Source: Planctomycetaceae bacterium (GTDB lineage: Bacteria > Planctomycetota > Planctomycetia > Planctomycetales > Planctomycetaceae). From it: a stretch of 64,000 bases of DNA. The stretch covers positions 62,001 through 126,000 of the forward strand of contig JAKFUG010000023.1 in NCBI GenBank assembly GCA_021732785.1, read 5' to 3'. The notes below the pieces were generated by a model. The model did not search any database, was not told the origin of the DNA, and saw only the letters and a list, made by a program, of their open reading frames with translations. The position numbers and the translations under genes are program-made. Of the stretch, positions 1 through 64,000 are shown piece by piece (within the stretch, counting starts at the first letter, position 1; the number at the start of each line of letters is the position of its first letter).

Positions 1-642
1 GACGATGGTATTCGGAAGAAATCCCAACCCGGTCGCCATCATGGGGGTGGCGCGCCCCCCGGCGATCATCACGCGGGACATGATTGCCGCACCGGCGGAG
101 GTTCCCCCGATGACGCCGCCACGAGCCAGCACTTGCTGAAGCGCGGGCTCGACGGGTGTCCCCAAGTAACGTTCCGCAATCAGATTCTGATCGCCGCCGA
201 TAAACCAGACCGCCGTCGCGGCCTCCAGCGGTCTGCTGAAATCGACTTCGCACGACTTTTCACGCGTTTCGGCGTGCAGGATCGTAATCGGACCTTGATG
301 AAGTTGCCGCCAGATGGGTAAACGTGCGAGCAGATCAGGGCTGTCGGCGATCATGCTCGCCGTCGGCACAATCACCAGATTCGCGTTGGCACCGCCGCCG
401 AGTTCCAGAAAGCGCTCGTAGATCACGTTCGGCAGGATCCCGCCACCGGCGATCACCAGCGAGCCGCGGAGTGCCTCCGGCACTTTGGAAAGTGGCGCTG
501 AGGGCTGGTCAGTCGAGACCGCCGTCAGAACGACCGGTGCTTCACCGAAGGCCCGGTGATCGCCGATCGGGTAGACGAACCAGCCCGCCAATCCCGTGGC
601 GAGCAGTAACGTGGCGATCGAGAACAGCGTCGAATTGCCCAT
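1..642 (-). CDS. Cyanophycinase-like peptidase (family S51), exported, 3' end cut off by the window
   Basis: Reading the minus strand from the ATG at 642 gives 214 open codons running off the left edge, so the C-terminus is missing. A GAGGAGG ribosome-binding site lies about 8 bases upstream and favours this ATG over one at 660. Residues 5-25 are hydrophobic, which suggests a signal peptide or anchor. The S51 nucleophile elbow GGTSAGA is at residues 179-185, with the catalytic Ser near 182; FIGGDQN at about 147-153 and GLGFLP at 205-210 also fit the family. S51 members cleave cyanophycin or other beta-aspartyl peptides. The actual substrate cannot be told from this fragment. The family call is secure; the cyanophycinase activity is an inference. 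Confidence 0.82.
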   Translation of the reverse strand, partial: MGNSTLFSIATLLLATGLAGWFVYPIGDHRAFGEAPVVLTAVSTDQPSAPLSKVPEALRGSLVIAGGGILPNVIYERFLELGGGANANLVIVPTASMIADSPDLLARLPIWRQLHQGPITILHAETREKSCEVDFSRPLEAATAVWFIGGDQNLIAERYLGTPVEPALQQVLARGGVIGGTSAGAAIMSRVMIAGGRATPMMATGLGFLPNTIV

Positions 643-1145
643 CGTCTTCAGCCTCCTCATGACCGATGGTGCCAACCTCGCAAATCGCGGGGCGGACATC
701 ATGGACACATCAAAATAGGTGACTGTATCGTGTCGCTGCAATAGGAATCGTATGCGGCCCCCCTGGTACCCGCTGTCAAAATCGTGCTTGCTGATGGGTT
801 TTTCAGCGAGAAAAATCGATTTCCTCGGCATTCTCCCGCAAACCACCCCGCCGATTGTCATTTTTTCAATTCGAAACAGGGTTGGAATCGATCGGTATGC
901 CATCTGCGCGATCCGCGGGCAAGTCTTGCTGAAATCGCTGGCACGAGGGGAAACCCTTCTGCCAGATTGGCCCTCCGATGAAACTCCGCTCGTCAACTTT
1001 GACTCCGCTTCCAACGGGAACTTGGGGTCCAGACAACCGGAACTTGCCCAACGGACTTGAAGGAACCGCGATGGAAAAACCGATCAAGAGGGCATTCACG
1101 CTGGTGAATTTGAGTGGAATGCGTGACTTGCGGACCACGGGGGCA
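643..1145. other. Divergent intergenic region
   Basis: About 500 bases separate the minus-strand S51 peptidase from the plus-strand secreted repeat protein. Short open frames occur on both strands but overlap each other and show no recognisable protein. The region presumably holds both promoters. I see no repeat or RNA motif in it. Confidence 0.5.
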
Positions 1146-2006
1146 ATGATGAAGCAACTTTCGAACTGGGCCTTGTTCGCGGCGACCCTGGGTGTGATTG
1201 CCCCGGCATCAGTCCTCGCGCAAGTTTTCCCCCTTCACCGTCCGGGTTGCTGCGAAACCTGCACCCAACCGATGGCGGCTTGCCAATGCGCTCGCACCCG
1301 CGCGGTTGTCCAGACTCAACTCCGCCCGCAGTCCGTCACCGTGTTGCAACCGGTGACGGAAACGCATGTCCGGCAAGAGGTTTACACCGAGCGGGTCCCC
1401 GTCACGACCACAAAAACCGTGACGGTCGACGAAGGGGGCTATCAGATGGTCTGGGTTCCCAAGCCGGTGACGAAACAGATCGCGCAGACGACCTGTGTCA
1501 CGCAGCAGAAAACGCGGGCGGTTCCATATCAAGTGACGCGCGTCGTGCCCCAAACCGTGACGCGAATGGTGCCCGTCCAAACGGTCCAGCATGTGACGGA
1601 ACTTGTTCCCACGGCAATGGTTGCGGCTCCGGCTCCGGTCATGGGCTGCAATACCTGCGCGACGGGGCACGCCCTGGCACCGCACTTCCACGGAATGGCG
1701 ATGGTTCCGACCTTGCCCATTTCCTCCACCGCGTTGACGCCGATTCCGTCCGCTCCGCAGACCGCTCAGGGGCCGAGTGCCGGAACGCTGGGGGATTGGC
1801 AATCGGTTCCCGGCCGGTCCGCCGCCCCGACGCCGCGATCATCGTCAGCCCCGGTCCCGATGCCGACGGATGAGCCGCCACAGTTGCCGACGCCGAAGAC
1901 GTCCGGCCGATTCAAATCGGCCCCATCCGCGGCGGTCGTCTGGTCCGCCGTCGGCAACGGCCCTCGCCGGCCGGTGATCGCCGCGCAAGATGTCGCCGTG
2001 AAGTAA
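1146..2006 (+). CDS. Secreted planctomycete repeat protein with YTV-like Val/Thr/Pro-rich segments
   Basis: The protein is 286 aa from the tandem ATGATG at 1146. A signal peptide is clear (hydrophobic stretch, likely cleavage after SVLA near residue 25). Two Cys clusters follow it (CCETC and CQC). The middle is built of short Val/Thr/Pro segments such as YTERVPVTTTKTV and VPYQVTRVVPQTVTRM. These resemble the YTV motifs of the large planctomycete cell-surface proteins, although this protein is small. The C-terminal third is Pro/Ser-rich and probably disordered. An in-frame upstream ATG at 978 would bury the signal peptide, so it was not used. A cell-wall or surface role is inferred from export and composition. 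It converges on the next gene. Confidence 0.72.
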   Translation: MMKQLSNWALFAATLGVIAPASVLAQVFPLHRPGCCETCTQPMAACQCARTRAVVQTQLRPQSVTVLQPVTETHVRQEVYTERVPVTTTKTVTVDEGGYQMVWVPKPVTKQIAQTTCVTQQKTRAVPYQVTRVVPQTVTRMVPVQTVQHVTELVPTAMVAAPAPVMGCNTCATGHALAPHFHGMAMVPTLPISSTALTPIPSAPQTAQGPSAGTLGDWQSVPGRSAAPTPRSSSAPVPMPTDEPPQLPTPKTSGRFKSAPSAAVVWSAVGNGPRRPVIAAQDVAVK

Positions 2007-2042
2007 GGCGAAGCGGGTGATGGCGATGGCCACTCGGCATCG

Positions 2043-2537
2043 CTATCGGTTCGCCGGCGGAGTGATCGCGGGCAACTCACGGCGGAGCGGATGTTCGAGC
2101 ACCTCATAACCGGTGACGCGCATCCCCAGTCTCGTGTAGGTCTCCAGTGCCTTTGCGTTATGCACTTCGACATACAATCGCAGGCCCACGGAATCGGATC
2201 GGGCCTCCACCCGCGCGACGGCTTCTTGATACAGGCGTGAAAAAACGCCCCGGCGGCGATGTTCGGCGACCACGAACACGCTTTGGATCCAGTAAAACCA
2301 GCCGTTCCGCCAATCGCTCCATTCGCGGGTCAGCATCAACTGACCGATCACGCGCCCGTCCGATTCGGCAATGAGATATTCGGCTTCGCCGCGGCCTTCG
2401 AGGACGGCGTGGACTCCCGCGGCAATAGTGGCCGGGTCGAGTGCCCGGCCTTCCGATTCGATCGCCAGTCGGCAGTTGAACTCGGCGATGATGTCCGCAT
2501 CGTTCGTGTTCGCTGATCGGAGGGAGAGTGCGGTCAT
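2043..2537 (-). CDS. GNAT family N-acetyltransferase
   Basis: The protein is 164 aa from the ATG at 2537; upstream in-frame ATGs at 2564 and 2651 would add a tail with no family resemblance. The GNAT core is visible: an N-terminal LRSANTNDADIIAEF helix, the strand with GRVIGQLMLT, and the acetyl-CoA-binding loop VAEHRRRGVFSRLY (the R/Q-x-x-G-x-G/A signature in the form RRRGVF). The C-terminal segment HNAKALETYTRLGM is the usual terminal helix. These enzymes transfer an acetyl group from acetyl-CoA to an amine. The substrate is unknown. It is convergent with the secreted repeat protein and divergent from the coiled-coil gene. Confidence 0.85.
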   Translation of the reverse strand: MTALSLRSANTNDADIIAEFNCRLAIESEGRALDPATIAAGVHAVLEGRGEAEYLIAESDGRVIGQLMLTREWSDWRNGWFYWIQSVFVVAEHRRRGVFSRLYQEAVARVEARSDSVGLRLYVEVHNAKALETYTRLGMRVTGYEVLEHPLRRELPAITPPANR

Positions 2538-2903
2538 CGTCGGGATTTCCCGTCCATTTTGCATGGGGAAGAGCGTCGGTAGGGGGCCGTGTTCGTTTCG
2601 TAAGGAACCGAAATCTCGATGAAAAATTGCATGCGGAGCGGAAATCCGCAAGGGTTATGTATGGCGCGTCTATTACCCCATCGCTTCCTTTTATGAATTG
2701 TGCATGGTCGGTGTCAAACGGCACAAATTGCCGGACGGAAAATGGCGATACTGAGTAGGGTAAATCATGTGGGTCAACTTTGCAGACCCGATCATCGGGC
2801 GAACGGCAGTCCCCTTCCGTTCGCGGGGCCCTCTTCTTTCACCGAGCTTTCCAGCATCGGAGCAACCGCTGTGTATACGTCTGAAGGTCTGAAAATTCGT
2901 GCC
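2538..2903. other. Divergent intergenic region
   Basis: About 366 bases lie between the GNAT gene and the coiled-coil gene. The plus-strand frame stays open from 2700, but the upstream residues look non-coding. No repeat or terminator is seen, so it probably contains the two promoters. Confidence 0.45.
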
Positions 2904-4133
2904 ATGGAATCCCAAATGGCAGAGCAACAAAAGCTCACCTGGGGTCTCCTCGTGTTGGGTGTGACCATTGGCTTTGTGGGGATGCACTTCGTCATCGCCC
3001 GGCCGCTGACGCGCGAACTCGCGCAGATGAAACGCGATGTGGGCAAGCTCGATGCCCGCATCCAGGAGTTAACCGGTACCGGAGAACAAGTCTGGGAAGC
3101 CAACAGCCTGCTGTCCAGCTTGAAAGCCCAACGCAATCAACTGGAAGACGCGCGACTGGCGCTGACCTCGGTCCGTCAGCTCCGCACAGAAATCGTCGAA
3201 GAAGCCCAAGTCGTGGAAGCCGCCACGATGTCGCTGAAGCAGATGTCCGAACTGCACGACCACATCATCTCGCAGCAGGCGATCGCGGAAAATGCCGTCG
3301 AATCGTTCGAGCAAATGTTGACGCTCGAAAATCGCCTCGTGAATCAGCAGCCGACCCACGAGCAGGCGTCCGGGGCGCTTGCCGAACTGATCGCCCTGAA
3401 GGATACCGCCAAATCGCAAGCCGGCGATTTGCCCGTCGCGCAAAAAGCGCTGGATGACCTGATCGTGCTCGGAAACGATCTTCGCGGCCAGATCGAACAG
3501 ATCGAACCGGCGCAGAACGGCCTGAAGGGTTTGATCGCCCTGAATTCGTCCGTGCAAACCGGGGCGCAGTTTGTTGAAATCGCCCAGGCGGTTGCCGATC
3601 AGTGGATCGGGACGCAAACCAAACTGGCCGACCAGATCAGCATGAGCGACAAAGCCACGCTGCAAGCCGACAAGTTGATCGCGATCAACGGCAAACTCGC
3701 CAGCGAGTTCATCGATCTCGAAATGGCCCAGAGCAATCTGACCAACCTGATCACGGTCGAAAAGAAGCTCGCCGGACAAACGCAATCGGTGGTCGATGCG
3801 ATTCAATCTCTGGAAGTGTTGACCGCGTTCCAGGAAGAGTTCGCCAGCCAGATTCAGGTGCTGGGCGAAATGCGGAAGAGCCTCATCGAAATCGGCCTGA
3901 TGGAAACGTCGGTTGCCAAAGCGGTGCGGATGCTCGAACCGCTGCTCGAACTGGGCAACGTCCGCCGGATGAGCGACACGGAACTGCGGAATGCCGCCAA
4001 GGTGATTCTCGACGGTCGTACGCCGCGGGTCAGCACCACCCCGGCGGAAGGCCGCGGTCACGGTGCCGATCGGGTGGATGCCACGCTGCCGGAAAACAGC
4101 CGCGAAGTCTCGGTCCCGCAACCGCGTGACTAG
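2904..4133 (+). CDS. Membrane-anchored coiled-coil protein of unknown function
   Basis: The protein is 409 aa from the ATG at 2904 (a second in-frame ATG lies at 2916). One transmembrane segment spans about residues 12-32, and the remainder is almost entirely alpha-helical with heptad patterns and many Gln, Leu, Ala and Glu residues. Segments recur with a common pattern (for example IALKDTAKSQAGDL, LIVLGNDLRGQIEQ, LIALNSSVQTGAQ, LIAINGKLASEF), so it seems to have arisen by internal duplication of a unit of roughly 30-50 residues. It ends in a short Pro/Arg-rich tail. No enzymatic motif is visible. A scaffold-like role at the membrane is an inference. The gene ends 30 bases before a strong terminator. 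Confidence 0.7.
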   Translation: MESQMAEQQKLTWGLLVLGVTIGFVGMHFVIARPLTRELAQMKRDVGKLDARIQELTGTGEQVWEANSLLSSLKAQRNQLEDARLALTSVRQLRTEIVEEAQVVEAATMSLKQMSELHDHIISQQAIAENAVESFEQMLTLENRLVNQQPTHEQASGALAELIALKDTAKSQAGDLPVAQKALDDLIVLGNDLRGQIEQIEPAQNGLKGLIALNSSVQTGAQFVEIAQAVADQWIGTQTKLADQISMSDKATLQADKLIAINGKLASEFIDLEMAQSNLTNLITVEKKLAGQTQSVVDAIQSLEVLTAFQEEFASQIQVLGEMRKSLIEIGLMETSVAKAVRMLEPLLELGNVRRMSDTELRNAAKVILDGRTPRVSTTPAEGRGHGADRVDATLPENSREVSVPQPRD

Positions 4134-4163
4134 TTCGCTGCGACGGATTGAATGAGTCGAGGA

Positions 4164-4199
4164 GCCCGGGGAAACAATTTCCCCGGGCTTCCTGTTTTT
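4164..4199. terminator. Bidirectional intrinsic terminator
   Basis: A perfect 11-bp stem (GCCCGGGGAAA pairing with TTTCCCCGGGC, 4164-4174 and 4178-4188) with a CAA loop is followed by a T-rich tract. It sits between the convergent coiled-coil gene and the PilZ gene, so it can end both transcripts. Confidence 0.85.
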
Positions 4200-4712
4200 C
4201 TAAGCCAGTGCGGGTTGGGTCATGATGTAGGCCTGATCGAAGCACAGGTGTTGCGTAAACTTGGCGACGATTTTCCATTGCCCGTCGACCAGTTCCCGGC
4301 TGCGCACCACTTCCGCGGGGACATCCATGGGTTGTCCGTTCTCCTGCGGTGCCAGGCGCACCAGAATCGCGGTTCCCGGTTCGAGCGGTCGGGTGAGAAC
4401 CATCGAAACTCCGGTCATACTGAGATCGATCAACCGACCGAATGTTCCGTTGGCTTGAATCCACCCGGACGGCGATCCAGAACCCGAAGTCAGAGGATCA
4501 GGCGCGGTGGCAATACTGACATCGCCGCGACCATCCCGCCGCACCGCGGTCCGTCGGTCTTCGCCGTCCCCGTGGTGGCAATCGTGGGTGACATCGGTGC
4601 TGACGTCCGCCAACCACAACCGTTCGAGTGCCCGGGCGATAGGATCGTTGTCGAAATTCGGCTTCAAAAGGACCGCGGACGGATGTCCGAAAGCGGGGGC
4701 ATCAAACGGCAT
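4200..4712 (-). CDS. PilZ domain protein, putative cyclic-di-GMP receptor
   Basis: The protein is 170 aa from the ATG at 4712, chosen because GCAGGA lies about 10 bases upstream; an alternative in-frame ATG at 4772 has no such site. The PilZ signature is present: RRTAVRR at residues 53-59 (the RxxxR element) and DLSMTG at 96-101 (the D/NxSxxG element), followed by a beta-barrel-like stretch ending at FTQHLCF. PilZ domains bind cyclic-di-GMP, the second messenger made by GGDEF enzymes such as the one encoded at 14.1 kb. The N-terminal 50 residues are not recognisable. The output pathway is unknown. Confidence 0.78.
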   Translation of the reverse strand: MPFDAPAFGHPSAVLLKPNFDNDPIARALERLWLADVSTDVTHDCHHGDGEDRRTAVRRDGRGDVSIATAPDPLTSGSGSPSGWIQANGTFGRLIDLSMTGVSMVLTRPLEPGTAILVRLAPQENGQPMDVPAEVVRSRELVDGQWKIVAKFTQHLCFDQAYIMTQPALA

Positions 4713-5144
4713 TTCCCGAAATCCTGCTAAATCGCCTGAACGATGCGCCCGACGAAAGATTCCCGTTCGCACCTGTCCCTAAAGAATAGGACACGGATTG
4801 TCGCCAAGGTCGCCAGCCGGTCGGGAGCGGGACCGATTTCCGCAATCCCCGCCCTGGAAATCGTTGCAAGTGATTTCCCAGAATCGCTTTGTATCTATCG
4901 TTCACGCAGGGGAGAGTTTTTCCCTGCGATGAGAAAATCCTGGCCTGCATCACCGAAGTCTTTTGTTCCAAGTCAGATGTGAGTTTCCCGTTGCCCACTT
5001 TCGGCACGTTCTGACGGGGTGACGATGCAAGTTCGGTTGAGTCGCCAAGTGTGACGGTCTAGAATGGCCGGATTCTCCTCCGCTGCCGAACGGTGCCCCT
5101 GTCGTCCGGTTCACGAATATTGACTTACCACGCCGAGCATCGCG
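4713..5144. other. Intergenic region upstream of the fatty-acid cluster
   Basis: About 430 bases separate the divergent PilZ and first dehydratase genes. Small overlapping open frames on both strands look like chance. No repeat or terminator was found; a promoter for the fab cluster is expected here but none is obvious. Confidence 0.45.
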
Positions 5145-5621
5145 ATGCGGTTTGTGTTGATCGATCGAATTACCGAGCTGACGCCGCATCAATCGATCAC
5201 GGCGGTGAAGAATCTTTCGCTCGCGGAAGAGTATCTCGCCGACCATTTTCCCGGCTTTCCGGTTCTTCCCGGCGTGCTGATGCTGGAAGCGATGGTGCAA
5301 GCCGGCGCCTGGCTGATTCGCGAAAGCGAACAATTTGCGTCGAGTACGATCCTGCTCAAGGAAGCCCGGGCACTCAAGTTCAATAGCTTCGTGTCGCCGG
5401 GGAAATCGCTCGTCGTGCAAGTCCACGTGAAAAAGCACGAGGGGAATCTCTGGGATTTGATGGCTTCAGGGACGATCGACGGCGCGTCGGCGGTCTCGGC
5501 CCGGATTACGTTAGAGGCTTTTAATTTGGCGGACCGCAATCCGGCGATGGCCGAATCGGATGACCTTCGCCGGAAATCGGCTCGGGAGCTGTTTGCTCAG
5601 GTATGGACACCGCCCGTGTAA
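5145..5621 (+). CDS. FabZ-like beta-hydroxyacyl-ACP dehydratase (first copy)
   Basis: The HotDog-fold protein is 158 aa long. The FabZ active-site segment DHFPGFPVLPGVLMLEAM carries His34 and Glu48, the usual catalytic pair that removes water from 3-hydroxyacyl-ACP. The C-terminal tail (about residues 130-158) is longer than in standard FabZ. It starts a same-strand run with fabG (54 bases downstream), an acyl carrier protein, a second FabZ-like protein and fabF, so it probably works in a dedicated fatty-acid or lipid-chain pathway. It is clearly related to the copy at 7278: the two share the VKN/IKN-x-SLAEE-x-L-x-DHFPGFPV region. It could serve as a bulk fatty-acid FabZ or as a specialised dehydratase. 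Confidence 0.86.
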   Translation: MRFVLIDRITELTPHQSITAVKNLSLAEEYLADHFPGFPVLPGVLMLEAMVQAGAWLIRESEQFASSTILLKEARALKFNSFVSPGKSLVVQVHVKKHEGNLWDLMASGTIDGASAVSARITLEAFNLADRNPAMAESDDLRRKSARELFAQVWTPPV

Positions 5622-5675
5622 TCTCCGTGCTTCGCAGGCGATGAACGCAGACGAATTGATCAAAGGGAACGGATT

Positions 5676-6434
5676 TTGACCACATTAGCAGGACGAGTCG
5701 CATTGGTAACCGGCGGAAGCCGGGGGATCGGTCGCGGGATCGTCGAATCGCTCGCCGCCGCCGGGGCCAAGGTGGCGTTCGTGTATCAATCGAGCAAAGA
5801 AGCGGCAGAAAAACTGGCTGCGGATCTGTCGGTCAACGGCGTCGAGGTGTGGGCGATTCAGGGCAACGTGGCGTCGAAAGCCGATGCCGATCGGATCATT
5901 CAGGACGTCATTACCAAGTGGAGCAAACTCGATATTCTCGTCAACAACGCGGGCATCGTCCGCGACACGTTGCTGGCCCGGATGACCGAAGAGCAATGGA
6001 AAGAGGTGATCGACACCAACCTCACCAGCGTGTTCAATTTTTGTCAGGCGGCCACGATGCCGATGATGTCCGCGCGATATGGCCGTATCATCAACATGTC
6101 GAGCGTCTCGGCCGATTTTTCCAATCCCGGTCAGGCCAATTATGCCGCCAGCAAAGCGGGGATCGAAGGCTTCTCCCGCTGCATGGCGGTGGAACTGGCC
6201 AAGCGGAATGTGACCGTGAATTGCGTCGCTCCGGGGTTTATTGAAACGGACATGACCGCCGCGGTGATGAATGCCGCCGGCGATAAGATCAAGCAGGCGA
6301 TTCCGGTGAGGCGGCTCGGCAAGCCGGAAGACATTGCCCACGCCGTGCTATTCCTGGCGGCGGACGAATCGAGTTACATCACGGGACAGGTCTTGAAAGT
6401 GGACGGCGGTTTGACGCTGGGAGGCATGACCTGA
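5676..6434 (+). CDS. fabG: 3-oxoacyl-ACP reductase
   Basis: The short-chain dehydrogenase is 252 aa long and starts at a TTG (5676), placed by an AAGGGA site just upstream and by the need to include the Rossmann strand GRVALVTGGS. The cofactor motif TGGSRGIG is at residues 12-19, NNAG at 90-93, and the catalytic residues Ser142/143, Tyr156 and Lys160 (NYAASKAG) are present. FabG reduces 3-oxoacyl-ACP with NADPH. The context (dehydratases, ACP and ketosynthase) supports the fatty-acid role over a general SDR. The C-terminus ends in the typical GQVLKVDGGL. Confidence 0.93.
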   Translation: MTTLAGRVALVTGGSRGIGRGIVESLAAAGAKVAFVYQSSKEAAEKLAADLSVNGVEVWAIQGNVASKADADRIIQDVITKWSKLDILVNNAGIVRDTLLARMTEEQWKEVIDTNLTSVFNFCQAATMPMMSARYGRIINMSSVSADFSNPGQANYAASKAGIEGFSRCMAVELAKRNVTVNCVAPGFIETDMTAAVMNAAGDKIKQAIPVRRLGKPEDIAHAVLFLAADESSYITGQVLKVDGGLTLGGMT

Positions 6435-6756
6435 ACTGGATTGGAGAATAACGTCGGTGTGCCACTGGCTCTGCCAGTGTCTTCAATTGAGTGAAGCACT
6501 CGCACTGGCGGAGCCAGTGGCACACGATCAATATGAAATCCCGGCGGATCGAGTTGTTATTCGATTATCAATGGGTAGAGCCAACAAACATCACAGCCGC
6601 GTGGCGATCGTCGCCCCGCGCAACGGTGCCTCGATGATTGCAGTGTTTCTTTCGCCCGGAAACACTGACGGGGCTGGGATCATGACTGGGGCGTAATCAA
6701 GATGATGCTGCCTGCTGGTGCCCCGGAACGGGACCAGGACAGCCGGAGACTGACGA
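6435..6756. other. Spacer between fabG and the ACP gene
   Basis: A 322-base gap within the fab cluster. It contains the palindromic element at 6457-6525 and otherwise no gene; a 79-codon frame at 6457 runs through the palindrome and is probably not translated. An ACP promoter may lie in the second half. Confidence 0.5.
6457..6525. repeat. Dispersed palindromic repeat, CCACTGGCTC family (copy 1)
   Basis: Two 23-base arms (6457-6479 and 6503-6525) are inverted copies with one mismatch around the core CCACTGGCTCYGCCAGTG. Near-identical elements are at 11563-11640 and 53346-53432, and a diverged one is at 27423-27490. Each arm is itself partly palindromic (CTGGC/GCCAG), a layout like a BIME made of two REP units. 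Confidence 0.85.
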
Positions 6757-7143
6757 ATGCCGACGCGCGATGAGATTTTCAGCAAAGTGCAAGCGACCCT
6801 GGTCGACGCTCTGGGTGTCGACGACGAAGATGTGACCGAGTCTGCCCGGTTGTCTGCCGATCTGGGTGCGGAATCGATCGACTTTCTCGATATCGTTTTC
6901 CGTCTCGAGAAGAACTTCGCCACCAAGATTCCGCGGGGTGAACTCTTCCCGGAAAACTTCGCCGCCGCAGGGACCGCTTACGTGGCCAACGGCATGGTAA
7001 CGGAAGAAGGCCTGAAGGAATTGAAGGTCCGGATGCCACACGCCGACATCGACGGCTTCGCGAAGAACCCGAAGGTGGAAAACCTGCAGGAACTCTTCAC
7101 GGTGGGCATGATCGTGAACTTCTTGCAGCGCAAGCTGGGCTGA
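6757..7143 (+). CDS. Acyl carrier protein with an internal insertion
   Basis: The protein is 128 aa, against about 80 for a normal ACP. The phosphopantetheine attachment segment DLGAESIDFLD places the modified Ser at residue 40. Helix II continues as IVFRLEKNFATKIP, and the usual last helix is recognisable at the end (ELFTVGMIVNFLQRKL). Between them, at about residues 65-110, lie some 40 extra residues, including KVRMPHADIDGFAKNPKVENL, in place of the short helix III loop. The gene sits between fabG and the second FabZ-like gene, so it probably carries the acyl chain for this cluster. It needs a 4'-phosphopantetheinyl transferase encoded elsewhere. Confidence 0.86.
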   Translation: MPTRDEIFSKVQATLVDALGVDDEDVTESARLSADLGAESIDFLDIVFRLEKNFATKIPRGELFPENFAAAGTAYVANGMVTEEGLKELKVRMPHADIDGFAKNPKVENLQELFTVGMIVNFLQRKLG

Positions 7144-7149
7144 GTTTGT

Positions 7150-7258
7150 TGTAGCCCTGTCGCTCCGCGACAGGAAAGCCGTTAGCAAATCTCGCGCTGA
7201 TCGTTGAGCCACGCTTTCACTTCGACCGGCTTTCCTGTCGAAGAGCGACAGGGCTACA
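7150..7258. repeat. Palindromic repeat, AGCCCTGTCGCTC family (copy 1)
   Basis: Two 32-base arms (7150-7181 and 7227-7258) are inverted copies with two mismatches; each arm also folds on itself (CCTGTCGC/GCGACAGG). It fills most of the 134-base gap between the ACP and second FabZ-like genes. Related arms lie near 50044-50072 and 50443-50473. Confidence 0.82.
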
Positions 7259-7277
7259 TTTTGAAAGTTTCACGACG

Positions 7278-7757
7278 ATGCGCTGGATCTGGATCGACCG
7301 GTTTGTGGAGTTTGAAAAGGGCTCGCACGCCAAGGCCATTAAAAATGTGAGCCTGGCGGAAGAACACCTGCACGACCACTTTCCCGGTTTTCCGGTGATG
7401 CCCGGTTCGTTGATGCTGGAAGGCATGGCTCAAACCGGCGGCATTCTGCTGGGCGATGTCCACGATTTCGAGCGGGCCGTGATCCTGGCCAAAGTGCCCA
7501 AGGTTTCCTACCACGGCTGGGTCGTGCCGGGCGATACGCTGACCTACTCTGCCACGCTGGCGAACGTCAGTGAAGAAGGAGGCTTGGTCTCCTGCACGGC
7601 GCATGTGGGCGAACGGCTGGTGGCGGAAGCGGAAATTGTCTTCGCGCATGTCAACGCCGACTCCGGGAATGGGGCCATCGATCAGAAGAGTTTTGTGTTC
7701 TCGATGCGCTTGCTCGGCGTCATGGATGTCGGCAAAGCCGGCACCGGCACAAAATGA
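7278..7757 (+). CDS. FabZ-like beta-hydroxyacyl-ACP dehydratase (second copy)
   Basis: The protein is a 159-aa HotDog protein with the active-site segment DHFPGFPVMPGSLMLEGM: His34 and Glu48 are retained, as in the first copy. The sequences are related but diverged outside this core, and the tail here (about residues 125-159, ending GKAGTGTK) differs. Two dehydratases around one ACP suggest different chain lengths, or a heteromeric dehydratase; either is inference. The gene is followed by a hairpin and then fabF. Confidence 0.86.
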   Translation: MRWIWIDRFVEFEKGSHAKAIKNVSLAEEHLHDHFPGFPVMPGSLMLEGMAQTGGILLGDVHDFERAVILAKVPKVSYHGWVVPGDTLTYSATLANVSEEGGLVSCTAHVGERLVAEAEIVFAHVNADSGNGAIDQKSFVFSMRLLGVMDVGKAGTGTK

Positions 7758-7766
7758 TTTTGGAAG

Positions 7767-7788
7767 CCCGGGGAATGCTTTCCCTGGG
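7767..7788 (+). terminator. Hairpin after the second FabZ-like gene
   Basis: An imperfect stem (CCCGGGGAA with TTTCCCTGGG) lies 10 bases after the stop codon. It belongs to the same GAAGCCCAGGGATT-type small hairpin family found at 42391 and 54479. There is no strong T tract, so read-through into fabF is possible. Confidence 0.45.
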
Positions 7789-7847
7789 ACGTTCGTGATA
7801 GAATAATTCCCTGTGCAAGCGATGCTGCGGGGCTTGGGGATGCGGGT

Positions 7848-9131
7848 ATGAGACGTCGCGTGGTCGTGACCGGTGTGGGCTGCGTGACTCCGGTCGGGAA
7901 TACCGTCGCGGAGATGTGGAAGTCGCTGCAGGAATCCAAGAGCGGCATCGGTCCCATCACGCACTTCGACGCCTCCGGTTTCCCCACCAAGTTCGCGGCG
8001 GAGGTCCGTGGTTTTGAACTCGGTAATTATGTCGAGGACGTCAAACGCTTCGAACACTCCGGATCGAACATTCGTTTCGCGATTGGTGCGGCCACGCAGG
8101 CGATTCAGGATTCCGGCGTGCTAACCCCGGATCTCGATCCCGGCCGTTTTGGCGTCTATCTCGGCGCGGGGGAAGGTCAGCAGGACTTTCTGCTCGTGAT
8201 GAACATGATCGCCACGTCGCAAAAGGACGGCGAAGTCGATCTCGAAGCGTTCACGCGCGCGGGGCTGTCCAAGCTGAACGCCCAGCGGGAAATGGAACAG
8301 GAACCAAACATGCCGGCGGGGCATCTCGCCAGCTTGTTCGACGCGCAGGGCCCGAATCTCAACTGCCTCACGGCGTGTGCCGCTTCGAGCCAGGCGATCG
8401 GTGAAGCAACGGAAATCATTCGCCGCGGCGATGCCGACGTGATGTTGTCCGGCGGTGCGCACAGCATGATTCATCCGTTCGGCGTCACCGGTTTCAATCT
8501 GCTGACGGCACTCTCGACCCACAACAGCAATCCGCAACGGGCGTCGCGCCCGTTCGATAACGAGCGCGATGGTTTTGTGCTCGGCGAAGGGGCGGGGATG
8601 GTGATCCTCGAAGAACTCGAACATGCCAAAGCCCGCGGGGCGCAGATCTATGGGGAAGTCGCCGGGTACGGCTCCACCGCCGATGCGTTCCGCGTGACCG
8701 ATGTGCATCCGGAGGGCCGCGGTGCCGTGGCGTGCATCAAAATGGCGCTCAAGGATGCGGGGATTAATCCCGAGCAGATCGACTATATCAATGCTCACGG
8801 AACCAGCACCGAAGTCAACGACCGCGTGGAAACCCTGGCGATCAAATTGGCGTTTGGCGAGGGGGCGTACAAAATTCCGGTGTCAAGCATTAAGAGCATG
8901 ATGGGCCACCTGATCGCCGCCGCGGGAAGTGTGGAAGCGATCACCTGTCTGCTGTGCATTCGCGATGGCATCATCCCGCCCACGATTAACTACCAGACTC
9001 CCGATCCGAATTGCGATCTCGATTACGTCCCGAATGTGGCGCGGAAGCGGCCCGTACGACGTACACTTTCGAACAGCTTCGGTTTTGGTGGTCAAAACGT
9101 TTCGCTCGTCTTTTCTGAGTTTCAGGGTTGA
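7848..9131 (+). CDS. fabF: Beta-ketoacyl-ACP synthase II
   Basis: The protein is a full-length 427-aa condensing enzyme. Catalytic Cys177 is in TACAASS, the two catalytic His residues are in NAHGTST and KSMMGHLIAAAG, and the C-terminal NSFGFGGQN loop is intact. It extends acyl-ACP with malonyl-ACP. It closes the fabZ-fabG-acp-fabZ-fabF run; no fabH, fabD or enoyl reductase gene is nearby, so the cluster depends on functions encoded elsewhere or makes a special acyl product. The call as a KAS I/II type ketosynthase is firm. Confidence 0.93.
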   Translation: MRRRVVVTGVGCVTPVGNTVAEMWKSLQESKSGIGPITHFDASGFPTKFAAEVRGFELGNYVEDVKRFEHSGSNIRFAIGAATQAIQDSGVLTPDLDPGRFGVYLGAGEGQQDFLLVMNMIATSQKDGEVDLEAFTRAGLSKLNAQREMEQEPNMPAGHLASLFDAQGPNLNCLTACAASSQAIGEATEIIRRGDADVMLSGGAHSMIHPFGVTGFNLLTALSTHNSNPQRASRPFDNERDGFVLGEGAGMVILEELEHAKARGAQIYGEVAGYGSTADAFRVTDVHPEGRGAVACIKMALKDAGINPEQIDYINAHGTSTEVNDRVETLAIKLAFGEGAYKIPVSSIKSMMGHLIAAAGSVEAITCLLCIRDGIIPPTINYQTPDPNCDLDYVPNVARKRPVRRTLSNSFGFGGQNVSLVFSEFQG

Positions 9132-9303
9132 TGATCCGGCATCGTCGTCCCAAATTGATCCGAACTTGTCGTCCTTGTTCCCTTCCCACGAAGTCCAACC
9201 GCGCCTTTCGCCGATTTTGAGGGGTATTTCCCGCAATCAACGCGTCGACAACGCGAAGGGCGGACATGCCTGGGTTGCACATCGTGGCCTTTGAGGAATT
9301 CGC

Positions 9304-10278
9304 GTGAACTGGGTGTATTTGGCAATCGCCGCGATCGTGATTGCCGACGTCGCGGTTCGCATCTTCTACGTTCGGCTGATTCTGCCGCAGTTCGAGGCGA
9401 AACCCCCCTTCAATGCGGTCCGCCATCCCGTGGATCCCCAGGCGGAACGGGTTTCGCTGGTGACCGATGATGGCGTTCTGCTGCGGGGGGCCATCCATCG
9501 CGCCGTCGATCAACCGGCTCGGGGGGTGATCCTGTTTTTCCCCGAACTCGATGGTAATCACTGGTCGGCGGCAAACTACTGCGAAGGTTTGCTGGCGGCC
9601 GGGTTCGATGTCGCTTCCTTCGATTTCCGGGGCCAGGGCGACAGTGATACTCCGATCGGCTACGCGCCCAATCATTGGCCCACTCAACACGAAGTGCGTG
9701 ATGCGGCGGCGATGCTGCATTGGGCTGCCGAACAGCCGGAGTGGAATGGGTTGCCGCTGGGAATTTTCGGTATCAGCCGGGGCTCCGTCGTGGGCTTGAT
9801 CGCCGCCGCGGATTGCCCCCAGGTGCAGGCGTACTGCGGCGAGGGGACTTACACCATCGATCGTCTGCTGGAACATTTTGCATTGCGCTGGGCACAACTC
9901 TATTTGCCTCCGTGGGCATTCCCCTATTTGCCCCGCTGGCACTTGCGGCTGACATTGCGCCTGGCCCGATGGACCAGCCAGTGGCGGCGGCATGTCCGCT
10001 ATGCGATCGCCGAGCGCCGGTTAGCCGCCCTCCGGCGGTTACCGGTGCTCCTCATCGCTGGCGAGCGGGATACTTACGTCCATCCCACCGTCACCAAGGG
10101 CATCGTTGCCACGATCGGCGGATCGCAAAGCAGCGTCTGGGAAGTGGCCGGGGCCAAACACAATCAGGCTCGCGAAGCCGTGGGCCTGCAGTACGACACT
10201 CGTGTGGTCGAATTTTTTCAGCGCATGTGCCCGACCGCAATCCATGCCGACGAAGCCACTCTCGTTGCCGTAAAGTGA
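9304..10278 (+). CDS. Membrane-anchored alpha/beta hydrolase
   Basis: The protein is 324 aa and starts at a GTG (9304) preceded by GAGGA. Residues 2-22 form a transmembrane anchor, followed by an alpha/beta-hydrolase domain: the strand VILFFPELDGNHWS, the FDFRGQGDSD loop, the nucleophile elbow GISRGS with its Ser in the expected place, a later Asp in AGERDTYVHP and a C-terminal His in GAKHNQAR. The catalytic triad therefore appears complete. The substrate is unknown; an ester, lipid or peptide bond is possible. The gene follows fabF by 172 bases, so a link to lipid metabolism is conceivable but unproven. Confidence 0.8.
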   Translation: MNWVYLAIAAIVIADVAVRIFYVRLILPQFEAKPPFNAVRHPVDPQAERVSLVTDDGVLLRGAIHRAVDQPARGVILFFPELDGNHWSAANYCEGLLAAGFDVASFDFRGQGDSDTPIGYAPNHWPTQHEVRDAAAMLHWAAEQPEWNGLPLGIFGISRGSVVGLIAAADCPQVQAYCGEGTYTIDRLLEHFALRWAQLYLPPWAFPYLPRWHLRLTLRLARWTSQWRRHVRYAIAERRLAALRRLPVLLIAGERDTYVHPTVTKGIVATIGGSQSSVWEVAGAKHNQAREAVGLQYDTRVVEFFQRMCPTAIHADEATLVAVK

Positions 10279-10371
10279 CTGGTAGAAACCCACATCAACG
10301 ACACCCCGCTTGACCCACCATGCCGAATGTGCTAGCCAAGAGGGATCGAATGCTGGAGGGGAGCCGGTGTC

Positions 10372-10812
10372 ATGAGTCTTGAATCGCTGATCCATACGGG
10401 TCCGTATCGCGTGCTCGTCGTGGATGATGATCACGCTTTTCGAGAAACGGTTTGCGAGGTCTGCCGTCCGTTTCTCGACGTGGTGGAAGCCGCGTCGGGA
10501 GAACAGGCCCTCGCGTTTGCTCATCGCGAGCGGCTGGATCTGGCCCTCTGCGATCTGCACATGCCCGGGCGAACCGGGCTGGATGTCCTGTCCGAATTCC
10601 AGCGCCTGCAAACCGGAAACCCGGGGATCTTGATGTCGGCCCATGTTTCCCCGGGAGAGCGCTGCGAAGCGGAACGATTATCCGTTTACCGCGTGCTGGA
10701 AAAGCCTTTTACCCGCAAACAATTGCTCGCGACCATTGCCGAAGCCATCCTTTCCGCGTTTCATGATGCAGGGTTCACCTCGCAACTCCGACAGCGGGTG
10801 GCCGGACTCTGA
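10372..10812 (+). CDS. Single-domain response regulator (receiver)
   Basis: The protein is a 146-aa stand-alone receiver domain. The acidic pocket VVDDD is at 16-20, the phospho-acceptor is Asp61 (LCDLHMPG), and the conserved Lys is 111 (LEKPF). The Thr/Ser switch lies in LMSAHVS. There is no output domain, so it would act through protein contacts. The FHA gene starts 18 bases downstream and is probably co-transcribed. Confidence 0.88.
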   Translation: MSLESLIHTGPYRVLVVDDDHAFRETVCEVCRPFLDVVEAASGEQALAFAHRERLDLALCDLHMPGRTGLDVLSEFQRLQTGNPGILMSAHVSPGERCEAERLSVYRVLEKPFTRKQLLATIAEAILSAFHDAGFTSQLRQRVAGL

Positions 10813-10830
10813 CGGGAAGGTTGATGCGCG

Positions 10831-11523
10831 ATGGCGTTCGTAACGCTTTCAATCCTGGAAGGTTTAGAACGCGGCCGCGTGTACGAGCGGCTGGCGACGC
10901 CCGTCAGCATCGGTCGCGAAATCGACAACACCATTCAGTTGAACGACGACCGCGTCAGCCGCTTCCATGCCAAGGTGCAGGACGACGGCGGCAGCGTCAT
11001 TCTTACCGATCTCGACAGTACCAACGGCACGCGGGTGAACGGCCACCCCGTCCAAATTCGCGTGCTGCAAATCGGCGATCTGGTCACCATCGGCCGTTGT
11101 GTGCTGGTCTTTGGGGAACTGCCCGTCAGCAAAGAAACGATGGGTTCCGGCACAGACGTTCCGCCCACGGCGTATCACGAGTCGTTGTCGTCGCCGCCTT
11201 CTTCGGGCGAACTCGATTTCCTGTCGCCGCCTCCCGCCGCGACCATGGAAAATGAACGGTTATTCCCGCTCGGTGCGCCGGGCTTGCCGGAAGGAATGCG
11301 GCCCCAGCATCGCGCCCAGATGTCCGATATTCTGGCGTATCTTCACAGCCAGATTGGAGACGTGTTGAATCGGACCGTCGAACATGCCACGTTGGACGGC
11401 AACCGCCGCGAAGCCCGCTGTCCCTGGGAAGCCTGGCTCGATTTGATTGCGGCCCAGTCGGCGCTCACGACCTATCTGAAGCAGCTCGCGGAACCCGAAG
11501 ACTCGACCGACCTGAACGAGTAA
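10831..11523 (+). CDS. FHA domain protein
   Basis: The protein is 230 aa. An N-terminal forkhead-associated domain covers about residues 5-95, with the phosphothreonine-binding motifs GRE (28-30), SRFH (43-46) and STNGTRVNG (63-71). A Pro/Ser-rich linker follows, then a C-terminal helical region (about 150-230) with no recognised fold. FHA domains bind phosphothreonine on partner proteins, so a Ser/Thr kinase elsewhere in the genome is the likely input. The neighbouring receiver gene suggests cross-talk between two phospho-signalling systems. Confidence 0.87.
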   Translation: MAFVTLSILEGLERGRVYERLATPVSIGREIDNTIQLNDDRVSRFHAKVQDDGGSVILTDLDSTNGTRVNGHPVQIRVLQIGDLVTIGRCVLVFGELPVSKETMGSGTDVPPTAYHESLSSPPSSGELDFLSPPPAATMENERLFPLGAPGLPEGMRPQHRAQMSDILAYLHSQIGDVLNRTVEHATLDGNRREARCPWEAWLDLIAAQSALTTYLKQLAEPEDSTDLNE

Positions 11524-11562
11524 CGCGGTCCAACGCACGTAGATCGTCACGTCACGATTGGC

Positions 11563-11640
11563 GTGTGCCACTGGCTCTGCCAGTGCATGAAACGGTGTGC
11601 CTTCCATCGAAGAAAGACACTGGCGGAGCCAGTGGCACAC
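11563..11640. repeat. Dispersed palindromic repeat, CCACTGGCTC family (copy 2)
   Basis: Arms 11563-11585 and 11618-11640 repeat the same 23-base sequences as the copy at 6457, with a 32-base unrelated loop. It sits between the convergent FHA and NarL-type genes. Confidence 0.85.
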
Positions 11641-11706
11641 GACCCGAATTCCTGGACTTGACGGAGCACGAGCCCGTTTCGTACGGCTCAATTCACGGCA
11701 TGTTCC

Positions 11707-12366
11707 TCACGGCAGCATGAGCCCTTCGCGGATGGCGAAGCGGGCCAATTCGACGCGATCGTGAATGCCCAATTTGTTCATGATGCGGTACTTGTGACTG
11801 TCGACCGATTTCTGCGAGAGATGCATCTGTTTGGCGATCTCTTTGACGCTGTCGCCGCGGGCCAGATGCCGCAACACTTCCAATTGCCGATTCGTCAGCA
11901 TCGCCAGATCGCTTTCGATCCGGGCGACGAACCGGGCTTCCGCCTCATCGAAGTAAATCCGTTCCTTGACCTGCGGCGAGTAATACGATCCTCCCGCGGC
12001 GGCTTGTTCAATCGCGTTAGTCAGGTGCTCGAACGTCTCATCCTTGAGCACGTAACCGGCAACGCCGAGACGAAAGGCATAGCCGACGAAAATATCGGAG
12101 AGGTGGCTCGTCAGGAGCATTACTTTCGTTTGCGGCCGTTCGGAGAGGATCGCTTCCAGCGCATCGAATGTCCCGCGGCCCGGCAGCGTCACGTCGGTCA
12201 TCACAACCTGCGGTTTTTCGCGCCGGCAGATCTGGACGAGCTGGTCGGAGTCGGTCGTCGTGCCTACCACTTCAATTTTCGGGTGAGATTGAAAGCGGGC
12301 GGTGAGTGCATCGCGAAACAATTCCAGGGAATCGGCGAGGACAACGCGAATACGATCGGACACCAT
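11707..12366 (-). CDS. NarL/FixJ-type response regulator
   Basis: The protein is 219 aa. The receiver domain has the phospho-acceptor Asp58 (MTDVTLPG) and Lys108 (VLKDE). The usual acidic pair near the N-terminus is reduced to ADS (residues 11-13), so one Mg-binding Asp is replaced by Ser. The C-terminal LuxR-type helix-turn-helix is clear: LTNRQLEVLRHLARG, then SVKEIAKQMHLSQKSVDSH. It should bind DNA as a dimer after phosphorylation. No cognate sensor kinase is adjacent, so its signal is unknown. Confidence 0.92.
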   Translation of the reverse strand: MVSDRIRVVLADSLELFRDALTARFQSHPKIEVVGTTTDSDQLVQICRREKPQVVMTDVTLPGRGTFDALEAILSERPQTKVMLLTSHLSDIFVGYAFRLGVAGYVLKDETFEHLTNAIEQAAAGGSYYSPQVKERIYFDEAEARFVARIESDLAMLTNRQLEVLRHLARGDSVKEIAKQMHLSQKSVDSHKYRIMNKLGIHDRVELARFAIREGLMLP

Positions 12367-13000
12367 CGGTGAGACTCCTGCCTGGATGACGATCGATCCT
12401 GCAATTCAACTGCGAAAGTGCTTAGGCTCCAAACAGTTATGGTTTGCGACAGGTGTCCGGTGAGTTGAAGTGTCGGATTGATGCGGGGCCCGCCGAAATA
12501 ACTCTGTCCAAACGTCGATTTCACCATGAGAACGAGGGCGAACGGAAGATGCGACATGAATCGAACGAAATGAGGAAGATCCCTCCGAATTATCGCCAGA
12601 AGGGCGACGGTCCTACCAGAGTTTACCTCCCATCGTTTCGATTTCTGATGCGCTTTTTTCAGATTTTGCTGTCATTCAGGGAAATGGCGCGACCTGTGGC
12701 ACCCGCACAGGGTCGTTCAGCCCCGCCGGCGTGCGAATTTCCACAGCCACCGAGGTTTCTATCGTTCGTCGAAATGGTGCGCGTCGGGTGCCTGCTCCGG
12801 GGAGGAGTCCTGCGCAATGGAACGTCGAATGTCGGTGACGTCGCACAATCGCACCAAAAATTGGGGCCTCTCGGCAGCATGTCGCGATTTTTGAACTATT
12901 GTTGCCAAAGACCAACCTGATCGAGAACACGAGCGCCAGTTTTCCGCCACGCCCGAGCGTCGTAGTCCATTCATTACCCCTTTTTTCAAGGCCTGACAGC
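12367..13000. other. Intergenic region upstream of the CheX-like gene
   Basis: About 630 bases with overlapping open frames on both strands (for example 12444-12920 plus and 12676-13134 minus). None resembles a known protein or has a good ribosome-binding site. No palindrome was seen. It lies between divergent genes and should contain both promoters. Confidence 0.45.
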
Positions 13001-13495
13001 ATGAGCGTTTGTGCCCCCGCGATCCAGCAAGCGGCGGTGACGGCGGAGTACGTGAATCCGCTGATCACCGCCACGCGGAGCGTCTTCGAGATGATGCTTG
13101 GATGCGTGCCCACGCGGACCGGTTTGCGGCTCAAGGAATCCGGTGAAACGAGTCAGGACGTGAGTGCCGTCATCGGCATCTCCGGTCGCGCCCAGGGAAC
13201 GATCGTGGTCAGTCTGACCCGCGAATCGGCCTGTGCCGTTCTGGAAAAGATGATCGGCGACGTGGAAACGGAAATTACCCCGGCCGTGTGCGATGCCGTC
13301 GGCGAGCTGACCAACATGATTGCCGGTGCGGCGAAGGCCCAATTGGCGAAGTACGAACTTTCCATCAGTCTCCCGAACGTCATCGCGGGGCATAAGTATG
13401 TCATGCATTCTCCGTCCGACGTCACCCCTTTGATTCTGTCCTTCAATTCCGAGATCGGTCCATTCTGGATCGAAGTGGCGTTTACGGGGATCTAG
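13001..13495 (+). CDS. CheX-like phosphatase-family protein
   Basis: The protein is 164 aa from the ATG at 13001. It matches the CheX/CheC pattern: an N-terminal segment ending in FEMMLG, the sheet VSAVIGISGRAQGTIVVSLT, and the active-site helix VCDAVGELTNMIAGAAK with Glu102 and Asn105 in the ExxN arrangement that removes phosphate from CheY. The CheY-like gene starts 99 bases downstream, the natural substrate partner. A single ExxN motif is seen, as in CheX. It may tune the phosphorylation of that regulator rather than a flagellar motor, since no flagellar gene is present here. Confidence 0.85.
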   Translation: MSVCAPAIQQAAVTAEYVNPLITATRSVFEMMLGCVPTRTGLRLKESGETSQDVSAVIGISGRAQGTIVVSLTRESACAVLEKMIGDVETEITPAVCDAVGELTNMIAGAAKAQLAKYELSISLPNVIAGHKYVMHSPSDVTPLILSFNSEIGPFWIEVAFTGI

Positions 13496-13594
13496 TTCGT
13501 AACCCGACTGCGGATGTCGGGATTCATTTTTACACAATCTTTCGGCCGTTCTGAACCGACGGCCGCGATCAGGGACTTCAGAGGGAACATTCTC

Positions 13595-13960
13595 ATGCGC
13601 GTCTTGTTGGTGGATGATTCGGGAACCATGCGCACCATCCAGAAACGCTGCCTGGCAAAGCTGGGCATCGAAGACATCGTGGAAGCGGAAGACGGAGTGC
13701 AAGCCCTGCAGCACTTCGGGCAGGGACAATTTGACATCGTGCTGACCGATTGGAACATGCCCAAAATGGACGGGCTGACGCTGCTGAAAGAATTACGGCA
13801 GATCAATAAGGAGATTCCGATCATCATGATCACGACGGAAGCCGAACGGGCGCGCGTGGTCCTGGCAATTCAGTGCGGCGTTTCCGACTATCTCGTGAAG
13901 CCGTTCACGCCGGAAGGCTTGAAAGAAAAAATCGAGAAGTGGGTCACGGTCACGACCTGA
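13595..13960 (+). CDS. CheY-like response regulator
   Basis: The protein is 121 aa from the ATG at 13595, the normal CheY length; an upstream in-frame start at 13514 adds a tail without family resemblance. Asp7/Asp8 (VDDSG), the phospho-acceptor Asp52 (TDWNMP), Thr80/81 and Lys102 (VKPF) are all present, together with the MRTIQKR motif after the DDSG loop typical of chemotaxis CheY. It is adjacent to the CheX-like gene and upstream of the HDOD-GGDEF gene, which suggests one signalling unit. Confidence 0.9.
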   Translation: MRVLLVDDSGTMRTIQKRCLAKLGIEDIVEAEDGVQALQHFGQGQFDIVLTDWNMPKMDGLTLLKELRQINKEIPIIMITTEAERARVVLAIQCGVSDYLVKPFTPEGLKEKIEKWVTVTT

Positions 13961-14123
13961 GTGCGCCGGCTTGAGCTGGTCATTTCGCCGGAGCGTCACT
14001 GTCAGCCGATGTCAACCACTTCACGACCAGGTGACATCATCACGATGGATATTCCGATTGTTTTTTGCGGTCATTTTTCCGTTTTCTGAATCGCTGACGT
14101 TCATTCTCGATGGAGAACTCACG

Positions 14124-16088
14124 ATGATTAATACCAAGCGGCTGTTCGCTTCTTCGCAACTGCCCACGCTCCCCTCCGTGGCGGTCAAGCTGCTCGAGCT
14201 GGCGAAGAACCCGGAGACAGAACTTCGCCAGGTCGTGGACGCGATCAAGACCGATCCCGCCATCTCTGCAAAGATTCTGAAGTCGGCGAATTCGACGTAC
14301 TTCGGCTTCAAATCGGAAATCCGCGCGATTGAGCGCGCCGTGCCCCTGCTGGGAACGACGGTTTCGACCACGCTCGCGCTCAGCTTTTCGCTGAATGACG
14401 ACACGATGAGCAGTGGACCTGTCGCCGATCATTACAAAGCCTACTGGATGCAGTCGGTCGTTCAGGCGTCGGCGGCGGAACGGCTGGGGCATCGCTTGAA
14501 CCCGGCCGCTGCGCCCGAGTATTTCCTCGCCGGCCTGCTGATGGATATCGGCCGCTTGGCCCTGTTGAAAGCCGCGGCGCGCGAATACACCCCCGTTCTC
14601 GAAAAGTGCGCAGCCGAATCACAAGCCCTGGTGGAAGCCGAGAATGCCGGCCTGGGAGTGAATCACGCCGATGTGGGTGCCCAGCTTATGGAAAGCTGGA
14701 AACTTCCCGATGCCATCGTTCACTCCGTGCGTCATCACCACTCGACCGCCGAGGAATTGGCGGCCCTGCGCGATACAGAGGATTTCAAGCTTTATGCGGC
14801 GATCGCGGTGGCCTCGTCCGTGGGGGACTACTTCTGCACCAATCAGAAGGGCCGTGCCCTGGAACGGATGCGCACGTTGTACACGGAGTTTCTTGGATTC
14901 AAACCGGAAACACTCGACAGTTATCTTCAGGACTGCTCGGTCCGCATCGAACAGGCGGCCGGATTATTTTCGGTGGACGTGACCGAACTGGGCGACCCTG
15001 CCGAACTCATGGTGCAGGCCAACGATCAACTCGTCCAACTGACCCTCCGCGAACACGTTGCCAGTACGCAGGCCACCATTCGGCATCAGGAAGCCGAACG
15101 CGAAAAAGCGGTGCTGGAAACGCAGAATCGCGAACTGCAAAAGCAGGCGCTGCACGATCCCCTGACGGGCTTATACAATCGCAATTATTTCGATGAATCG
15201 CTCGAACGCGAAGTGAGTCGCGGTCAGCGGTTGGCCGCCCCGGTGGCGGTGATCTTCGCCGATATCGATCATTTCAAAAAATTCAACGACACGTACGGGC
15301 ACGCCTTTGGTGACATCGTTCTGCAACGCGTTGCCAAAGCCTTCCAGGCGACGTTGCGGACGTCCGATGTCCTGTCCCGTTACGGTGGCGAAGAATTCGT
15401 GGTCCTCGTGGGCCAGCCTACGGAGAAAGGCGTGGAACGACTTGCGGAACGGATTCGTGAACGCATTCAGGCCGAGCCTTTGGAATTCGAGGGCAAGTCG
15501 GTCCATGTCACTTGCAGTCTGGGTGCGGCGATTGCCATTCCCGGTCGCAAGGAACAAGGGGTGGGGAAGCGGCTGGTGGCCGCGGCCGATGAATGCCTTT
15601 ACGTAGCCAAGAACGGTGGACGCAATCAGGTCCGCGTGCGGTCGCTCATTTCCGATCTCGACCGCCAAGTCTTGCAGATGGTGACCAATCAGCGGTTCAG
15701 TCGCTGGCTGGTCTCACAGGGGTTGTTGGATGTCCCCAGCGCCTCGCGGGCACTGCTCGAAGCGCCGGTTCAATCCTCACGCATCGGGGAACTGGCGGAA
15801 ATGTACGGTTATTTGACGGGCGCTCAGGTTGCGTCGGTGATGGAGGAGCAGCAGGTCTGCGGCGAACGGTTCGGAGCGATCGCCGTACGGTTTGGATTCC
15901 TGACGCTCGATCAGCTCGTGCATCTGCTCACGCTGCAGCAGGAGAATCCGAAGCAGCTTGCCGCCGTGGTCATGCGAATGGGCTTGCTCGCTCCCGACAA
16001 AGTGGCGCGGGCTCTCGAACAGTACATCGCCACGCAAGTCCCGGAAATTCACTGCGTACCGGCCTTCGCCGATCTTGTGACGGCATAA
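14124..16088 (+). CDS. HDOD-GGDEF diguanylate cyclase with a C-terminal helical domain
   Basis: The protein is 654 aa from the ATG at 14124. An HDOD domain covers about residues 10-215 (LPTLPSVAVKLLELA, DPAISAKILKSANS, and GLLMDIGRLALL). A short coiled coil (310-342) leads to a GGDEF domain (343-505) with an intact GGEEF motif at 421-425 and an RxxD product-inhibition site (RTSD, 412-415). This should be an active, feedback-inhibited cyclic-di-GMP synthase. The last 130 residues (520-654) contain two similar helical repeats (SQGLLDVPSASRALLEA and RMGLLAPDKVARALEQ) that resemble MshEN/GspE-N cyclic-di-GMP-binding domains. The CheX and CheY genes lie just upstream. Confidence 0.9.
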   Translation: MINTKRLFASSQLPTLPSVAVKLLELAKNPETELRQVVDAIKTDPAISAKILKSANSTYFGFKSEIRAIERAVPLLGTTVSTTLALSFSLNDDTMSSGPVADHYKAYWMQSVVQASAAERLGHRLNPAAAPEYFLAGLLMDIGRLALLKAAAREYTPVLEKCAAESQALVEAENAGLGVNHADVGAQLMESWKLPDAIVHSVRHHHSTAEELAALRDTEDFKLYAAIAVASSVGDYFCTNQKGRALERMRTLYTEFLGFKPETLDSYLQDCSVRIEQAAGLFSVDVTELGDPAELMVQANDQLVQLTLREHVASTQATIRHQEAEREKAVLETQNRELQKQALHDPLTGLYNRNYFDESLEREVSRGQRLAAPVAVIFADIDHFKKFNDTYGHAFGDIVLQRVAKAFQATLRTSDVLSRYGGEEFVVLVGQPTEKGVERLAERIRERIQAEPLEFEGKSVHVTCSLGAAIAIPGRKEQGVGKRLVAAADECLYVAKNGGRNQVRVRSLISDLDRQVLQMVTNQRFSRWLVSQGLLDVPSASRALLEAPVQSSRIGELAEMYGYLTGAQVASVMEEQQVCGERFGAIAVRFGFLTLDQLVHLLTLQQENPKQLAAVVMRMGLLAPDKVARALEQYIATQVPEIHCVPAFADLVTA

Positions 16089-16096
16089 CATGCGAA

Positions 16097-16131
16097 GGCC
16101 CGGAGACACACCTCTCCGGGCCGTTTCGTTT
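16097..16131. terminator. Bidirectional intrinsic terminator
   Basis: A perfect 10-bp stem (GGCCCGGAGA, 16097-16106, with TCTCCGGGCC, 16113-16122) is followed by GTTTCGTTT. It separates the convergent diguanylate cyclase and haem-binding dehydrogenase genes. Confidence 0.82.
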
Positions 16132-18673
16132 ACTGCCCGCCCGCCGCCTGGAACATCGCGTGCTGGCGGTCGCCGCGCGACAGCGCGTACGCCAGCAGAT
16201 CGAGAATCTCGTCTTCCTTGAACGTGTTGAGCAATCCGTTCGGCATCATCGACGTCTTCGCCGGAATGACGTCTTCGATGGTGTTGACGTTGATCGTCAC
16301 TTGATCGTCCGGATTCAGCATATTCGTGCTGATTTTCCAAGTATCGCCGTTCAGATTCACAATCCGCCCGGTGACCGATTTTCCTTCCGTCGTGGTGATG
16401 GTGACCGCGGCGTATTGATCGCTGATCACTTTGCTCGGGTCGACAATCGATTCCAGCAGATCGCGCGGGCTGAACCGTCCGGCGACCGCCGTCAAATCCG
16501 GACCGAGCGCGCCCCCCTGGTTGTCGTACCGGTGACACGAGAAGCAATTCGCGGCTCCGAACAGCGCTTTGCCGCGGTCGAAGTTGCGGCCCTGGATGCC
16601 CCCCGCCGTCTTCTCCACCAGTTCGTCGAGCTTCCAGTCTTTCACGAAGGGACGCGGGGGCGCGACGGGTTGCGTGACTTCCTGTTTCGGCGCGGCATCG
16701 AGAATGGGCTTGAGTGCCGCGAGTTCTTCCGGCTTCACATTCTCGAGTGCATCTTTCTTGATATTCGCCACAAAGAGACTGAAACTGGCCCCACCGCGGT
16801 AACTCGCCGCTTTGTTGAACCAGGCGAAATACGTCTCTCGCAGTGCCGGCGTCCAACCCGCCTGCAAGCGACGTAGCGACCGCGCGTATTCGATTTGTTC
16901 TTCCTGTGACGGAGCCGTCTCCAGCAGTTTGACGAGTTTGTCTGCCACCGGGGCTTGCAGATAAACCACGAGTTGCCCGAGTTCCGCATTCAGTTCCGGG
17001 CCGGTCGCTGGGAAAAGAGCATTGAACTTCGTGATCAAGTGGCGCTGCGACTCGACGTCCGGCATGCCGAGCCGGTTAAACGTCACCTGATAGACCCGCA
17101 CCAGATCCAGCCGTTGTTCCGGGGTGAGTTGTTCCCAGCCAAGCCGATCCAGAGCTGCCAGCACTGGTCCGAGTTTCGTGGGATCCAGCGGCGGATCGGC
17201 TGGTTTCCGATGGAGCGGGCAAGGTGCCGTTGCACGCGCATACGCCAACAAGGCTTGAATCGCCGCGGTGGGATTGGTTTCCGCAAGAGCGTTCGCACCC
17301 CATGTTGCAATGGGCTGATGTTCGATCGCAATGCGCGCGGCTTGACGGATGAAGCGATCGGGATGAGACAAATGCGGCCATGCGACATCCACGGCGCGGG
17401 CATCCACCACGCCGTGAAACGCTTCCAACGATTTTCGTAATTGCCGCGCTGCCGCAGCCGGGGTATCGACGGGAATCTTTGCGGGCGCGGTGGATTCTTC
17501 ACCGACATACGTCACCCGGTACAACCCCGATGTTGTCTTGCGGCCGCCAATCGTGAAGTACATCGCCCCATCGGGATGAATCACCACATCCGTCAACGGC
17601 AGCGGCGACCCCGAGATGAATTCCTCGAACGTTCCGCCATACGTTGCTCCCTGCGGTGTGAGATGGACCGCGTACAGTTTGCCGTAGCTCCAGTCGTTGA
17701 TGAACAAGGCTTCCTGATACTTCGCGGGGAACTTCGCTCCGTATCCGAAGGCGATGCCCGTCGGCGAACCCGGCCCGATGTTGATCGCCGCAGGCGTGCT
17801 GTCCGGGTAGTAGGCGGGCCATTTTCCGGCTCCGTTACGCCACCCGAATTCCGATCCGCTCACCACATGGCAGACTCGCGTGGGACGATACCACGGCGTA
17901 TTGATGTCCCACTCCATGTCGGCGTCAAACGTGAAAAGTTCGCCATCATGGTTCACCGCTGCGTCAAACTGATTGCGAAACCCGACCGAGACGATTTCCC
18001 AGTTCTTCCCCGTGGGATCGATGCGATAGATGGTGCCACCGGGTCCAAGCACGCCCTTCATGAAGCCGCGGCCGTCGGGCATTCGCGGCAGCAGATGATC
18101 TTCGCCCCACAACGGCGGGACACGGGTTTTGTTGTACGCCGTCATCTTCGTCTGATTGCCGCAGACGATGTACAACCCCTGCTTGTCGGGCGTGAGCAAC
18201 ACCGCATGCGGGCCATGTTCGCCGGTCTTGCCTTCGAACAACCGCAGCGTTTCGACGGAGTCGAGCACGTCGTCGTGGTTCGTGTCCTTCACGCGGTATA
18301 CCCCCTCGGCGAATTTCCCCGCGGAGTTGACCACGACATAAAGGGAATCGAACGCCCACACCAGCCCTTGCGCTTCCCCCAGCGGGACGGGAATCGGTTC
18401 AATCCTGGGTTCGCCCGTTTGACCGATGGCGGGCGGCGTGACGCGAAACAAACCGCCGTTTTGATCGCAAACGATGAGTCGCCCCTTGGGATCAACACAC
18501 ATATTGACCCACGACCCCTGCTGTTCGCGCGGCACCGTGTAGAGCCGTTCGACCTGGAACCCCTTCATCACCTTGAGCGATTCCGCCGATGTGGCCAGTG
18601 GTTCTTTAGCGGCAAATGTGACGGTGGGGAATAATCCGCAAAGAACGGCGACGTTCAGCAGCAGTCGAGACAT
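16130..18673 (-). CDS. Secreted sorbosone-dehydrogenase-like protein with PVC-type haem-binding domain
   Basis: The protein is 847 aa with a signal peptide (residues 1-21, ending in FAA). The first half (about 25-395) is a beta-propeller of the glucose/sorbosone dehydrogenase type, with repeats such as GRLIVCDQNGGLFRV and VVIHPDGAMYFTIGG. The middle (about 410-660) is helical and HEAT-like. The C-terminus is a cytochrome-c-like domain with the haem-attachment motif CFSCH at 710-714 and Met residues in SMMPNGL as candidate axial ligands. This architecture is characteristic of planctomycetes and verrucomicrobia. It presumably oxidises a sugar-like substrate in the periplasm and passes electrons to haem. 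The substrate is unknown. Confidence 0.9.
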   Translation of the reverse strand: MSRLLLNVAVLCGLFPTVTFAAKEPLATSAESLKVMKGFQVERLYTVPREQQGSWVNMCVDPKGRLIVCDQNGGLFRVTPPAIGQTGEPRIEPIPVPLGEAQGLVWAFDSLYVVVNSAGKFAEGVYRVKDTNHDDVLDSVETLRLFEGKTGEHGPHAVLLTPDKQGLYIVCGNQTKMTAYNKTRVPPLWGEDHLLPRMPDGRGFMKGVLGPGGTIYRIDPTGKNWEIVSVGFRNQFDAAVNHDGELFTFDADMEWDINTPWYRPTRVCHVVSGSEFGWRNGAGKWPAYYPDSTPAAINIGPGSPTGIAFGYGAKFPAKYQEALFINDWSYGKLYAVHLTPQGATYGGTFEEFISGSPLPLTDVVIHPDGAMYFTIGGRKTTSGLYRVTYVGEESTAPAKIPVDTPAAAARQLRKSLEAFHGVVDARAVDVAWPHLSHPDRFIRQAARIAIEHQPIATWGANALAETNPTAAIQALLAYARATAPCPLHRKPADPPLDPTKLGPVLAALDRLGWEQLTPEQRLDLVRVYQVTFNRLGMPDVESQRHLITKFNALFPATGPELNAELGQLVVYLQAPVADKLVKLLETAPSQEEQIEYARSLRRLQAGWTPALRETYFAWFNKAASYRGGASFSLFVANIKKDALENVKPEELAALKPILDAAPKQEVTQPVAPPRPFVKDWKLDELVEKTAGGIQGRNFDRGKALFGAANCFSCHRYDNQGGALGPDLTAVAGRFSPRDLLESIVDPSKVISDQYAAVTITTTEGKSVTGRIVNLNGDTWKISTNMLNPDDQVTINVNTIEDVIPAKTSMMPNGLLNTFKEDEILDLLAYALSRGDRQHAMFQAAGGQ

Positions 18674-18779
18674 GGGGGCCTCTTGGTCGACACGACGGGT
18701 TCAAAATAAAATGGTCGCCGTGTTTTATCCGAAACAGCCGCTGTCGACCACTCTTAACGTAGCGTTCACGCTTCGAGAA

Positions 18780-18859
18780 GTAGGGTTTGCCGAGTCCGCG
18801 AGGCGAACCGCATCACTGGGACAATTCCTGGTTCGCCTCGCGGACTCGGCAAACCCTAC
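18780..18859. repeat. Perfect 30-bp inverted repeat, AGGGTTTGCCGAGTCC family
   Basis: Arms 18780-18809 and 18830-18859 are exact inverted copies separated by 20 bases. The right arm supplies the TAG stop codon (18856-18858) of the minus-strand epimerase gene. It lies between a divergent and a convergent gene end and has no T tract, so it looks like a mobile palindrome rather than a simple terminator. Confidence 0.88.
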
Positions 18860-19845
18860 GAGGTTCTGATCCACGCACGCAATCGACGTAGCCCTTCATC
18901 CACGGAGACCGGCGGTTGATAACCGAGATCGAGGATCGCGGGGGAAAGGTCGTACCAGTGATCCGTCGAGAGTTGCCGGGCGACAAACCGCGTCATCGGC
19001 GGCTCGTCGCGCCAACGCATGACGGTGTAGAGACCTTCGAGCATCGCTCCGACGGCATACGCGGCTGGTGCGGAAATCGAACGACGCACCGGCGGCAGAT
19101 CGGCACACGCGAGCATCTGGTCGATCAGTTCCCACAATGGACGCGGTTCATTGTTGGCGATGAAATACGCCTTTCCCGCACATGCCGCAGTAGGAGTCAA
19201 GCGGTCATACGCCGCGAGATGAGCGGCGACTGCGTTGTCGATGTACGTCGTGTCGACGCGGTTGCGACCATTGCCGACCCGCCGCAATTTCCCGGCTTTG
19301 GCACGCGCGATCAATCGCGGCACGAGATGATTGTCCCCCGGCCCCCAGATGAGGTGCGGGCGTAGCGCCATGGTAGATAGTGTCGGTCCATTCGCTGCGA
19401 GAACCGAACGTTCCGCTTCCGCTTTGGTCCGCGGGTAGTGCGTGAGATACGTCGCGGAATACGGCACGGATTCATTCACTCCGGCTTCATCACTGCCGGC
19501 ATACACGACGCTGGGCGAGCTCGTGTAAATCAACCGTGTGATGGCATGGGCACGGCAAGCATCGAGCACGTTCTGTGTCCCGACGACATTGACCTGATGA
19601 TATTCCGAAAGGGGCCCCCACACGCCCGCTTTGGCCGCCACGTGGAAGATCACGTCGCAACCCTCGGCAGCGCGAAGCACGTCGTCACGCTCGGCAAGAT
19701 CGCCGCGGAAGGTCTCCACACCAATCGCACTCAACGCCGGATAATCCCCGCGCGCGAGACTGCGGACCGTTACGCCGCGCGCGATCAAAGCGCGACACAA
19801 CGCCTGTCCGAGGAACCCGCCGCCACCGGTTACCAGCGCCGTCAT
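18856..19845 (-). CDS. NAD-dependent epimerase / 3-beta-hydroxysteroid dehydrogenase-like protein
   Basis: The protein is 329 aa from the ATG at 19845, chosen because the Rossmann motif starts at once (MTALVTGGGGFLGQAL). An upstream in-frame ATG at 19899 would add 18 residues with no family match. Extended SDR features: DLAERDD, FHVAAKAGVWG, VNVVGTQNVLDACR, YTSSPSVVYAG and the catalytic YPRTK. The pattern is close to the 3-beta-HSD/isomerase and hopanoid-associated sugar-epimerase group, so the substrate may be a sterol, hopanoid-linked sugar or nucleotide sugar. Its start overlaps the stop of the upstream PhyH-like gene by 4 bases (ATGA), indicating one operon. Confidence 0.83.
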   Translation of the reverse strand: MTALVTGGGGFLGQALCRALIARGVTVRSLARGDYPALSAIGVETFRGDLAERDDVLRAAEGCDVIFHVAAKAGVWGPLSEYHQVNVVGTQNVLDACRAHAITRLIYTSSPSVVYAGSDEAGVNESVPYSATYLTHYPRTKAEAERSVLAANGPTLSTMALRPHLIWGPGDNHLVPRLIARAKAGKLRRVGNGRNRVDTTYIDNAVAAHLAAYDRLTPTAACAGKAYFIANNEPRPLWELIDQMLACADLPPVRRSISAPAAYAVGAMLEGLYTVMRWRDEPPMTRFVARQLSTDHWYDLSPAILDLGYQPPVSVDEGLRRLRAWIRTS

Positions 19846-20573
19846 GCGGCCTCCGGTTGAACGTCTGACGCCGAGCGCACCGGATGAAATTCGTGCCACT
19901 GGTAACCGTCGGGGAGTTGCGGATCGGCGGCAAATTCCAGATGAATCACCCGGCGGTGCGAGGTCGAACCCGGTTCGGAGCGCGGGCTGGAATGATCAAT
20001 CAGCGGCCGCATCGCGATCACGTCCCCACGATCCGCGAGCAAACAGACGACGTCGCCGCGTTGGCCCGGTTGATGACTCCCCGCGATCACACTCAGCGGC
20101 CCATTCTCCATCGTGGAAGGATCGAGATGAATCCGCAGCGAGAGCATCCGTGCGAGCACCGACTCCGGCGGTTCGCAATGCCACAACCCGGCCTTGCACC
20201 GCGGCGGAGAATACCGGTCGCTCAACCGCATGGGTGGCTGAATGACGATCGACCGGTCCTTGTGCCACGGCACGGCCCACGTCTGTCCGGGCGGTTTGTC
20301 GAACAGCAACCCGCGGACCAGGCCCGCCTCTGCACCCAGCACCGCACAGACGAAGTCCCTCAGCACCGGTTTCCGCCACCAGTCAATGACCGCCGGACAC
20401 AGCCGCAACAAATCCCGCGCCGCATAGACGGCCTCGCACGAGCGCACCGCGGCGTCATCGACAGGAAGCTGGTCTTTCAAGGCGCGCAACATGATTCCGA
20501 TTGCATCGGTCGTAAAGACCTCCAGCAGTGCGACGTAACCGTCGCGAGCGCAGGCGTCGAAAGGAAGATCCAT
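19842..20573 (-). CDS. Phytanoyl-CoA dioxygenase (PhyH) family protein
   Basis: The protein is 243 aa. It resembles Fe(II)/2-oxoglutarate oxygenases of the PhyH group: the metal-binding HxD is WHKD, MRPLIDHSS is a possible distal His region, and RRVIHLEF carries the conserved Arg for 2-oxoglutarate followed by the strand typical of the family end. These enzymes hydroxylate small lipids or natural products. It is translationally coupled to the downstream epimerase/3-beta-HSD-like gene, which favours a shared pathway. The substrate is not determinable from sequence. Confidence 0.8.
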   Translation of the reverse strand: MDLPFDACARDGYVALLEVFTTDAIGIMLRALKDQLPVDDAAVRSCEAVYAARDLLRLCPAVIDWWRKPVLRDFVCAVLGAEAGLVRGLLFDKPPGQTWAVPWHKDRSIVIQPPMRLSDRYSPPRCKAGLWHCEPPESVLARMLSLRIHLDPSTMENGPLSVIAGSHQPGQRGDVVCLLADRGDVIAMRPLIDHSSPRSEPGSTSHRRVIHLEFAADPQLPDGYQWHEFHPVRSASDVQPEAA

Positions 20574-20607
20574 CAGAATATGTTCTCGACCCGGGTAACA
20601 ATCCGGC

Positions 20608-20856
20608 CTAGAAATTCACCAGCCACATGAGCGCGATGATCAGACAAATCGTGATCGTCCCCAGCACCCACAGTGGCTTTTGTGACGGCGGGGCGTCCTC
20701 TTCCGAAATGTACTTCCCGCACGATGGACACCGCGGAGAATCTTCCAGCATTTCCTCGCGGCAATACGGGCACGCGATCATCACCGGCTCGTCATCATCA
20801 TCGAACGAATCGCCATCGTCGTCCCAGTCGTCGCCATATTTGGTGTCTTCAAGCAT
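20608..20856 (-). CDS. Small zinc-ribbon membrane protein
   Basis: The protein is 82 aa from the ATG at 20856; an alternative ATG at 20883 would give 91 aa. An acidic N-terminus (DDWDDDGDSFDDDDE) precedes a zinc ribbon with two CxxC pairs (CPYC and CPSC), and a single transmembrane helix ends the protein (VLGTITICLIIALMWLV). The zinc-ribbon-plus-helix layout recurs in planctomycetes, but the function is unknown. A REP-like palindrome lies directly upstream, between this gene and the transposase gene. Confidence 0.72.
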   Translation of the reverse strand: MLEDTKYGDDWDDDGDSFDDDDEPVMIACPYCREEMLEDSPRCPSCGKYISEEDAPPSQKPLWVLGTITICLIIALMWLVNF

Positions 20857-20892
20857 CTTCAACGTCGCTCGATGAGTCCGCACACGCTGACA

Positions 20893-20924
20893 GCACCCCG
20901 GCTGCTCAGAAGCAGCCGGGGTGC
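20893..20924. repeat. REP-like palindrome, GCACCCCGGCTGCT family (copy 1, downstream of the transposase)
   Basis: A perfect 14-bp stem (GCACCCCGGCTGCT, 20893-20906, with its complement at 20911-20924) has a 4-base loop. It lies 17 bases beyond the stop codon of the REP-associated transposase. Related copies are at 21593, 22287 and 59030. Confidence 0.9.
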
Positions 20925-20941
20925 TCTTCCGCGTCCAATCG

Positions 20942-21553
20942 TCATTCTTTAAACAAATAGTTATCGATCGATACCGGTGGATGACCTACTTTGTCTTCGA
21001 CGAATCGCCGATATCGATCTCGACCACCAGCGATGGTCAAGATCGACGATTGATTCGGCAACCGCCCTTGACGGGCACCAGTGTAATCGAGGTAGCTGGA
21101 AAACTCCCATTCGTCGGGCCGCCTCACCAGTCCTGCGTCAACCGGGTTGAGATGGATATACCGCGAAACATGCAACAAACCGAGTTCATCATCGATGTGC
21201 CTGGCGCGAAAGCGACCTTGAAAGAGTGGCCCAACACGCTCGCGTTCCCGATTGACAGCGTTCGTGTAGGATTGCGACAGGCTTTGCATGGCAGCGGAGA
21301 AGGTCTCATCGGAGATCTGCACCAACAGATGGTAATGATTCGGCATCAGGCAGTAAGCCACGATTTGGCACGAGCGTGACAAAGCTTGCCGATTGTTCAA
21401 TTCAGACTGGTTCATGCCGCACAAATACTGTCCTGTCCGTCGCAGGAAGAACAGGTCATTCTCTCTCGAGAAAAACACGAGCTGCCGATCGACTCCGCGG
21501 TTGTAGATGTGGAAATACTCTCCGATTTCGAAGACTTCTTTTCGACGCGACAT
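20942..21553 (-). CDS. REP-associated tyrosine transposase (RAYT, Y1-type HUH nuclease)
   Basis: The protein is 203 aa, complete. It has the IS200/IS605-like Y1 fold of RAYT proteins: FHIYNRGVDRQ at the start, the HUH metal-binding motif MPNHYHLLVQ (His73 and His75), the candidate catalytic tyrosine in SLSQSYTNAVN (Tyr96), PLFQGRFRARHID, and the typical SRYIHLNPVDAGLV and WEFSSYLDY segments. RAYTs nick single-stranded REP sequences and are thought to spread them; they usually lack flanking IS ends. Here REP-like palindromes sit at both sides (20893-20924 and 21593-21624), which is the expected arrangement for a RAYT and its cognate REPs. All motifs are intact, so it may be active. Confidence 0.93.
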   Translation of the reverse strand: MSRRKEVFEIGEYFHIYNRGVDRQLVFFSRENDLFFLRRTGQYLCGMNQSELNNRQALSRSCQIVAYCLMPNHYHLLVQISDETFSAAMQSLSQSYTNAVNRERERVGPLFQGRFRARHIDDELGLLHVSRYIHLNPVDAGLVRRPDEWEFSSYLDYTGARQGRLPNQSSILTIAGGRDRYRRFVEDKVGHPPVSIDNYLFKE

Positions 21554-21592
21554 AGAACTTCAACCCACTCGACGGCGGACGGCACCGACGGA

Positions 21593-21624
21593 GCACCCCG
21601 GCTGCGAGGAAGCAGCCGGGGTGC
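21593..21624. repeat. REP-like palindrome, GCACCCCGGCTGC family (copy 2, upstream of the transposase)
   Basis: A perfect 13-bp stem (21593-21605 with 21612-21624) has a 6-base loop. It lies 40 bases upstream of the transposase start and 22 bases downstream of the XRE-like gene. Its left arm is identical to that of copy 1 except for the last base. Confidence 0.9.
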
Positions 21625-21645
21625 GTTCTGCATGTCACACTTCCT

Positions 21646-22008
21646 TCAAACCGGAGACGCCGTCGCGGGTGGGGATGAATTCGTGACCGGTGTTGCCTGC
21701 AGGTGAAGACCCAGCACTTTGACCAGCCGGTCGATCACGGCGCTCGACAATTCGCCTTCGCCGTGCAGGAACGGATCGAGCGTGGGCCAATCGACCTGGG
21801 CTTCCCGAAAGAGGCGCGGCAATGAAATGCCCTGCTGCAGAGTGCCATGGATCGCGCGACGCAACTCGCCGCTAAAAGACTCTTCCGCGGCAGCGGCGTC
21901 AGCAAGGTCAAACCGTTTTTCGAGTTCAGGCCACTCGCCCTCCACCTCCGCGACTTGGCGTTCCCATTCGGCTCGTTCTTGAGGAGTCAACGTTTTGACA
22001 ATGTTCAT
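21646..22008 (-). CDS. XRE-like DNA-binding protein, putative antitoxin
   Basis: The protein is 120 aa. An N-terminal charged helix (TPQERAEWERQVAEVEGEW) is followed by a helix-turn-helix of the XRE/Cro type (LRRAIHGTLQQGISLPRLF, then VDWPTLDPFLHGEGELSS and VIDRLVKVLGLHL), with a Pro/Ser tail. It starts 4 bases after the preceding small gene ends, so the two are co-transcribed. The size, order and HTH suit the antitoxin of a type II pair with the toxin gene first. It is bracketed, with its partner, by two REP palindromes. Confidence 0.68.
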   Translation of the reverse strand: MNIVKTLTPQERAEWERQVAEVEGEWPELEKRFDLADAAAAEESFSGELRRAIHGTLQQGISLPRLFREAQVDWPTLDPFLHGEGELSSAVIDRLVKVLGLHLQATPVTNSSPPATASPV

Positions 22009-22012
22009 TGCA

Positions 22013-22255
22013 TTAGTCTCGATCAGGAGTAAATGCCGTTACGATCTGCACCGTGATGTCATCCACCCAATCAAAGATGACGACGAGGTACCGCCCGGAG
22101 GCCACAGTGCCGCGTACCAAGGGTAACCCCGTCGATCGGCTGCGTTCAAATCTCGTTGAATTGCGGATGAGTTCATAGACTTCGTCCTGTTCAATGCCGC
22201 GCTCCTGGACTTTTTCGAGGACATCGTCTGTCCAGAGGATATCCAGCCACGGCAT
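22013..22255 (-). CDS. Small putative toxin (BrnT/RelE-fold-like)
   Basis: The protein is 80 aa from the ATG at 22255; a longer frame to 22336 would run through the REP palindrome. The sequence (LWTDDVLEKVQERGI, then VYELIRNSTRFERSR, GTVASGRYLVVIFDWVDD and VQIVTAFTPDRD) resembles small BrnT/DUF4258-like proteins that often pair with HTH antitoxins. The alternating strand pattern VRGTVASGRYLVVIF is typical of an RNase-fold toxin. The XRE-like gene follows at 4 bases. Toxicity is inferred from context only. Confidence 0.6.
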   Translation of the reverse strand: MPWLDILWTDDVLEKVQERGIEQDEVYELIRNSTRFERSRSTGLPLVRGTVASGRYLVVIFDWVDDITVQIVTAFTPDRD

Positions 22256-22286
22256 CGTCCCGCCCCCCGCTTGTCCTACCGACCGA

Positions 22287-22319
22287 GCCCCCCGGCTGCT
22301 CGGAAGCAGCCGGGGGGGC
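22287..22319. repeat. REP-like palindrome, GCACCCCGGCTGCT family (copy 3, diverged)
   Basis: The stem GCCCCCCGGCTGCT (22287-22300) pairs with AGCAGCCGGGGGGGC around a CGGA loop. It is 32 bases upstream of the putative toxin start and 10 bases downstream of the hydroxypyruvate-isomerase-like gene. The outer bases differ from the other copies but the change is compensated on both arms. Confidence 0.82.
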
Positions 22320-22328
22320 GGCTTTGTC

Positions 22329-23210
22329 TCACACATCGCACCAGGTGATGGCTTCCTTCAAGCCGGGTACGCAGTCGCGCGTGGGAATGAATTCGTGGCC
22401 GACGTAGCCGGTGTAGCCGACTTCGAGCAGCGCCCGCATGATCGGCGGGTAGTGGATTTCCTGCGTGTCGTCCATCTCCGCGCGGCCGGGGTTGCCCGCG
22501 GTGTGGATATGGCCGAGCCACTCCTTGTGCTGACGAATCCGCCGGATCACGTCGCCGTCCATGATCTGCACGTGGTAGATGTCGAACAGCAGTTTCACCC
22601 GCGGCGAACCGACCTGCTTCAAAATGTCGATGCAGTAATCGGTATGGTCCCCCTGGTAACCGGGATGGCCTTTCATGGGGTGATCGCTGGCCCGCGTGTT
22701 GAGCATTTCCAGGCACAGCGTGACCTTCTTTTCCTCGGCGAAACCGGCGATCTTCTTCAACGCCGCGACGCAGTTTTTCGCGCCGACGTCGTCGGGAATG
22801 TCTTCGCGCATGCCGGTGAACGTGATGACGTTCGGGCAGCCGAACGCGGCGGATTCTTCGATCCGTTGGCGCAGCAATGTCAGACACTCATCCCAGTATT
22901 TCGGGTTATTGAGCCCTTTCACAAAGCCATGACTCGGAGCGATGGCGCATGTCAAACCGTACTTCTTCATCGTCTGCCATTGATCGGCGGTGGTGATCTC
23001 GATGCTCTTGCAGCCGAGTTTCTTCGCCGTTTCGCACATCGCATCGAGCGACGGGAAATGATCCTTGTAGCACCAGTAAACCAGCGAGTGGTTGATCCGG
23101 CCTTTGAGTGTCGTCGGTTCGGCAGCGTCGGTGGCAGACATGGCAACTCCCGCGGCGAGGGCCGCCGCTCCGGCAAGAACATCACGGCGTGAAAGCGTGG
23201 GATCGGTCAT
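22329..23210 (-). CDS. Tat-exported hydroxypyruvate-isomerase-like TIM-barrel protein
   Basis: The protein is 293 aa from the ATG at 23210. A twin-arginine signal (SRRDVLAGAAALAAGVAMSA) occupies the first 30 residues. The mature part is an AP-endonuclease-2-type TIM barrel like Hyi/xylose-isomerase-like sugar isomerases: IEITTADQW, CLEMLNTRA, FDIYHVQIMDGD, HIHTAGNPGR and VGHEFIPTRD provide the metal-binding Glu, Asp, His and Glu. Planctomycetes encode many of these with Tat signals. The reaction is probably a ketose-aldose or hydroxypyruvate isomerisation, substrate uncertain. Confidence 0.87.
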   Translation of the reverse strand: MTDPTLSRRDVLAGAAALAAGVAMSATDAAEPTTLKGRINHSLVYWCYKDHFPSLDAMCETAKKLGCKSIEITTADQWQTMKKYGLTCAIAPSHGFVKGLNNPKYWDECLTLLRQRIEESAAFGCPNVITFTGMREDIPDDVGAKNCVAALKKIAGFAEEKKVTLCLEMLNTRASDHPMKGHPGYQGDHTDYCIDILKQVGSPRVKLLFDIYHVQIMDGDVIRRIRQHKEWLGHIHTAGNPGRAEMDDTQEIHYPPIMRALLEVGYTGYVGHEFIPTRDCVPGLKEAITWCDV

Positions 23211-23246
23211 GAAAAAAACTCCTGCTTGTGTATGCGGCGTAATCAA

Positions 23247-23906
23247 TCAAGGTGTCGCCATGGGAGCAAACAGTTCCGACAAGGCGACGGTGAATCCGGG
23301 CAACACGTCGCCTCCGGTGAGTTCTTCTGGCGCGCGAACCACGTGGCAGTCATCCAGGCTGCGATAGACCGTGACACTCTGCTGGCGCGGATCGATATAC
23401 CAAACTAGTTCCACGCCGTGGGAAAAGTAGTCGTGGAGTTTCTCGTCCATCTCCTCATCGGTGTTGCCCGGACTGAGCACTTCGACAGCGAGGTTGGGGA
23501 CCAGCACGGCTAACGGAGCGTGAGGTTGAATATTCGCGACGCGCAACCGATCCGTGGACACAAAACTCACGTCGGGAATGCGGACTAGACCCCAGGCGAG
23601 CTTCATCATGCCGTCGGCACCAAAGACTCGACCGAGCCCTGTGCCGCGAATGAATGCAATCAGCAACGCCCCTAATTGCATGGCGACTGCCGATTCAAAT
23701 TGCCCCATGGCTTTTTCCACCAAGATGCCATCGACCAATTCACACAAACGACTTTCTCGAGCTCGAATGGATTCCACATCCTGTTCGGTGGCCGTGCCGG
23801 GGGCGAAGCGGGTGCAAACACGTGACAAGGGAATAGGTCCAAACCGCTGCACGAGATCGGCGGCGGTCCACTCGTGCTTCGAAAGGGGTGTGGTGGCGGT
23901 GCTCAT
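23247..23906 (-). CDS. Uma2 family (DUF820) putative PD-(D/E)XK nuclease, copy 1
   Basis: The protein is 219 aa. The nuclease core is visible: RIPDVSFVSTDRL supplies the Asp, LAVEVLSPGNTDEE the E-x-L-S-P strand, and EMDEKLHDYFSHGVELVWYIDP the Lys and following helix. Uma2 genes are strongly expanded in planctomycetes and cyanobacteria and are not paired with methylases; their biological target is unknown. The stop lies 37 bases upstream of the isomerase start on the same strand. A second, distantly related Uma2 is at 33414. Confidence 0.85.
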   Translation of the reverse strand: MSTATTPLSKHEWTAADLVQRFGPIPLSRVCTRFAPGTATEQDVESIRARESRLCELVDGILVEKAMGQFESAVAMQLGALLIAFIRGTGLGRVFGADGMMKLAWGLVRIPDVSFVSTDRLRVANIQPHAPLAVLVPNLAVEVLSPGNTDEEMDEKLHDYFSHGVELVWYIDPRQQSVTVYRSLDDCHVVRAPEELTGGDVLPGFTVALSELFAPMATP

Positions 23907-24067
23907 CGGTCAGTCACCTTCTGCGGACTGGAATCGGGAACCCAGGAATTATCGGGGGACCGCCACTTTGGAGCAAGTACGAATCATGCGGAAGATTGCG
24001 TTTCCTCACGTGATGCGGTCTGATAGTCGGCATTGCGCTGCGTCGCCGCGGCGTTATCCCGCGGAGA

Positions 24068-24610
24068 ATGATGTTGTCTGAATTTCGTGGCTTCGACGCC
24101 GAACGCCGCTTCATGGAAGCCTGGAACGCCATCCGCATCGCGCGGCCGGTGCATTATTCCCTCTTCACATTCGGGGAATCGGAACTGCCGTATTTTCTGG
24201 TCCTCGACTCGGGGAAAATCGGCCAACCCGTCAGCATTCGCCAGGGGATGGTGAAGATCGCACGACCGCTCATCATCACACCGGACAACGCCGAGCCCGA
24301 GTTGCAGAACTTCTTCGACAGCGATGAAGAATCGGGCTTCGCACAGTATCTGTTGGCGCGGCAAGCGTCGTTCTCGCATCTCCGGTTGAACAACATGCCG
24401 CGCGGCGAACGGATTGTGAGCGACAGCGTGGAAGAAGCGGTCGACCAGTTGAATCGGCAGCTCGACGATGAGGAAGAAGACCGCGTTGCGATTCTGACCG
24501 CCCCGTTACCGCTCGCGGGAGTGGCCATCTTACGTTACGCCGCCGAGCGAGTGATGCAGAGCGCGACCGACAACATCACCGAACTGCGCGAACACGGGTT
24601 TCTGCCATAA
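24068..24610 (+). CDS. Conserved hypothetical protein
   Basis: The protein is 180 aa, starting at tandem ATGs (24068/24071). No known domain was recognised. It has a mixed alpha/beta N-terminus (RPVHYSLFTFGESELPYFLVLDSG, then GQPVSIRQGMVKIARPLIITP) and a strongly acidic middle (NQLDDEEEDR region). There is no signal peptide or transmembrane helix, so it is probably cytoplasmic. Its codon use resembles that of its neighbours. A perfect inverted repeat follows its stop within 6 bases. Confidence 0.7.
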   Translation: MMLSEFRGFDAERRFMEAWNAIRIARPVHYSLFTFGESELPYFLVLDSGKIGQPVSIRQGMVKIARPLIITPDNAEPELQNFFDSDEESGFAQYLLARQASFSHLRLNNMPRGERIVSDSVEEAVDQLNRQLDDEEEDRVAILTAPLPLAGVAILRYAAERVMQSATDNITELREHGFLP

Positions 24611-24615
24611 TTCTG

Positions 24616-24685
24616 TGAGCGGCACGGCGCTAGCCGCCGGTTCCGCCAAATCGCCAAGAACCGGCGGCTAGCGCCGTGCCGCTCA
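24616..24685. repeat. Perfect 28-bp inverted repeat, GGCGCTAGCCGCC family
   Basis: Arms 24616-24643 and 24658-24685 are exact complements with a 14-base loop; the core is GCGGCACGGCGCTAGCCGCC. It lies just after the hypothetical gene and may terminate its transcript, although no T tract follows. Confidence 0.88.
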
Positions 24686-24717
24686 TGAACAATGCCCTTC
24701 ATCTTGAGAATCCCATC

Positions 24718-25662
24718 ATGTTGCAACGCGTTTTGCTCGGTGTCATGTCCGTATTAACGATGGCCACGATGGTTCACGCCGCGGGGCCGCCGTACCGCGT
24801 GCTCGCCGCGGATAAAGGCCGCGTGGCGATTCTCGCCGCCGACGGCAAGGTGGAATGGTCCTACGACAACAAGGCCGAAGCGCACGATCTGCATCAACTC
24901 CCGAATGGCAATATTCTGCTGCCGTTGAGCGCGATCGAAATCGTCGAGATGACCCCGGCAAAGGAAGTCGTCTGGCGTTACAAAGCGGTTCCGAAAGCGG
25001 GTTACAACGGCCGCGTGGAAGTCCATGCGTTCCAGCGGCTTGCTAATGGGTTGACGATGGTCGCCGAGAGCGGCAACGGCCGTTTGGTCGAAGTCGACAA
25101 AGACAGCAAGATCGTCCACGAGATCGCCCTCCAGTTGGAACATCCGAACCCGCATCGCGACACCCGCATGGTGCGAGCGCTCGCCGAGGGGCATTATCTC
25201 GTCTGTCACGAAGCCGAAGGCCGCGTGAAGGAATACGATCACGACGGCAAGGTTGTCTGGAGTTACACGCTCGATCTCGGCGGCCGTCCGCGTGCGGATG
25301 GTCACGGCCCGGAAGGTCACGGCATCGAACTCTTCGGCGCGGTCCGTTTGCCGAGCGGGAACACGCTCATCGCCGGGGGCAACAACAACCGGGTGGTGGA
25401 AGTCACGCCCGAAGGGAAGATCGTCTGGACGCTCGATCAAAAGGAATTGCCCGGCATCACGCTCGCCTGGGTCACCACGCTGCATGCCCTCCCCAACGGC
25501 AACATCATCGTCGGCAACTGTCACGCCGGTCCCGAGAACCCGCAGCTCATGGAAGTCACGCGCGACAAGAAAGTCGTGTGGACCTTCAAGAACTTCGACA
25601 CGTTCGGCAACGGCTTGGCGTCATCGCATGTGCTCGGATTGCCCGAAGGCACGGTGCGGTAA
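24718..25662 (+). CDS. Secreted beta-propeller (PQQ-like repeat) protein
   Basis: The protein is 314 aa from the ATG at 24718. The signal peptide MLQRVLLGVMSVLTMATMVHA is followed by at least five propeller blades, each with a turn such as LPNGNILLP, LANGLTMVAE, LAEGHYLVCHE, LPSGNTLIAGG or LPNGNIIVGN, and with EVVWRY/KVVWSY/KIVWTL strands. It resembles PQQ-like repeat or arylsulfotransferase-like propellers of planctomycetes. No catalytic residue can be assigned. A carbohydrate- or metal-linked periplasmic role is plausible but unproven. Confidence 0.82.
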   Translation: MLQRVLLGVMSVLTMATMVHAAGPPYRVLAADKGRVAILAADGKVEWSYDNKAEAHDLHQLPNGNILLPLSAIEIVEMTPAKEVVWRYKAVPKAGYNGRVEVHAFQRLANGLTMVAESGNGRLVEVDKDSKIVHEIALQLEHPNPHRDTRMVRALAEGHYLVCHEAEGRVKEYDHDGKVVWSYTLDLGGRPRADGHGPEGHGIELFGAVRLPSGNTLIAGGNNNRVVEVTPEGKIVWTLDQKELPGITLAWVTTLHALPNGNIIVGNCHAGPENPQLMEVTRDKKVVWTFKNFDTFGNGLASSHVLGLPEGTVR

Positions 25663-25667
25663 TGGAG

Positions 25668-25742
25668 TGATGAGTGATGATCGATAAATGATGAGTCGGA
25701 GAATTGATTTGGCTCATCGATCATCACTCATAATTCATCATT
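25668..25742. repeat. Imperfect palindrome, GAGTGATGATCGAT family
   Basis: TGATGAGTGATGATCGAT on the left pairs imperfectly with ATCGATCATCACTCA on the right. It is AT-rich compared with the surroundings and sits directly after the propeller gene's stop. Confidence 0.65.
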
Positions 25743-25859
25743 TCACCCGGCCGACGAAGCGGGCACGATGTCCACGGCCGGCTCGACCCACGCGCGCGGG
25801 AGATTGTTGTCGCACTGTTGCAGAAACGTGCGAAACGATTTGTGCCGCTTGATGCTCAC
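25743..25859 (-). CDS. Possible 38-aa small protein or gene remnant
   Basis: A GTG at 25859 on the minus strand opens 38 codons ending at the stop at 25743. The predicted peptide contains KSFRTFLQQCDNNLPRAW and a hydrophobic VDIVPASS tail. It has protein-like composition and lies between two palindromic repeats. No homologue is recognised and no clear ribosome-binding site is seen. It could equally be the remnant of a longer gene cut by the palindrome at 25868. Confidence 0.22.
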   Translation of the reverse strand: MSIKRHKSFRTFLQQCDNNLPRAWVEPAVDIVPASSAG

Positions 25860-25867
25860 GCCTAACA

Positions 25868-25929
25868 AGCCCGAAGCGCGAGCGCCGGGTCTCTTCTTGA
25901 AATGCAACCCGGCGCTCGCGCTTCGGGCT
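25868..25929. repeat. Perfect 23-bp inverted repeat, AGCCCGAAGCGCGAGCG family
   Basis: Arms 25868-25890 and 25907-25929 are exact complements with a 16-base loop. It lies immediately downstream of the DUF1552 gene. Confidence 0.88.
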
Positions 25930-25938
25930 CGTGAATCG

Positions 25939-27279
25939 TTACGAATCGAGTTTCCCCAACCGCCCGGTGCTGTCGCCCAGCGTGTCGACACCGGCGTCCA
26001 TCCGATCGAGCAGCGACAGAAACAGATTGTTGAGCGGCGTTTCCGTCGGGTAGACAATGTGCCGTCCCGCAGAAATCGTGCTGCCGCCGCGACCGGCGAG
26101 GATGATCGGCAGGTCGTGATGCGTGTGGCGGTTGCCATCGGCGATCGCGCTGCCATAAACGATCATCGAGTTATCGAGCAGCGTCCTTTCGCCTTCCTTT
26201 GTCTCGTCGAGCTTCTCCAGGAAGTGAGCGAATTCTTCCATGAAGAACAGATCGATCTTTTTCAGCGACGCGATCCAGTCCTCTTTCTTCTGGTGATGCG
26301 ACAGGTGGTGATGCCCGTCGTTCACGCCGATGTCGGGGTAACTGCGGTTGCTCCCCTCGTTGGCGAGCATGTAGGTGGCCACACGGGTGCAGTCGGTCTG
26401 GAACGCCACTGCGAGGAGATCGTACATCAGCCGGATGTGCTCCCGCAGCTCTTTCGGAATGCCGTCGGGTTGCGCCATGTTCGGCTTCGGGCGGGTTGCG
26501 GCCTCGGCTTGAGAGCGCACGATCCGCTGCTCGATCTCATTCACGCTGGTGAAATACTCGTCGAGCTTCCGCCGATCGGTTTGCCCGAGCTTCTTGTTGA
26601 GTTTCGCGGCGTCGTCGGCCACGAGATCGAGCACGCTCTTCCGCATCGCTTCGCGCTTTGCGCGATCGGCCTCGGCCTGCTGATCGCCAAAGAGTCGCGT
26701 GAAGACCGCCTTCGGGTTGATCTCTTTCGCCATCGGGGTCGATGCCGTCTTCCACGAAATGCTGTTCGAGTAAGCACAGCTATAACCGGAATCGCACTGA
26801 CCGGCGCTGCGGCCCCCTTCGGTCCCGACTTCCAAAGACGGCAGCGGCGTGGCTTTGCCGATCTTCTCGGCGGCCACCTGATCGACCGACATGCCGACCT
26901 TGATATCGGTCCCGCCGGTCTTGACAGGATGCGCCCCAGTGAGGAATGCCGCCGCCGAACGGGCATGGTCGCCGGGACCGTCCCCTTTCGCGCGGGCATT
27001 GTCCTGCATCAAGCCGGACAGCACGCAGAGCTTGCTCTTCACGCTGGCGAGCGGTGCCAAAGTCGGCGTCAATGCGAAGTCGGCCCCTTCACCGGACGGC
27101 GTCCAGTCGGGCATGATCGCCCCGTTGGGAAAGTAGATGCACAGCAACCGCTTCGGCGTCGCCCCCCCCGCGGCCCACGCCTTCGCCGGGAGCATCGCCT
27201 CGAGCAACGGCAACGCCATCGCCGCCCCGACACCCCGCAAAAACGTCCGCCGCTGCAAAGTCCACCCGCTCATGGCCAA
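25939..27279 (-). CDS. DUF1552 domain protein, Tat-exported
   Basis: The protein is 446 aa; the start at 27279 or the ATG at 27273 are equally possible. The N-terminus carries a twin-arginine signal (LQRRTFLRGVGAAMALPLLEAML, cut near AWA). DUF1552 features include RLLCIYFPNGAIMPDW, DHARSAAAFLTGAHP, the Cys-containing GQCDSGYSCAYSNSISW and MIVYGSAIADGNRHTHHDLP, the last reminiscent of alkaline-phosphatase-like DUF1501 proteins. In planctomycetes DUF1552 proteins are usually next to a large cytochrome protein (DUF1587/1592/1588/1585/1595); that partner is absent here. The reaction is unknown. Confidence 0.87.
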   Translation of the reverse strand: MAMSGWTLQRRTFLRGVGAAMALPLLEAMLPAKAWAAGGATPKRLLCIYFPNGAIMPDWTPSGEGADFALTPTLAPLASVKSKLCVLSGLMQDNARAKGDGPGDHARSAAAFLTGAHPVKTGGTDIKVGMSVDQVAAEKIGKATPLPSLEVGTEGGRSAGQCDSGYSCAYSNSISWKTASTPMAKEINPKAVFTRLFGDQQAEADRAKREAMRKSVLDLVADDAAKLNKKLGQTDRRKLDEYFTSVNEIEQRIVRSQAEAATRPKPNMAQPDGIPKELREHIRLMYDLLAVAFQTDCTRVATYMLANEGSNRSYPDIGVNDGHHHLSHHQKKEDWIASLKKIDLFFMEEFAHFLEKLDETKEGERTLLDNSMIVYGSAIADGNRHTHHDLPIILAGRGGSTISAGRHIVYPTETPLNNLFLSLLDRMDAGVDTLGDSTGRLGKLDS

Positions 27280-27718
27280 TCCTCAAACTCATGCCGACAG
27301 ATCGCGCACCGTCAATGTATTCTAGTCGGCGAAAGCGACCACCGCCATCACTTTCGCTGGGGGATTTCCGAGTGACCGTCACCCGTTACGATGCGTGGCC
27401 TCTGACGGGTGCCTATTCTGATTTGCCGTTGGCTCCGCCAGTGCTGCCTTTTCCTCCACCCGGGAAGATACTGGCAGAGCCAATGGCAGACAGCGAAACG
27501 GTGGGCTGTAGGAAATGAAAGTGGCTGCCGTATCGACCGCTCTGGTGCGTCTTGTTACAGTCGGCGACTTGCCCCACTCTGGTTTTCGCCGCTCAGCCGC
27601 TGCCAACGGTTCGGAATGACGTCCGGTGACGGCCCAAACCTCCATGATTCCGTAATGCGACTGCAAGCCGAAACGTGGCCGCGTTCGCCGTGAAGAATCT
27701 GCAAGGACGCATGTTTTC
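27280..27718. other. Divergent intergenic region
   Basis: About 440 bases between the DUF1552 and glycosyltransferase genes. It contains the diverged palindrome at 27423-27490; the rest shows no gene or terminator. Small open frames overlap on both strands and look like chance. Confidence 0.5.
27423..27490. repeat. Dispersed palindromic repeat, CCACTGGCTC family (diverged copy)
   Basis: TTGCCGTTGGCTCCGCCAGTG (in two parts, 27423-27443) and TACTGGCAGAGCCAATGGCA (27469-27488) form inverted arms related to the elements at 6457, 11563 and 53346 but with several substitutions, some compensated. Confidence 0.7.
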
Positions 27719-29509
27719 ATGACGACTTCGCTTCGCGACCAGGCGATTCTGATCGCCCTTTGCCTGATGGTGTTCCTCCCCAATCTGGGTGTCACGCATT
27801 TGTGGGAGGAGGACGAGGCGTACTTCGGCCGAACCGCGCAGGAAATGATGCACCGGCACAACCTGGTGGTGCCCTACTTCAATGGCGAAATCTCGCTCCA
27901 CAAACCGGCGCTGATGTATTGGGTGATGATCGCCGGGTTTCAACTTTTCGGCGAGAACGAGTTCGCGGCCCGGTTTGGTTCGACGCTGTTCGGCATCGGC
28001 AGCGTGTTGCTCACGTACCATTTGGGAGGCCGCTTGTTTTCGCCGCGCGCCGGTTTCTGGAGCGGGTTGGCGCTCGCGACGTGCCTGCACTTCAGCATCG
28101 TTTCCCGGTCGGCGCTGGCCGATCCGGAGCTGATTTTTTTCTGCACGATCCCGCTGCTGATTTTCGTGTGGGGCACGCGGTTGTCGCGCTCGAAGGCGGC
28201 GATGCTGCCGGTGGATGCCGCGCATCCGGTGCGGGGAAATGAACTCTCGTGGGCGGGGTGGGCCGGTGCGTATGCGGCGATGGGAGCCGCCGTGCTGACC
28301 AAGGGTCCGGTCGGTTTCTTATTGCCGATCGCGTCGATGGGGCTGTTTCTGCTGCTGAGTCAGGCGGGCGAACTTGGCGACGCGCCGGCGTCATGGGTCG
28401 GGCGTTTCGGGCGTTGGTTCCTCCGACTGGTTCACCCGGTCACTTTTGTGCGGACGGTGTGGTCGATGCGTCCGTTGACCGGTTTGCTGATGCTGGCGCT
28501 GGTGGCCCTGCCGTGGTACGCCGCCGTTGGTTATCAGACGAACGGAGAGTGGCCGCGCGGTTTCCTGCTGGTGCATAACGTGGGCCGGTTCGCGAGCCGG
28601 TTCGAGAGTCACGGCGGCGGACCGCTGTTTTACATCGTGGCGATCTGCATCGGGACGTTCCCGTGGAGTATCTGGCACTCTCAAAGCCTGTACCGGGCAT
28701 GGACGGGAATTCAACCCGGCAGTCTCGATCGTCCGGCTTATCAGTTACTGCTGGCGTGGATTGGGATCTGGATCGCCGCCTTCACTTTGGCGGGGACGAA
28801 GCTGCCGCATTACGTGCTGCCCGCCTATCCGGCCCTGGCATTGTTGTTCGGGGCGTTTGTGGAGGGCTGGGTGTCGCGCAGTGCGGAAACGAATCGACGG
28901 TGGCTGCAGGCCTCGTGGGGGATTCTCTGCGTCGTCGGGGTGGGCATTCTGATCGTAATGCCGCTGGTGGCCCAACGGTACGCGCCGGGAGAAGAAGTCC
29001 TCGGCCTGATCGGGCTGCTTCCGTTGTGCGGGGGATTGTGGGGCTACTGGGCGACGGAGAACGAACGGCGACATCAGGCCGCGATGATTCTCAGCGGCGT
29101 GGCAGTGCTCTTTCCACTGGCGGTGATGGCATGGGGGGCGGTGCGCATCGATCGTCATCAGAAGAGCCACGTCGTCGCCGGTTGGTTACAGGAACTCGCA
29201 CCGGGGGCACAACCGCGATTGGCAACCATGGGCTGCTTTGAAGCCAGCCTGGCGTACTACTGCGACAACACGATCCGCAAAGTGAGCGACAGCGACGTGG
29301 CGGAACTCTTCGCTCCCGGAATGACGAACGCCTTCCTGATCACCACCGATCGGCGACTGGCCAAATCGCCACAGCCCCTTCCCGCGGGCGTGGTCGTGCT
29401 GCGGGAAACCCCCCGCTTCCTCCGGCCCGAGATGCTGCTCCTCATCGGCCGGCCAGCGCCTTTCGAACCCGGACCTTCTCCCCGCCCCAGACCACCCATC
29501 GAGCCGTAG
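27719..29509 (+). CDS. Glycosyltransferase family 39 membrane protein (ArnT/PMT-like)
   Basis: The protein is 596 aa with about ten or more transmembrane segments. The first periplasmic loop has the acidic catalytic motif WEEDEAYFGRTAQEM and the following LHKPALMYWV, as in the ArnT/PMT family, which uses polyprenyl-phosphate sugars. ALADPELIFF and the AVLTKGPVGF helix-loop also fit. The last 110 residues are a soluble periplasmic part. It should attach a sugar to a lipid, protein or polysaccharide on the outer face of the inner membrane. The asparagine synthase gene follows after 42 bases. Confidence 0.88.
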   Translation: MTTSLRDQAILIALCLMVFLPNLGVTHLWEEDEAYFGRTAQEMMHRHNLVVPYFNGEISLHKPALMYWVMIAGFQLFGENEFAARFGSTLFGIGSVLLTYHLGGRLFSPRAGFWSGLALATCLHFSIVSRSALADPELIFFCTIPLLIFVWGTRLSRSKAAMLPVDAAHPVRGNELSWAGWAGAYAAMGAAVLTKGPVGFLLPIASMGLFLLLSQAGELGDAPASWVGRFGRWFLRLVHPVTFVRTVWSMRPLTGLLMLALVALPWYAAVGYQTNGEWPRGFLLVHNVGRFASRFESHGGGPLFYIVAICIGTFPWSIWHSQSLYRAWTGIQPGSLDRPAYQLLLAWIGIWIAAFTLAGTKLPHYVLPAYPALALLFGAFVEGWVSRSAETNRRWLQASWGILCVVGVGILIVMPLVAQRYAPGEEVLGLIGLLPLCGGLWGYWATENERRHQAAMILSGVAVLFPLAVMAWGAVRIDRHQKSHVVAGWLQELAPGAQPRLATMGCFEASLAYYCDNTIRKVSDSDVAELFAPGMTNAFLITTDRRLAKSPQPLPAGVVVLRETPRFLRPEMLLLIGRPAPFEPGPSPRPRPPIEP

Positions 29510-29551
29510 TCCCCTCTCCGTTCTGCCGCGTTTTCTTTTTCAGGCCAGACC

Positions 29552-31462
29552 ATGTGCGGACTCGCGGGGTTTGTCGGCAACCCGGATCCGGCAGTGCTGG
29601 AACGCATGCGCGATGCGCTTGCGCACCGCGGTCCCGATGACGCCGGGAGCTATCAGGACGGCCGCGTCGCGCTCGGACACCGCCGACTGTCGATTCTCGA
29701 TCTCGGCGGCGGCCGTCAACCCATGGCCAGCGCCGATGGCAATCTCGTCGTCGTCTTCAACGGAGAAATCTACAACCACCCCGTTCTGAAACGCGAACTG
29801 GAAGCCGCCGGGCGAACGTATCGCACGCGGTCCGATACCGAAACCATTCTCCACGCTTATGAAGTCTTCGGGACGCAATGCGTCGAGCATTTCGACGGCA
29901 TGTTCGCCTTCGTGCTGTACGACCGTCGGCAGCGGTTGCTCTTCGGAGCACGCGACCGATTCGGTGAGAAACCGCTGTATTACACGGCCCAGGCGTTTGG
30001 TGACGTCGAATTCGCCTTCGGTTCCGAGTTGAAAGCGTTGCGACAACACCCGGCGATCCATTCCCGTCGCGCGGTGTCGGAAACGGCGCTGACCTCATAT
30101 CTGCTGCACGACTATGTGCGGGGACCACAGAGCATCGACGTCGGAATCCGTCGCCTGGAACCCGGTTGTGCGTTTGCGTACGGACTTGCTGGATCGTCAG
30201 CGCCGGGTTTGAAGCACTGGCGGTATTGGCAGCCGGAAATCGGCAATCGAACCCATTCCGCGGGGGAACAACCCGCCGCGAAGTCATCAGCAACCCAGCT
30301 TCTGCAGCGGCTCTCCGCAGCGGTGGAAGAGCGGCTGATGTCCGATGTACCGGTCGGCGTGCTGCTGTCGGGCGGACTCGATTCGTCCGCGATTGTGGCA
30401 TTGTTGCACCGCGCCGGGCACACCGGTTTCAAGACTTTTTCCATCGGGTTTCGCGACGCCAGTTTCGACGAGTCCCCCTACGCCGCCGCGGTCGCCCGGC
30501 AATTTGGGACCGAGCACATCGCGCGGGTCTTCGAGGCCCGCGACCTGGTGGAACAGATTCCGTTTGTGGCGGCGCGGCTCGACGAACCGTTCGCCGACCC
30601 CTCAATCCTGCCGACGTCCATGCTTTGCCAACTCGCCGCCGAGCATGTGAAAGTCGTGCTCGGCGGTGACGGGGCCGACGAGTTGTTTGCGGGTTACGAC
30701 CCTTTTCACGCCCTGACGGCCGCGCGGTGGTACAGCCGCCTGGTGCCGCGGTTTCTGCACGATGCGTGCGTCGTTCCGCTGGTCCGCTGGTTGCCGGATT
30801 CGGACAAGAATATGTCGCTGGCCTTCAAAGCCGCCCGGTTTCTCCGCGGTGCCTGCGCACCTCAGGAACAACGGATGGCGTTGTGGATGGGGCCATTCAA
30901 CCCCACGGGATTGCGGCGTTTGCTGCCGGAGGTAGCACCGGCCGTACTCCCCGAGGCCCCGCCGATAACCGGGCCGTCTCCTTGCGACATCGATCGCGCC
31001 CTGGAGTTCTTTCAGCGCGTCTACCTGCCGGACGACATTCTCGTCAAAATCGACCGGGCGAGCATGCTGCACTCGCTGGAGATTCGCGCCCCGTATTTGG
31101 ACCGCGAACTCGTCGAATTCGTCAACCGGCTGCCGGGGAATCTCAAGTATCGCTTCGGTTCAACGAAGTTCCTGCTGAAGCAGGCCGTTCTGGAAAGCCG
31201 ACTGCTGCCTCCGTCGGTCGTGTCACGCAAGAAGAAAGGTTTTGGGATTCCCGTGGCGCGCTGGCTCCGCGTCGAATTGCACGACTACTTCCGCCAGGTC
31301 CTCATTGAAAATTGGCCGCACGAATTGGCGATGTTCGATCGCATGGAAATCCAACGCCTCTGGGACGCCCACCAGCGCCGATCGGCTAATCACTACAAGG
31401 AACTGTGGGCCCTCTTCATGCTCGCCCAATGGGCCACGCACCGGCTCGATCGCACCCCGTAA
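29552..31462 (+). CDS. asnB: Asparagine synthase (glutamine-hydrolysing)
   Basis: The protein is 636 aa. Cys2 (MCGLAGF) is the glutaminase nucleophile, with HRGPDD, FNGEIYN and SDTE of the class II amidotransferase domain (1-190). The synthetase domain has the ATP pyrophosphatase loop SGGLDSSA at 273-280, GGDGADELFAGY and the KKGFGIPVA segment. It makes asparagine from aspartate, or an amidated surface-sugar derivative as many planctomycete paralogues near glycosyltransferases are thought to do. The preceding GT39 gene supports the second possibility. Confidence 0.92.
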   Translation: MCGLAGFVGNPDPAVLERMRDALAHRGPDDAGSYQDGRVALGHRRLSILDLGGGRQPMASADGNLVVVFNGEIYNHPVLKRELEAAGRTYRTRSDTETILHAYEVFGTQCVEHFDGMFAFVLYDRRQRLLFGARDRFGEKPLYYTAQAFGDVEFAFGSELKALRQHPAIHSRRAVSETALTSYLLHDYVRGPQSIDVGIRRLEPGCAFAYGLAGSSAPGLKHWRYWQPEIGNRTHSAGEQPAAKSSATQLLQRLSAAVEERLMSDVPVGVLLSGGLDSSAIVALLHRAGHTGFKTFSIGFRDASFDESPYAAAVARQFGTEHIARVFEARDLVEQIPFVAARLDEPFADPSILPTSMLCQLAAEHVKVVLGGDGADELFAGYDPFHALTAARWYSRLVPRFLHDACVVPLVRWLPDSDKNMSLAFKAARFLRGACAPQEQRMALWMGPFNPTGLRRLLPEVAPAVLPEAPPITGPSPCDIDRALEFFQRVYLPDDILVKIDRASMLHSLEIRAPYLDRELVEFVNRLPGNLKYRFGSTKFLLKQAVLESRLLPPSVVSRKKKGFGIPVARWLRVELHDYFRQVLIENWPHELAMFDRMEIQRLWDAHQRRSANHYKELWALFMLAQWATHRLDRTP

Positions 31463-31477
31463 GACGGTGGCAACCTG

Positions 31478-31638
31478 GCCCCGACGGGTCGGCCCGGATC
31501 GGCACCGTCCGCTATCCGCGACTCGTTCCGAAAGATGATGCGGCCGCCACCGTCTTCGCCGCGTACGGCTGAGAGCCGACCCTCAGCGATGACGAGTTAC
31601 TGGCGAAGTTGCTGGAGTTAAACCTGGCATCGGCGTGA
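31478..31638 (+). pseudogene. Decayed 3' end of a class I DNA methyltransferase gene
   Basis: In the frame that starts at 31441, the segment reads VRYPRLVPKDD, then VFAAYG, a TGA at 31570-31572, then EPTLSDDELLAKLLELNL and a stop at 31636. The pattern AYGW-x2-LSDDE-x-L-x-x-LL-x-LN is typical of the end of type IIG/Eco57I-like DNA methyltransferases, and the TGA stands where the family has Trp (TGG). Only the last 40-50 codons remain, and the 5' part is missing, so this is a remnant of a lost restriction-modification gene. The identification rests on motif memory, not on an alignment. Confidence 0.45.
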
Positions 31639-31649
31639 TCCACCTCCGG

Positions 31650-31771
31650 TCCCCTCGCCCCCGTCCGCGGGGGAGAGGGTGAGGGGGGTATTGACGAGCG
31701 CGTGTGGAAACGCACGGCCCCCTCATCCGGCCTATCGGCCACCTTCTCCCCCGCGGACGGGGGAGAAGGGA
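31650..31771. repeat. GC-rich palindromic pair, CTCCCCCGCGGACGGGGGAG family
   Basis: Two self-complementary units (about 31651-31679 and 31743-31770) built on CCCCCGTCCGCGGGGG are arranged as inverted copies, with an unrelated GAGCGCGTGTGGAAACGC stretch between them. Confidence 0.75.
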
Positions 31772-31963
31772 CTACGATGCACGCCAATCGAGCGAATCCG
31801 ATGTGGACACTCCTTTGGTTGACGGCCGTCGCTCGCGCTCCGGTCTGGGACCGTATGGAGATGTTGTCGTCATCATGCGGGTTGGTCCTCGGTCCGCGGG
31901 CGGGGTATGCTGGACGGGACGATCATTCCGGTTTCGTGGTCCTTTTCCCCCCGAGCGAGCAAG

Positions 31964-33388
<1,425 letters not shown>

Positions 33389-33413
33389 GGCATGTTGCTC
33401 AGGAGTTCTCGTA

Positions 33414-34094
33414 ATGACCGCGACAACAACACTTCCAACGATCCCCGTCGCGACCGGGTTGCAGAGCGATGGCGACCGGATTGTGCTGCGCGACATCAGT
33501 TGGGAGCGATACACTCAGCTTCGTGATGATCCTGCGCAAATGAGAATCAGGATGACCTTTCACAATGGGGTGCTGGAACTCCTGTCACCATCGGGACCGC
33601 ACGAACGAATCAAGCGACTGATTGAAGGGCTGGTGACAGCGTGGTGTGAGGCTCAGGAAATCGCGGTGGCGAGCTTTGGGAGTACGACCTGCCGTTCCGA
33701 ACCGAAGAAATCCGGGCTCGAGCCGGACACCTGTTTTTATATTGAGAACGAGCCACGGGTGCGGAACCACGAAGACCTCGACTTACAGTTTGATCCTCCT
33801 CCAGATCTGTCGATTGAAATCGATATTAGCGCGTCATCGCTCGGTCGCTTGCCCGTGTATCTGGGATTGCGCGTTCCCGAAGTCTGGCGGACAAATGGTG
33901 TGTGGCTGAAAATTTATTGCCTGGCTAATCACGGGTACGAAGCCGTTTCGGCCAGTCTTGCGCTTCCTGGTTTTCAACCCGAGAAACTTCTGGAATTCCT
34001 CGCGCGTCGCACTGAAATTGACGAAATCACGCTCATTCGCGAATTCCGCACTTGGGCCGCCACGCAGAAACCGTCCTCTGGATCGGATGCGTAA
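33414..34094 (+). CDS. Uma2 family (DUF820) putative PD-(D/E)XK nuclease, copy 2
   Basis: The protein is 226 aa. The core includes the RMTFHNGVLELLSP strand, GLEPDTCFYIENEP and PPDLSIEIDISASS (the catalytic Asp and Glu), then PVYLGLRVPEVWR, where a Tyr-Leu replaces the Lys-containing YA-x-LGVPEVW of many members. It is distantly related to the copy at 23247. It starts 25 bases after fumC and ends 6 bases before the DUF58 gene, so it may be co-transcribed with one of them by accident of spacing. Confidence 0.82.
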   Translation: MTATTTLPTIPVATGLQSDGDRIVLRDISWERYTQLRDDPAQMRIRMTFHNGVLELLSPSGPHERIKRLIEGLVTAWCEAQEIAVASFGSTTCRSEPKKSGLEPDTCFYIENEPRVRNHEDLDLQFDPPPDLSIEIDISASSLGRLPVYLGLRVPEVWRTNGVWLKIYCLANHGYEAVSASLALPGFQPEKLLEFLARRTEIDEITLIREFRTWAATQKPSSGSDA

Positions 34095-34100
34095 CACGCC

Positions 34101-34994
34101 ATGCCGGCGGAACAGTTCCTCAAACCCGAAGTCATTCGTCGCGTCGCCCGGCTCGATTTACGCGCCCGGTTCATCGTCGAAGGCTTTCTGACGGGGTTGC
34201 ATGCCAGTCCGTTTCATGGATTCAGCGTCGAGTTCAGCGAGCATCGCCGCTATTCGCAGGGGGACGACCCGAAGGACATCGACTGGCTCGTTTACGCCAA
34301 GACGGACCGGTACTACATCAAAAAGTATCAGGCCGAGACGAACATCTCCGGTTACCTGCTGATGGACCTCTCCGCCAGCATGGGGTACACGTACCGGCAG
34401 GAACTCACCAAGTTCGATTACGGCGTCTGTCTCGCGGCGGCATTGGCGTACCTGATGGTTCACCAGCAGGACCCGGTGGGGTTGATCACGTTCGGCGAAA
34501 AGTTGCAATCCAGCTTGCCGCCGAAGAGCAAGCGGACGCAGTTGGGAACGATCCTCGGCGTTCTGGCGAAAGCGCAGCCGGCGGGGCAGACCGATCTCGC
34601 GGGGAATCTGAAACGGATCGCGGCCATGATCCGTCACAAGGGGTTGCTGATGATCTTCAGCGATCTGCTTTGCGAGACGGAACCGGTGATCCAGGCGCTG
34701 CATCTGCTGCGTCACGCGGGGCACGATGTCATCCTCTTTCATATTCTCGACGAAGCCGAGGTCACGTTTCCGTTCGATGGCCTCGTGAAATTTGAAGACC
34801 CGGAATCGACCGACACGCTGACGCTCGACGCCGCGGGAATGAAAATCGATTATCTGGAAACGCTGAAGCAGCTTCGGGACGAATATCGCCGGGAATGTCG
34901 GGCGATGGGAGCGGATTACGTCGCTTTGGACACGAGCCTGCCGTTCGATCGGGCACTCGTGGAATACTTGTCGCAACGTCAGGCCCGATTTTGA
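34101..34994 (+). CDS. DUF58 domain protein (von Willebrand factor A-like)
   Basis: The protein is 297 aa. The DUF58 core is clear: GFSVEFSEHRRYSQGDDPKDIDWLVYAKT, YLLMDLSASMGYT (a vWA-like metal site DxSxS), QDPVGLITFGE and GLLMIFSDLLCE. DUF58 proteins normally form operons with MoxR ATPases and help to assemble or activate metalloenzymes or surface complexes. No MoxR gene is next to it here. No transmembrane segment is present. Confidence 0.88.
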   Translation: MPAEQFLKPEVIRRVARLDLRARFIVEGFLTGLHASPFHGFSVEFSEHRRYSQGDDPKDIDWLVYAKTDRYYIKKYQAETNISGYLLMDLSASMGYTYRQELTKFDYGVCLAAALAYLMVHQQDPVGLITFGEKLQSSLPPKSKRTQLGTILGVLAKAQPAGQTDLAGNLKRIAAMIRHKGLLMIFSDLLCETEPVIQALHLLRHAGHDVILFHILDEAEVTFPFDGLVKFEDPESTDTLTLDAAGMKIDYLETLKQLRDEYRRECRAMGADYVALDTSLPFDRALVEYLSQRQARF

Positions 34995-35356
34995 GTTGCG
35001 TCCCCTTGCGGGTCGGCGGGGGCGTGATCCAACCTTCTCGACGGAAATCCCGCGATCGTCACGGTCGTTAACGTCGGCATCCGCCCGCCGTTGACGTAAC
35101 TTCGCCTCCGTTCGGTGCTTGCCTCCGGCGATGCGGGTTCTTACGATGAGGACTCTCGGAGAATGTCGTTGGAAAAAATCCGGTGACAATTTCCTGAAAA
35201 GTTCGCTCCAGCATTTTCGAAACCGGCGACGTAAGCGAAGACGAACGCCCGCCGTATTTTTCCTTTTTCCTCGACAGCGTTCGTTACCAGTTGCCCGTCG
35301 CACATTGATGTTGTTGTCTCCCGTTTTTGGCTCGTACTTCTCGTTCAGGCAGGCTC
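34995..35356. other. Intergenic region upstream of the ABC transporter
   Basis: About 360 bases without a convincing gene. There is a short direct echo of GTTAACGTCGGC and GTTGACGTAAC, but no clear palindrome or terminator. It should contain the promoter for the transporter genes. Confidence 0.45.
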
Positions 35357-36268
35357 ATGAGCACTACCGGTCAACCGCGTGAAGCGGTGATTGAGATTCG
35401 GAACCTCACGAAAATCTATCGCGACTTCTGGGGACGCAAGAAGGTTCGGGCCGTGAACGCCCTCAGCCTCGACGTCTACAAGGGGGAAGTCTTCGGCCTG
35501 CTCGGCCCTAACGGCTCGGGCAAGACGACCACCCTGAAGATGCTCCTCGGGTTGCTCTTCCCCACCGAAGGCGAAATCAAAATCCTCGGGCAATCAGCGA
35601 GCGACGTCCGCAAAAACGAGCGGATCGGTTACCTCCCGGAAGAGTCGTACCTCTACCGCTTCCTCACCGGCGAAGAAACGCTCGACTTCTACGGTCGGCT
35701 CTTCAACATGTCGGGTGCGGACCGGAAGCAGCGGACCGACGAATTGTTGAAGCTGGTCAAAGTCGAGCACGCCCGCAAGCGGCAACTGAAAGAGTATTCC
35801 AAGGGGATGACCCGCCGGATTGGTCTGGCGCAGGCGCTCATCAATCATCCCGACCTGATTCTGCTGGATGAACCCACCAGCGGTCTCGATCCGCTCGGCA
35901 GCCGCGATATGAAGGATCTCATCCTCGATCTGAAGGCCCAGGGCAAGACGATCGTGATGTGCAGCCATCTCCTCGCCGACGTGCAGGACGTATGCGACCG
36001 CATCGCCATTCTTTACGGCGGTGAACTGAAGGTGCTGGGCCGGGTCGACGAACTCCTCAAGACCCAGAATCAGACGCAAGTTCTCAGCTCGCAACTCACC
36101 CCGGCCGCGCAGGCGGAAGTGGAAGCGGTGTTGAAGAAGCACGGTGCCCAGTACCAGGTCGATCACCCGACGGCGAACCTCGAAGAACTCTTCCTGCGGA
36201 CGGTGCAGGAAAGCAAGGATCGCCCGGGTCGCCGGTTGATTGCGGACGATCCGGCGAACAAGGTGTAG
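35357..36268 (+). CDS. ABC-2 type transporter ATP-binding protein
   Basis: The protein is 303 aa from the ATG at 35357. Walker A is GPNGSGKTT, the Q-loop region is IGYLPEE, the signature is YSKGMTRR, Walker B is [15 protein letters not shown], and the switch His is in [10 protein letters not shown]-terminal extension of about 80 residues ([12 protein letters not shown] onward) is typical of ABC-2 exporters (CcmA/YxlF group). The permease gene lies 137 bases downstream. Confidence 0.92.
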
Positions 36269-36405
36269 GTATCAACGCTGCGGACTGGGTGATTCGGTAA
36301 AGCGCAAGCGGGTTGAGATCTTAATTTCCCAATTGATTTTTCTCTTTTCAGTCTCGCCGTGACGAGGTGCGTGTCCTCGCGAAGGCGTTCGGCAAGGCTC
36401 GGCTG

Positions 36406-38067
36406 ATGAATTTCGATGCTGTTCCGTTTCCGGTGTTGTATTCGTTTATCTTGTGGGCGATCGTCATCGGTAGTGCCACGTCGATCGTGCTCGTCATCTC
36501 GCTGATGGCCACGATCGTCTCCGTCGGCGTACGTGGTCCGCTGGTGTTCGCGAACGAACTCGGCGCGATGGTGGGCGACCTAATCAGTCTGTCCCCCCGC
36601 CGCATTTTCGCGCTGGCGCAACTCACGTTTCGTGAAGCCATCCGCCGGAAAGCGCTGATGGTTTTTGTGGTCTTCGCGATTCTCTTCATGTTCGCCGGAT
36701 GGTTCATGTCGAGTTCGAATCTCGCGCCCGAATTTCAGGTGAAAATCTACGTTTCGTTCGTGTTACGGGCCATTAGCTGGCTGATTTTGCCCGTAGTGCT
36801 GCTGCTGGCCTGCTGGGGGATTCCGGAAGACATTCGCCTGCGATCGATGCACACCGTCGTGACGAAACCGGCCCGGCGGCTGGAGCTCGTGATTGGTCGC
36901 ATGGTCGGCTATTCGTTCGTGGGCCTGATCGTGCTCGCCGTGATGAGTGTCGTCGGCTGGGGGTGGATTAACCGCCAGTTGCCGGTGGCGGCGCAATCGC
37001 AACTGGTCTGCCGGCAGCCCATCGAAGGAGGACTCACGTTCCTCGACCGGGAAGGGAACCCGTCCGAAAAAGGGATTAACGTCGGCGACATCCGCATGTT
37101 CCACAGCTTCATCGAAGGGGCCACCAAAGCCCGCGCGATCTGGACGTTTAATGGCGTCGGCGATCAATCGCTCGATCGCGAGGGGAACCTGCTTCTCGAA
37201 AACCGCTTCCAGGCGTTCCGCAGTCACAAGGGCGATATGCGGCGGTCGATTTACTTCCAGTACACCTTCGTGAATCCGGAAACGAATGTCCGTGTCCCCT
37301 ATCCATTGAAGACGATTGACGAAGGCCGCGGACGGACGGATCGCATCAACCGGACGCTGGTGAATGTCGGCGAAAGTGCCGACGGTAAGAAGTACGACAT
37401 CGTCAACGATCTGGTCACGAAAAGCGGCCAACTGACCGTCGAAGTCGCGTGCGTGGACCCCGGTCAGTATCTCGGGATGGCGCGCCCCGATCTCTTTGTC
37501 CGGACGGCCGATCTCCCCTTCGCCTATGGCTACTTCAAGGCGGTGGCCTGCATCGGCATGATGATGCTGCTCGTGATCTTCATGGGCGTCAGTGTCAGTA
37601 CATTTGTGAAAGGTCCCGTGGCCACCTTCCTGGTCTTCAGCGTCGTGATGGTCAGCTACACCGCCCGCGACTTCATGGGGAAAATCGTCGGTGACCCCTT
37701 CGTGCTGGCCAAGGCCCGGGAATGGTCCGGCCAGCTCGACATGCAGAAACTCGAAGGGGGAGGCGTGCTGGAATCGATCTACCGCATTCTCTGGCACATG
37801 AATCCCACCACCGATCTGCCCGTGGGGGCCTCGACCACGATCATGAAATGGATCGATGCCGGGCTCGTGAACTTCCTCTGGCTGGTCTATCGCGTGATTC
37901 CGAATCTCGATTATTTCGGACAGAGCATGCAGTACGTGGCGAATGGTTTTGATGTGCGCTTCGATGCGTGCGTGTTGCCCTGCATCTTGACGACGTTGGC
38001 ATATTTTGGTCCGTGCGTGCTCCTCGGGTACTTCGCCCTTCGGGTCCGGGAGTTGGAAGCGAAATGA
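36406..38067 (+). CDS. ABC-2 type transporter permease with a large extracytoplasmic domain
   Basis: The protein is 553 aa from the ATG at 36406, preceded by AAGG; a GTG start at 36367 would add 13 residues. The N-terminal membrane segments (LYSFILWAIVIGSATSIVL and ALMVFVVFAILFMFAGW) are followed by more helices to about 205, a soluble domain of about 200 residues (roughly 205-400, with DREGNPSEKG and YFQYTFVNPETNVR), and helices again to the end. The order fits a permease for the upstream ATPase, with a large loop outside the membrane. The last codons overlap the next gene by 4 bases (ATGA), indicating tight coupling. The substrate is unknown. Confidence 0.82.
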   Translation: MNFDAVPFPVLYSFILWAIVIGSATSIVLVISLMATIVSVGVRGPLVFANELGAMVGDLISLSPRRIFALAQLTFREAIRRKALMVFVVFAILFMFAGWFMSSSNLAPEFQVKIYVSFVLRAISWLILPVVLLLACWGIPEDIRLRSMHTVVTKPARRLELVIGRMVGYSFVGLIVLAVMSVVGWGWINRQLPVAAQSQLVCRQPIEGGLTFLDREGNPSEKGINVGDIRMFHSFIEGATKARAIWTFNGVGDQSLDREGNLLLENRFQAFRSHKGDMRRSIYFQYTFVNPETNVRVPYPLKTIDEGRGRTDRINRTLVNVGESADGKKYDIVNDLVTKSGQLTVEVACVDPGQYLGMARPDLFVRTADLPFAYGYFKAVACIGMMMLLVIFMGVSVSTFVKGPVATFLVFSVVMVSYTARDFMGKIVGDPFVLAKAREWSGQLDMQKLEGGGVLESIYRILWHMNPTTDLPVGASTTIMKWIDAGLVNFLWLVYRVIPNLDYFGQSMQYVANGFDVRFDACVLPCILTTLAYFGPCVLLGYFALRVRELEAK

Positions 38068-39482
38068 ACAATCTCACCTCGCAACAACGCAAGTTCGTCT
38101 ATCTCGGCGCGATCCTGCTGCTCCTCATTCCCATCATCTGGCTGGGAATGCCGGCCGATGGCACGCCCGATTCCGGCGGAACGATTTCCCGTCTTCGCCA
38201 GCAGTTGGACTTAGGGGAAAGCGATCTCGGCGATCTCGATCCCTCCGGCGCGGCGATGAATCTCGCCCTGCTGGGATTGCGCGGCGTCGCGGCGAATATC
38301 CTCTGGATGCAGGCCGATGAGCAGAAGAACTACAAAGACTGGGCCGAACTGCGGGTCACGACGGAGTCGATCATCCGCTTGCAGCCGCACTATGTGAAAG
38401 TGTGGGAATACAACGGCTGGAATCTCGCCTTCAACGTGTCCGCCGAGTGGGACGCCGTCCCCGACCGCTACTTCTGGGTGAAAGAAGGGGGCAAGTTCCT
38501 CCAGCGCGGTGTGGAACGGAATCGCCGTTCGCCCGATTTGAAATGGCACGTCGGCCGCGTTTACGGTCCGAAAATCGGTCTTTCCGACGAAGCCCGCTTT
38601 TTCCGGCGCTACTTTTATCAAGACCCGGATCCGCAATATGCGAAAGGTCCCGACCCCGAGTTCAACAACGCCGGCGAAGACAACTATCTCGCCGCCAAAC
38701 GCTGGTTCCAGGTGGCCAATGACGCCGAAAAAGAACAGCGGCAGTCGATCATGGATCGCTCGATCTTCCGGTCGTATCCGGCCCGGTCGCAGCTCGATTA
38801 CGCCGCCGCCCTTTACAAGTACGGCTTCCGTGAAGAGTACGACCGCGAAGTCGGCGATCGCAAATTGACGGACGAAGAAGCGAAAGCCCTCGAAATTCGC
38901 GTTCGCGAAAAGCTCAAGGAGCAAACGCGTCAGGCGTGGGCCCTCGGGCTGGAAGACTGGACCATTCGCTACGGCCAGGAATTGTTCGCCGTGGAATACC
39001 TGCCAGGAATCATCGTCCAGATGCGTCTCGAAATGGGGGAAGACGAAATCCGCAGCCTCGGCAAGTCGCCCGACGGGATTGCCCAACTGCGGCGGGCCGT
39101 CGACCAGTATCAGAAGATGAACAACTACCGGTACTGGCGGACACGGGCGCTGTGCGAATCGGAACCGGAAACCGCGGAAGCGCATTGGGCGCTGTTCGCC
39201 GCCGGGGAAGAATACCGCAAGCAAAGCCCCGCGGCCCGGACCTTCGCCGAGCAATCGATGGCGCTCTTCGAGAAAACGCTCGAAAAGTATCCCGAACTGC
39301 GCGACGAAGACAATTTCGTGGAGGAAGCTCTCACTTCGGTGCTGGTGTGGAGCCTGTACATGCGGCTGGAAGGCGAAAAACCGCCGGAGATGTATCCGCT
39401 CAAGTCGCTGTGGGAAGAAAAGCAGGAACGGGTCCCGGAAATCGAACGGCGGTTCGAACGGGATTCCCGCGCGGCGTATTGA
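38064..39482 (+). CDS. Membrane-anchored TPR-like protein coupled to the ABC transporter
   Basis: The protein is 472 aa from the ATG at 38064. A single transmembrane segment (FVYLGAILLLLIPIIWLGM) anchors a helical body with TPR-like helix pairs (for example LALLGLRGVAANILWMQAD, then AELRVTTESIIRLQPHYVKVW, and later RQAWALGLEDWTIRYGQELFA). Overlap with the permease gene shows that it belongs to the transporter. The domain is probably extracytoplasmic, as the anchor is at the N-terminus. No enzyme motif is seen. It may be a scaffold or regulatory subunit. Confidence 0.78.
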   Translation: MNNLTSQQRKFVYLGAILLLLIPIIWLGMPADGTPDSGGTISRLRQQLDLGESDLGDLDPSGAAMNLALLGLRGVAANILWMQADEQKNYKDWAELRVTTESIIRLQPHYVKVWEYNGWNLAFNVSAEWDAVPDRYFWVKEGGKFLQRGVERNRRSPDLKWHVGRVYGPKIGLSDEARFFRRYFYQDPDPQYAKGPDPEFNNAGEDNYLAAKRWFQVANDAEKEQRQSIMDRSIFRSYPARSQLDYAAALYKYGFREEYDREVGDRKLTDEEAKALEIRVREKLKEQTRQAWALGLEDWTIRYGQELFAVEYLPGIIVQMRLEMGEDEIRSLGKSPDGIAQLRRAVDQYQKMNNYRYWRTRALCESEPETAEAHWALFAAGEEYRKQSPAARTFAEQSMALFEKTLEKYPELRDEDNFVEEALTSVLVWSLYMRLEGEKPPEMYPLKSLWEEKQERVPEIERRFERDSRAAY

Positions 39483-39510
39483 TCCACGCCCACCGCAGTC
39501 TGCCGGTTTT

Positions 39511-39555
39511 GCTGTGTCCCGACGGGTTTTGCGCCGTCGGGACACAGCCGTTTCT
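39511..39555 (+). terminator. Long hairpin after the transporter operon
   Basis: A perfect 15-bp stem (GCTGTGTCCCGACGG with its complement, 39511-39525 and 39534-39548) and an 8-base loop are followed by CGTTTCT. It lies about 28 bases after the stop codon. Probable terminator, or another member of the palindrome set. Confidence 0.7.
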
Positions 39556-39753
39556 ACCGCTCTGGTGGGCATAAAATTGAGCGGTTGACGAATTTCCTGC
39601 GCCGAACGGGCCACATCTTCGTGACGGCGTTGTTACAATCTTTGTCCGCCTGCGACCGAACCCGGAACCGGCCGGAGGTCTCATTACCAGCGACCGCCGG
39701 GCCTTGTCGCCGGCGGATTGAACCTTCCGTACTCCGATTTGATTAACCGATCT

Positions 39754-40164
39754 ATGTCGACGACTCTCGAAACGCAACGCCTACGCAGCCTGCAGGACGC
39801 TTGCCGCTGTGCGCAAGTTGCCGAAGAATTCCGCGGCCGTGACACCGTGGTGCTCGACCTGACCGAAGTCACGCCGATTGTGGATTACTTCGTGATCACC
39901 ACGGGCATCAACCCCCGGCAGATGGTGGCCCTCGCGGAAGAAGCCCGCGTGCAGATGAAGGCCCGCGGCAGCTTGAGCCACGGGATGGAAGGGACGCACG
40001 ATTCCACCTGGCTGCTGCAGGACTACGGCGACATTGTGCTGCACGTCTTCACCGCGGAAGGTCGTGAATTGTACGACCTCGAACATCTGTGGTCCGATGG
40101 CAAAAAAATTGACTGGCGTGCCGAACTCGGTCTGCCGCCGGCAAAAGTTCTCGAACCGGTCTGA
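39754..40164 (+). CDS. rsfS: Ribosome silencing factor
   Basis: The protein is 136 aa from the ATG at 39754. It is a member of the RsfS/Iojap (DUF143) family: VVLDLTEVTPIVDYFVITTG, LSHGMEGTHDSTWLLQDYGDIVLHVF and YDLEHLWSDGKKID. RsfS binds ribosomal protein L14 and blocks subunit joining under nutrient limitation. A clear terminator follows. Confidence 0.93.
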   Translation: MSTTLETQRLRSLQDACRCAQVAEEFRGRDTVVLDLTEVTPIVDYFVITTGINPRQMVALAEEARVQMKARGSLSHGMEGTHDSTWLLQDYGDIVLHVFTAEGRELYDLEHLWSDGKKIDWRAELGLPPAKVLEPV

Positions 40165-40196
40165 TGCCCGCCGATTCGGATCGTCTGCCCCTTTAG

Positions 40197-40227
40197 CCCC
40201 CGGTTGTCCGCAACCGGGGGTTCTTCT
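40197..40227 (+). terminator. Intrinsic terminator after rsfS
   Basis: A perfect 10-bp stem (CCCCCGGTTG, 40197-40206, with CAACCGGGGG, 40211-40220), a TCCG loop and TTCTTCT after it. Confidence 0.85.
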
Positions 40228-40246
40228 ATTCTGAGCGGCAAACAAT

Positions 40247-40378
40247 CAAACTCAGAACCTGTTTTCAAAATCCCAGAGGGGAGAGCAGAAAGCGAAAGGC
40301 GGAAAGCCAGCCACCGGAAAAAGTGCCTTTTCTGGCTTTCCGCTTTTCGCCTTCCGCAGTCACTCGGTCGAATTTGAA
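40247..40378. repeat. 132-bp inverted repeat, left copy
   Basis: This segment (start CAAACTCAGAACCTGTTTTC, end TCGAATTTGAA) recurs in inverted orientation at 43729-43860 with only about ten differences over 132 bases. Each copy has an internal palindrome (GGCGGAAAGCCAG with CTGGCTTTCCGC). The pair brackets argS, yggS and an 82-aa gene. The GTG start once possible for argS (40379) abuts this repeat. Confidence 0.9.
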
Positions 40379-40396
40379 GTGAACGGATTGGAACGC

Positions 40397-42379
40397 ATGA
40401 ATTTCCTGTCAGAATTGCGCGGCCGGTTGCGGAACGCCCTCACCGATCTGGTCCCGGCGGACGTCATTGCCGATGTCGGTCCCTACGCCGAGATGCTCAA
40501 GCCGACGCAAGACCCGAAGTTCGGCGACTTTCAGGCCAACTGCGCGATGTCGTTGGGGAAAGCCCTCAAGCGTCCGCCGCGCGATGTCGCCACCGATATC
40601 GCCGCGCGATTAAAAGTGGATGATTTGTGCGACCCACCGGAGATTGCCGGGCCGGGGTTTATCAACCTGAAACTGCGGACAGAGCGGTTAGTGACGGAAG
40701 CCGCCGCGCTCATCTCGGATGACCGCCTCGGCGTCGCGCCGATTGCCGCGCCGCGGACGTTCATCGTCGATTATTCTTCGCCGAACGTTGCCAAGCCGAT
40801 GCACGTCGGGCATCTCCGCAGCACGGTCATTGGCCAGGCACTGGATCGCGTCCTGCGGTTCCTCGGCCATCGTGTCTTCAGCGACAACCACGTCGGCGAC
40901 TGGGGCACGCAGTTCGGCATGATCATCTACGGGTACAAACATTTCCGGGATGATGCTGCGTATCAAACTGCACCGGTTGCCGAACTGGCGCGGCTGTACC
41001 GGCTGGTGAATCAACTCAGCGACTATCACGAAGCGGTGAAGACCGCGACGGCCTTGGATGCCGCCGCGCGAATGGCCGAAGCCGCGCTGCTCGAAGCCCA
41101 TCGGCAAGCCGCCGCGAATCCGAAAGACAAAGACGCTCCCAAAGCGGTGAAGAAACAGGAAGCCGCGGTCGCGGAAGCCAAAGCGGCGATCCATTCCGCA
41201 AAGAAGAAGCGGGAGACGATCGACAGCGATGCCGCACTGAGAGCGCTCGCCGAGGCCCATCCGCAAATCGCAGAACTTGCCCGGCAGGAAACCGCGAAAC
41301 TACACGCCGGCGATGCAGAAAACCTCGCGCTGTGGAAGACGTTCATCCCGCAATGTCTCGCGGCGCTCGAATCGATGTATGACCGCTTCGGCGTGAAGTT
41401 CGATCTCACGCTCGGCGAGAGTTTCTACAACCCGATGCTCGCCGGGATTGTTGCTGACTTGAAGGCGAAAGATCTGGCGAAAAAAAGCGATGGCGCGACG
41501 TGTGTCTTCGTGGAAGGCAACGCGGCTCCGTTCATCGTGCAGAAAGCCGACGGTGCATTCACCTATGCGACAACCGACCTGGCCACCATTCGCTATCGCA
41601 TCGAAACGTTGAAAGCCGACGCCGCACTCTATGTGGTTGATGCCCGGCAGGGCGAGCACTTTCAACTGTTATTCGCGACGGCCAAAGCGATGGGGTACGG
41701 CCAACTGGAATGCCGACATGTGAGCTTCGGCACAATCCTCGGCGATGATCGCCGTCCGTTCAAAACCCGCGCGGGGGATACGGTTGGTCTCGAAAGCCTG
41801 CTCGATGAAGCGATCGCACGGGCCCGGGCCATTGTCGATGAAAACGATGACGGCAAGAAAGACGGTCCGGAACTCGATGCCGCGACGCGGGCGGATGTCG
41901 CCGAAATCGTGGGGATCGGCGGCGTCATCTATGCCGATCTGCATCACAACCGCGACAGCGATTACATCTTCAGTTGGGACAAGATGCTCGCCAAGACCGG
42001 CGACACCGCGACGTACATTCAATATGCGTATGCCCGTGTGCGGGGCATCTTCGCGCGCAACGGCATTGATGCGGATGCCCTTCGCAACACTGGCGGCGCG
42101 ATCCTGCTGAACACGTCCGCGGAACGGCAGATGGCGCTGCAATTGCTGCGGTTTTCGGAAGCGCTCAACGATGTCGTCGTGGATTACCGGCCGAATCTGC
42201 TCACACAGTATCTGTACGACACCGCGAATTCTTTCGCGACGTTTTACGAACAGTGCCCGATCCTGAAAGAACCGGACCCCGCCGTGCGCACCAGCCGGTT
42301 GCTGCTCTGCGATCTGACGGCGCGTGTGCTGAAGACGGGGCTCAACCTGCTCGGCATCCGCGTCGCCGAAAAGATGTGA
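40397..42379 (+). CDS. argS: Arginyl-tRNA synthetase with an internal insertion
   Basis: The protein is 660 aa from the ATG at 40397 (GGA upstream); a GTG at 40379 lies at the edge of a repeat. The class I synthetase HIGH motif appears as HVGH (PNVAKPMHVGHLRST), the region before the KMSKS-like loop is GTILGDDRRPFKTRAG, and the DALR anticodon-binding domain ends the protein. Between LARLYR and ETAKLHAGD (about residues 200-295) lies an Ala/Lys/Glu-rich helical insertion not present in most ArgRS. It charges tRNA-Arg. Confidence 0.95.
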   Translation: MNFLSELRGRLRNALTDLVPADVIADVGPYAEMLKPTQDPKFGDFQANCAMSLGKALKRPPRDVATDIAARLKVDDLCDPPEIAGPGFINLKLRTERLVTEAAALISDDRLGVAPIAAPRTFIVDYSSPNVAKPMHVGHLRSTVIGQALDRVLRFLGHRVFSDNHVGDWGTQFGMIIYGYKHFRDDAAYQTAPVAELARLYRLVNQLSDYHEAVKTATALDAAARMAEAALLEAHRQAAANPKDKDAPKAVKKQEAAVAEAKAAIHSAKKKRETIDSDAALRALAEAHPQIAELARQETAKLHAGDAENLALWKTFIPQCLAALESMYDRFGVKFDLTLGESFYNPMLAGIVADLKAKDLAKKSDGATCVFVEGNAAPFIVQKADGAFTYATTDLATIRYRIETLKADAALYVVDARQGEHFQLLFATAKAMGYGQLECRHVSFGTILGDDRRPFKTRAGDTVGLESLLDEAIARARAIVDENDDGKKDGPELDAATRADVAEIVGIGGVIYADLHHNRDSDYIFSWDKMLAKTGDTATYIQYAYARVRGIFARNGIDADALRNTGGAILLNTSAERQMALQLLRFSEALNDVVVDYRPNLLTQYLYDTANSFATFYEQCPILKEPDPAVRTSRLLLCDLTARVLKTGLNLLGIRVAEKM

Positions 42380-42390
42380 TCGTCCCGGAA

Positions 42391-42416
42391 GCCCAGGGAT
42401 TCCTATCCCTGGGTCT
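42391..42416. terminator. Hairpin between convergent argS and yggS
   Basis: CCCAGGGAT pairs with ATCCCTGGG (42392-42400 and 42405-42413) around a 4-base loop, followed by TCTCTTC. It overlaps the last codons of yggS. The same hairpin family is at 54479. Confidence 0.65.
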
Positions 42417-43116
42417 CTTCCACCCCCGTGAAGAGCGTCGACCCAATCCGCACCATCGTTGCCCCCTCTTCAATCGCGATCTCAAAATCGCCGCTCATGC
42501 CCATCGACAGTTCGGGTAATGGCCACGGTCCCTGCTGCGCGAGTTCATCGCGCAGCCGACGTAGCCCGTGGAAGACGGCCCGCGTTTGCTCCGCATCGGC
42601 ATCGAGCGGGGCCATCGTCATCAAGCCGACCAGATCGACGCTGGTCACCGCCGTGATATCGGCCCATTCGTTGACCACCGCGTTCGCCGAGTAACCATCT
42701 TTGCTGGCTTCGCCGGAGATGTTGACTTCGAGCAGAATCGAAATGCGTTGCCCTTCCGCGGCGGCTACTTCGTCGAGTTTCCGCAGCAACCGCAAAGAAT
42801 CGACCGAGTGAATGCGATGCACGATTGGCAAAACGAGCGCGGCTTTATTGCGCTGCAAATGCCCAATGAGATGCCAGCGAACATCGGCGGGATACCGGCT
42901 CGCGCGCCCGGCGAGTTGTTGCGGGCGGCTTTCTCCGAAGTCGCGATGACCGAGATCGTACAGCGCCTGCACCGCGGCTTCGGAAGCATACTTGGTGACG
43001 GCAATCAACGTGACGCTTGCCGGATCGCGTCCACACCGCTCGCAAGCGGCTGTGGTACGCGCACGCACGGCTGCAAGGTTGTCTCGAATTCGGTCGTGGA
43101 GCGCGCTCGAAGTCAT
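42403..43116 (-). CDS. YggS family pyridoxal-phosphate homeostasis protein
   Basis: The protein is 237 aa from the ATG at 43116; a longer frame to 43185 adds residues without match. The PLP-binding Lys is in [72 protein letters not shown] and RIGSTLFTG match the YggS/PLPBP family. It controls free PLP levels and has no known catalytic activity. The stop codon lies inside a hairpin. Confidence 0.93.
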
Positions 43117-43250
43117 TTGACGATCTGTTGTGGAAATCGATCGGGAAAACGTTATTCTCCGAATTTCTTCCCCGCGAACAAGCACACGACGGGGCTTGCC
43201 AGCGACCGCAGCGATGCCCGATACTGCGGTGGGTGCAAAGGAACCGCAGA

Positions 43251-43499
43251 ATGTCCGGGAATGCTCTCGTTGATGGTGCCGGTCAATTGCGTCACGCGCA
43301 GGAATTGCTCCGGCAAGCGTGGGAGCTGTCGAAAGATGGCTGGGACGATGGCGTGCGTCAGACGTTCGAAGAAGAACGCATCCTGCCCTTGCTCGATCAC
43401 ATGCGGACCGCGCTGGATGCCACGCAGCAATTCTCCGAAGTGCTACGGAATGCCGTGCGTCACGCCGCGGATGCCGATCGCCCCGATTACGGTTCGTGA
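43251..43499 (+). CDS. Small conserved hypothetical protein
   Basis: The protein is 82 aa from the ATG at 43251, preceded by AAAGGAA. It is entirely helical, with heptad-like pattern (GQLRHAQELLRQAWELSKD, then RILPLLDHMRTALDATQQF). No domain was recognised. It is divergent from yggS with 134 bases between. It lies inside the segment bracketed by the 132-bp inverted repeats. Confidence 0.55.
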   Translation: MSGNALVDGAGQLRHAQELLRQAWELSKDGWDDGVRQTFEEERILPLLDHMRTALDATQQFSEVLRNAVRHAADADRPDYGS

Positions 43500-43527
43500 A
43501 TCACGCCACATCCTTCGCAACAAAGCT

Positions 43528-43618
43528 GTGCCACTGCTTCGGAGTCCGCGGAGAAGCAGTGTCTTCGGACGCTTCGGCAAGCGCCCGGCACTACTTCGCG
43601 GACGAAGCAGTGGCACAT
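43528..43618. repeat. Palindrome, TGTGCCACTGCTTCG family
   Basis: TGTGCCACTGCTTCG (43528-43542) is matched exactly by its inverted copy at 43604-43618. Between them are further echoes of CTTCGG and CGGACG. It resembles the CCACTGGCTC family in its outer bases only. Confidence 0.75.
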
Positions 43619-43728
43619 CCCGCTGACAATGTTCAAAGATGAAACCATTCACACCAACAGAGGACCCGTGCGCGGTGTGGCTGTACAATCTGGCACGCGA
43701 AATGATGTCGATGGCCTCATAAGGTGTT

Positions 43729-43860
43729 TTCAAATTCGACCGAGTGACTGCGGAAGGCGAAAAGCGGAAAGCCAGAAAAGGCACTTTTTCTGGTGACTGG
43801 CTTTCCGCCTTTCGCTTCCTGCTCTCCGCTCTGAGATTTTGAAAACAGGTTCTCAGTTTG
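43729..43860. repeat. 132-bp inverted repeat, right copy
   Basis: Inverted copy of 40247-40378. This copy extends to TTTTCAAATTC on the left, and its other end reads (inverted) GAACCTGTTTTCAAAATC. These ends share TGTTTTCAAA as imperfect terminal repeats, and a TCA triplet flanks both sides, so the unit may be a small non-autonomous transposon. Confidence 0.9.
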
Positions 43861-43883
43861 CAACCTGTGGTGCGGGTCCCCGA

Positions 43884-45296
43884 ATGAGTCTCCGCTTCTC
43901 CTGTCCGAACTGTGACCGTGCGCTGCGCGTCCGCGAGGAACTGGCGGGCAAGCGGATTCGCTGTCCCCAATGCCAGCAACCCGCCACGGTGCCGGCGGTC
44001 CCTCAGGCGGACGAAGAAGAGATCGACGACAGTCCGACGGACTCGGAGTCGCCCCCCGATGACGGCGAGTTCCCCGATCTCTCCGAGTTCACGCGACCGG
44101 CAAGACGATCGGCATCAACCGGTGAGGATGACGAAGATCTCCCGCAACTGCGGCCGATCGCGCGACCCAAGCGCAGTTCGCTGCCGCGCGAAGACGGAAC
44201 GGGCGGGTTTGTGCGGGCGATGGACGCCGAGGGGACCGTCCGTGCTTCAAAGAAAAAGGCGGCTCCACCCCCGCCTCCCGTGTTGTTGAATCGCGCGAAT
44301 CCGATTTATTCGTTCGGCCCACACTGGGCGATGTTGTTGCTCTTCATCCCGTTGGCGATCTCGGTGTTCCTGCCGACGCCCGGACTGGACGAGCGGTTGA
44401 TGGAGCATCCCGACGTCCTGGAAAAACTCGAGACCGTGAGCAGTGTGGACGAGCTGTGCGCGATGTTCCCGAACGACCGCGTCCCCGGGGCTCATCTCGC
44501 CCGTCATACCTGGATGCACTGGGTGTACGCCGTCGTGGCCCTGTGCGTGTATTGGGCGCTGCTCTGTTTTTCCTGGCGCGAATCGACCGCCAGTCCGACT
44601 CGCCTGCTGGTGACGGGGCTCATCACCGGCACGCTCGGCATCGTTCTGCTCCTGGCGTTTCAATTTCTCGCGTTCGGAACGCAAGGATTCTGGATGCGCG
44701 GCCGCGGAATTGCGATGCTGATTTTCCTGATCGTCAAATTCATTGGCTACTCGTATGTCTGTGCGCTGGATCCGAACAGCAGCCTGCTGGGAAGCTTGAT
44801 GGGTTTCACTTGCGGGGTGGGGCTTTGCGAGGAATTCTGCAAAGCGATGCCGATCGTGTATTACCTGCGCGATGGCGAAAAAACGAACTGGCAAGGGGCT
44901 TGTCTGGTCGGGCTTGCCAGTGGCATCGGCTTCGGCGTTTCCGAAGGGCTGCAATACTCCGCGGACTTCTACAACGGCGTGGCCCCGGGGTTGATGTACC
45001 TGGTTCGCTTCATGTCCTGCGTGGGGCTGCACGCCGTGTGGTCATCCGGCGTGGCGCTGCTGATGTACGCCAATCAGGATTATCTCGACGAGATTTTCTC
45101 GTGGGAAATCTTCCCGATGTTTCTCTACGAATACCTGCTGGTGCCGATGTTTCTACACGGCTTGTATGACACGCTGCTGAAGAAAGACATGGAACTGTGG
45201 GCGCTGGCTGTCGCGTTTGGCAGCTTCTTCTGGTGGCTGTGGGTAATCAGCCGGATAGGCACACCGGTGCCGCGACGCCGCAGGGCGATGGCGTGA
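43884..45296 (+). CDS. Zinc-ribbon protein with PrsW-type intramembrane protease domain
   Basis: The protein is 470 aa from the ATG at 43884. The N-terminus is a zinc ribbon (CPNC at 7-10 and CPQC at 27-30), followed by a long acidic and basic linker (to about 140) and about eight transmembrane segments. The membrane part carries the PrsW/CAAX-protease-like motifs EEFCK (Glu316, Glu317, Lys320), FGVSEGLQY (Glu354) and HAVWSS (His383), expected at the active site. PrsW cleaves anti-sigma factors; related planctomycete proteins are uncharacterised. The fusion with a cytosolic zinc ribbon is unusual. Confidence 0.8.
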   Translation: MSLRFSCPNCDRALRVREELAGKRIRCPQCQQPATVPAVPQADEEEIDDSPTDSESPPDDGEFPDLSEFTRPARRSASTGEDDEDLPQLRPIARPKRSSLPREDGTGGFVRAMDAEGTVRASKKKAAPPPPPVLLNRANPIYSFGPHWAMLLLFIPLAISVFLPTPGLDERLMEHPDVLEKLETVSSVDELCAMFPNDRVPGAHLARHTWMHWVYAVVALCVYWALLCFSWRESTASPTRLLVTGLITGTLGIVLLLAFQFLAFGTQGFWMRGRGIAMLIFLIVKFIGYSYVCALDPNSSLLGSLMGFTCGVGLCEEFCKAMPIVYYLRDGEKTNWQGACLVGLASGIGFGVSEGLQYSADFYNGVAPGLMYLVRFMSCVGLHAVWSSGVALLMYANQDYLDEIFSWEIFPMFLYEYLLVPMFLHGLYDTLLKKDMELWALAVAFGSFFWWLWVISRIGTPVPRRRRAMA

Positions 45297-45300
45297 TCGT

Positions 45301-46125
45301 TCAGGGTGCGGAATCCGTCGCGCTGGCAGGGACCGTGGTATCGGCGGCATTGCGCGTGGACGGGTCAAGCTGCTTGATCGCCAAGGCCACGGCGGTTCGC
45401 ACCGTTTCATCCTCGTCATCCGCCAACCGCTTCAGGGCTGGAAGATACCGTGCGGAGACTTCGCCGAGGCGGCCGAGACTGGCCGCGGTGGCGGAGCGCA
45501 CGGCCGCAGCGGGGTCAGTTAACCCGCGAGCCAGGTCCGAGAGCGCGTGTTCGGCGGCTTTGCCGGCATTGCCAAGCGAGGTCGCGGCGGCCACGCGAAT
45601 GGTTTCGTCGTCATCGTTCATCAAAGCGGTGAGGGTCTCAATCGCTTCCGGCGGTGGCGTCTCCAGCGTGCTCAGCGCCGCGGCGGCATTGACGCGCACG
45701 AACGCAGACGGATCGGCAAGCAGCCCGGTCAGCCCCGCGGCAGCCTCTTCATTGGGAGGCCCGAGTTGCACGAGCATCATCACGGCCATTTCGCGGGCCA
45801 TCGGGTCATCACTCCGCAAGGCCGTCACGTAAGTGGGAACCGCAGCCGATCCGAGTTTCTGTAATGCCTGATCCGCTTCCGTCCACGCTTGCGGTTGATT
45901 CTCGCGCGCGGCGGTGAGCAGTTGAGCAAAGGCGATCGCACCGTTATCCACAACGATTTGTGGCAGCACGGGGTCGGCTCCCGTCTCGCTGGGAACCGGC
46001 CGTAACGATGACGATTCCGCCGGAGATTGCGTCTCGGTCTGCAACGATTCTTGTGGCACCGTGCGGCTGCACCCGCCAACGGAGAACAGACCGACGACCG
46101 AGAGGATTGCAAGCACGCGAACCAT
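45301..46125 (-). CDS. HEAT-repeat lipoprotein
   Basis: The protein is 274 aa from the ATG at 46125; an upstream in-frame ATG at 46236 would put the signal peptide inside. A lipoprotein signal ends at GLFSVGGC (Cys19). Residues 70-255 are HEAT/PBS-lyase-like helical repeats such as AAAGLTGLLADPSAFVRVNA and AALSTLETPPPEAIETLTAL. It is predicted to be anchored to a membrane on the periplasmic side and to mediate protein contacts. Its stop lies 4 bases from the convergent PrsW-like gene. Confidence 0.8.
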   Translation of the reverse strand: MVRVLAILSVVGLFSVGGCSRTVPQESLQTETQSPAESSSLRPVPSETGADPVLPQIVVDNGAIAFAQLLTAARENQPQAWTEADQALQKLGSAAVPTYVTALRSDDPMAREMAVMMLVQLGPPNEEAAAGLTGLLADPSAFVRVNAAAALSTLETPPPEAIETLTALMNDDDETIRVAAATSLGNAGKAAEHALSDLARGLTDPAAAVRSATAASLGRLGEVSARYLPALKRLADDEDETVRTAVALAIKQLDPSTRNAADTTVPASATDSAP

Positions 46126-47033
46126 GGGGGCGATCCTTCGCCGGATTTTCACCGCAAACTGTGATCCGAAAACCAACCATCCGCGACTGTAACCTCTTTC
46201 CGCCCAATGGCTCAACCCGGGTTTCTTCCGGAACATGGCTTTCTGTTAAGAGCTGCAATTGGACGACATCCCCAGATTCACATCACGGACCAGAAATGGG
46301 GTCGTGGTCCAGTTTGAAGAGACGGGGCGGGGGCCCCGTCCTATGAAATGAGGACCCTTTGACAGCATCATAGGTCGGGGCTCCTGCCCCGACTCTCTGT
46401 CCGCAAACTGCAACACTACCAGAAATGAGCTGCGGGAAGCGTCAAAATTCCGTACGGTTGAATCGATCATGGCATTTGATAACATGTTACGTTGATACAG
46501 GCTGCCGGGAGACCGGTGGCTCGTATCGACAATCCCGTCATAACCAGGCGGGAGCGTCCGGAAGGCGAACGTCCGGAAGCTGAATCAGGGTTTCACCACC
46601 GATCGTTTCTTCACAGAGCGACCGGCTGGTCGATCGATCTGCTGTTTTCTGATCGTAACGCGGGTAGGTTGAATGGATTCCGTTCTGGCCGGACTGCTGA
46701 CGCTCTGCTGCGGGATTTACCGCAAGGTGTGTCGGCACGTGCTGAGCGTGGCGGGAAATGGCGGCCGGCTTCAGCCGTGTTTCCTTCCCGTCCGTGGCAG
46801 CGTTCGGCATTCTGACCCGCATTCCGCTGCGGCGTGGCGATCCCGGCGATGGGCCGGTCGCGTCTGCGGCGGCATCGATCCGCCCAACGCCGGTTGGCGG
46901 ATCCCCTCGGCAATCGACTGGTAACCCCGCTTTAGCTCTGCACGCCTAGCACCGTGCGAGCCGTTTCCAATGGGAAATGGTTCGCGGCGGTTTCTTTCGT
47001 GCGCTCTCCCGCTGCAGACATCAGGTGGGGACT
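46126..47033. other. Long intergenic region upstream of rny
   Basis: About 900 bases between divergent genes. It contains a GC-rich palindromic element (46318-46402) and otherwise no convincing gene: an 83-codon frame at 46673-46924 is overlapped by antisense frames and matches nothing. The region may contain untranslated leader or a decayed gene. Confidence 0.5.
46318..46402. repeat. GC-rich palindromic element, GGGGCCCCG family
   Basis: GAGACGGGGCGGGGGCCCCG followed by TCCTATGA on the left is mirrored by TCATAGGTCGGGGC and GCCCCGACTCTCT on the right, with mismatches. It resembles the other palindromes in size. Confidence 0.65.
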
Positions 47034-48575
47034 ATGTCCGAAGTTGTAATCGGTGCGATCGCCTTGGCGATCGGTGCCGCGATTGGTTATTTCATCGAAC
47101 GCGCGATTCGCGGTCGGGCTTATCAGTCCCGCGACGAAATTCTGGCTCAGGCCGAAAGAGACGGCGAAAACGTTCGTAAGACCGCGGAACTCACCGCCAA
47201 GGAGGACGGGCTCCGGCGTCGCGAAGCGATTGAAAAAGAACTGCAGGGAACGCGCGACGAATTGCGTCAAACCGAACGGCAACTCGACAAGCGGGAAAAT
47301 TCTCTCGAAGAACTGCAGGAAGACATTATCAAGAAGGAGCGGATGCTGGAAACCACCCAGCAAAAGCTCACGGAAAAATCACGTTCGGTCGAGGCCCGCG
47401 ACAAGGAACTCGACAAAGCCTTCAAGCAGGTTCAGGAACAACTCTACAAAGTCAGCGGTCTCGATCCGAAAACCGCGACCGACATGCTGCTCGAACGGCT
47501 CGACCGCGAACTGCAGGCCGAAACCGGTGCTCTCGTGATGAAGCAGGAGCAGGAACTCAAACTGCAATCCGAGAAGATGGCCCGCGAAATCCTCGGCATG
47601 GCGATTCAGCGATACGCCTCCGCGCATACGTCAGAGACCACGGTTTCCACTATCGATATCCCGAACGATGAACTCAAGGGCCGCATTATCGGTCGCGAAG
47701 GCCGCAACATTCGCGCCTTTGAAAAAGCAACCGGTGTCGATGTGATCGTGGATGACACCCCTGGCGTGGTGGTCGTCTCGGCATTCGATAGCGTCCGCCG
47801 TGAGACCGCCAAACAGGCGCTCAACAAGCTGATTCAAGACGGCCGCATTCATCCCACGCGGATCGACGAAGTCGTCGCCGAGACGCAGAAAGAAATGGAT
47901 GCGTTCATCCGCCGCAGCGGTCAGGAAGCGGCTCAGGAAGCGGGTGTGCCGAACCTGCATGAGAAGTTGCTCGATCTGATGGGGCGTCTCCATTTCCGCA
48001 CGAGTTACAGCCAGAACGTGCTGCGGCATTCGATCGAAGTCGCGCACCTCACCGGGCTGCTCGCCGAACAGTTGGGACTCAACGGCACGCTCGCGCGGCG
48101 CTGCGGTTTTCTGCACGATATTGGCAAAGCCGCCGACCATGAGATGGAAGGGGGCCACCCGGCGGTCGGGGCCGAGTTGCTCAAGCGGTACGGTGAAAAG
48201 GCTGAGATCGTGCATGCCGCCCGGGGACATCACGACGACATTCGTGTCGACTACATCTACACGGTCCTCGTCGCCGCCGCGGATGCTTGCTCCGCGTCCC
48301 GTCCTGGCGCCCGGCGCGAAACACTCGAAAAATACGTCCGCCGATTGGAAGAACTCGAAGCGATCGCGTGCGGTTTCCCCGGCGTCGATCAAGCGTATGC
48401 GGTCCAGGCCGGTCGTGAGATTCGTGTGATTGTCGACCCGACGGAAATCAACGACCGCGAAGCCGCCAAAATGTGCCGGGATATCGCCACCGCGATCGAA
48501 CAATCGTTGACGTACCCCGGCGAAGTGAAGGTGACCGTGCTGCGCGAAACGAAAGTGGTTGAGTACGCGAAGTAG
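47034..48575 (+). CDS. rny: Ribonuclease Y
   Basis: The protein is 513 aa from the ATG at 47034, with AGGTGGGG upstream. An N-terminal membrane helix ([19 protein letters not shown]) is followed by a coiled coil (about 30-190), a KH domain ([24 protein letters not shown]) and an HD domain ([12 protein letters not shown]) with its metal-binding residues. RNase Y is the main mRNA-decay endonuclease in many bacteria. The length and domain order are standard. Confidence 0.96.
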
Positions 48576-48722
48576 TCGAGAGTCCAGAGACAAGAGTCGA
48601 GAGCCGGACGAGGACCGCCCACACCGCTTGCGGTTTCGCGCCCCGCGCCCCGCGCCAATCGCTTCGCAGTGTCCCCCTTCAGCAGCGATCAAGGAAACGC
48701 CCGCGACATCAGGAACCATGTC

Positions 48723-50039
48723 ATGCAACGATCTCGGTGTCTCGTTTGGTTCGGTACGAGGCTGATCGTCCTGAGTGGGTTGCTGTCGTGGTTCGGAAGG
48801 GGCGAAGTTCACGCCGCGGAAAAGCCCGAAGACGCCGTCGCGCGATTGCTCGAACGGCTGCGGACGGATTTCAAAGACAACTACGGCAGCGACGAATGGG
48901 CCGCCGTTTTGCGCGATTTGATTCTGCTTGGCCCGGACGCCACACCGGCCCTCTGTACCGCGCTCGATGCTGATGAAGACCGCCGGATGCTGCGGTGTTA
49001 TGGCTTCGTGATGCGCGGCATCGGCGACAAACGCGCCGTGCCCGCGCTCATTCGCAACTTTCCGAAAGCGATCATCCCTTCGGCCAGTGACATGGGTTAC
49101 CGCTGCACTGATCCCGAGTTGTTCACCTTCATGCGGAAGCACGACAACGACGATCAGGATCGCGGCGATCATTACAGCTTCGGCCGACCCATCAACGAAT
49201 TTCGCACCGCGCTGCAGAAGCTAACGGGAACCAAACTCACCGAAGACGAACTGGTGTTCGTCGATCTTTCCGGCACGGCCCAGCAACAGAAGCAGAAACG
49301 CATTCTGTACGAACGCTGCGCCCAAAAGTGGGCCGATTGGTGGAACGAGCACGGCGCTGATCTCGTCACCGATCCGAAGTACGCCAAGGTGACGCTGGCC
49401 CTCGCGTCCGGCGGCGAGAATGCTCCCCCGGTGTTACCGAATCTGGTGATCGCCGAGGGAAGCGGCTCGTCCAATTGCATCCTGCAATCGGTTCGCAACC
49501 CGCAGGCGAAGCGATGCTTCAAGGATCTCGACACCGGTCGCGAAGCGGGAGTTCCCGACCATCTCAAATCCGCCGCCGGACAACCGCCGCGGCTGGATGA
49601 CATTCGCGCGTGGGCCGACAAAGAGGGTTTCGACCTGATGTGCGATGAATACTACGTTCCCGGTGATAACAAACCGCATTACGTGCTCCGCGCGTTGGGA
49701 ATGACGGCGTGGCAGATGAACGCCAAGAAATGGAAAACGCTCGCCGCGGATTTGGCGAAGAAGGAACCGCTTGCGCTGCAACGCTGGACGAACAATCTGC
49801 TGAACGATTTCGATGATGACCGCGGCCATTACGTCCCCGAAGAAACGGCGATGTTTTCCTTCCGCACGCGCGAAGGCGTGTACGGCGTCATCTTCGTCGG
49901 CGTGGAAGTTCACGACGACCAGCAGCGAATCGGCGTTCCGTCAACGGGCGACGACGAACTCAATCCCGTCCACTTCTATAAAGGCCGGCGGTACGCTTAC
50001 AAGATGTTCGTTGATCCGGCCGAAGCGGTGGCCCCGTAA
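48723..50039 (+). CDS. Secreted HEAT-like hypothetical protein
   Basis: The protein is 438 aa from the ATG at 48723 with a signal peptide (RLIVLSGLLSWF, cleavage near VHAA). Residues 35-130 look like two or three HEAT repeats (LRDLILLGPDATPALCTAL and IGDKRAVPALIRNF). The rest is a less regular domain with YHF/TW-rich segments (RAWADKEGFDLMCDEYY, GVIFVGVEVHDDQQ). No enzyme family was recognised. It follows rny by 147 bases. Confidence 0.72.
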   Translation: MQRSRCLVWFGTRLIVLSGLLSWFGRGEVHAAEKPEDAVARLLERLRTDFKDNYGSDEWAAVLRDLILLGPDATPALCTALDADEDRRMLRCYGFVMRGIGDKRAVPALIRNFPKAIIPSASDMGYRCTDPELFTFMRKHDNDDQDRGDHYSFGRPINEFRTALQKLTGTKLTEDELVFVDLSGTAQQQKQKRILYERCAQKWADWWNEHGADLVTDPKYAKVTLALASGGENAPPVLPNLVIAEGSGSSNCILQSVRNPQAKRCFKDLDTGREAGVPDHLKSAAGQPPRLDDIRAWADKEGFDLMCDEYYVPGDNKPHYVLRALGMTAWQMNAKKWKTLAADLAKKEPLALQRWTNNLLNDFDDDRGHYVPEETAMFSFRTREGVYGVIFVGVEVHDDQQRIGVPSTGDDELNPVHFYKGRRYAYKMFVDPAEAVAP

Positions 50040-50043
50040 GCGT

Positions 50044-50473
50044 CGCCCTGTCGCTCCGCGACAGGATCGCCGATTGGATCATCGACGTCGGTCGAGTGCT
50101 TCCCATGACTCAATGGTGGGTGGAGAACATCCGCAGCAGTTCCGGACTCCTGAGCCCCAACGGGGTGAGATTCGATAGCCCAGCCCGACGGTAATCCGGA
50201 GGGCTGGGTCGGCGATGAACACACAGACACAGCCCCAACGGGGCGAGACTCATTCGAGACAGAACGAGGATCAAATGCGTTGCGCCCCATTGGGGCTTGG
50301 CATCTTCTCCGATCCGCTGGCTGACCCAGGGCTGCGCGAAGACGCTCCGCCCTGGGCTTTTGAATTACGCCCCCGTCGGGGCTCAAGACGAAACCCATCC
50401 GCGCCCACCAGTCCGTGGTTGAACGAGCACCGTTCGTGGATTCGGCTTTCCTGTCGCGGAGCGACAGGGCTAC
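50044..50473. repeat. AGCCCTGTCGCTC-family arms around a multi-hairpin repeat block
   Basis: Left arm about 50044-50072 (CGCCCTGTCGCTCCGCGACA...) and right arm 50443-50473 (its inverse, CGGCTTTCCTGTCGCGGAGC...) are copies of the element at 7150-7258. Between them sits the repeat at 50139-50413, as though one element had inserted in the other's loop. No gene is present in this 430-base gap. Confidence 0.7.
50139..50413. repeat. Multi-hairpin dispersed repeat (copy A)
   Basis: The sequence from TTCCGGACTC to CACCAGTC repeats in the same orientation at 61618-61876. It contains four self-complementary parts: AGCCCAGCCC/GGGCTGGGT, AGCCCCAACGGGGC, GCGCCCCATTGGGGCT and CCCAGGGCTGCGC/GCGCCCTGGGC. 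The stems are conserved between copies while their loops vary, so an RNA or DNA fold may be what is preserved. Confidence 0.8.
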
Positions 50474-51834
50474 GTCGGAAATGCGATGTGCGCGGCCATC
50501 CATTCCTGTGCGGCGGCGGTGAATTGGTCCCCGCGATCGGCGAAGTTGCGGAACCAGTCGTAACTGGCACAGCCCGGTGACAACAACACGACATCGCCCA
50601 ATGATGTGTGATTAACGGCCCAGGCAAATGCGGTTGCGAAATCCGGCAACGGTTCCGATGCGACACAGCCGTGTTCGGGAACCGCTTCGATCAGCGACTG
50701 CAACGCCGCTGCCGTGGTTCCCATTAACGCCACGGCCTTGGCCTTCTGCGCGATCGCCGTCGCCATGGCGGTGAGATCGACGTGCTTGTCATATCCCCCG
50801 GCGAGCAACACCACGGGATCGGAAAACGCTTCCAGTCCAACAATCGCTGATTCCGGGGTCGTGGCCAGCGAATCGTTGTAGAACCGTCGCCCTGCGGCTG
50901 CGCCGATGAATTGCAAGCGATGGGGCAACGCCTGATAAGTCCGCAAACCGCGTGCGATGTGTTCCGCAGTCGCCCCCCACGCCGACGCCGCCAGTGCGGC
51001 GGCTTGGGCATTGGCGATGTTATGTCGTCCGGGTAGCGTGACCCAATCGGCGATGGGCCAATCGATCCCTGAGCGAGCATCTTCACCAAAGAACCGCGTC
51101 ATGCCCCGCGTTGGCCAAGCGCGAACGTCTGCATCATCGGCGTTGAGTACGGCCACATCGTTCGCGGTCTGGTATCGCAACAGCGCCTGCTTCGCCCAAC
51201 GGTAGTGATCGAGCGACGGATGCCAATCGAGATGATTCGCACTGAAATTGGTCACCACCGACACGCGCGGGCTGACGCGCAAACGATCGAGGTCGGTGAG
51301 CTGAAAGCTGCTCAGCTCCAGCACCACGACATCATGCGGACGAATCTGATCGACGTCGGGCAGCAGTGATTGACCGATGTTGCCGCCGAGCCAGGTCTTC
51401 ACATTGGTTTGCCGCAGGATGTTGTGCAGCATGGCGGTTGTTGTCGACTTGCCGTTGCTGCCGGTCACGGCAAGAATCGGCGCGGGGTTGTGCTGCCAGA
51501 ACAGATTCATCTCGCTGGTGAGCGGCACATGCGATTGCCGCGCAAGTTCCAATAATGAATGCTCGCGCGGGACCGCGGGGTTGACCACAATGAGCGCGGC
51601 CGTGGTGAAGTCTGCCGCGTCATGTCCGCCGAGTCGATACTGCACATTGGGGATGTCGCGCAACTCATCCAAAGTTGCCGACAACGCCGCATCGGTCCGC
51701 TGATCGGTCACCGTCAACAATGCCCCGCGCGCGGCGAGAAACCGGACCGCCCCCACTCCGCCGCCGAACGCACCGAGGCCCATCACCGTCACGCGGCGAC
51801 CGCGGTAATCCCGGAAATCATGATCGGGTTTCAT
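50470..51834 (-). CDS. murD: UDP-N-acetylmuramoylalanine-D-glutamate ligase
   Basis: The protein is 454 aa. Mur-ligase features: N-terminal VMGLGAFGGGVGAVRFL, ATP-binding TGSNGKSTTTAMLHNIL, VLELSSFQL, NHLDWHPSLDHY, and C-terminal GGYDKHVDLTAMA and LLSPGCASYDWFRNFADRGDQF. It adds D-glutamate to UDP-MurNAc-L-alanine, so this planctomycete makes peptidoglycan. It is the last gene of a minus-strand run that starts near 56.6 kb. Confidence 0.95.
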   Translation of the reverse strand: MKPDHDFRDYRGRRVTVMGLGAFGGGVGAVRFLAARGALLTVTDQRTDAALSATLDELRDIPNVQYRLGGHDAADFTTAALIVVNPAVPREHSLLELARQSHVPLTSEMNLFWQHNPAPILAVTGSNGKSTTTAMLHNILRQTNVKTWLGGNIGQSLLPDVDQIRPHDVVVLELSSFQLTDLDRLRVSPRVSVVTNFSANHLDWHPSLDHYRWAKQALLRYQTANDVAVLNADDADVRAWPTRGMTRFFGEDARSGIDWPIADWVTLPGRHNIANAQAAALAASAWGATAEHIARGLRTYQALPHRLQFIGAAAGRRFYNDSLATTPESAIVGLEAFSDPVVLLAGGYDKHVDLTAMATAIAQKAKAVALMGTTAAALQSLIEAVPEHGCVASEPLPDFATAFAWAVNHTSLGDVVLLSPGCASYDWFRNFADRGDQFTAAAQEWMAAHIAFPT

Positions 51835-51911
51835 CGTCTGACAGTCATCAGAGAAGAAGAGATTTCAGCCGCGAAATGGCGCAAGGGGACGCAAAAGAAA
51901 TGCAGAAAAGG

Positions 51912-52039
51912 TTTGGCCACAAGAGGCACAGAAGACACAAAAAGAATGGATAAGAAGAAGAGTTTTTTCAGATCACAGACCGGCATTTTCTTCGCATTCT
52001 TCTTTCCCCTTTTGTGTCCTTTGTGCCTTTTCGTGGCTA
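51912..52039. repeat. Palindromic repeat, TTTAGCCACAA family
   Basis: TTGGCCACAAGAGGCACAGA on the left (51914 onward) pairs with a right arm ending CCTTTTCGTGGCTAA (52039), over an AT-rich middle. The right arm supplies the stop codon of the HAD gene (52037-52039). Confidence 0.7.
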
Positions 52040-52657
52040 AATCGCCTTCGCATTTGTTCGTTCTTCGATTCCATTTAACAACGGCCAGAGTGTGGGAAAA
52101 CGCGTGAAGCATGGCAAGACGTGATCAGCCAAAGCGGTGTAGTCGGGAAGATTGCTCGGCGCATACAGAATCGTCGGCATCCCCGCGGCACGTCCGGCTT
52201 CGAGATCAAACCGATAATCGCCGCAGAAAGGGACGGCCGCCGGGGAGAATCGCCAGCGCTCGCAGATGGTGATGAGCCCTGTGGGATCGGGCTTTGGTGG
52301 TGCATCTTCGCGCGTCAGAACTTGATCGAACTGCAACCCCAGGCGGGTGAGGACGCGATCCGTGGACTCGCGCGAATTGCGGGTCAGGATTGCTGTCGGA
52401 ATCCTCTCATCGCGCAGCAGCGCCAGCATCTCGCTGACACCCGGAAATAAAAACGCGCGGTCGGCTCCCGCGAGTTCATGCGACCGCAACACGGCACGCA
52501 TGCGGTCTTTTTCAATGCCCTCGGGAACTTCGGCGAGCGCTTCCAGAATCGGGCGGCCGAACGGCAAACCCATGTCGTGACGGATTAAATCGAAATCGAG
52601 CGCCGAATCAATCAGCGTGCCATCGAGATCGAAAACTATCCCCTGTACGGCGTTCAT
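52037..52657 (-). CDS. HAD family phosphatase (phosphoglycolate-phosphatase-like)
   Basis: The protein is 206 aa. HAD motifs: FDLDGTLIDS (I), LTRNSRES (II), KPDPTGL (III) and GDYRFDLEAGRAAG (IV). It belongs to the large PGP/beta-phosphoglucomutase-like group; the substrate cannot be fixed. Its start overlaps the stop of the histidine phosphatase gene by 4 bases, so they share a transcript. It may be co-transcribed with murD, 200 bases downstream. Confidence 0.87.
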   Translation of the reverse strand: MNAVQGIVFDLDGTLIDSALDFDLIRHDMGLPFGRPILEALAEVPEGIEKDRMRAVLRSHELAGADRAFLFPGVSEMLALLRDERIPTAILTRNSRESTDRVLTRLGLQFDQVLTREDAPPKPDPTGLITICERWRFSPAAVPFCGDYRFDLEAGRAAGMPTILYAPSNLPDYTALADHVLPCFTRFPTLWPLLNGIEERTNAKAI

Positions 52658-53316
52658 CCCAAATCATCCAGATGCCACACCGAGTTGAGCGTGACGAGTT
52701 CCGTCTGCCCGGCGGTGTGTTGCAGCAGGTTCACGCAACAGTTCACCTGTCGTAACTTGCGGGCGTGCTTGAGATCGATGCCGACGAGTTCCGCGAGATA
52801 GACCCGGTTCGCGAGATTATGGGCCACCACCACGATGTTCTGACCGGTATGCTGGGCGAGCAATTCGTTGATCGTCGGTCGCACACGGTTCAGCAGATCG
52901 AGATACGATTCCCCGTTCGGATGAGGCGTGTTGACGGGATCCGCGAAGAATTGATCGTGCCCGGTTCGATCTTCGGACTGGATCTTTTCCCACGATTTGC
53001 CTTCCCATGCACCAACGCTGCATTCACGCAACTCGGTGCGGACTTGCACGGACAGATGGTGATGGGATGCGATCGCCGCCGCGGTTTCCTGAGCCCGCAG
53101 CAGCGAACTGGCATAGACGGCGTGAATCTTGAACCGCGACAGAAACCGACCGACGGCCTGCGATTGCCGACGGCCGAGTTCGGTCAACGGGCCATTGATT
53201 TCGCATCCTTGCAACACAAACGGCCGGCATTCATTCGGGGCGGTCGAGCCATGCCGAATGAGAAACAGCCGCGTCATATCGGCGGGCGGGGCGTCCTGAT
53301 AGCGTGATTCTGACAT
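52654..53316 (-). CDS. Histidine phosphatase family protein
   Basis: The protein is 220 aa from the ATG at 53316; an upstream start would run through the palindromic repeat. The RHG motif is FLIRHGST, with VYASSLLRAQETA, LRECSVGAWEG and VVVAHNLANR giving the second His. This is the phosphoglycerate-mutase-like fold that removes phosphate from sugars or nucleotides, or from proteins. Coupled to the HAD gene, suggesting two phosphatases in one pathway. Confidence 0.88.
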   Translation of the reverse strand: MSESRYQDAPPADMTRLFLIRHGSTAPNECRPFVLQGCEINGPLTELGRRQSQAVGRFLSRFKIHAVYASSLLRAQETAAAIASHHHLSVQVRTELRECSVGAWEGKSWEKIQSEDRTGHDQFFADPVNTPHPNGESYLDLLNRVRPTINELLAQHTGQNIVVVAHNLANRVYLAELVGIDLKHARKLRQVNCCVNLLQHTAGQTELVTLNSVWHLDDLG

Positions 53317-53345
53317 TTGCAATAATCTTCCTGACGATTTGTTTT

Positions 53346-53432
53346 GTGTGCCACTGGCTCTGCCAGTGCTCTTGATATTGATCGTGATCGTTCCATAGCA
53401 ACCAGAAGACACTGGCAGAGCCAGTGGCACAC
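53346..53432. repeat. Dispersed palindromic repeat, CCACTGGCTC family (copy 3)
   Basis: Arms 53346-53368 and 53410-53432 are perfect inverted copies of one another and nearly identical to the copies at 6457 and 11563. It fills the gap between pdxA and the phosphatase genes. Confidence 0.88.
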
Positions 53433-53436
53433 ACAT

Positions 53437-54471
53437 TCAAACTTTCTGCCGGGACAGAGCCAACTGACACGCCACGCGCGCGGCGGCGATAAAGCCGTCG
53501 GCTGATGCGCGGCCTTGACCGGCGATATCGAAGGCGGTCCCGTGGCTCGGGCTGGTCCGGACGATGGGCAGCCCCAGCGTGATGTTGACCGCCATGTCGA
53601 AGCCGATCAGTTTCAACGCAATATGGCCCTGATCGTGATACATCGCGACGACCCCATCGAACTCTCCGGCGACCGCCCGCCGTAACAACGCATCGGCAGG
53701 AAACGGACCCGTTGCGATCACGCCGACAGCACGAGCGGATTCGACGGCGGGTTCGATACACTCGGCTTCTTCGTTGCCGAACAAGCCGTGCTCCCCAGCA
53801 TGGGGATTGAGCGCACACACACCGATGCGGGGAGTGATGCCGAGTCGCTTCAGAAATCCATCCAGCAGAACGATGGTTTCACGGATGCGGTCAATCGATA
53901 ACAAACCCGGCACGCTGCGAATGGATGTGTGCAATGTCACGTGGGCCACGCCGAGGCCGTTCGGCCCGCGGACGGCGTTTCCTGCGGGAAGATACAACAT
54001 CATGGCGACTTCCTCGATGCCGCATTCGGCCGCGAGAATTTCCGTGTGACCGGGATAATCGAGCCCGGCCAACCGCAGCGCTTCTTTGTGAAGCGGGGCC
54101 GTACAAATGGCGTCGATTTGTCCCGCCAAGGCCGCCCGTGCGGCGGCGACAAGATAATCGTACGCCGCGCGTCCGGCGACTGCCTGAATCTTGCCCGTCG
54201 TGATGCTCAGCACCGCATCATCGGATGGATTCCAACACGCGACCCCTTCCGTCACCGTCTCGGCAGGATCGTTCACGGCAACCACGGAGAGCGGCAAATT
54301 CCATTGTTGCGCCGTCCGCTCCAGAATCACGGGATGGCCGATCACGACGGGATCGCAGAACGAATGCAACTCACCTGTGGTCAGCGCGCGGGCCATGATT
54401 TCGGGGCCGATTCCCGCGACATCGCCCATCGTCAGCGCCAACCGTGGCAAATTCATTCCTGTGTCGTCCAC
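53437..54471 (-). CDS. pdxA: 4-hydroxythreonine-4-phosphate dehydrogenase
   Basis: The protein is 344 aa from 54471 or 339 from the ATG at 54456; neither has a clear ribosome-binding site. PdxA features: LTMGDVAGIGPEI, APLHKEALRLAGLDYPGHTEIL (first metal-binding His), ALNPHAGEHGLFG, YHDQGHIALKL and TSPSHGTAFDIAG. It catalyses an NAD-dependent step in pyridoxal-phosphate synthesis. In the usual family motif the residue after GD is Pro; here it is Val. Confidence 0.93.
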   Translation of the reverse strand: MDDTGMNLPRLALTMGDVAGIGPEIMARALTTGELHSFCDPVVIGHPVILERTAQQWNLPLSVVAVNDPAETVTEGVACWNPSDDAVLSITTGKIQAVAGRAAYDYLVAAARAALAGQIDAICTAPLHKEALRLAGLDYPGHTEILAAECGIEEVAMMLYLPAGNAVRGPNGLGVAHVTLHTSIRSVPGLLSIDRIRETIVLLDGFLKRLGITPRIGVCALNPHAGEHGLFGNEEAECIEPAVESARAVGVIATGPFPADALLRRAVAGEFDGVVAMYHDQGHIALKLIGFDMAVNITLGLPIVRTSPSHGTAFDIAGQGRASADGFIAAARVACQLALSRQKV

Positions 54472-54478
54472 TTGAAGA

Positions 54479-54504
54479 GACCCAGGGATCGGAATCCCTG
54501 GGCT
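54479..54504 (-). terminator. Hairpin between rfbC and pdxA
   Basis: ACCCAGGGATCGGAATCCCTGGG forms a 9-bp stem (in two parts) with a short loop. It resembles the hairpin at 42391 and may mark a transcript end or processing site inside the cluster. Confidence 0.5.
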
Positions 54505-54509
54505 TCACG

Positions 54510-55052
54510 TTAGTCGAATACGTCTGCGTCGCGCAGGAGTTGGCCTTGTTCGTCTTTCGGAGACAGCAAACGGGGCTCGATTGCGGGCCAGTCAATTCCT
54601 AACGCGGGATCGTTCCACAACAGCGTCCGTTCGTCGCCGGGATGATATAACGCCGTGCATTTGTAGAACACGTCGGCAGTTTCGGTCAATGCGCAGAAGC
54701 CATGCGCGAAGCCCGGCGGAATATACAACTGCCGGTGATTCTCGTCGGAAAGCTCGACGCCATACCATTGGCCGAAGGTGGTGGATGATTGGCGCAGATC
54801 AACCGCCACATCCCAGATCGCCCCGCGGAGAACGTACACCAGCTTTCCTTGCGGTTGCTGAAATTGATAGTGCAAGCCGCGGATCGTTCCCCGTTGGGAT
54901 CGCGAGACGTTGTCTTGCACCCACGTCGTCGGCAGCCCCGCTTCGGCATAACGAACGGACTGAAACGTTTCGAGAAAATAGCCGCGCGGGTCCGTAAACA
55001 CGCGCGGTTCGATCTGAATCAATCCGGCCAGCGGCGGCTGTGAAATCTGCAT
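54510..55052 (-). CDS. rfbC: dTDP-4-dehydrorhamnose 3,5-epimerase
   Basis: The protein is 180 aa. The RmlC cupin is clear: PRVFTDPRGYFLETF, QDNVSRSQRGTIRGLHYQ (catalytic His), GKLVYVLRGAIWDVAVDLR, GFAHGFCALTETADVFYKC and GIDWPAIEP. It makes dTDP-L-lyxo-4-hexulose for rhamnose. The rfbA, rfbB and rfbD genes are not adjacent. Its upstream neighbour is the SIS isomerase gene. Confidence 0.95.
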   Translation of the reverse strand: MQISQPPLAGLIQIEPRVFTDPRGYFLETFQSVRYAEAGLPTTWVQDNVSRSQRGTIRGLHYQFQQPQGKLVYVLRGAIWDVAVDLRQSSTTFGQWYGVELSDENHRQLYIPPGFAHGFCALTETADVFYKCTALYHPGDERTLLWNDPALGIDWPAIEPRLLSPKDEQGQLLRDADVFD

Positions 55053-55063
55053 CAGGCTGCGGC

Positions 55064-55681
55064 CTACGCCAGCGTCGGCGCGTGACGGCCGATGCGGTTA
55101 ATGCGGCCGTGGATGTCGTTGAGAATCCAGTGGAACACGGTCAGGTGAACGCATTCCACGATCCCCATGTCATCCAGCGGGACGTGCAGATTCTTCCTGG
55201 CCAGCGACTTCAACTTGCCGCCGTCGTAACCGGTAATGCCCCAGGTCACAAGATCGTGCCGGTTCGCCCACTCAACGGCGTTGAGAATGTTCGGGCTATT
55301 ACCGCTGCCGGAGATCGCCACCAGCACATCGCCGGGCGACGCGAAGTTTTTCAGTTGCTCGACGAAGACACGATCGAAACCTTCATCGTTTCCCCACGCC
55401 AGAATGTACGGCGTGTTATCCGTCAGGCTGAGCACCTTCAACCGCTTCACCGCGTCGTTGGTGAAATCCTTGCGGTCGAGCGTGCTCTTGCCGAGGTCTT
55501 CGCAGAAGTGGGACGAATTCGACCCGCTGCCGCCGTTGCCGCAGATGAAGACGAACTTGCCGTTCTGATACGCCGAGTAGATATCGTCGGCGAGTCCTTC
55601 CGTTTGCGACAAGTCGAGCGTTTCAAAGACTTCGGCAATACGGCGGAGATACGGAGCCGGTTGAAGATGAGCACCTAACAT
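55064..55681 (-). CDS. SIS-domain sugar-phosphate isomerase (GmhA-like)
   Basis: The protein is 205 aa from the ATG at 55681; an ATG at 55690 is 3 codons upstream. SIS features: [56 protein letters not shown] and [12 protein letters not shown]. This matches D-sedoheptulose-7-phosphate isomerase (GmhA) and related DiaA-like proteins, and the H-x3-H-x3 motif near the end suits GmhA. With rfbC and two phosphatases nearby, it may make an activated heptose or other surface sugar. The start of rfbC lies 12 bases after its stop. Confidence 0.85.
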
Positions 55682-55869
55682 CGAACCCATTCCCGTCGAG
55701 ATATTTTTGTTGCGAATTCACCCTCTCGGTTGTATCCGATGAGCGGGGGGAAAGTCATCCCCAAGGGGGAGTTGGCAGTTGCGAGTTGTCCGTTGTCTGT
55801 GAAGAAGAGTTTCCAACGTCCGCTTGCGGTTTCGCGCCCCGTGTTGATCCCACCGCGTGATTACCCACT

Positions 55870-56571
55870 TCAACCGCTGATTCTGCGAACGAATTCCGCA
55901 ATCACCTTCGCGGCGTCAGTCGGTTGGGTTTGCAGGATCAGATGGGGTGCTTCAAAATCCGCAAGCTGTGCATCGGGCCGCAAGGTTCGGACTTCGCGGG
56001 CATTCTGGCTCCGCACCACGGTGTCGTGGGTTCCCCGGAGATCGAGCAGCGGGACCGGGCATTGCCGTAATTCTTCACGCACATCGACTTGCAGAACTTC
56101 ACGAATCCGGCGCGCCACGACTCGCGGTGAAACCTGCGACAACGCTTCACGCAGCAATTGACGGAGTTGCGGAGTGCTATATCCTCCCAGCAGCGCCCGG
56201 GCTTCCGCGAGATGCGAATGCCAGCGGAAGAGCAGTGGCGAAACCAGATGCCGCAGCCATCCCCAATGAGGGCCGAGCGGATTGCGGACGAATGTTCCGC
56301 AGAGAATGACACCTTTCAACTCCGCGGGTCGTTGCGCAGCAATCATGAGCGCCAGCGGCCCGGAAAACGATTCCCCCAGAATGACGAACGGCCCCGACAC
56401 CGGTAGTGCCGCGATGATCCTCGGTAGCAACTCGCCATATCCCAACGGTTCCGTGGCGGGATAAGTGATGACCTGTGGAATCAAATCTGACGGGAGTCGC
56501 TCCAGCAATGGACGAAATAACACACCGGAGCCATCCAGGCCGGGCATCAAAACAAGCGTGATGTTTTCCAT
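55870..56571 (-). CDS. Alpha/beta hydrolase
   Basis: The protein is 233 aa. It has MPGLDGSGVLF (oxyanion-hole region), the nucleophile elbow GESFSGP, LDLRGTHDTVV with the acid residue, and a His near FEAPHLIL, giving a full catalytic triad. It resembles small hydrolases near biosynthetic operons; the substrate is unknown. It is upstream of the SIS isomerase gene by 190 bases, with an unassigned stretch between. Confidence 0.82.
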   Translation of the reverse strand: MENITLVLMPGLDGSGVLFRPLLERLPSDLIPQVITYPATEPLGYGELLPRIIAALPVSGPFVILGESFSGPLALMIAAQRPAELKGVILCGTFVRNPLGPHWGWLRHLVSPLLFRWHSHLAEARALLGGYSTPQLRQLLREALSQVSPRVVARRIREVLQVDVREELRQCPVPLLDLRGTHDTVVRSQNAREVRTLRPDAQLADFEAPHLILQTQPTDAAKVIAEFVRRISG

Positions 56572-56706
56572 GGCGTCTTCGGATTTCCCACTTTTTCCGG
56601 CTCTGGACTCTCAACTCTCCCCTCTCGACTCCCCCACGATTGTCGCCCCCCCGTCCACAACGCTACCTTACCATCAAACCACACCACGCGAAGAAAGTGC
56701 ATCCAC

Positions 56707-57816
56707 ATGAGCGCGCCACAGTGTCGATGGGGAATCCTGGGAGCCGCCGTCATTGCCCGCAAGAACTGGCAGGCGATTCGGCTGTCCGGCAACGGCACCC
56801 TCACCGCGGTGGCCAGCCGCTCGGTGGAGAAGAGCCGGCAATTCATTGCGGAAAATCAGGCCCATGTCCCGTTTCCCACCGTTCCCGCAGCACTCGGTTC
56901 CTATGACGAGTTGCTGAAGCGATCGGATGTCGATGCGATTTATATCCCACTGCCCACGGGCCTTCGCAAGGAATGGGTGATCAAAGCGGCGGAAGCGGGA
57001 AAGCATGTGCTGGTCGAAAAGCCGGTCGGCGTGACCACGGCCGATGTGCGGGACATGCTCGCGGCGTGTCAGAAGTCGGGGGTGCAGTTCATGGACGGCG
57101 TGATGTTCATGCACAGTCAGCGCCTGCAAAAACTCCGAACGGTGATCGACGATGGCGAAAGCATCGGCCGGTTACGACGAATCGCCATGCAGTTCAGCTT
57201 CAACGCCGGTGACGAATTCCTCTCGAACAACATCCGCGTGAGCAGCAATCTGGAACCGCAGGGCTGCCTCGGCGACCTCGGCTGGTACACGATTCGGTTT
57301 GCCTTGTGGACCATGAATTATCAAATGCCGATTCGCGTGACCGGACGGTTGCTCGATGAAGCGAAGCGAGCCGACAGCCCCACGACCGTCCCGTTGGAGT
57401 TCTCCGCGGAGATGCTGTTCCGTGATGGTGTTTCGGCGAGTTTCTACAACTCGTTCCAGACCGAAAACCAGCAGTGGGCCCATCTCAGCGGCACGAAGGG
57501 GTTCGTGCATGTCCCCGACTTTGTGCTGCCATTCTTCGGCAGCGAAGCCGCGTTCACGGTGTCGCAGGCGGCGTTTCACCAGAGCGGTTGCGACTTCAAC
57601 ATGGAAGACCACACGCGGCGTGAAGCCGTGCGGGAATATAGCAACAGCGAAGCGAACGCGCAGGAAACGAACCTGTTCCGGACGTTCAACGACCTCGTGC
57701 TGAGCGGCCGCGTGGACTCGCACTGGGGCGATATCGCGCTGCGAACGCAGATCGTGCTGGATGCCTGTCTGGAGTCCGCGCGAAACGGCAACCGCCCGAT
57801 CGACATCACGGTGTGA
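56707..57816 (+). CDS. Gfo/Idh/MocA family oxidoreductase
   Basis: The protein is 369 aa. The Rossmann segment GILGAAVIARKNWQAI is followed by AVASRSVEKS and the signature HVLVEKPVG, then LMDGVMF-like GVQFMDGVMFMHSQRL, with the GDLGWYTIRFAL region of the family's C-terminal sheet. It oxidises or reduces a sugar or polyol with NAD(P). The substrate is unknown. It is divergent from the hydrolase. Confidence 0.9.
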   Translation: MSAPQCRWGILGAAVIARKNWQAIRLSGNGTLTAVASRSVEKSRQFIAENQAHVPFPTVPAALGSYDELLKRSDVDAIYIPLPTGLRKEWVIKAAEAGKHVLVEKPVGVTTADVRDMLAACQKSGVQFMDGVMFMHSQRLQKLRTVIDDGESIGRLRRIAMQFSFNAGDEFLSNNIRVSSNLEPQGCLGDLGWYTIRFALWTMNYQMPIRVTGRLLDEAKRADSPTTVPLEFSAEMLFRDGVSASFYNSFQTENQQWAHLSGTKGFVHVPDFVLPFFGSEAAFTVSQAAFHQSGCDFNMEDHTRREAVREYSNSEANAQETNLFRTFNDLVLSGRVDSHWGDIALRTQIVLDACLESARNGNRPIDITV

Positions 57817-57823
57817 TTGAGTC

Positions 57824-57858
57824 AGTTGTCAGTTGTCAGTTGTCAGTTGTCAGTTGTC
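57824..57858. repeat. Short tandem repeat, five AGTTGTC units
   Basis: Five perfect copies of AGTTGTC (57824-57858), with partial units on each side, lie 8 bases after the oxidoreductase stop. A 7-base unit in a non-coding position should vary in number between strains. Confidence 0.9.
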
Positions 57859-57924
57859 AGTGGGAAAATACCTTTCCCGCTTGCGCTTTGCAGGACATCC
57901 CAGTTCGCGCGCGATCCAAACCAA

Positions 57925-59004
57925 CTATCGCGCCGCCTTCACCGTCCGAAATCCGCAGTGAAACGTCCCCGATTGCATATCCCCCTTCATCCGGGCGGCG
58001 ACACGGTAACCGATGCAGTAGTTATCGCTGCACATGAAGGACCCGCCGCGCTGCACGCGCTTCGGAATCGTGGGCTCTAACGGATCAATGCTGACCGGCG
58101 GCCCCTGCGGGTTGCGGATGCGGCTCTGGCGATAATAGTCCGGCTGATACCAGTCAGAACACCACTCCCACACGTTGCCCGAAAGGTCGTACAACCCGTA
58201 ATCATTCGCCGGGAACGACTTCACCGGTGACGTTTGCTGGAAGCCATCTTTCACATCGTTCTGCAGCGGGAACTCGCCCTGCCAGATATTGTGCATCCAC
58301 TTGCCGGACGGGTTCCGTTCGTTCCCCCACGGATATTCCTGACCTTCATGCCCACTCCGCGCGGCGTACTCCCACTCCGCTTCAGTCGGCAAACGGTGGC
58401 CCTTCCATTCGCAGTACGCACGGGCATCATCCCATGCGATGTGGACCGCGGGGTGATCCATCCGGCCGTCGAGATTCGAAGCGGGACCTTCGGGCTGCTT
58501 CCAATTCGCCCCCCCGACGTACTTCCAGACCTGATACGGCCACAGAGGATTGTCTTTGCGAAGCGTCTTCGGATCGAAACTCGAATTGAAGCAGATCGAT
58601 CCCGCGATCAGGTTTTCCTCGGGGATGCTCGCGACATCGGGAACCTGCCCGGCGAGGTCTTCGCGCGTGACCTTCTTCTCGGCGACGGTGATGTAGCCGG
58701 TGGCGTCCACAAATTCTTTGAACTGCGCGTTGGTGACTTCGGTTTCGTCCATCCAGAAGCCGTCGAGAGTGACCCGATGAGCGGGGGATTCATCGGGGAA
58801 TTGCGGATTGTTGGTCCCCATGGTGAACGTGCCGCCGGGAATCCAGCGCATGCCGGTCGGTGTGGAACCGGGTTCTTTCACGATCACCGGGGCGTTCGGA
58901 TCCTGGAGATCCGCGGCTTGCGGCACAGGTGTCGATGCGGACTTCGCACATCCGACGATGGCTGCCAGGACGATCAGTCGCCATATCGAATGTTGATGGG
59001 TCAT
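57925..59004 (-). CDS. Formylglycine-generating-enzyme-like lipoprotein
   Basis: The protein is 359 aa from the ATG at 59004. A lipoprotein signal ends at LAAIVGC (Cys19). The FGE-sulfatase domain fills about residues 50-355: RWIPGGTFTMGTNNPQFPDE, HRVTLDGFWMDETEVTNAQF, HIAWDDARAYCEWKGHRLPTEAEWEYAAR, GLYDLSGNVWEWC. Both cysteines of true FGEs are present, Cys325 and Cys330 in RGGSFMCSDNYC, and GFR near the end is also conserved. FGE turns a sulfatase Cys into formylglycine. Many planctomycete relatives lack these Cys residues, so this one may be catalytically competent, on the periplasmic side. Confidence 0.88.
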   Translation of the reverse strand: MTHQHSIWRLIVLAAIVGCAKSASTPVPQAADLQDPNAPVIVKEPGSTPTGMRWIPGGTFTMGTNNPQFPDESPAHRVTLDGFWMDETEVTNAQFKEFVDATGYITVAEKKVTREDLAGQVPDVASIPEENLIAGSICFNSSFDPKTLRKDNPLWPYQVWKYVGGANWKQPEGPASNLDGRMDHPAVHIAWDDARAYCEWKGHRLPTEAEWEYAARSGHEGQEYPWGNERNPSGKWMHNIWQGEFPLQNDVKDGFQQTSPVKSFPANDYGLYDLSGNVWEWCSDWYQPDYYRQSRIRNPQGPPVSIDPLEPTIPKRVQRGGSFMCSDNYCIGYRVAARMKGDMQSGTFHCGFRTVKAAR

Positions 59005-59029
59005 GCCAGTTCTCCGTGATGAGACGAAA

Positions 59030-59061
59030 GCACCCCGGCTGCTCCGGAGCAACCGGGGTGC
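59030..59061. repeat. REP-like palindrome, GCACCCCGGCTGCT family (copy 4, distant)
   Basis: GCACCCCGGCTGCTCC pairs with GGAGCAACCGGGGTGC, with one C/A mismatch. It lies 26 bases upstream of the FGE-like gene start and is about 37 kb from the transposase gene. Confidence 0.85.
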
Positions 59062-59073
59062 ATCATCAACTAT

Positions 59074-59345
59074 GAGCAAAAAAAACCAAATTCCAAGGAC
59101 CAAGTTCCAAACAACATTCAAATTCCAAATTCCAAACTATGATAGGAGTTACGCAGTTGCCCGTTTTTCGGGGGTTTGGGCTGGCTTGCAAACGCCCCAC
59201 TCTACCCATGCCTGGCTATATTCCGGTCAAAAACGGGTCTGATGGGGCAACTGCGTAACTCCTATATGAGAACAATGTCACCGTCTTCGTTTGGAATTTG
59301 GAACTTGTCATTTCCTTGGAGCTTGGAATTTGAAAATTGGAATTT
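59074..59345. repeat. Palindromic AATTCCAAATTCC element interrupted by the MITE
   Basis: The left part (AAATTCCAAGGACCAAGTTC, CAAATTCCAAATTCC) and the right part (TTTGGAATTTGGAACTTG, CTTGGAATTTGAAAATTGG) are inverted counterparts with mismatches, at either side of the insertion at 59143-59264. With the MITE and one TATGA removed, the host palindrome becomes continuous. Confidence 0.65.
59143..59264. mobile_element. 122-bp MITE with 20-bp terminal inverted repeats and TATGA target duplication
   Basis: The left end TAGGAGTTACGCAGTTGCCC and the right end (inverted) are identical over 20 bases. TATGA stands on both sides (59138-59142 and 59265-59269), the expected 5-base target duplication. The interior has no ORF, so the element is non-autonomous and needs a transposase encoded elsewhere. 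It disrupts an AATTCCAAATTCC palindrome. Confidence 0.9.
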
Positions 59346-59357
59346 CCGTTTCGGCCC

Positions 59358-60353
59358 CTACTCCGCAAACGCGGCGTCAAACGCCCGCGCCGACGGAGCA
59401 AAGTCGACGTTCTTAACGTACTGGCACGATTCGCGCGCGCCGTGCTCACGGTCCATCCCCGAATCTTCCCATTCGACCGACAATGGGCCCTGATACTTCG
59501 CAGCATTGAGCGCGCGGATGATTTCCTCGAACTGCACGCCGCCGCGACCGACGCTGCGGAAGTCCCAACCGCGGCGGGCATCGCCGAACGACAAGTGGCT
59601 GGCAAGGATGCCGCTCTTGCCGTTGAGCGTGACCTTCGCGTCCTTCATGTGGACGTGATAAATGCGGTCCGGGAACGCGCGGATGAACTCGACGGGATCA
59701 ACGCCTTGCCAAATCAAATGGCTCGGGTCGAAGTTGAAACCGAATTCTTCGCGACGATCCAGCGCCTGCAGCGCCCGTTCGGCCGTGTAGATATCGAAGG
59801 CGATTTCCGTCGGATGGACTTCCAGCGCGAACTTGACGCCGCATTCCTGGAAGACATCGAGAATCGGATTCCAGCGGTCCGCGAGGAGTTGGAACCCGGC
59901 GTCGTACATCGATTTCGGCGTCGGCGGGAAATCGTAAATCAGATGCCAGACACTGCTGCCGGTGAAGCCGTTGACGATGCCGATACCGAGCTTCTTCGCG
60001 GCGCGGGCGGTGTTCTTCATCTCTTCGGCGGCGCGCTGGTTCACGCCTTCCGGCTTGCCGTCGCCCCACACATATGGTGGGAGAATCGTCTTGTGGCGGG
60101 CATCGATATTGTCGAGCACCGCTTGCCCGACGAGATGGTTCGAAATCGCGAAGACCTGCAGGTCGTACTTTTCTAGAAGCTCACGCTTGCGGGCACAGTA
60201 GCCGTCGTCGGACAGGGCCTTGTCGACTTCAAAGTGGTCGCCCCAGCAGGCCAGTTCGAGACCGTCGTAGCCGAAGTCCTTGGCCTTCTTGCAGAGTTCT
60301 TCCAGCTTGAGATCGGCCCATTGACCGGTAAACAGCGTGACGGGACGGCCCAT
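59358..60353 (-). CDS. Sugar phosphate isomerase/epimerase family (TIM barrel)
   Basis: The protein is 331 aa from the ATG at 60353; the upstream open frame passes through a palindrome and was not used. It has the AP-endonuclease-2-like barrel features: [56 protein letters not shown] and [11 protein letters not shown], providing metal-binding Glu, Asp, His and Glu. No signal peptide is seen, so it is cytoplasmic. The family interconverts ketoses; the substrate is not clear. The next gene upstream is a ThuA protein, typical company for sugar catabolism in planctomycetes. Confidence 0.88.
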
Positions 60354-60449
60354 CGATCGGATTCCTTGTTGTGTGTTCTGAAGAGGGGAGACACCCAGCG
60401 CGCGGCGAGCTTTGACGGTAAAAATCCGCCGGGGGAAAGTCAAACGTCC

Positions 60450-60576
60450 CTCGTTCCCATGCTCCGCGTGGGAACGGACGGTCGCGACGCTCTGCGTCGC
60501 AACGAGCGTTTCAATCGGCATCCCTACGACGCGGAGCGTCGCAGCCCTGCGTTCCCACGCGGAGCATGGGAACGAG
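60450..60576. repeat. Palindromic repeat, CGTTCCCATGCTCCGCGTGG family
   Basis: Arms 60450-60476 and 60550-60576 are perfect 27-base inverted copies; the loop has a second pair, GACGCTCTGCGTCGC with GCGACGCTCCGCG-like sequence. It lies between the isomerase and ThuA genes. Confidence 0.85.
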
Positions 60577-60586
60577 TTGGAAGCCG

Positions 60587-61483
60587 CTACGGTGCCGACT
60601 TTCGTTGGCTCAGCGCGTCCGGCTTCGGGAAATCTTCGGGAACCGGTTGGGTCACTGCGCCCGTCGCAGCCCATTCCACACCGCGCTGGAACGTCGTGAT
60701 GAAACCGACGCATTCCTGCGAGTAATCGCCGTGGCCGAGGGCGGTGTGAAAGACGCGGCCTTTGCCGAATTTCACCGCCATCAACATCGGTTCGTGACGG
60801 CCGGTCCCGCCGTGTTTCGGATCGGCAAACGCGGTGGCCAACACCTGCATGTTCGCCGCCGGGCCACGGAGTTTATCGTACAGTTCATCTTTCACATGCA
60901 GCCATTCCCGCGGCAAACCTTTCGTGATCGGGTGCTCGGCGTCGCGGGTGATCACCGTGAAATCGTGCTGGGCACCGTGGCTGCCGCCGGGGCCTTTCGA
61001 TTCGTCGCGAACGATGCTGCCGTCGTCTTTTGCGTAGACATACGGGCCGCTCTTTTCATTGCGGCCGCCCCAGCCGCCGAGGCCGATCATTTCGTTGTAT
61101 TCGGGCCATTCAGGGAAGGAATTGTCGGCGGCGTGGACGACGACAAAGCCGCCGCCGTTTTTCACGAACTCGGCGAACTTCTTTTGCGTCTCCGCGGGCC
61201 AGGCCGCGCCGTTGTAGTTCGAGATGACGACGGCGTACTTCGAGAAGTCCGGGGCGAAATTTTCATCGGTTCCCTTCGCCGCGGTGGTGGCGACATCGAC
61301 CGTGAAGAGCCCCGTTTCTTCGAGGTACTTCTTCATCATCTGCGTGGTTTTGGGCCAGATGCCGTGATTGTTCTGGCCGTCAACAATCAACGCGGCCTTC
61401 TTTTCCGCCGCCGCGGCAGTCAGTGCCGTCGTGGCGATGAAGCCCAGAAACAGAAACGTCCAACCGAGCGAGGCGCGTCGCAT
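60587..61483 (-). CDS. ThuA-like domain protein, exported
   Basis: The protein is 298 aa. It has a signal peptide ([21 protein letters not shown]), then the ThuA/glutamine-amidotransferase-like fold: [58 protein letters not shown], and the late segment [16 protein letters not shown]. ThuA domains are linked to trehalose and other sugar utilisation and are abundant in planctomycetes. The catalytic role is not known. Confidence 0.87.
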
Positions 61484-62234
61484 GCTGTGTGCTCCCGAAA
61501 GTGTCGATCCGAATGGAAATGATACTATACCGCGGAGTCACGGGCTGCCCAAGGATGGCTACGTCGGGTATTCATTGATTGGTGCATCCTGTGTTTGCCG
61601 GGGAACACCCGTGAACAATTCCGGACTCTGGAGCCCCAACGGGGGTGATATTCGATAGCCCAGCCCGAGGTCTTCCGAAGGGCTGGGTTCGCGATCGCCC
61701 GGCACACCAGCCCCACCGGGGCGCGACTCTTTCCGAACAACACCGTCGCGCCCCGGTGGGGCTGGGCCATGCCCTCCGATCCGTTGACCCAGGGCTGCGC
61801 GAAGACGCTGCGCCCTGGGCTATCGAATTGCGCCCTCATTCGGGGCTGAAGACCAACTTTTCTGTGACCACCAGTCTCCAGATGCACCCTTCACTGATTG
61901 GACATGTTCTTAAAAACCCGGATCTCGATCGCACTCAAGGACGATCATCGGCAAAGCGGCAAGCGTGTTGGGGGCTGATTTGGCACAGCGGTTGCGTTGA
62001 TCGTGTGGCGGTTTCGCCACGCCTTGGCAAAGTCGGCATCCTGTGAAGTGCGAAGGTCTGCCGAGGCGAACAGTCGCGCCGGTTGTGCGGACCCAATTCA
62101 TGGCGATTCGGCAACATGCGCGGCTTCCATCGGGCATCGCCGCCGCTACGGGGTAGATTTCGTCACCGGAGAATTGTCACTTTCACCTCTGGCGATGTGT
62201 CAAATTTGCAATCGCCCGACGGTACGGTTTGACT
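61484..62234. other. Intergenic region with the second multi-hairpin repeat
   Basis: About 750 bases between divergent genes. The repeat at 61618-61876 fills the middle; the rest (61877-62234) has several small open frames on both strands, none recognisable. No terminator or promoter is obvious. Confidence 0.5.
61618..61876. repeat. Multi-hairpin dispersed repeat (copy B)
   Basis: Same-orientation copy of 50139-50413. The ends (TTCCGGACTC and CACCAGTC) and the four stems are conserved (for example AGCCCCACCGGGGC, GCGCCCCGGTGGGGCT, CCCAGGGCTGCGC/GCGCCCTGGGC). Where one arm changes, the other often changes too. Confidence 0.8.
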
Positions 62235-63644
62235 ATGCGTCCTATTCCCTCCACATCGCGAAGTCTGCCAGCCGCACGAGTCATCGTCGGGACATGGCTG
62301 TCTTTGATGGCGCTCACGTTGACGGCGTCGGCTCAGGTGCCGAAAATCGCGCGCGTTCCGGATGCCGCACCGCTACCCGCCGGTCCGCCGATCGGTCATT
62401 TCAATCTGCATCTCGTCGCCACCGAGGAATGGTTGAATCGCGTGATTGCCCGCAACGATGTCACCGAAGGTGTGGTGAATGATTGCATCCTGGGGGCGAA
62501 AGTCGACGGTCAGCAGATCACCAATTCATCCCTGCGGCTGGATATTCGCCCCTCGGATGATCAGATCGCCGCGACGTTTGTGCTCGATGGTACGGTCTGC
62601 ACGCAAACCCGTGGGTTGACCGAACAGGCGACCATCTTTTCGCGGGGGCAGCAGAAATTTCAGGCGAAGAAGGACCTCTTCTTCGACGGCATGTCGTTTT
62701 CAACGCGTCACGCCGTGGTCAGCGTCCGGGCGCACAACGAGAATCTGGGGGTGTCGACCCGGTTCGATGGGACGCCGCTCCAACCGCTGATTTCGCAGTT
62801 CGTGCTGCAAGCGGCCGAACAACGCCGCCCCGCCGCCGAAGAGTTGGCCCGGAACAAGGTGGCCGATCGCATCTACCCGCGGTTCGACAAGGACGTCGAC
62901 GATCAGTTATCGGCCGCGAATCAGCAGTTGGAAACCGTCGTCCGCAAACGATTGAACGAACTCGGAATCATGCCGTCGGCCCAGCGTTGCCGGTCGACCG
63001 AGAATGAACTGCACTACGCCTGCCGAGTTGCCGCGGACGCCGATCCGTTCGAGATCGTGTCGCCATCAACGCCGTTGTTGGGCAATCACGGGCTGCGGCT
63101 GTATGTCCACTCGTCCCTTTTCGATGCCGCGGCGTTGAAGGCCGGTCTGGCGGGTTTGAACACGTCGGACAAACAGCTTGACCGGATGTTGAAGCAACTC
63201 GGTTTGTCGGCGAGTGATCGCGACGAGGCGGGTCGCCCGGCGGGGATCGAAACCAACATCGAGTTCGATTCGCAACGGCCGCTGACCGTGATTTTCGACA
63301 ATGACGAAATGGTGGTCGAACTCCGCGCCAAATTGCGACCGGCGGGACAGGCGTTGTTGCCGCCGTTGACTCTGTCGCTGCCGTTTCGCGTTGTGGAGCA
63401 GGATGGGCAGCGATGGCTGCGACCGGGGCTGGTCGGCATCGCCGCTCGGGGCGAAGACGGGCGACCTGCAGCCCCACTAGCACCGGCGATTGAAACGTTG
63501 GTACGACAGGCCATTTCGTCCAGTCTGCAGGACGTTCCGCTCCCCGCAATGATTCCGGAGTCGGCGTGGATGGCCGGGAAAGCGCCGCCAAAGTTCACCA
63601 GTCTCCGTTTCCGCGATGGCTGGATGGCAATCGGGCTCGACTGA
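62235..63644 (+). CDS. Secreted protein of unknown function
   Basis: The protein is 469 aa from the ATG at 62235; a TTG at 62229 is 2 codons upstream. It has a signal peptide (VIVGTWLSLMALTLTASAQ). The body is rich in beta-strand-like segments (GQQITNSSLRLDIRPSDDQIA, NIEFDSQRPLTVIFDND, LVGIAARGEDGRPAAPLAP) and contains one Cys pair (about residues 84 and 119). No family was recognised. It has the look of a planctomycete periplasmic or surface protein. Confidence 0.75.
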   Translation: MRPIPSTSRSLPAARVIVGTWLSLMALTLTASAQVPKIARVPDAAPLPAGPPIGHFNLHLVATEEWLNRVIARNDVTEGVVNDCILGAKVDGQQITNSSLRLDIRPSDDQIAATFVLDGTVCTQTRGLTEQATIFSRGQQKFQAKKDLFFDGMSFSTRHAVVSVRAHNENLGVSTRFDGTPLQPLISQFVLQAAEQRRPAAEELARNKVADRIYPRFDKDVDDQLSAANQQLETVVRKRLNELGIMPSAQRCRSTENELHYACRVAADADPFEIVSPSTPLLGNHGLRLYVHSSLFDAAALKAGLAGLNTSDKQLDRMLKQLGLSASDRDEAGRPAGIETNIEFDSQRPLTVIFDNDEMVVELRAKLRPAGQALLPPLTLSLPFRVVEQDGQRWLRPGLVGIAARGEDGRPAAPLAPAIETLVRQAISSSLQDVPLPAMIPESAWMAGKAPPKFTSLRFRDGWMAIGLD

Positions 63645-63704
63645 ACCGATCGATCTGTCGTGGGGGATCAGCGGAATTCAAAAGAGTCGGGGCAGGACCG
63701 AAGG

Positions 63705-63745
63705 GAAGCCCCGGAACAGACAGCGCTATTCTTTTCCGGGGCTTC
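63705..63745 (+). terminator. Hairpin after the unknown secreted protein gene
   Basis: GAAGCCCCGGAA (63705-63716) pairs perfectly with TTCCGGGGCTTC (63734-63745). It lies about 60 bases after the stop codon. No T tract follows, but the position suits a terminator. Confidence 0.6.
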
Positions 63746-63872
63746 GCGAGGACGCTCCAGCCCCGGCCACCCACCGCGTAAAGTGTTTCACGGTGTTCAC
63801 GAAGACACTGGCAGGCACATATCATGGGACGCGAAACCGCAATGCGGAGAAACGAGTCGGTTCCCCGGATGG

Positions 63873-63900
63873 TTGAAACTTTCGTAGAGATTGCTAGACT
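63873..63900 (+). promoter_or_regulatory. Possible sigma-70 promoter
   Basis: TTGAAA (63873-63878) and TAGACT (63895-63900) are separated by 16 bases, with TGC before the second box as an extended minus-10. It is 73 bases upstream of the ATG at 63974. Confidence 0.35.
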
Positions 63901-64000
63901 CTGACCTTGGACAAAACGGAAAAGGTGTACTGGCCGGGGACTGGAGATCCCGCCCGTTGCAATTCTGTAGCGGATGAATTCTCATAAGTCGTTGTATACC

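Follow-up and report, generated by a model that had tools for sequence, protein, structure and literature searches.

The intergenic DNA between an FGE-sulfatase-domain gene (about 57925–59004, minus strand) and a xylose-isomerase-like TIM-barrel gene (59358–60713, minus strand, start uncertain) contains a short sequence with inverted ends that lies inside a second, larger palindrome. This locus raises the question of whether the inner sequence is a mobile element and, if so, what moved it and in what order the two layers arrived. Positions below refer to the window, the whole 64,000-nucleotide stretch of DNA that was analysed.

A 122-bp element in seven genomic copies

The window sequence reads TATGA (59138–59142), TAGGAGTTACGCAGTTGCCC...GGGCAACTGCGTAACTCCTA (59143–59264, 122 bp) and again TATGA (59265–59269). 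The left terminal inverted repeat occupies 59143–59162 (plus strand) and the right one 59245–59264 (minus strand). The two arms pair over 21 bases only through a chance match of the flanking bases, and the true terminal repeat measures 20 bp. The first-pass annotation, which described a 122-bp element with exact 20-bp ends, a TATGA duplication and no coding capacity, is thus confirmed on the window sequence.

We searched the genome (6.69 Mb in 96 contigs) for further copies and found seven full copies on seven contigs, the window copy included, all exactly 122 bp long and 94–100% identical. In the alignment of all seven, pairs of copies differ at 0–7 positions and 11 columns are variable overall; the 20-bp repeat is perfect in the window copy and has one mismatch position in some of the others. 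Target duplications of differing sequence flank six of the seven copies and are 5 bp long at five of them (TATGA, TGCTA, TGTGT, ACGAA and AAACA) and 6 bp long at one (TTCCAA), while no target duplication was found at the C2 copy. The expectation that the same ends would recur in the genome with duplications of their own is therefore borne out, five of the other six copies having one. At several of the other sites open frames of 80–213 codons, some of which may be genes, span the insertion point.

The constant length of 122 bp in seven of seven copies and the lack of a transposase gene fit the usual size of MITEs (less than about 500 bp). In being short and non-coding, with terminal inverted repeats, duplications, several copies and, in the same genome, a full-size IS of similar ends, the element resembles bacterial IS-derived MITEs and shows no difference in kind from them. 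Judged by its sequence, it is a genuine MITE that cannot move itself, and it represents a new family of an ordinary, well-known kind. A limited literature search found neither this family nor its link to the transposase model NF049921 discussed below. The MITE was absent from the 169 other genomes of the family that were searched, and its 20-bp end had no match in viral contigs. A weak match in another genome (L041 in G054) lies opposite a long transporter-like ORF and was set aside as likely due to chance.

The perfect ends had also been read as a sign that the window copy moved recently. Because identical copies occur in two other pairs (C45/C43 and C16/C19) whereas the window copy is four substitutions away from its nearest relatives, perfect ends are no proof of such recent movement, and the window copy does not rank as the youngest. 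The identical pairs instead point to recent movement of those copies.

A resident IS with matching ends

A shorter form of the end, CTGCGTAACTCCTA, was located at or near six contig ends (C62, C75, C67, C79, C9 and C89). Here it belongs to a resident IS whose ends begin TAGGAGTTACGCAGT and adjoin coding fragments, and the contigs break off within sequence that they have in common, which is typical of assemblies at multicopy elements. Since C67 and C9 have AATCA in common at their IS junctions (as read by eye), they probably flank a single copy of this IS. The MITE thus has its ends in common with an IS of the same genome that is broken at contig ends, the match covering the outermost 15–16 bp (the first 15–16 bp of the left terminal repeat) as against the full 20-bp repeat of the MITE.

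The N-terminal fragment of the resident IS matched the NCBIfam model NF049921 (IS701_2 transposase) with E=4.6e-11, whereas the C-terminal fragment alone matched it weakly (E=0.12). Nearly the same sequence as in the resident C-terminal fragment is present, however, in a degraded relative from another genome (L040), the C-terminal half of which matched with E=6.4e-50. The resident fragments scored 42.7 and 11.7 bits against a cut-off of 250 bits that applies to the whole protein, of which only the terminal fragments are assembled; the middle of the IS, with the body of the transposase, was not found in the assembly. The suggestion that a matching active transposase resides in the genome therefore holds for an IS with matching ends, but the match extends over 15–16 rather than 20 bp and the transposase body is absent from the assembly.

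The interior of the MITE showed no significant similarity to the ends of the resident IS in a shuffle test; of some 64 comparisons, the few that gave low values (0.002–0.004) involved other genomes and were given no weight. The 10-base sequence TGGGTAGAGT (59199–59208, minus strand) also occurs immediately before the start codon in the left end of the resident IS (C75) and is a possible though weak relic of the parent IS.

The best explanation of these patterns, and in our judgement a highly probable one, is that the resident NF049921-type (IS701_2) IS supplies, in trans, the transposase that moves the MITE. The MITE, short and non-coding, would then have kept end sequences that a transposase from elsewhere can recognise, in this case the NF049921-type DDE transposase of the IS with TAGGAGTTACGCAGT ends. 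By binding both ends of the MITE, this transposase would mobilise it and join it to a target cut in a staggered manner, and filling in of the gaps would leave the 5-bp (sometimes 6-bp) duplication. In the window, the target of the MITE would have been the central loop of a dispersed palindrome that was already present between the sulfatase-domain and sugar-isomerase-like genes. We also infer that the MITE originated by internal deletion of an IS of the NF049921 group.

Movement by this IS group is argued for by the duplications of its relatives, which have the same length (5–6 bp) as those of the MITE. Against the resident IS as the mover are the restriction of the common ends to 15–16 bp, the interiors without significant similarity, the transposase body missing from the assembly and the C2 copy without a duplication. 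Such a short match might instead reflect another IS from this broad group, either unassembled or lost, whose ends would match those of the MITE beyond the first 16 bp; an IS from another genome (L076), which has GTTACGCAGTTGCCCGGTT inside its ends and is closer to the MITE there although its outermost bases differ, lends this idea some substance. Nevertheless, no IS with these ends other than the resident one was found in the genome, and the outer 15 bp or so are precisely the part of the ends that is conserved among the IS relatives, so we regard a different mover as unlikely.

It is far less probable still that the sequence is a repeated structural RNA or regulatory hairpin and not a mobile element. 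Its predicted RNA fold is strong (z −5.8), mainly because of the inverted repeat, and its position is intergenic, yet the only Rfam match was a sub-threshold one to sucC, which lies beside the element and not on it. A structural RNA would also leave the sharp ends common to an IS and the absence of the element from the same site in a genome of the same genus unaccounted for. We rejected this possibility on the strength of the differing duplications at six copies; any role of the MITE as an RNA or hairpin would be at most a secondary one taken on after insertion. The resident IS thus very probably remains the mover, which ties this miniature element to a named transposase family.

Relatives of the transposase in other genomes

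Proteins scoring above the curated NF049921 cut-off (250 bits) were present in 25 of 398 related genomes, and we measured the ends of 20 related elements from other genomes (among loci L048–L077). These elements are mostly 1.06–1.10 kb long (about 1.07 kb) and have TAGGAGTTACGCA ends or variants of them. Their duplications are 5 bp in ten cases and 6 bp in four, with none clear in the remaining six. The degraded full-length relative mentioned above (L040/L073) carries TAGGAGTGACGCAGT at its ends and is flanked by a 6-bp duplication.

The published description of the IS701 family gives a length of 1400–1550 bp, duplications of exactly 4 bp and ends of the form ---YACT-Y--YR (De Palmenaer et al. 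2008, PMC2266710). Although the resident transposase fragments and their relatives match a model that is named IS701_2, the relatives studied here differ in their length of about 1.07 kb, their 5–6 bp duplications and their TAGGAGTTACGCA ends, these figures being those of the relatives of the presumed mover and not of the resident IS. Because length and duplication size both differ, the NF049921 elements bear the IS701 name yet lack two of its published features. For this family, the end sequence and the duplication length can accordingly be stated in a form open to testing, and both depart from the published IS701 definition.

Short elements bounded by TAGGAGTTACGC were found in 17 of the 398 genomes, this one included, when lengths of 95–155 bp were searched; the reversed pattern returned none. 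In the 16 other genomes of the class (L079–L094), nine of the 16 elements have clear 5-bp duplications, and one (L081) lies too near a contig end for its duplication to be judged. The interiors of these elements, compared by eye in a listing, look unrelated to that of the present MITE, which suggests that MITEs with such ends arose several times.

The host palindrome and other inverted repeats

When the MITE and one TATGA are excised from the window sequence, the AATTCCAA...TTGGAATT palindrome is rejoined, in agreement with the first-pass annotation. The left and right arms of this palindrome lie at approximately 59086–59137 and 59284–59346 and belong to a separate dispersed repeat of about 160 bp that is built on heptamers (inverted CAAATTC repeats). 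Its 17-base core had 206 matches at up to two mismatches in this genome, a count in which one palindrome can hold several cores, versus 0 for a reversed control. At up to one mismatch there were 63 matches here versus 0–3 in 168 other genomes, and 0 in two genomes of the same genus. Forty palindrome regions were fetched (L115–L154), and alignment of the 34 that remained after filtering by length gave the consensus GAAgTTCCAAaTTCCAAA...TTTGGAacTTGGAAtTTC. Long hairpins are predicted for three palindrome-related sequences (z −5 to −7.5). Duplications at the ends of the palindromes were looked for and none were found. Nine palindrome copies (L115, L116, L117, L118, L120, L123, L126, L128 and L133) have similar flanks on one or both sides and may sit inside a larger repeat.

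Because the MITE sits inside the palindrome, the palindrome must be the older of the two. This order of nesting, already proposed from the window alone, agrees with a genome of the same genus (G067) in which the flanking genes and a terminator-like hairpin (59030–59061 in the window) are kept, whereas a short unrelated spacer takes the place of the MITE and of the entire AATTCC palindrome. An empty site in a relative, as had been anticipated, is thus present insofar as the MITE is missing between the same genes, but it is not a precise one, the palindrome being missing as well. At the position corresponding to the C16 copy, G067 apparently has the same pair of genes and lacks both MITE and palindrome in the gap that separates them; in another genome (G025) the downstream neighbour differs.

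Two of the seven MITE copies (C8 and C16) and two of the four located IS copies (C75 and C79) lie inside palindrome copies, as judged by eye from their flanks. Taking 206 palindromes of 165 bp as an upper figure, these repeats would make up about 0.5% of the genome. The probability that at least four of 11 insertions would fall in palindromes by chance would then be near 2e-7, or near 1e-3 if only intergenic DNA, taken as 12% of the genome, is considered, both values being rough estimates made after the pattern had been seen. The distribution hints that the MITE and the IS target the host palindrome, although tolerance of insertions there would look alike. IS elements that insert into REP palindromes have been described (Tobes and Pareja 2006, PMC1525189), and the present case resembles them in that dispersed extragenic palindromes serve as transposon landing sites; it differs in that the repeat here is heptamer-based and about 160 bp long, that only some insertions are inside it and that their number is small. 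What is less ordinary about this system is the palindrome repeat, together with its apparent use as a target; they suggest that dispersed palindromes act as transposon landing sites in these bacteria. More speculatively, and with rather less than even confidence, the NF049921 elements of about 1.07 kb might form a lineage distinct from classical IS701 (with 5–6 bp duplications and TAGGAGTTACGCA-type ends) that has been a repeated source of MITEs and whose transposase here prefers a lineage-specific palindrome of about 160 bp that is itself mobile.

A perfect inverted repeat alone is weak evidence of transposition, because such repeats are common in the window and several are longer than that of the MITE (30, 28, 27, 24 and 23 bp); Markov-simulated sequence contained no perfect inverted repeat of even 14 bp. 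What sets the window element apart is its copy number and its duplications, not the inverted repeat itself. The first-pass annotation ranked it as the best-supported transposition footprint in the window; other inverted repeats in the window could also be related to mobile elements. Perfect inverted repeats with arms of 21–30 bp, above the simulated expectation, lie at 18780–18859, 24616–24685, 25868–25929, 60450–60576 and 61707–61765. Another hairpin, whose arms (GTGTGCCACTGGCTCTGCCAGTG) are near-constant and whose loops vary, occurs three times in the window, at 6457–6525, 11562–11641 and 53345–53433.
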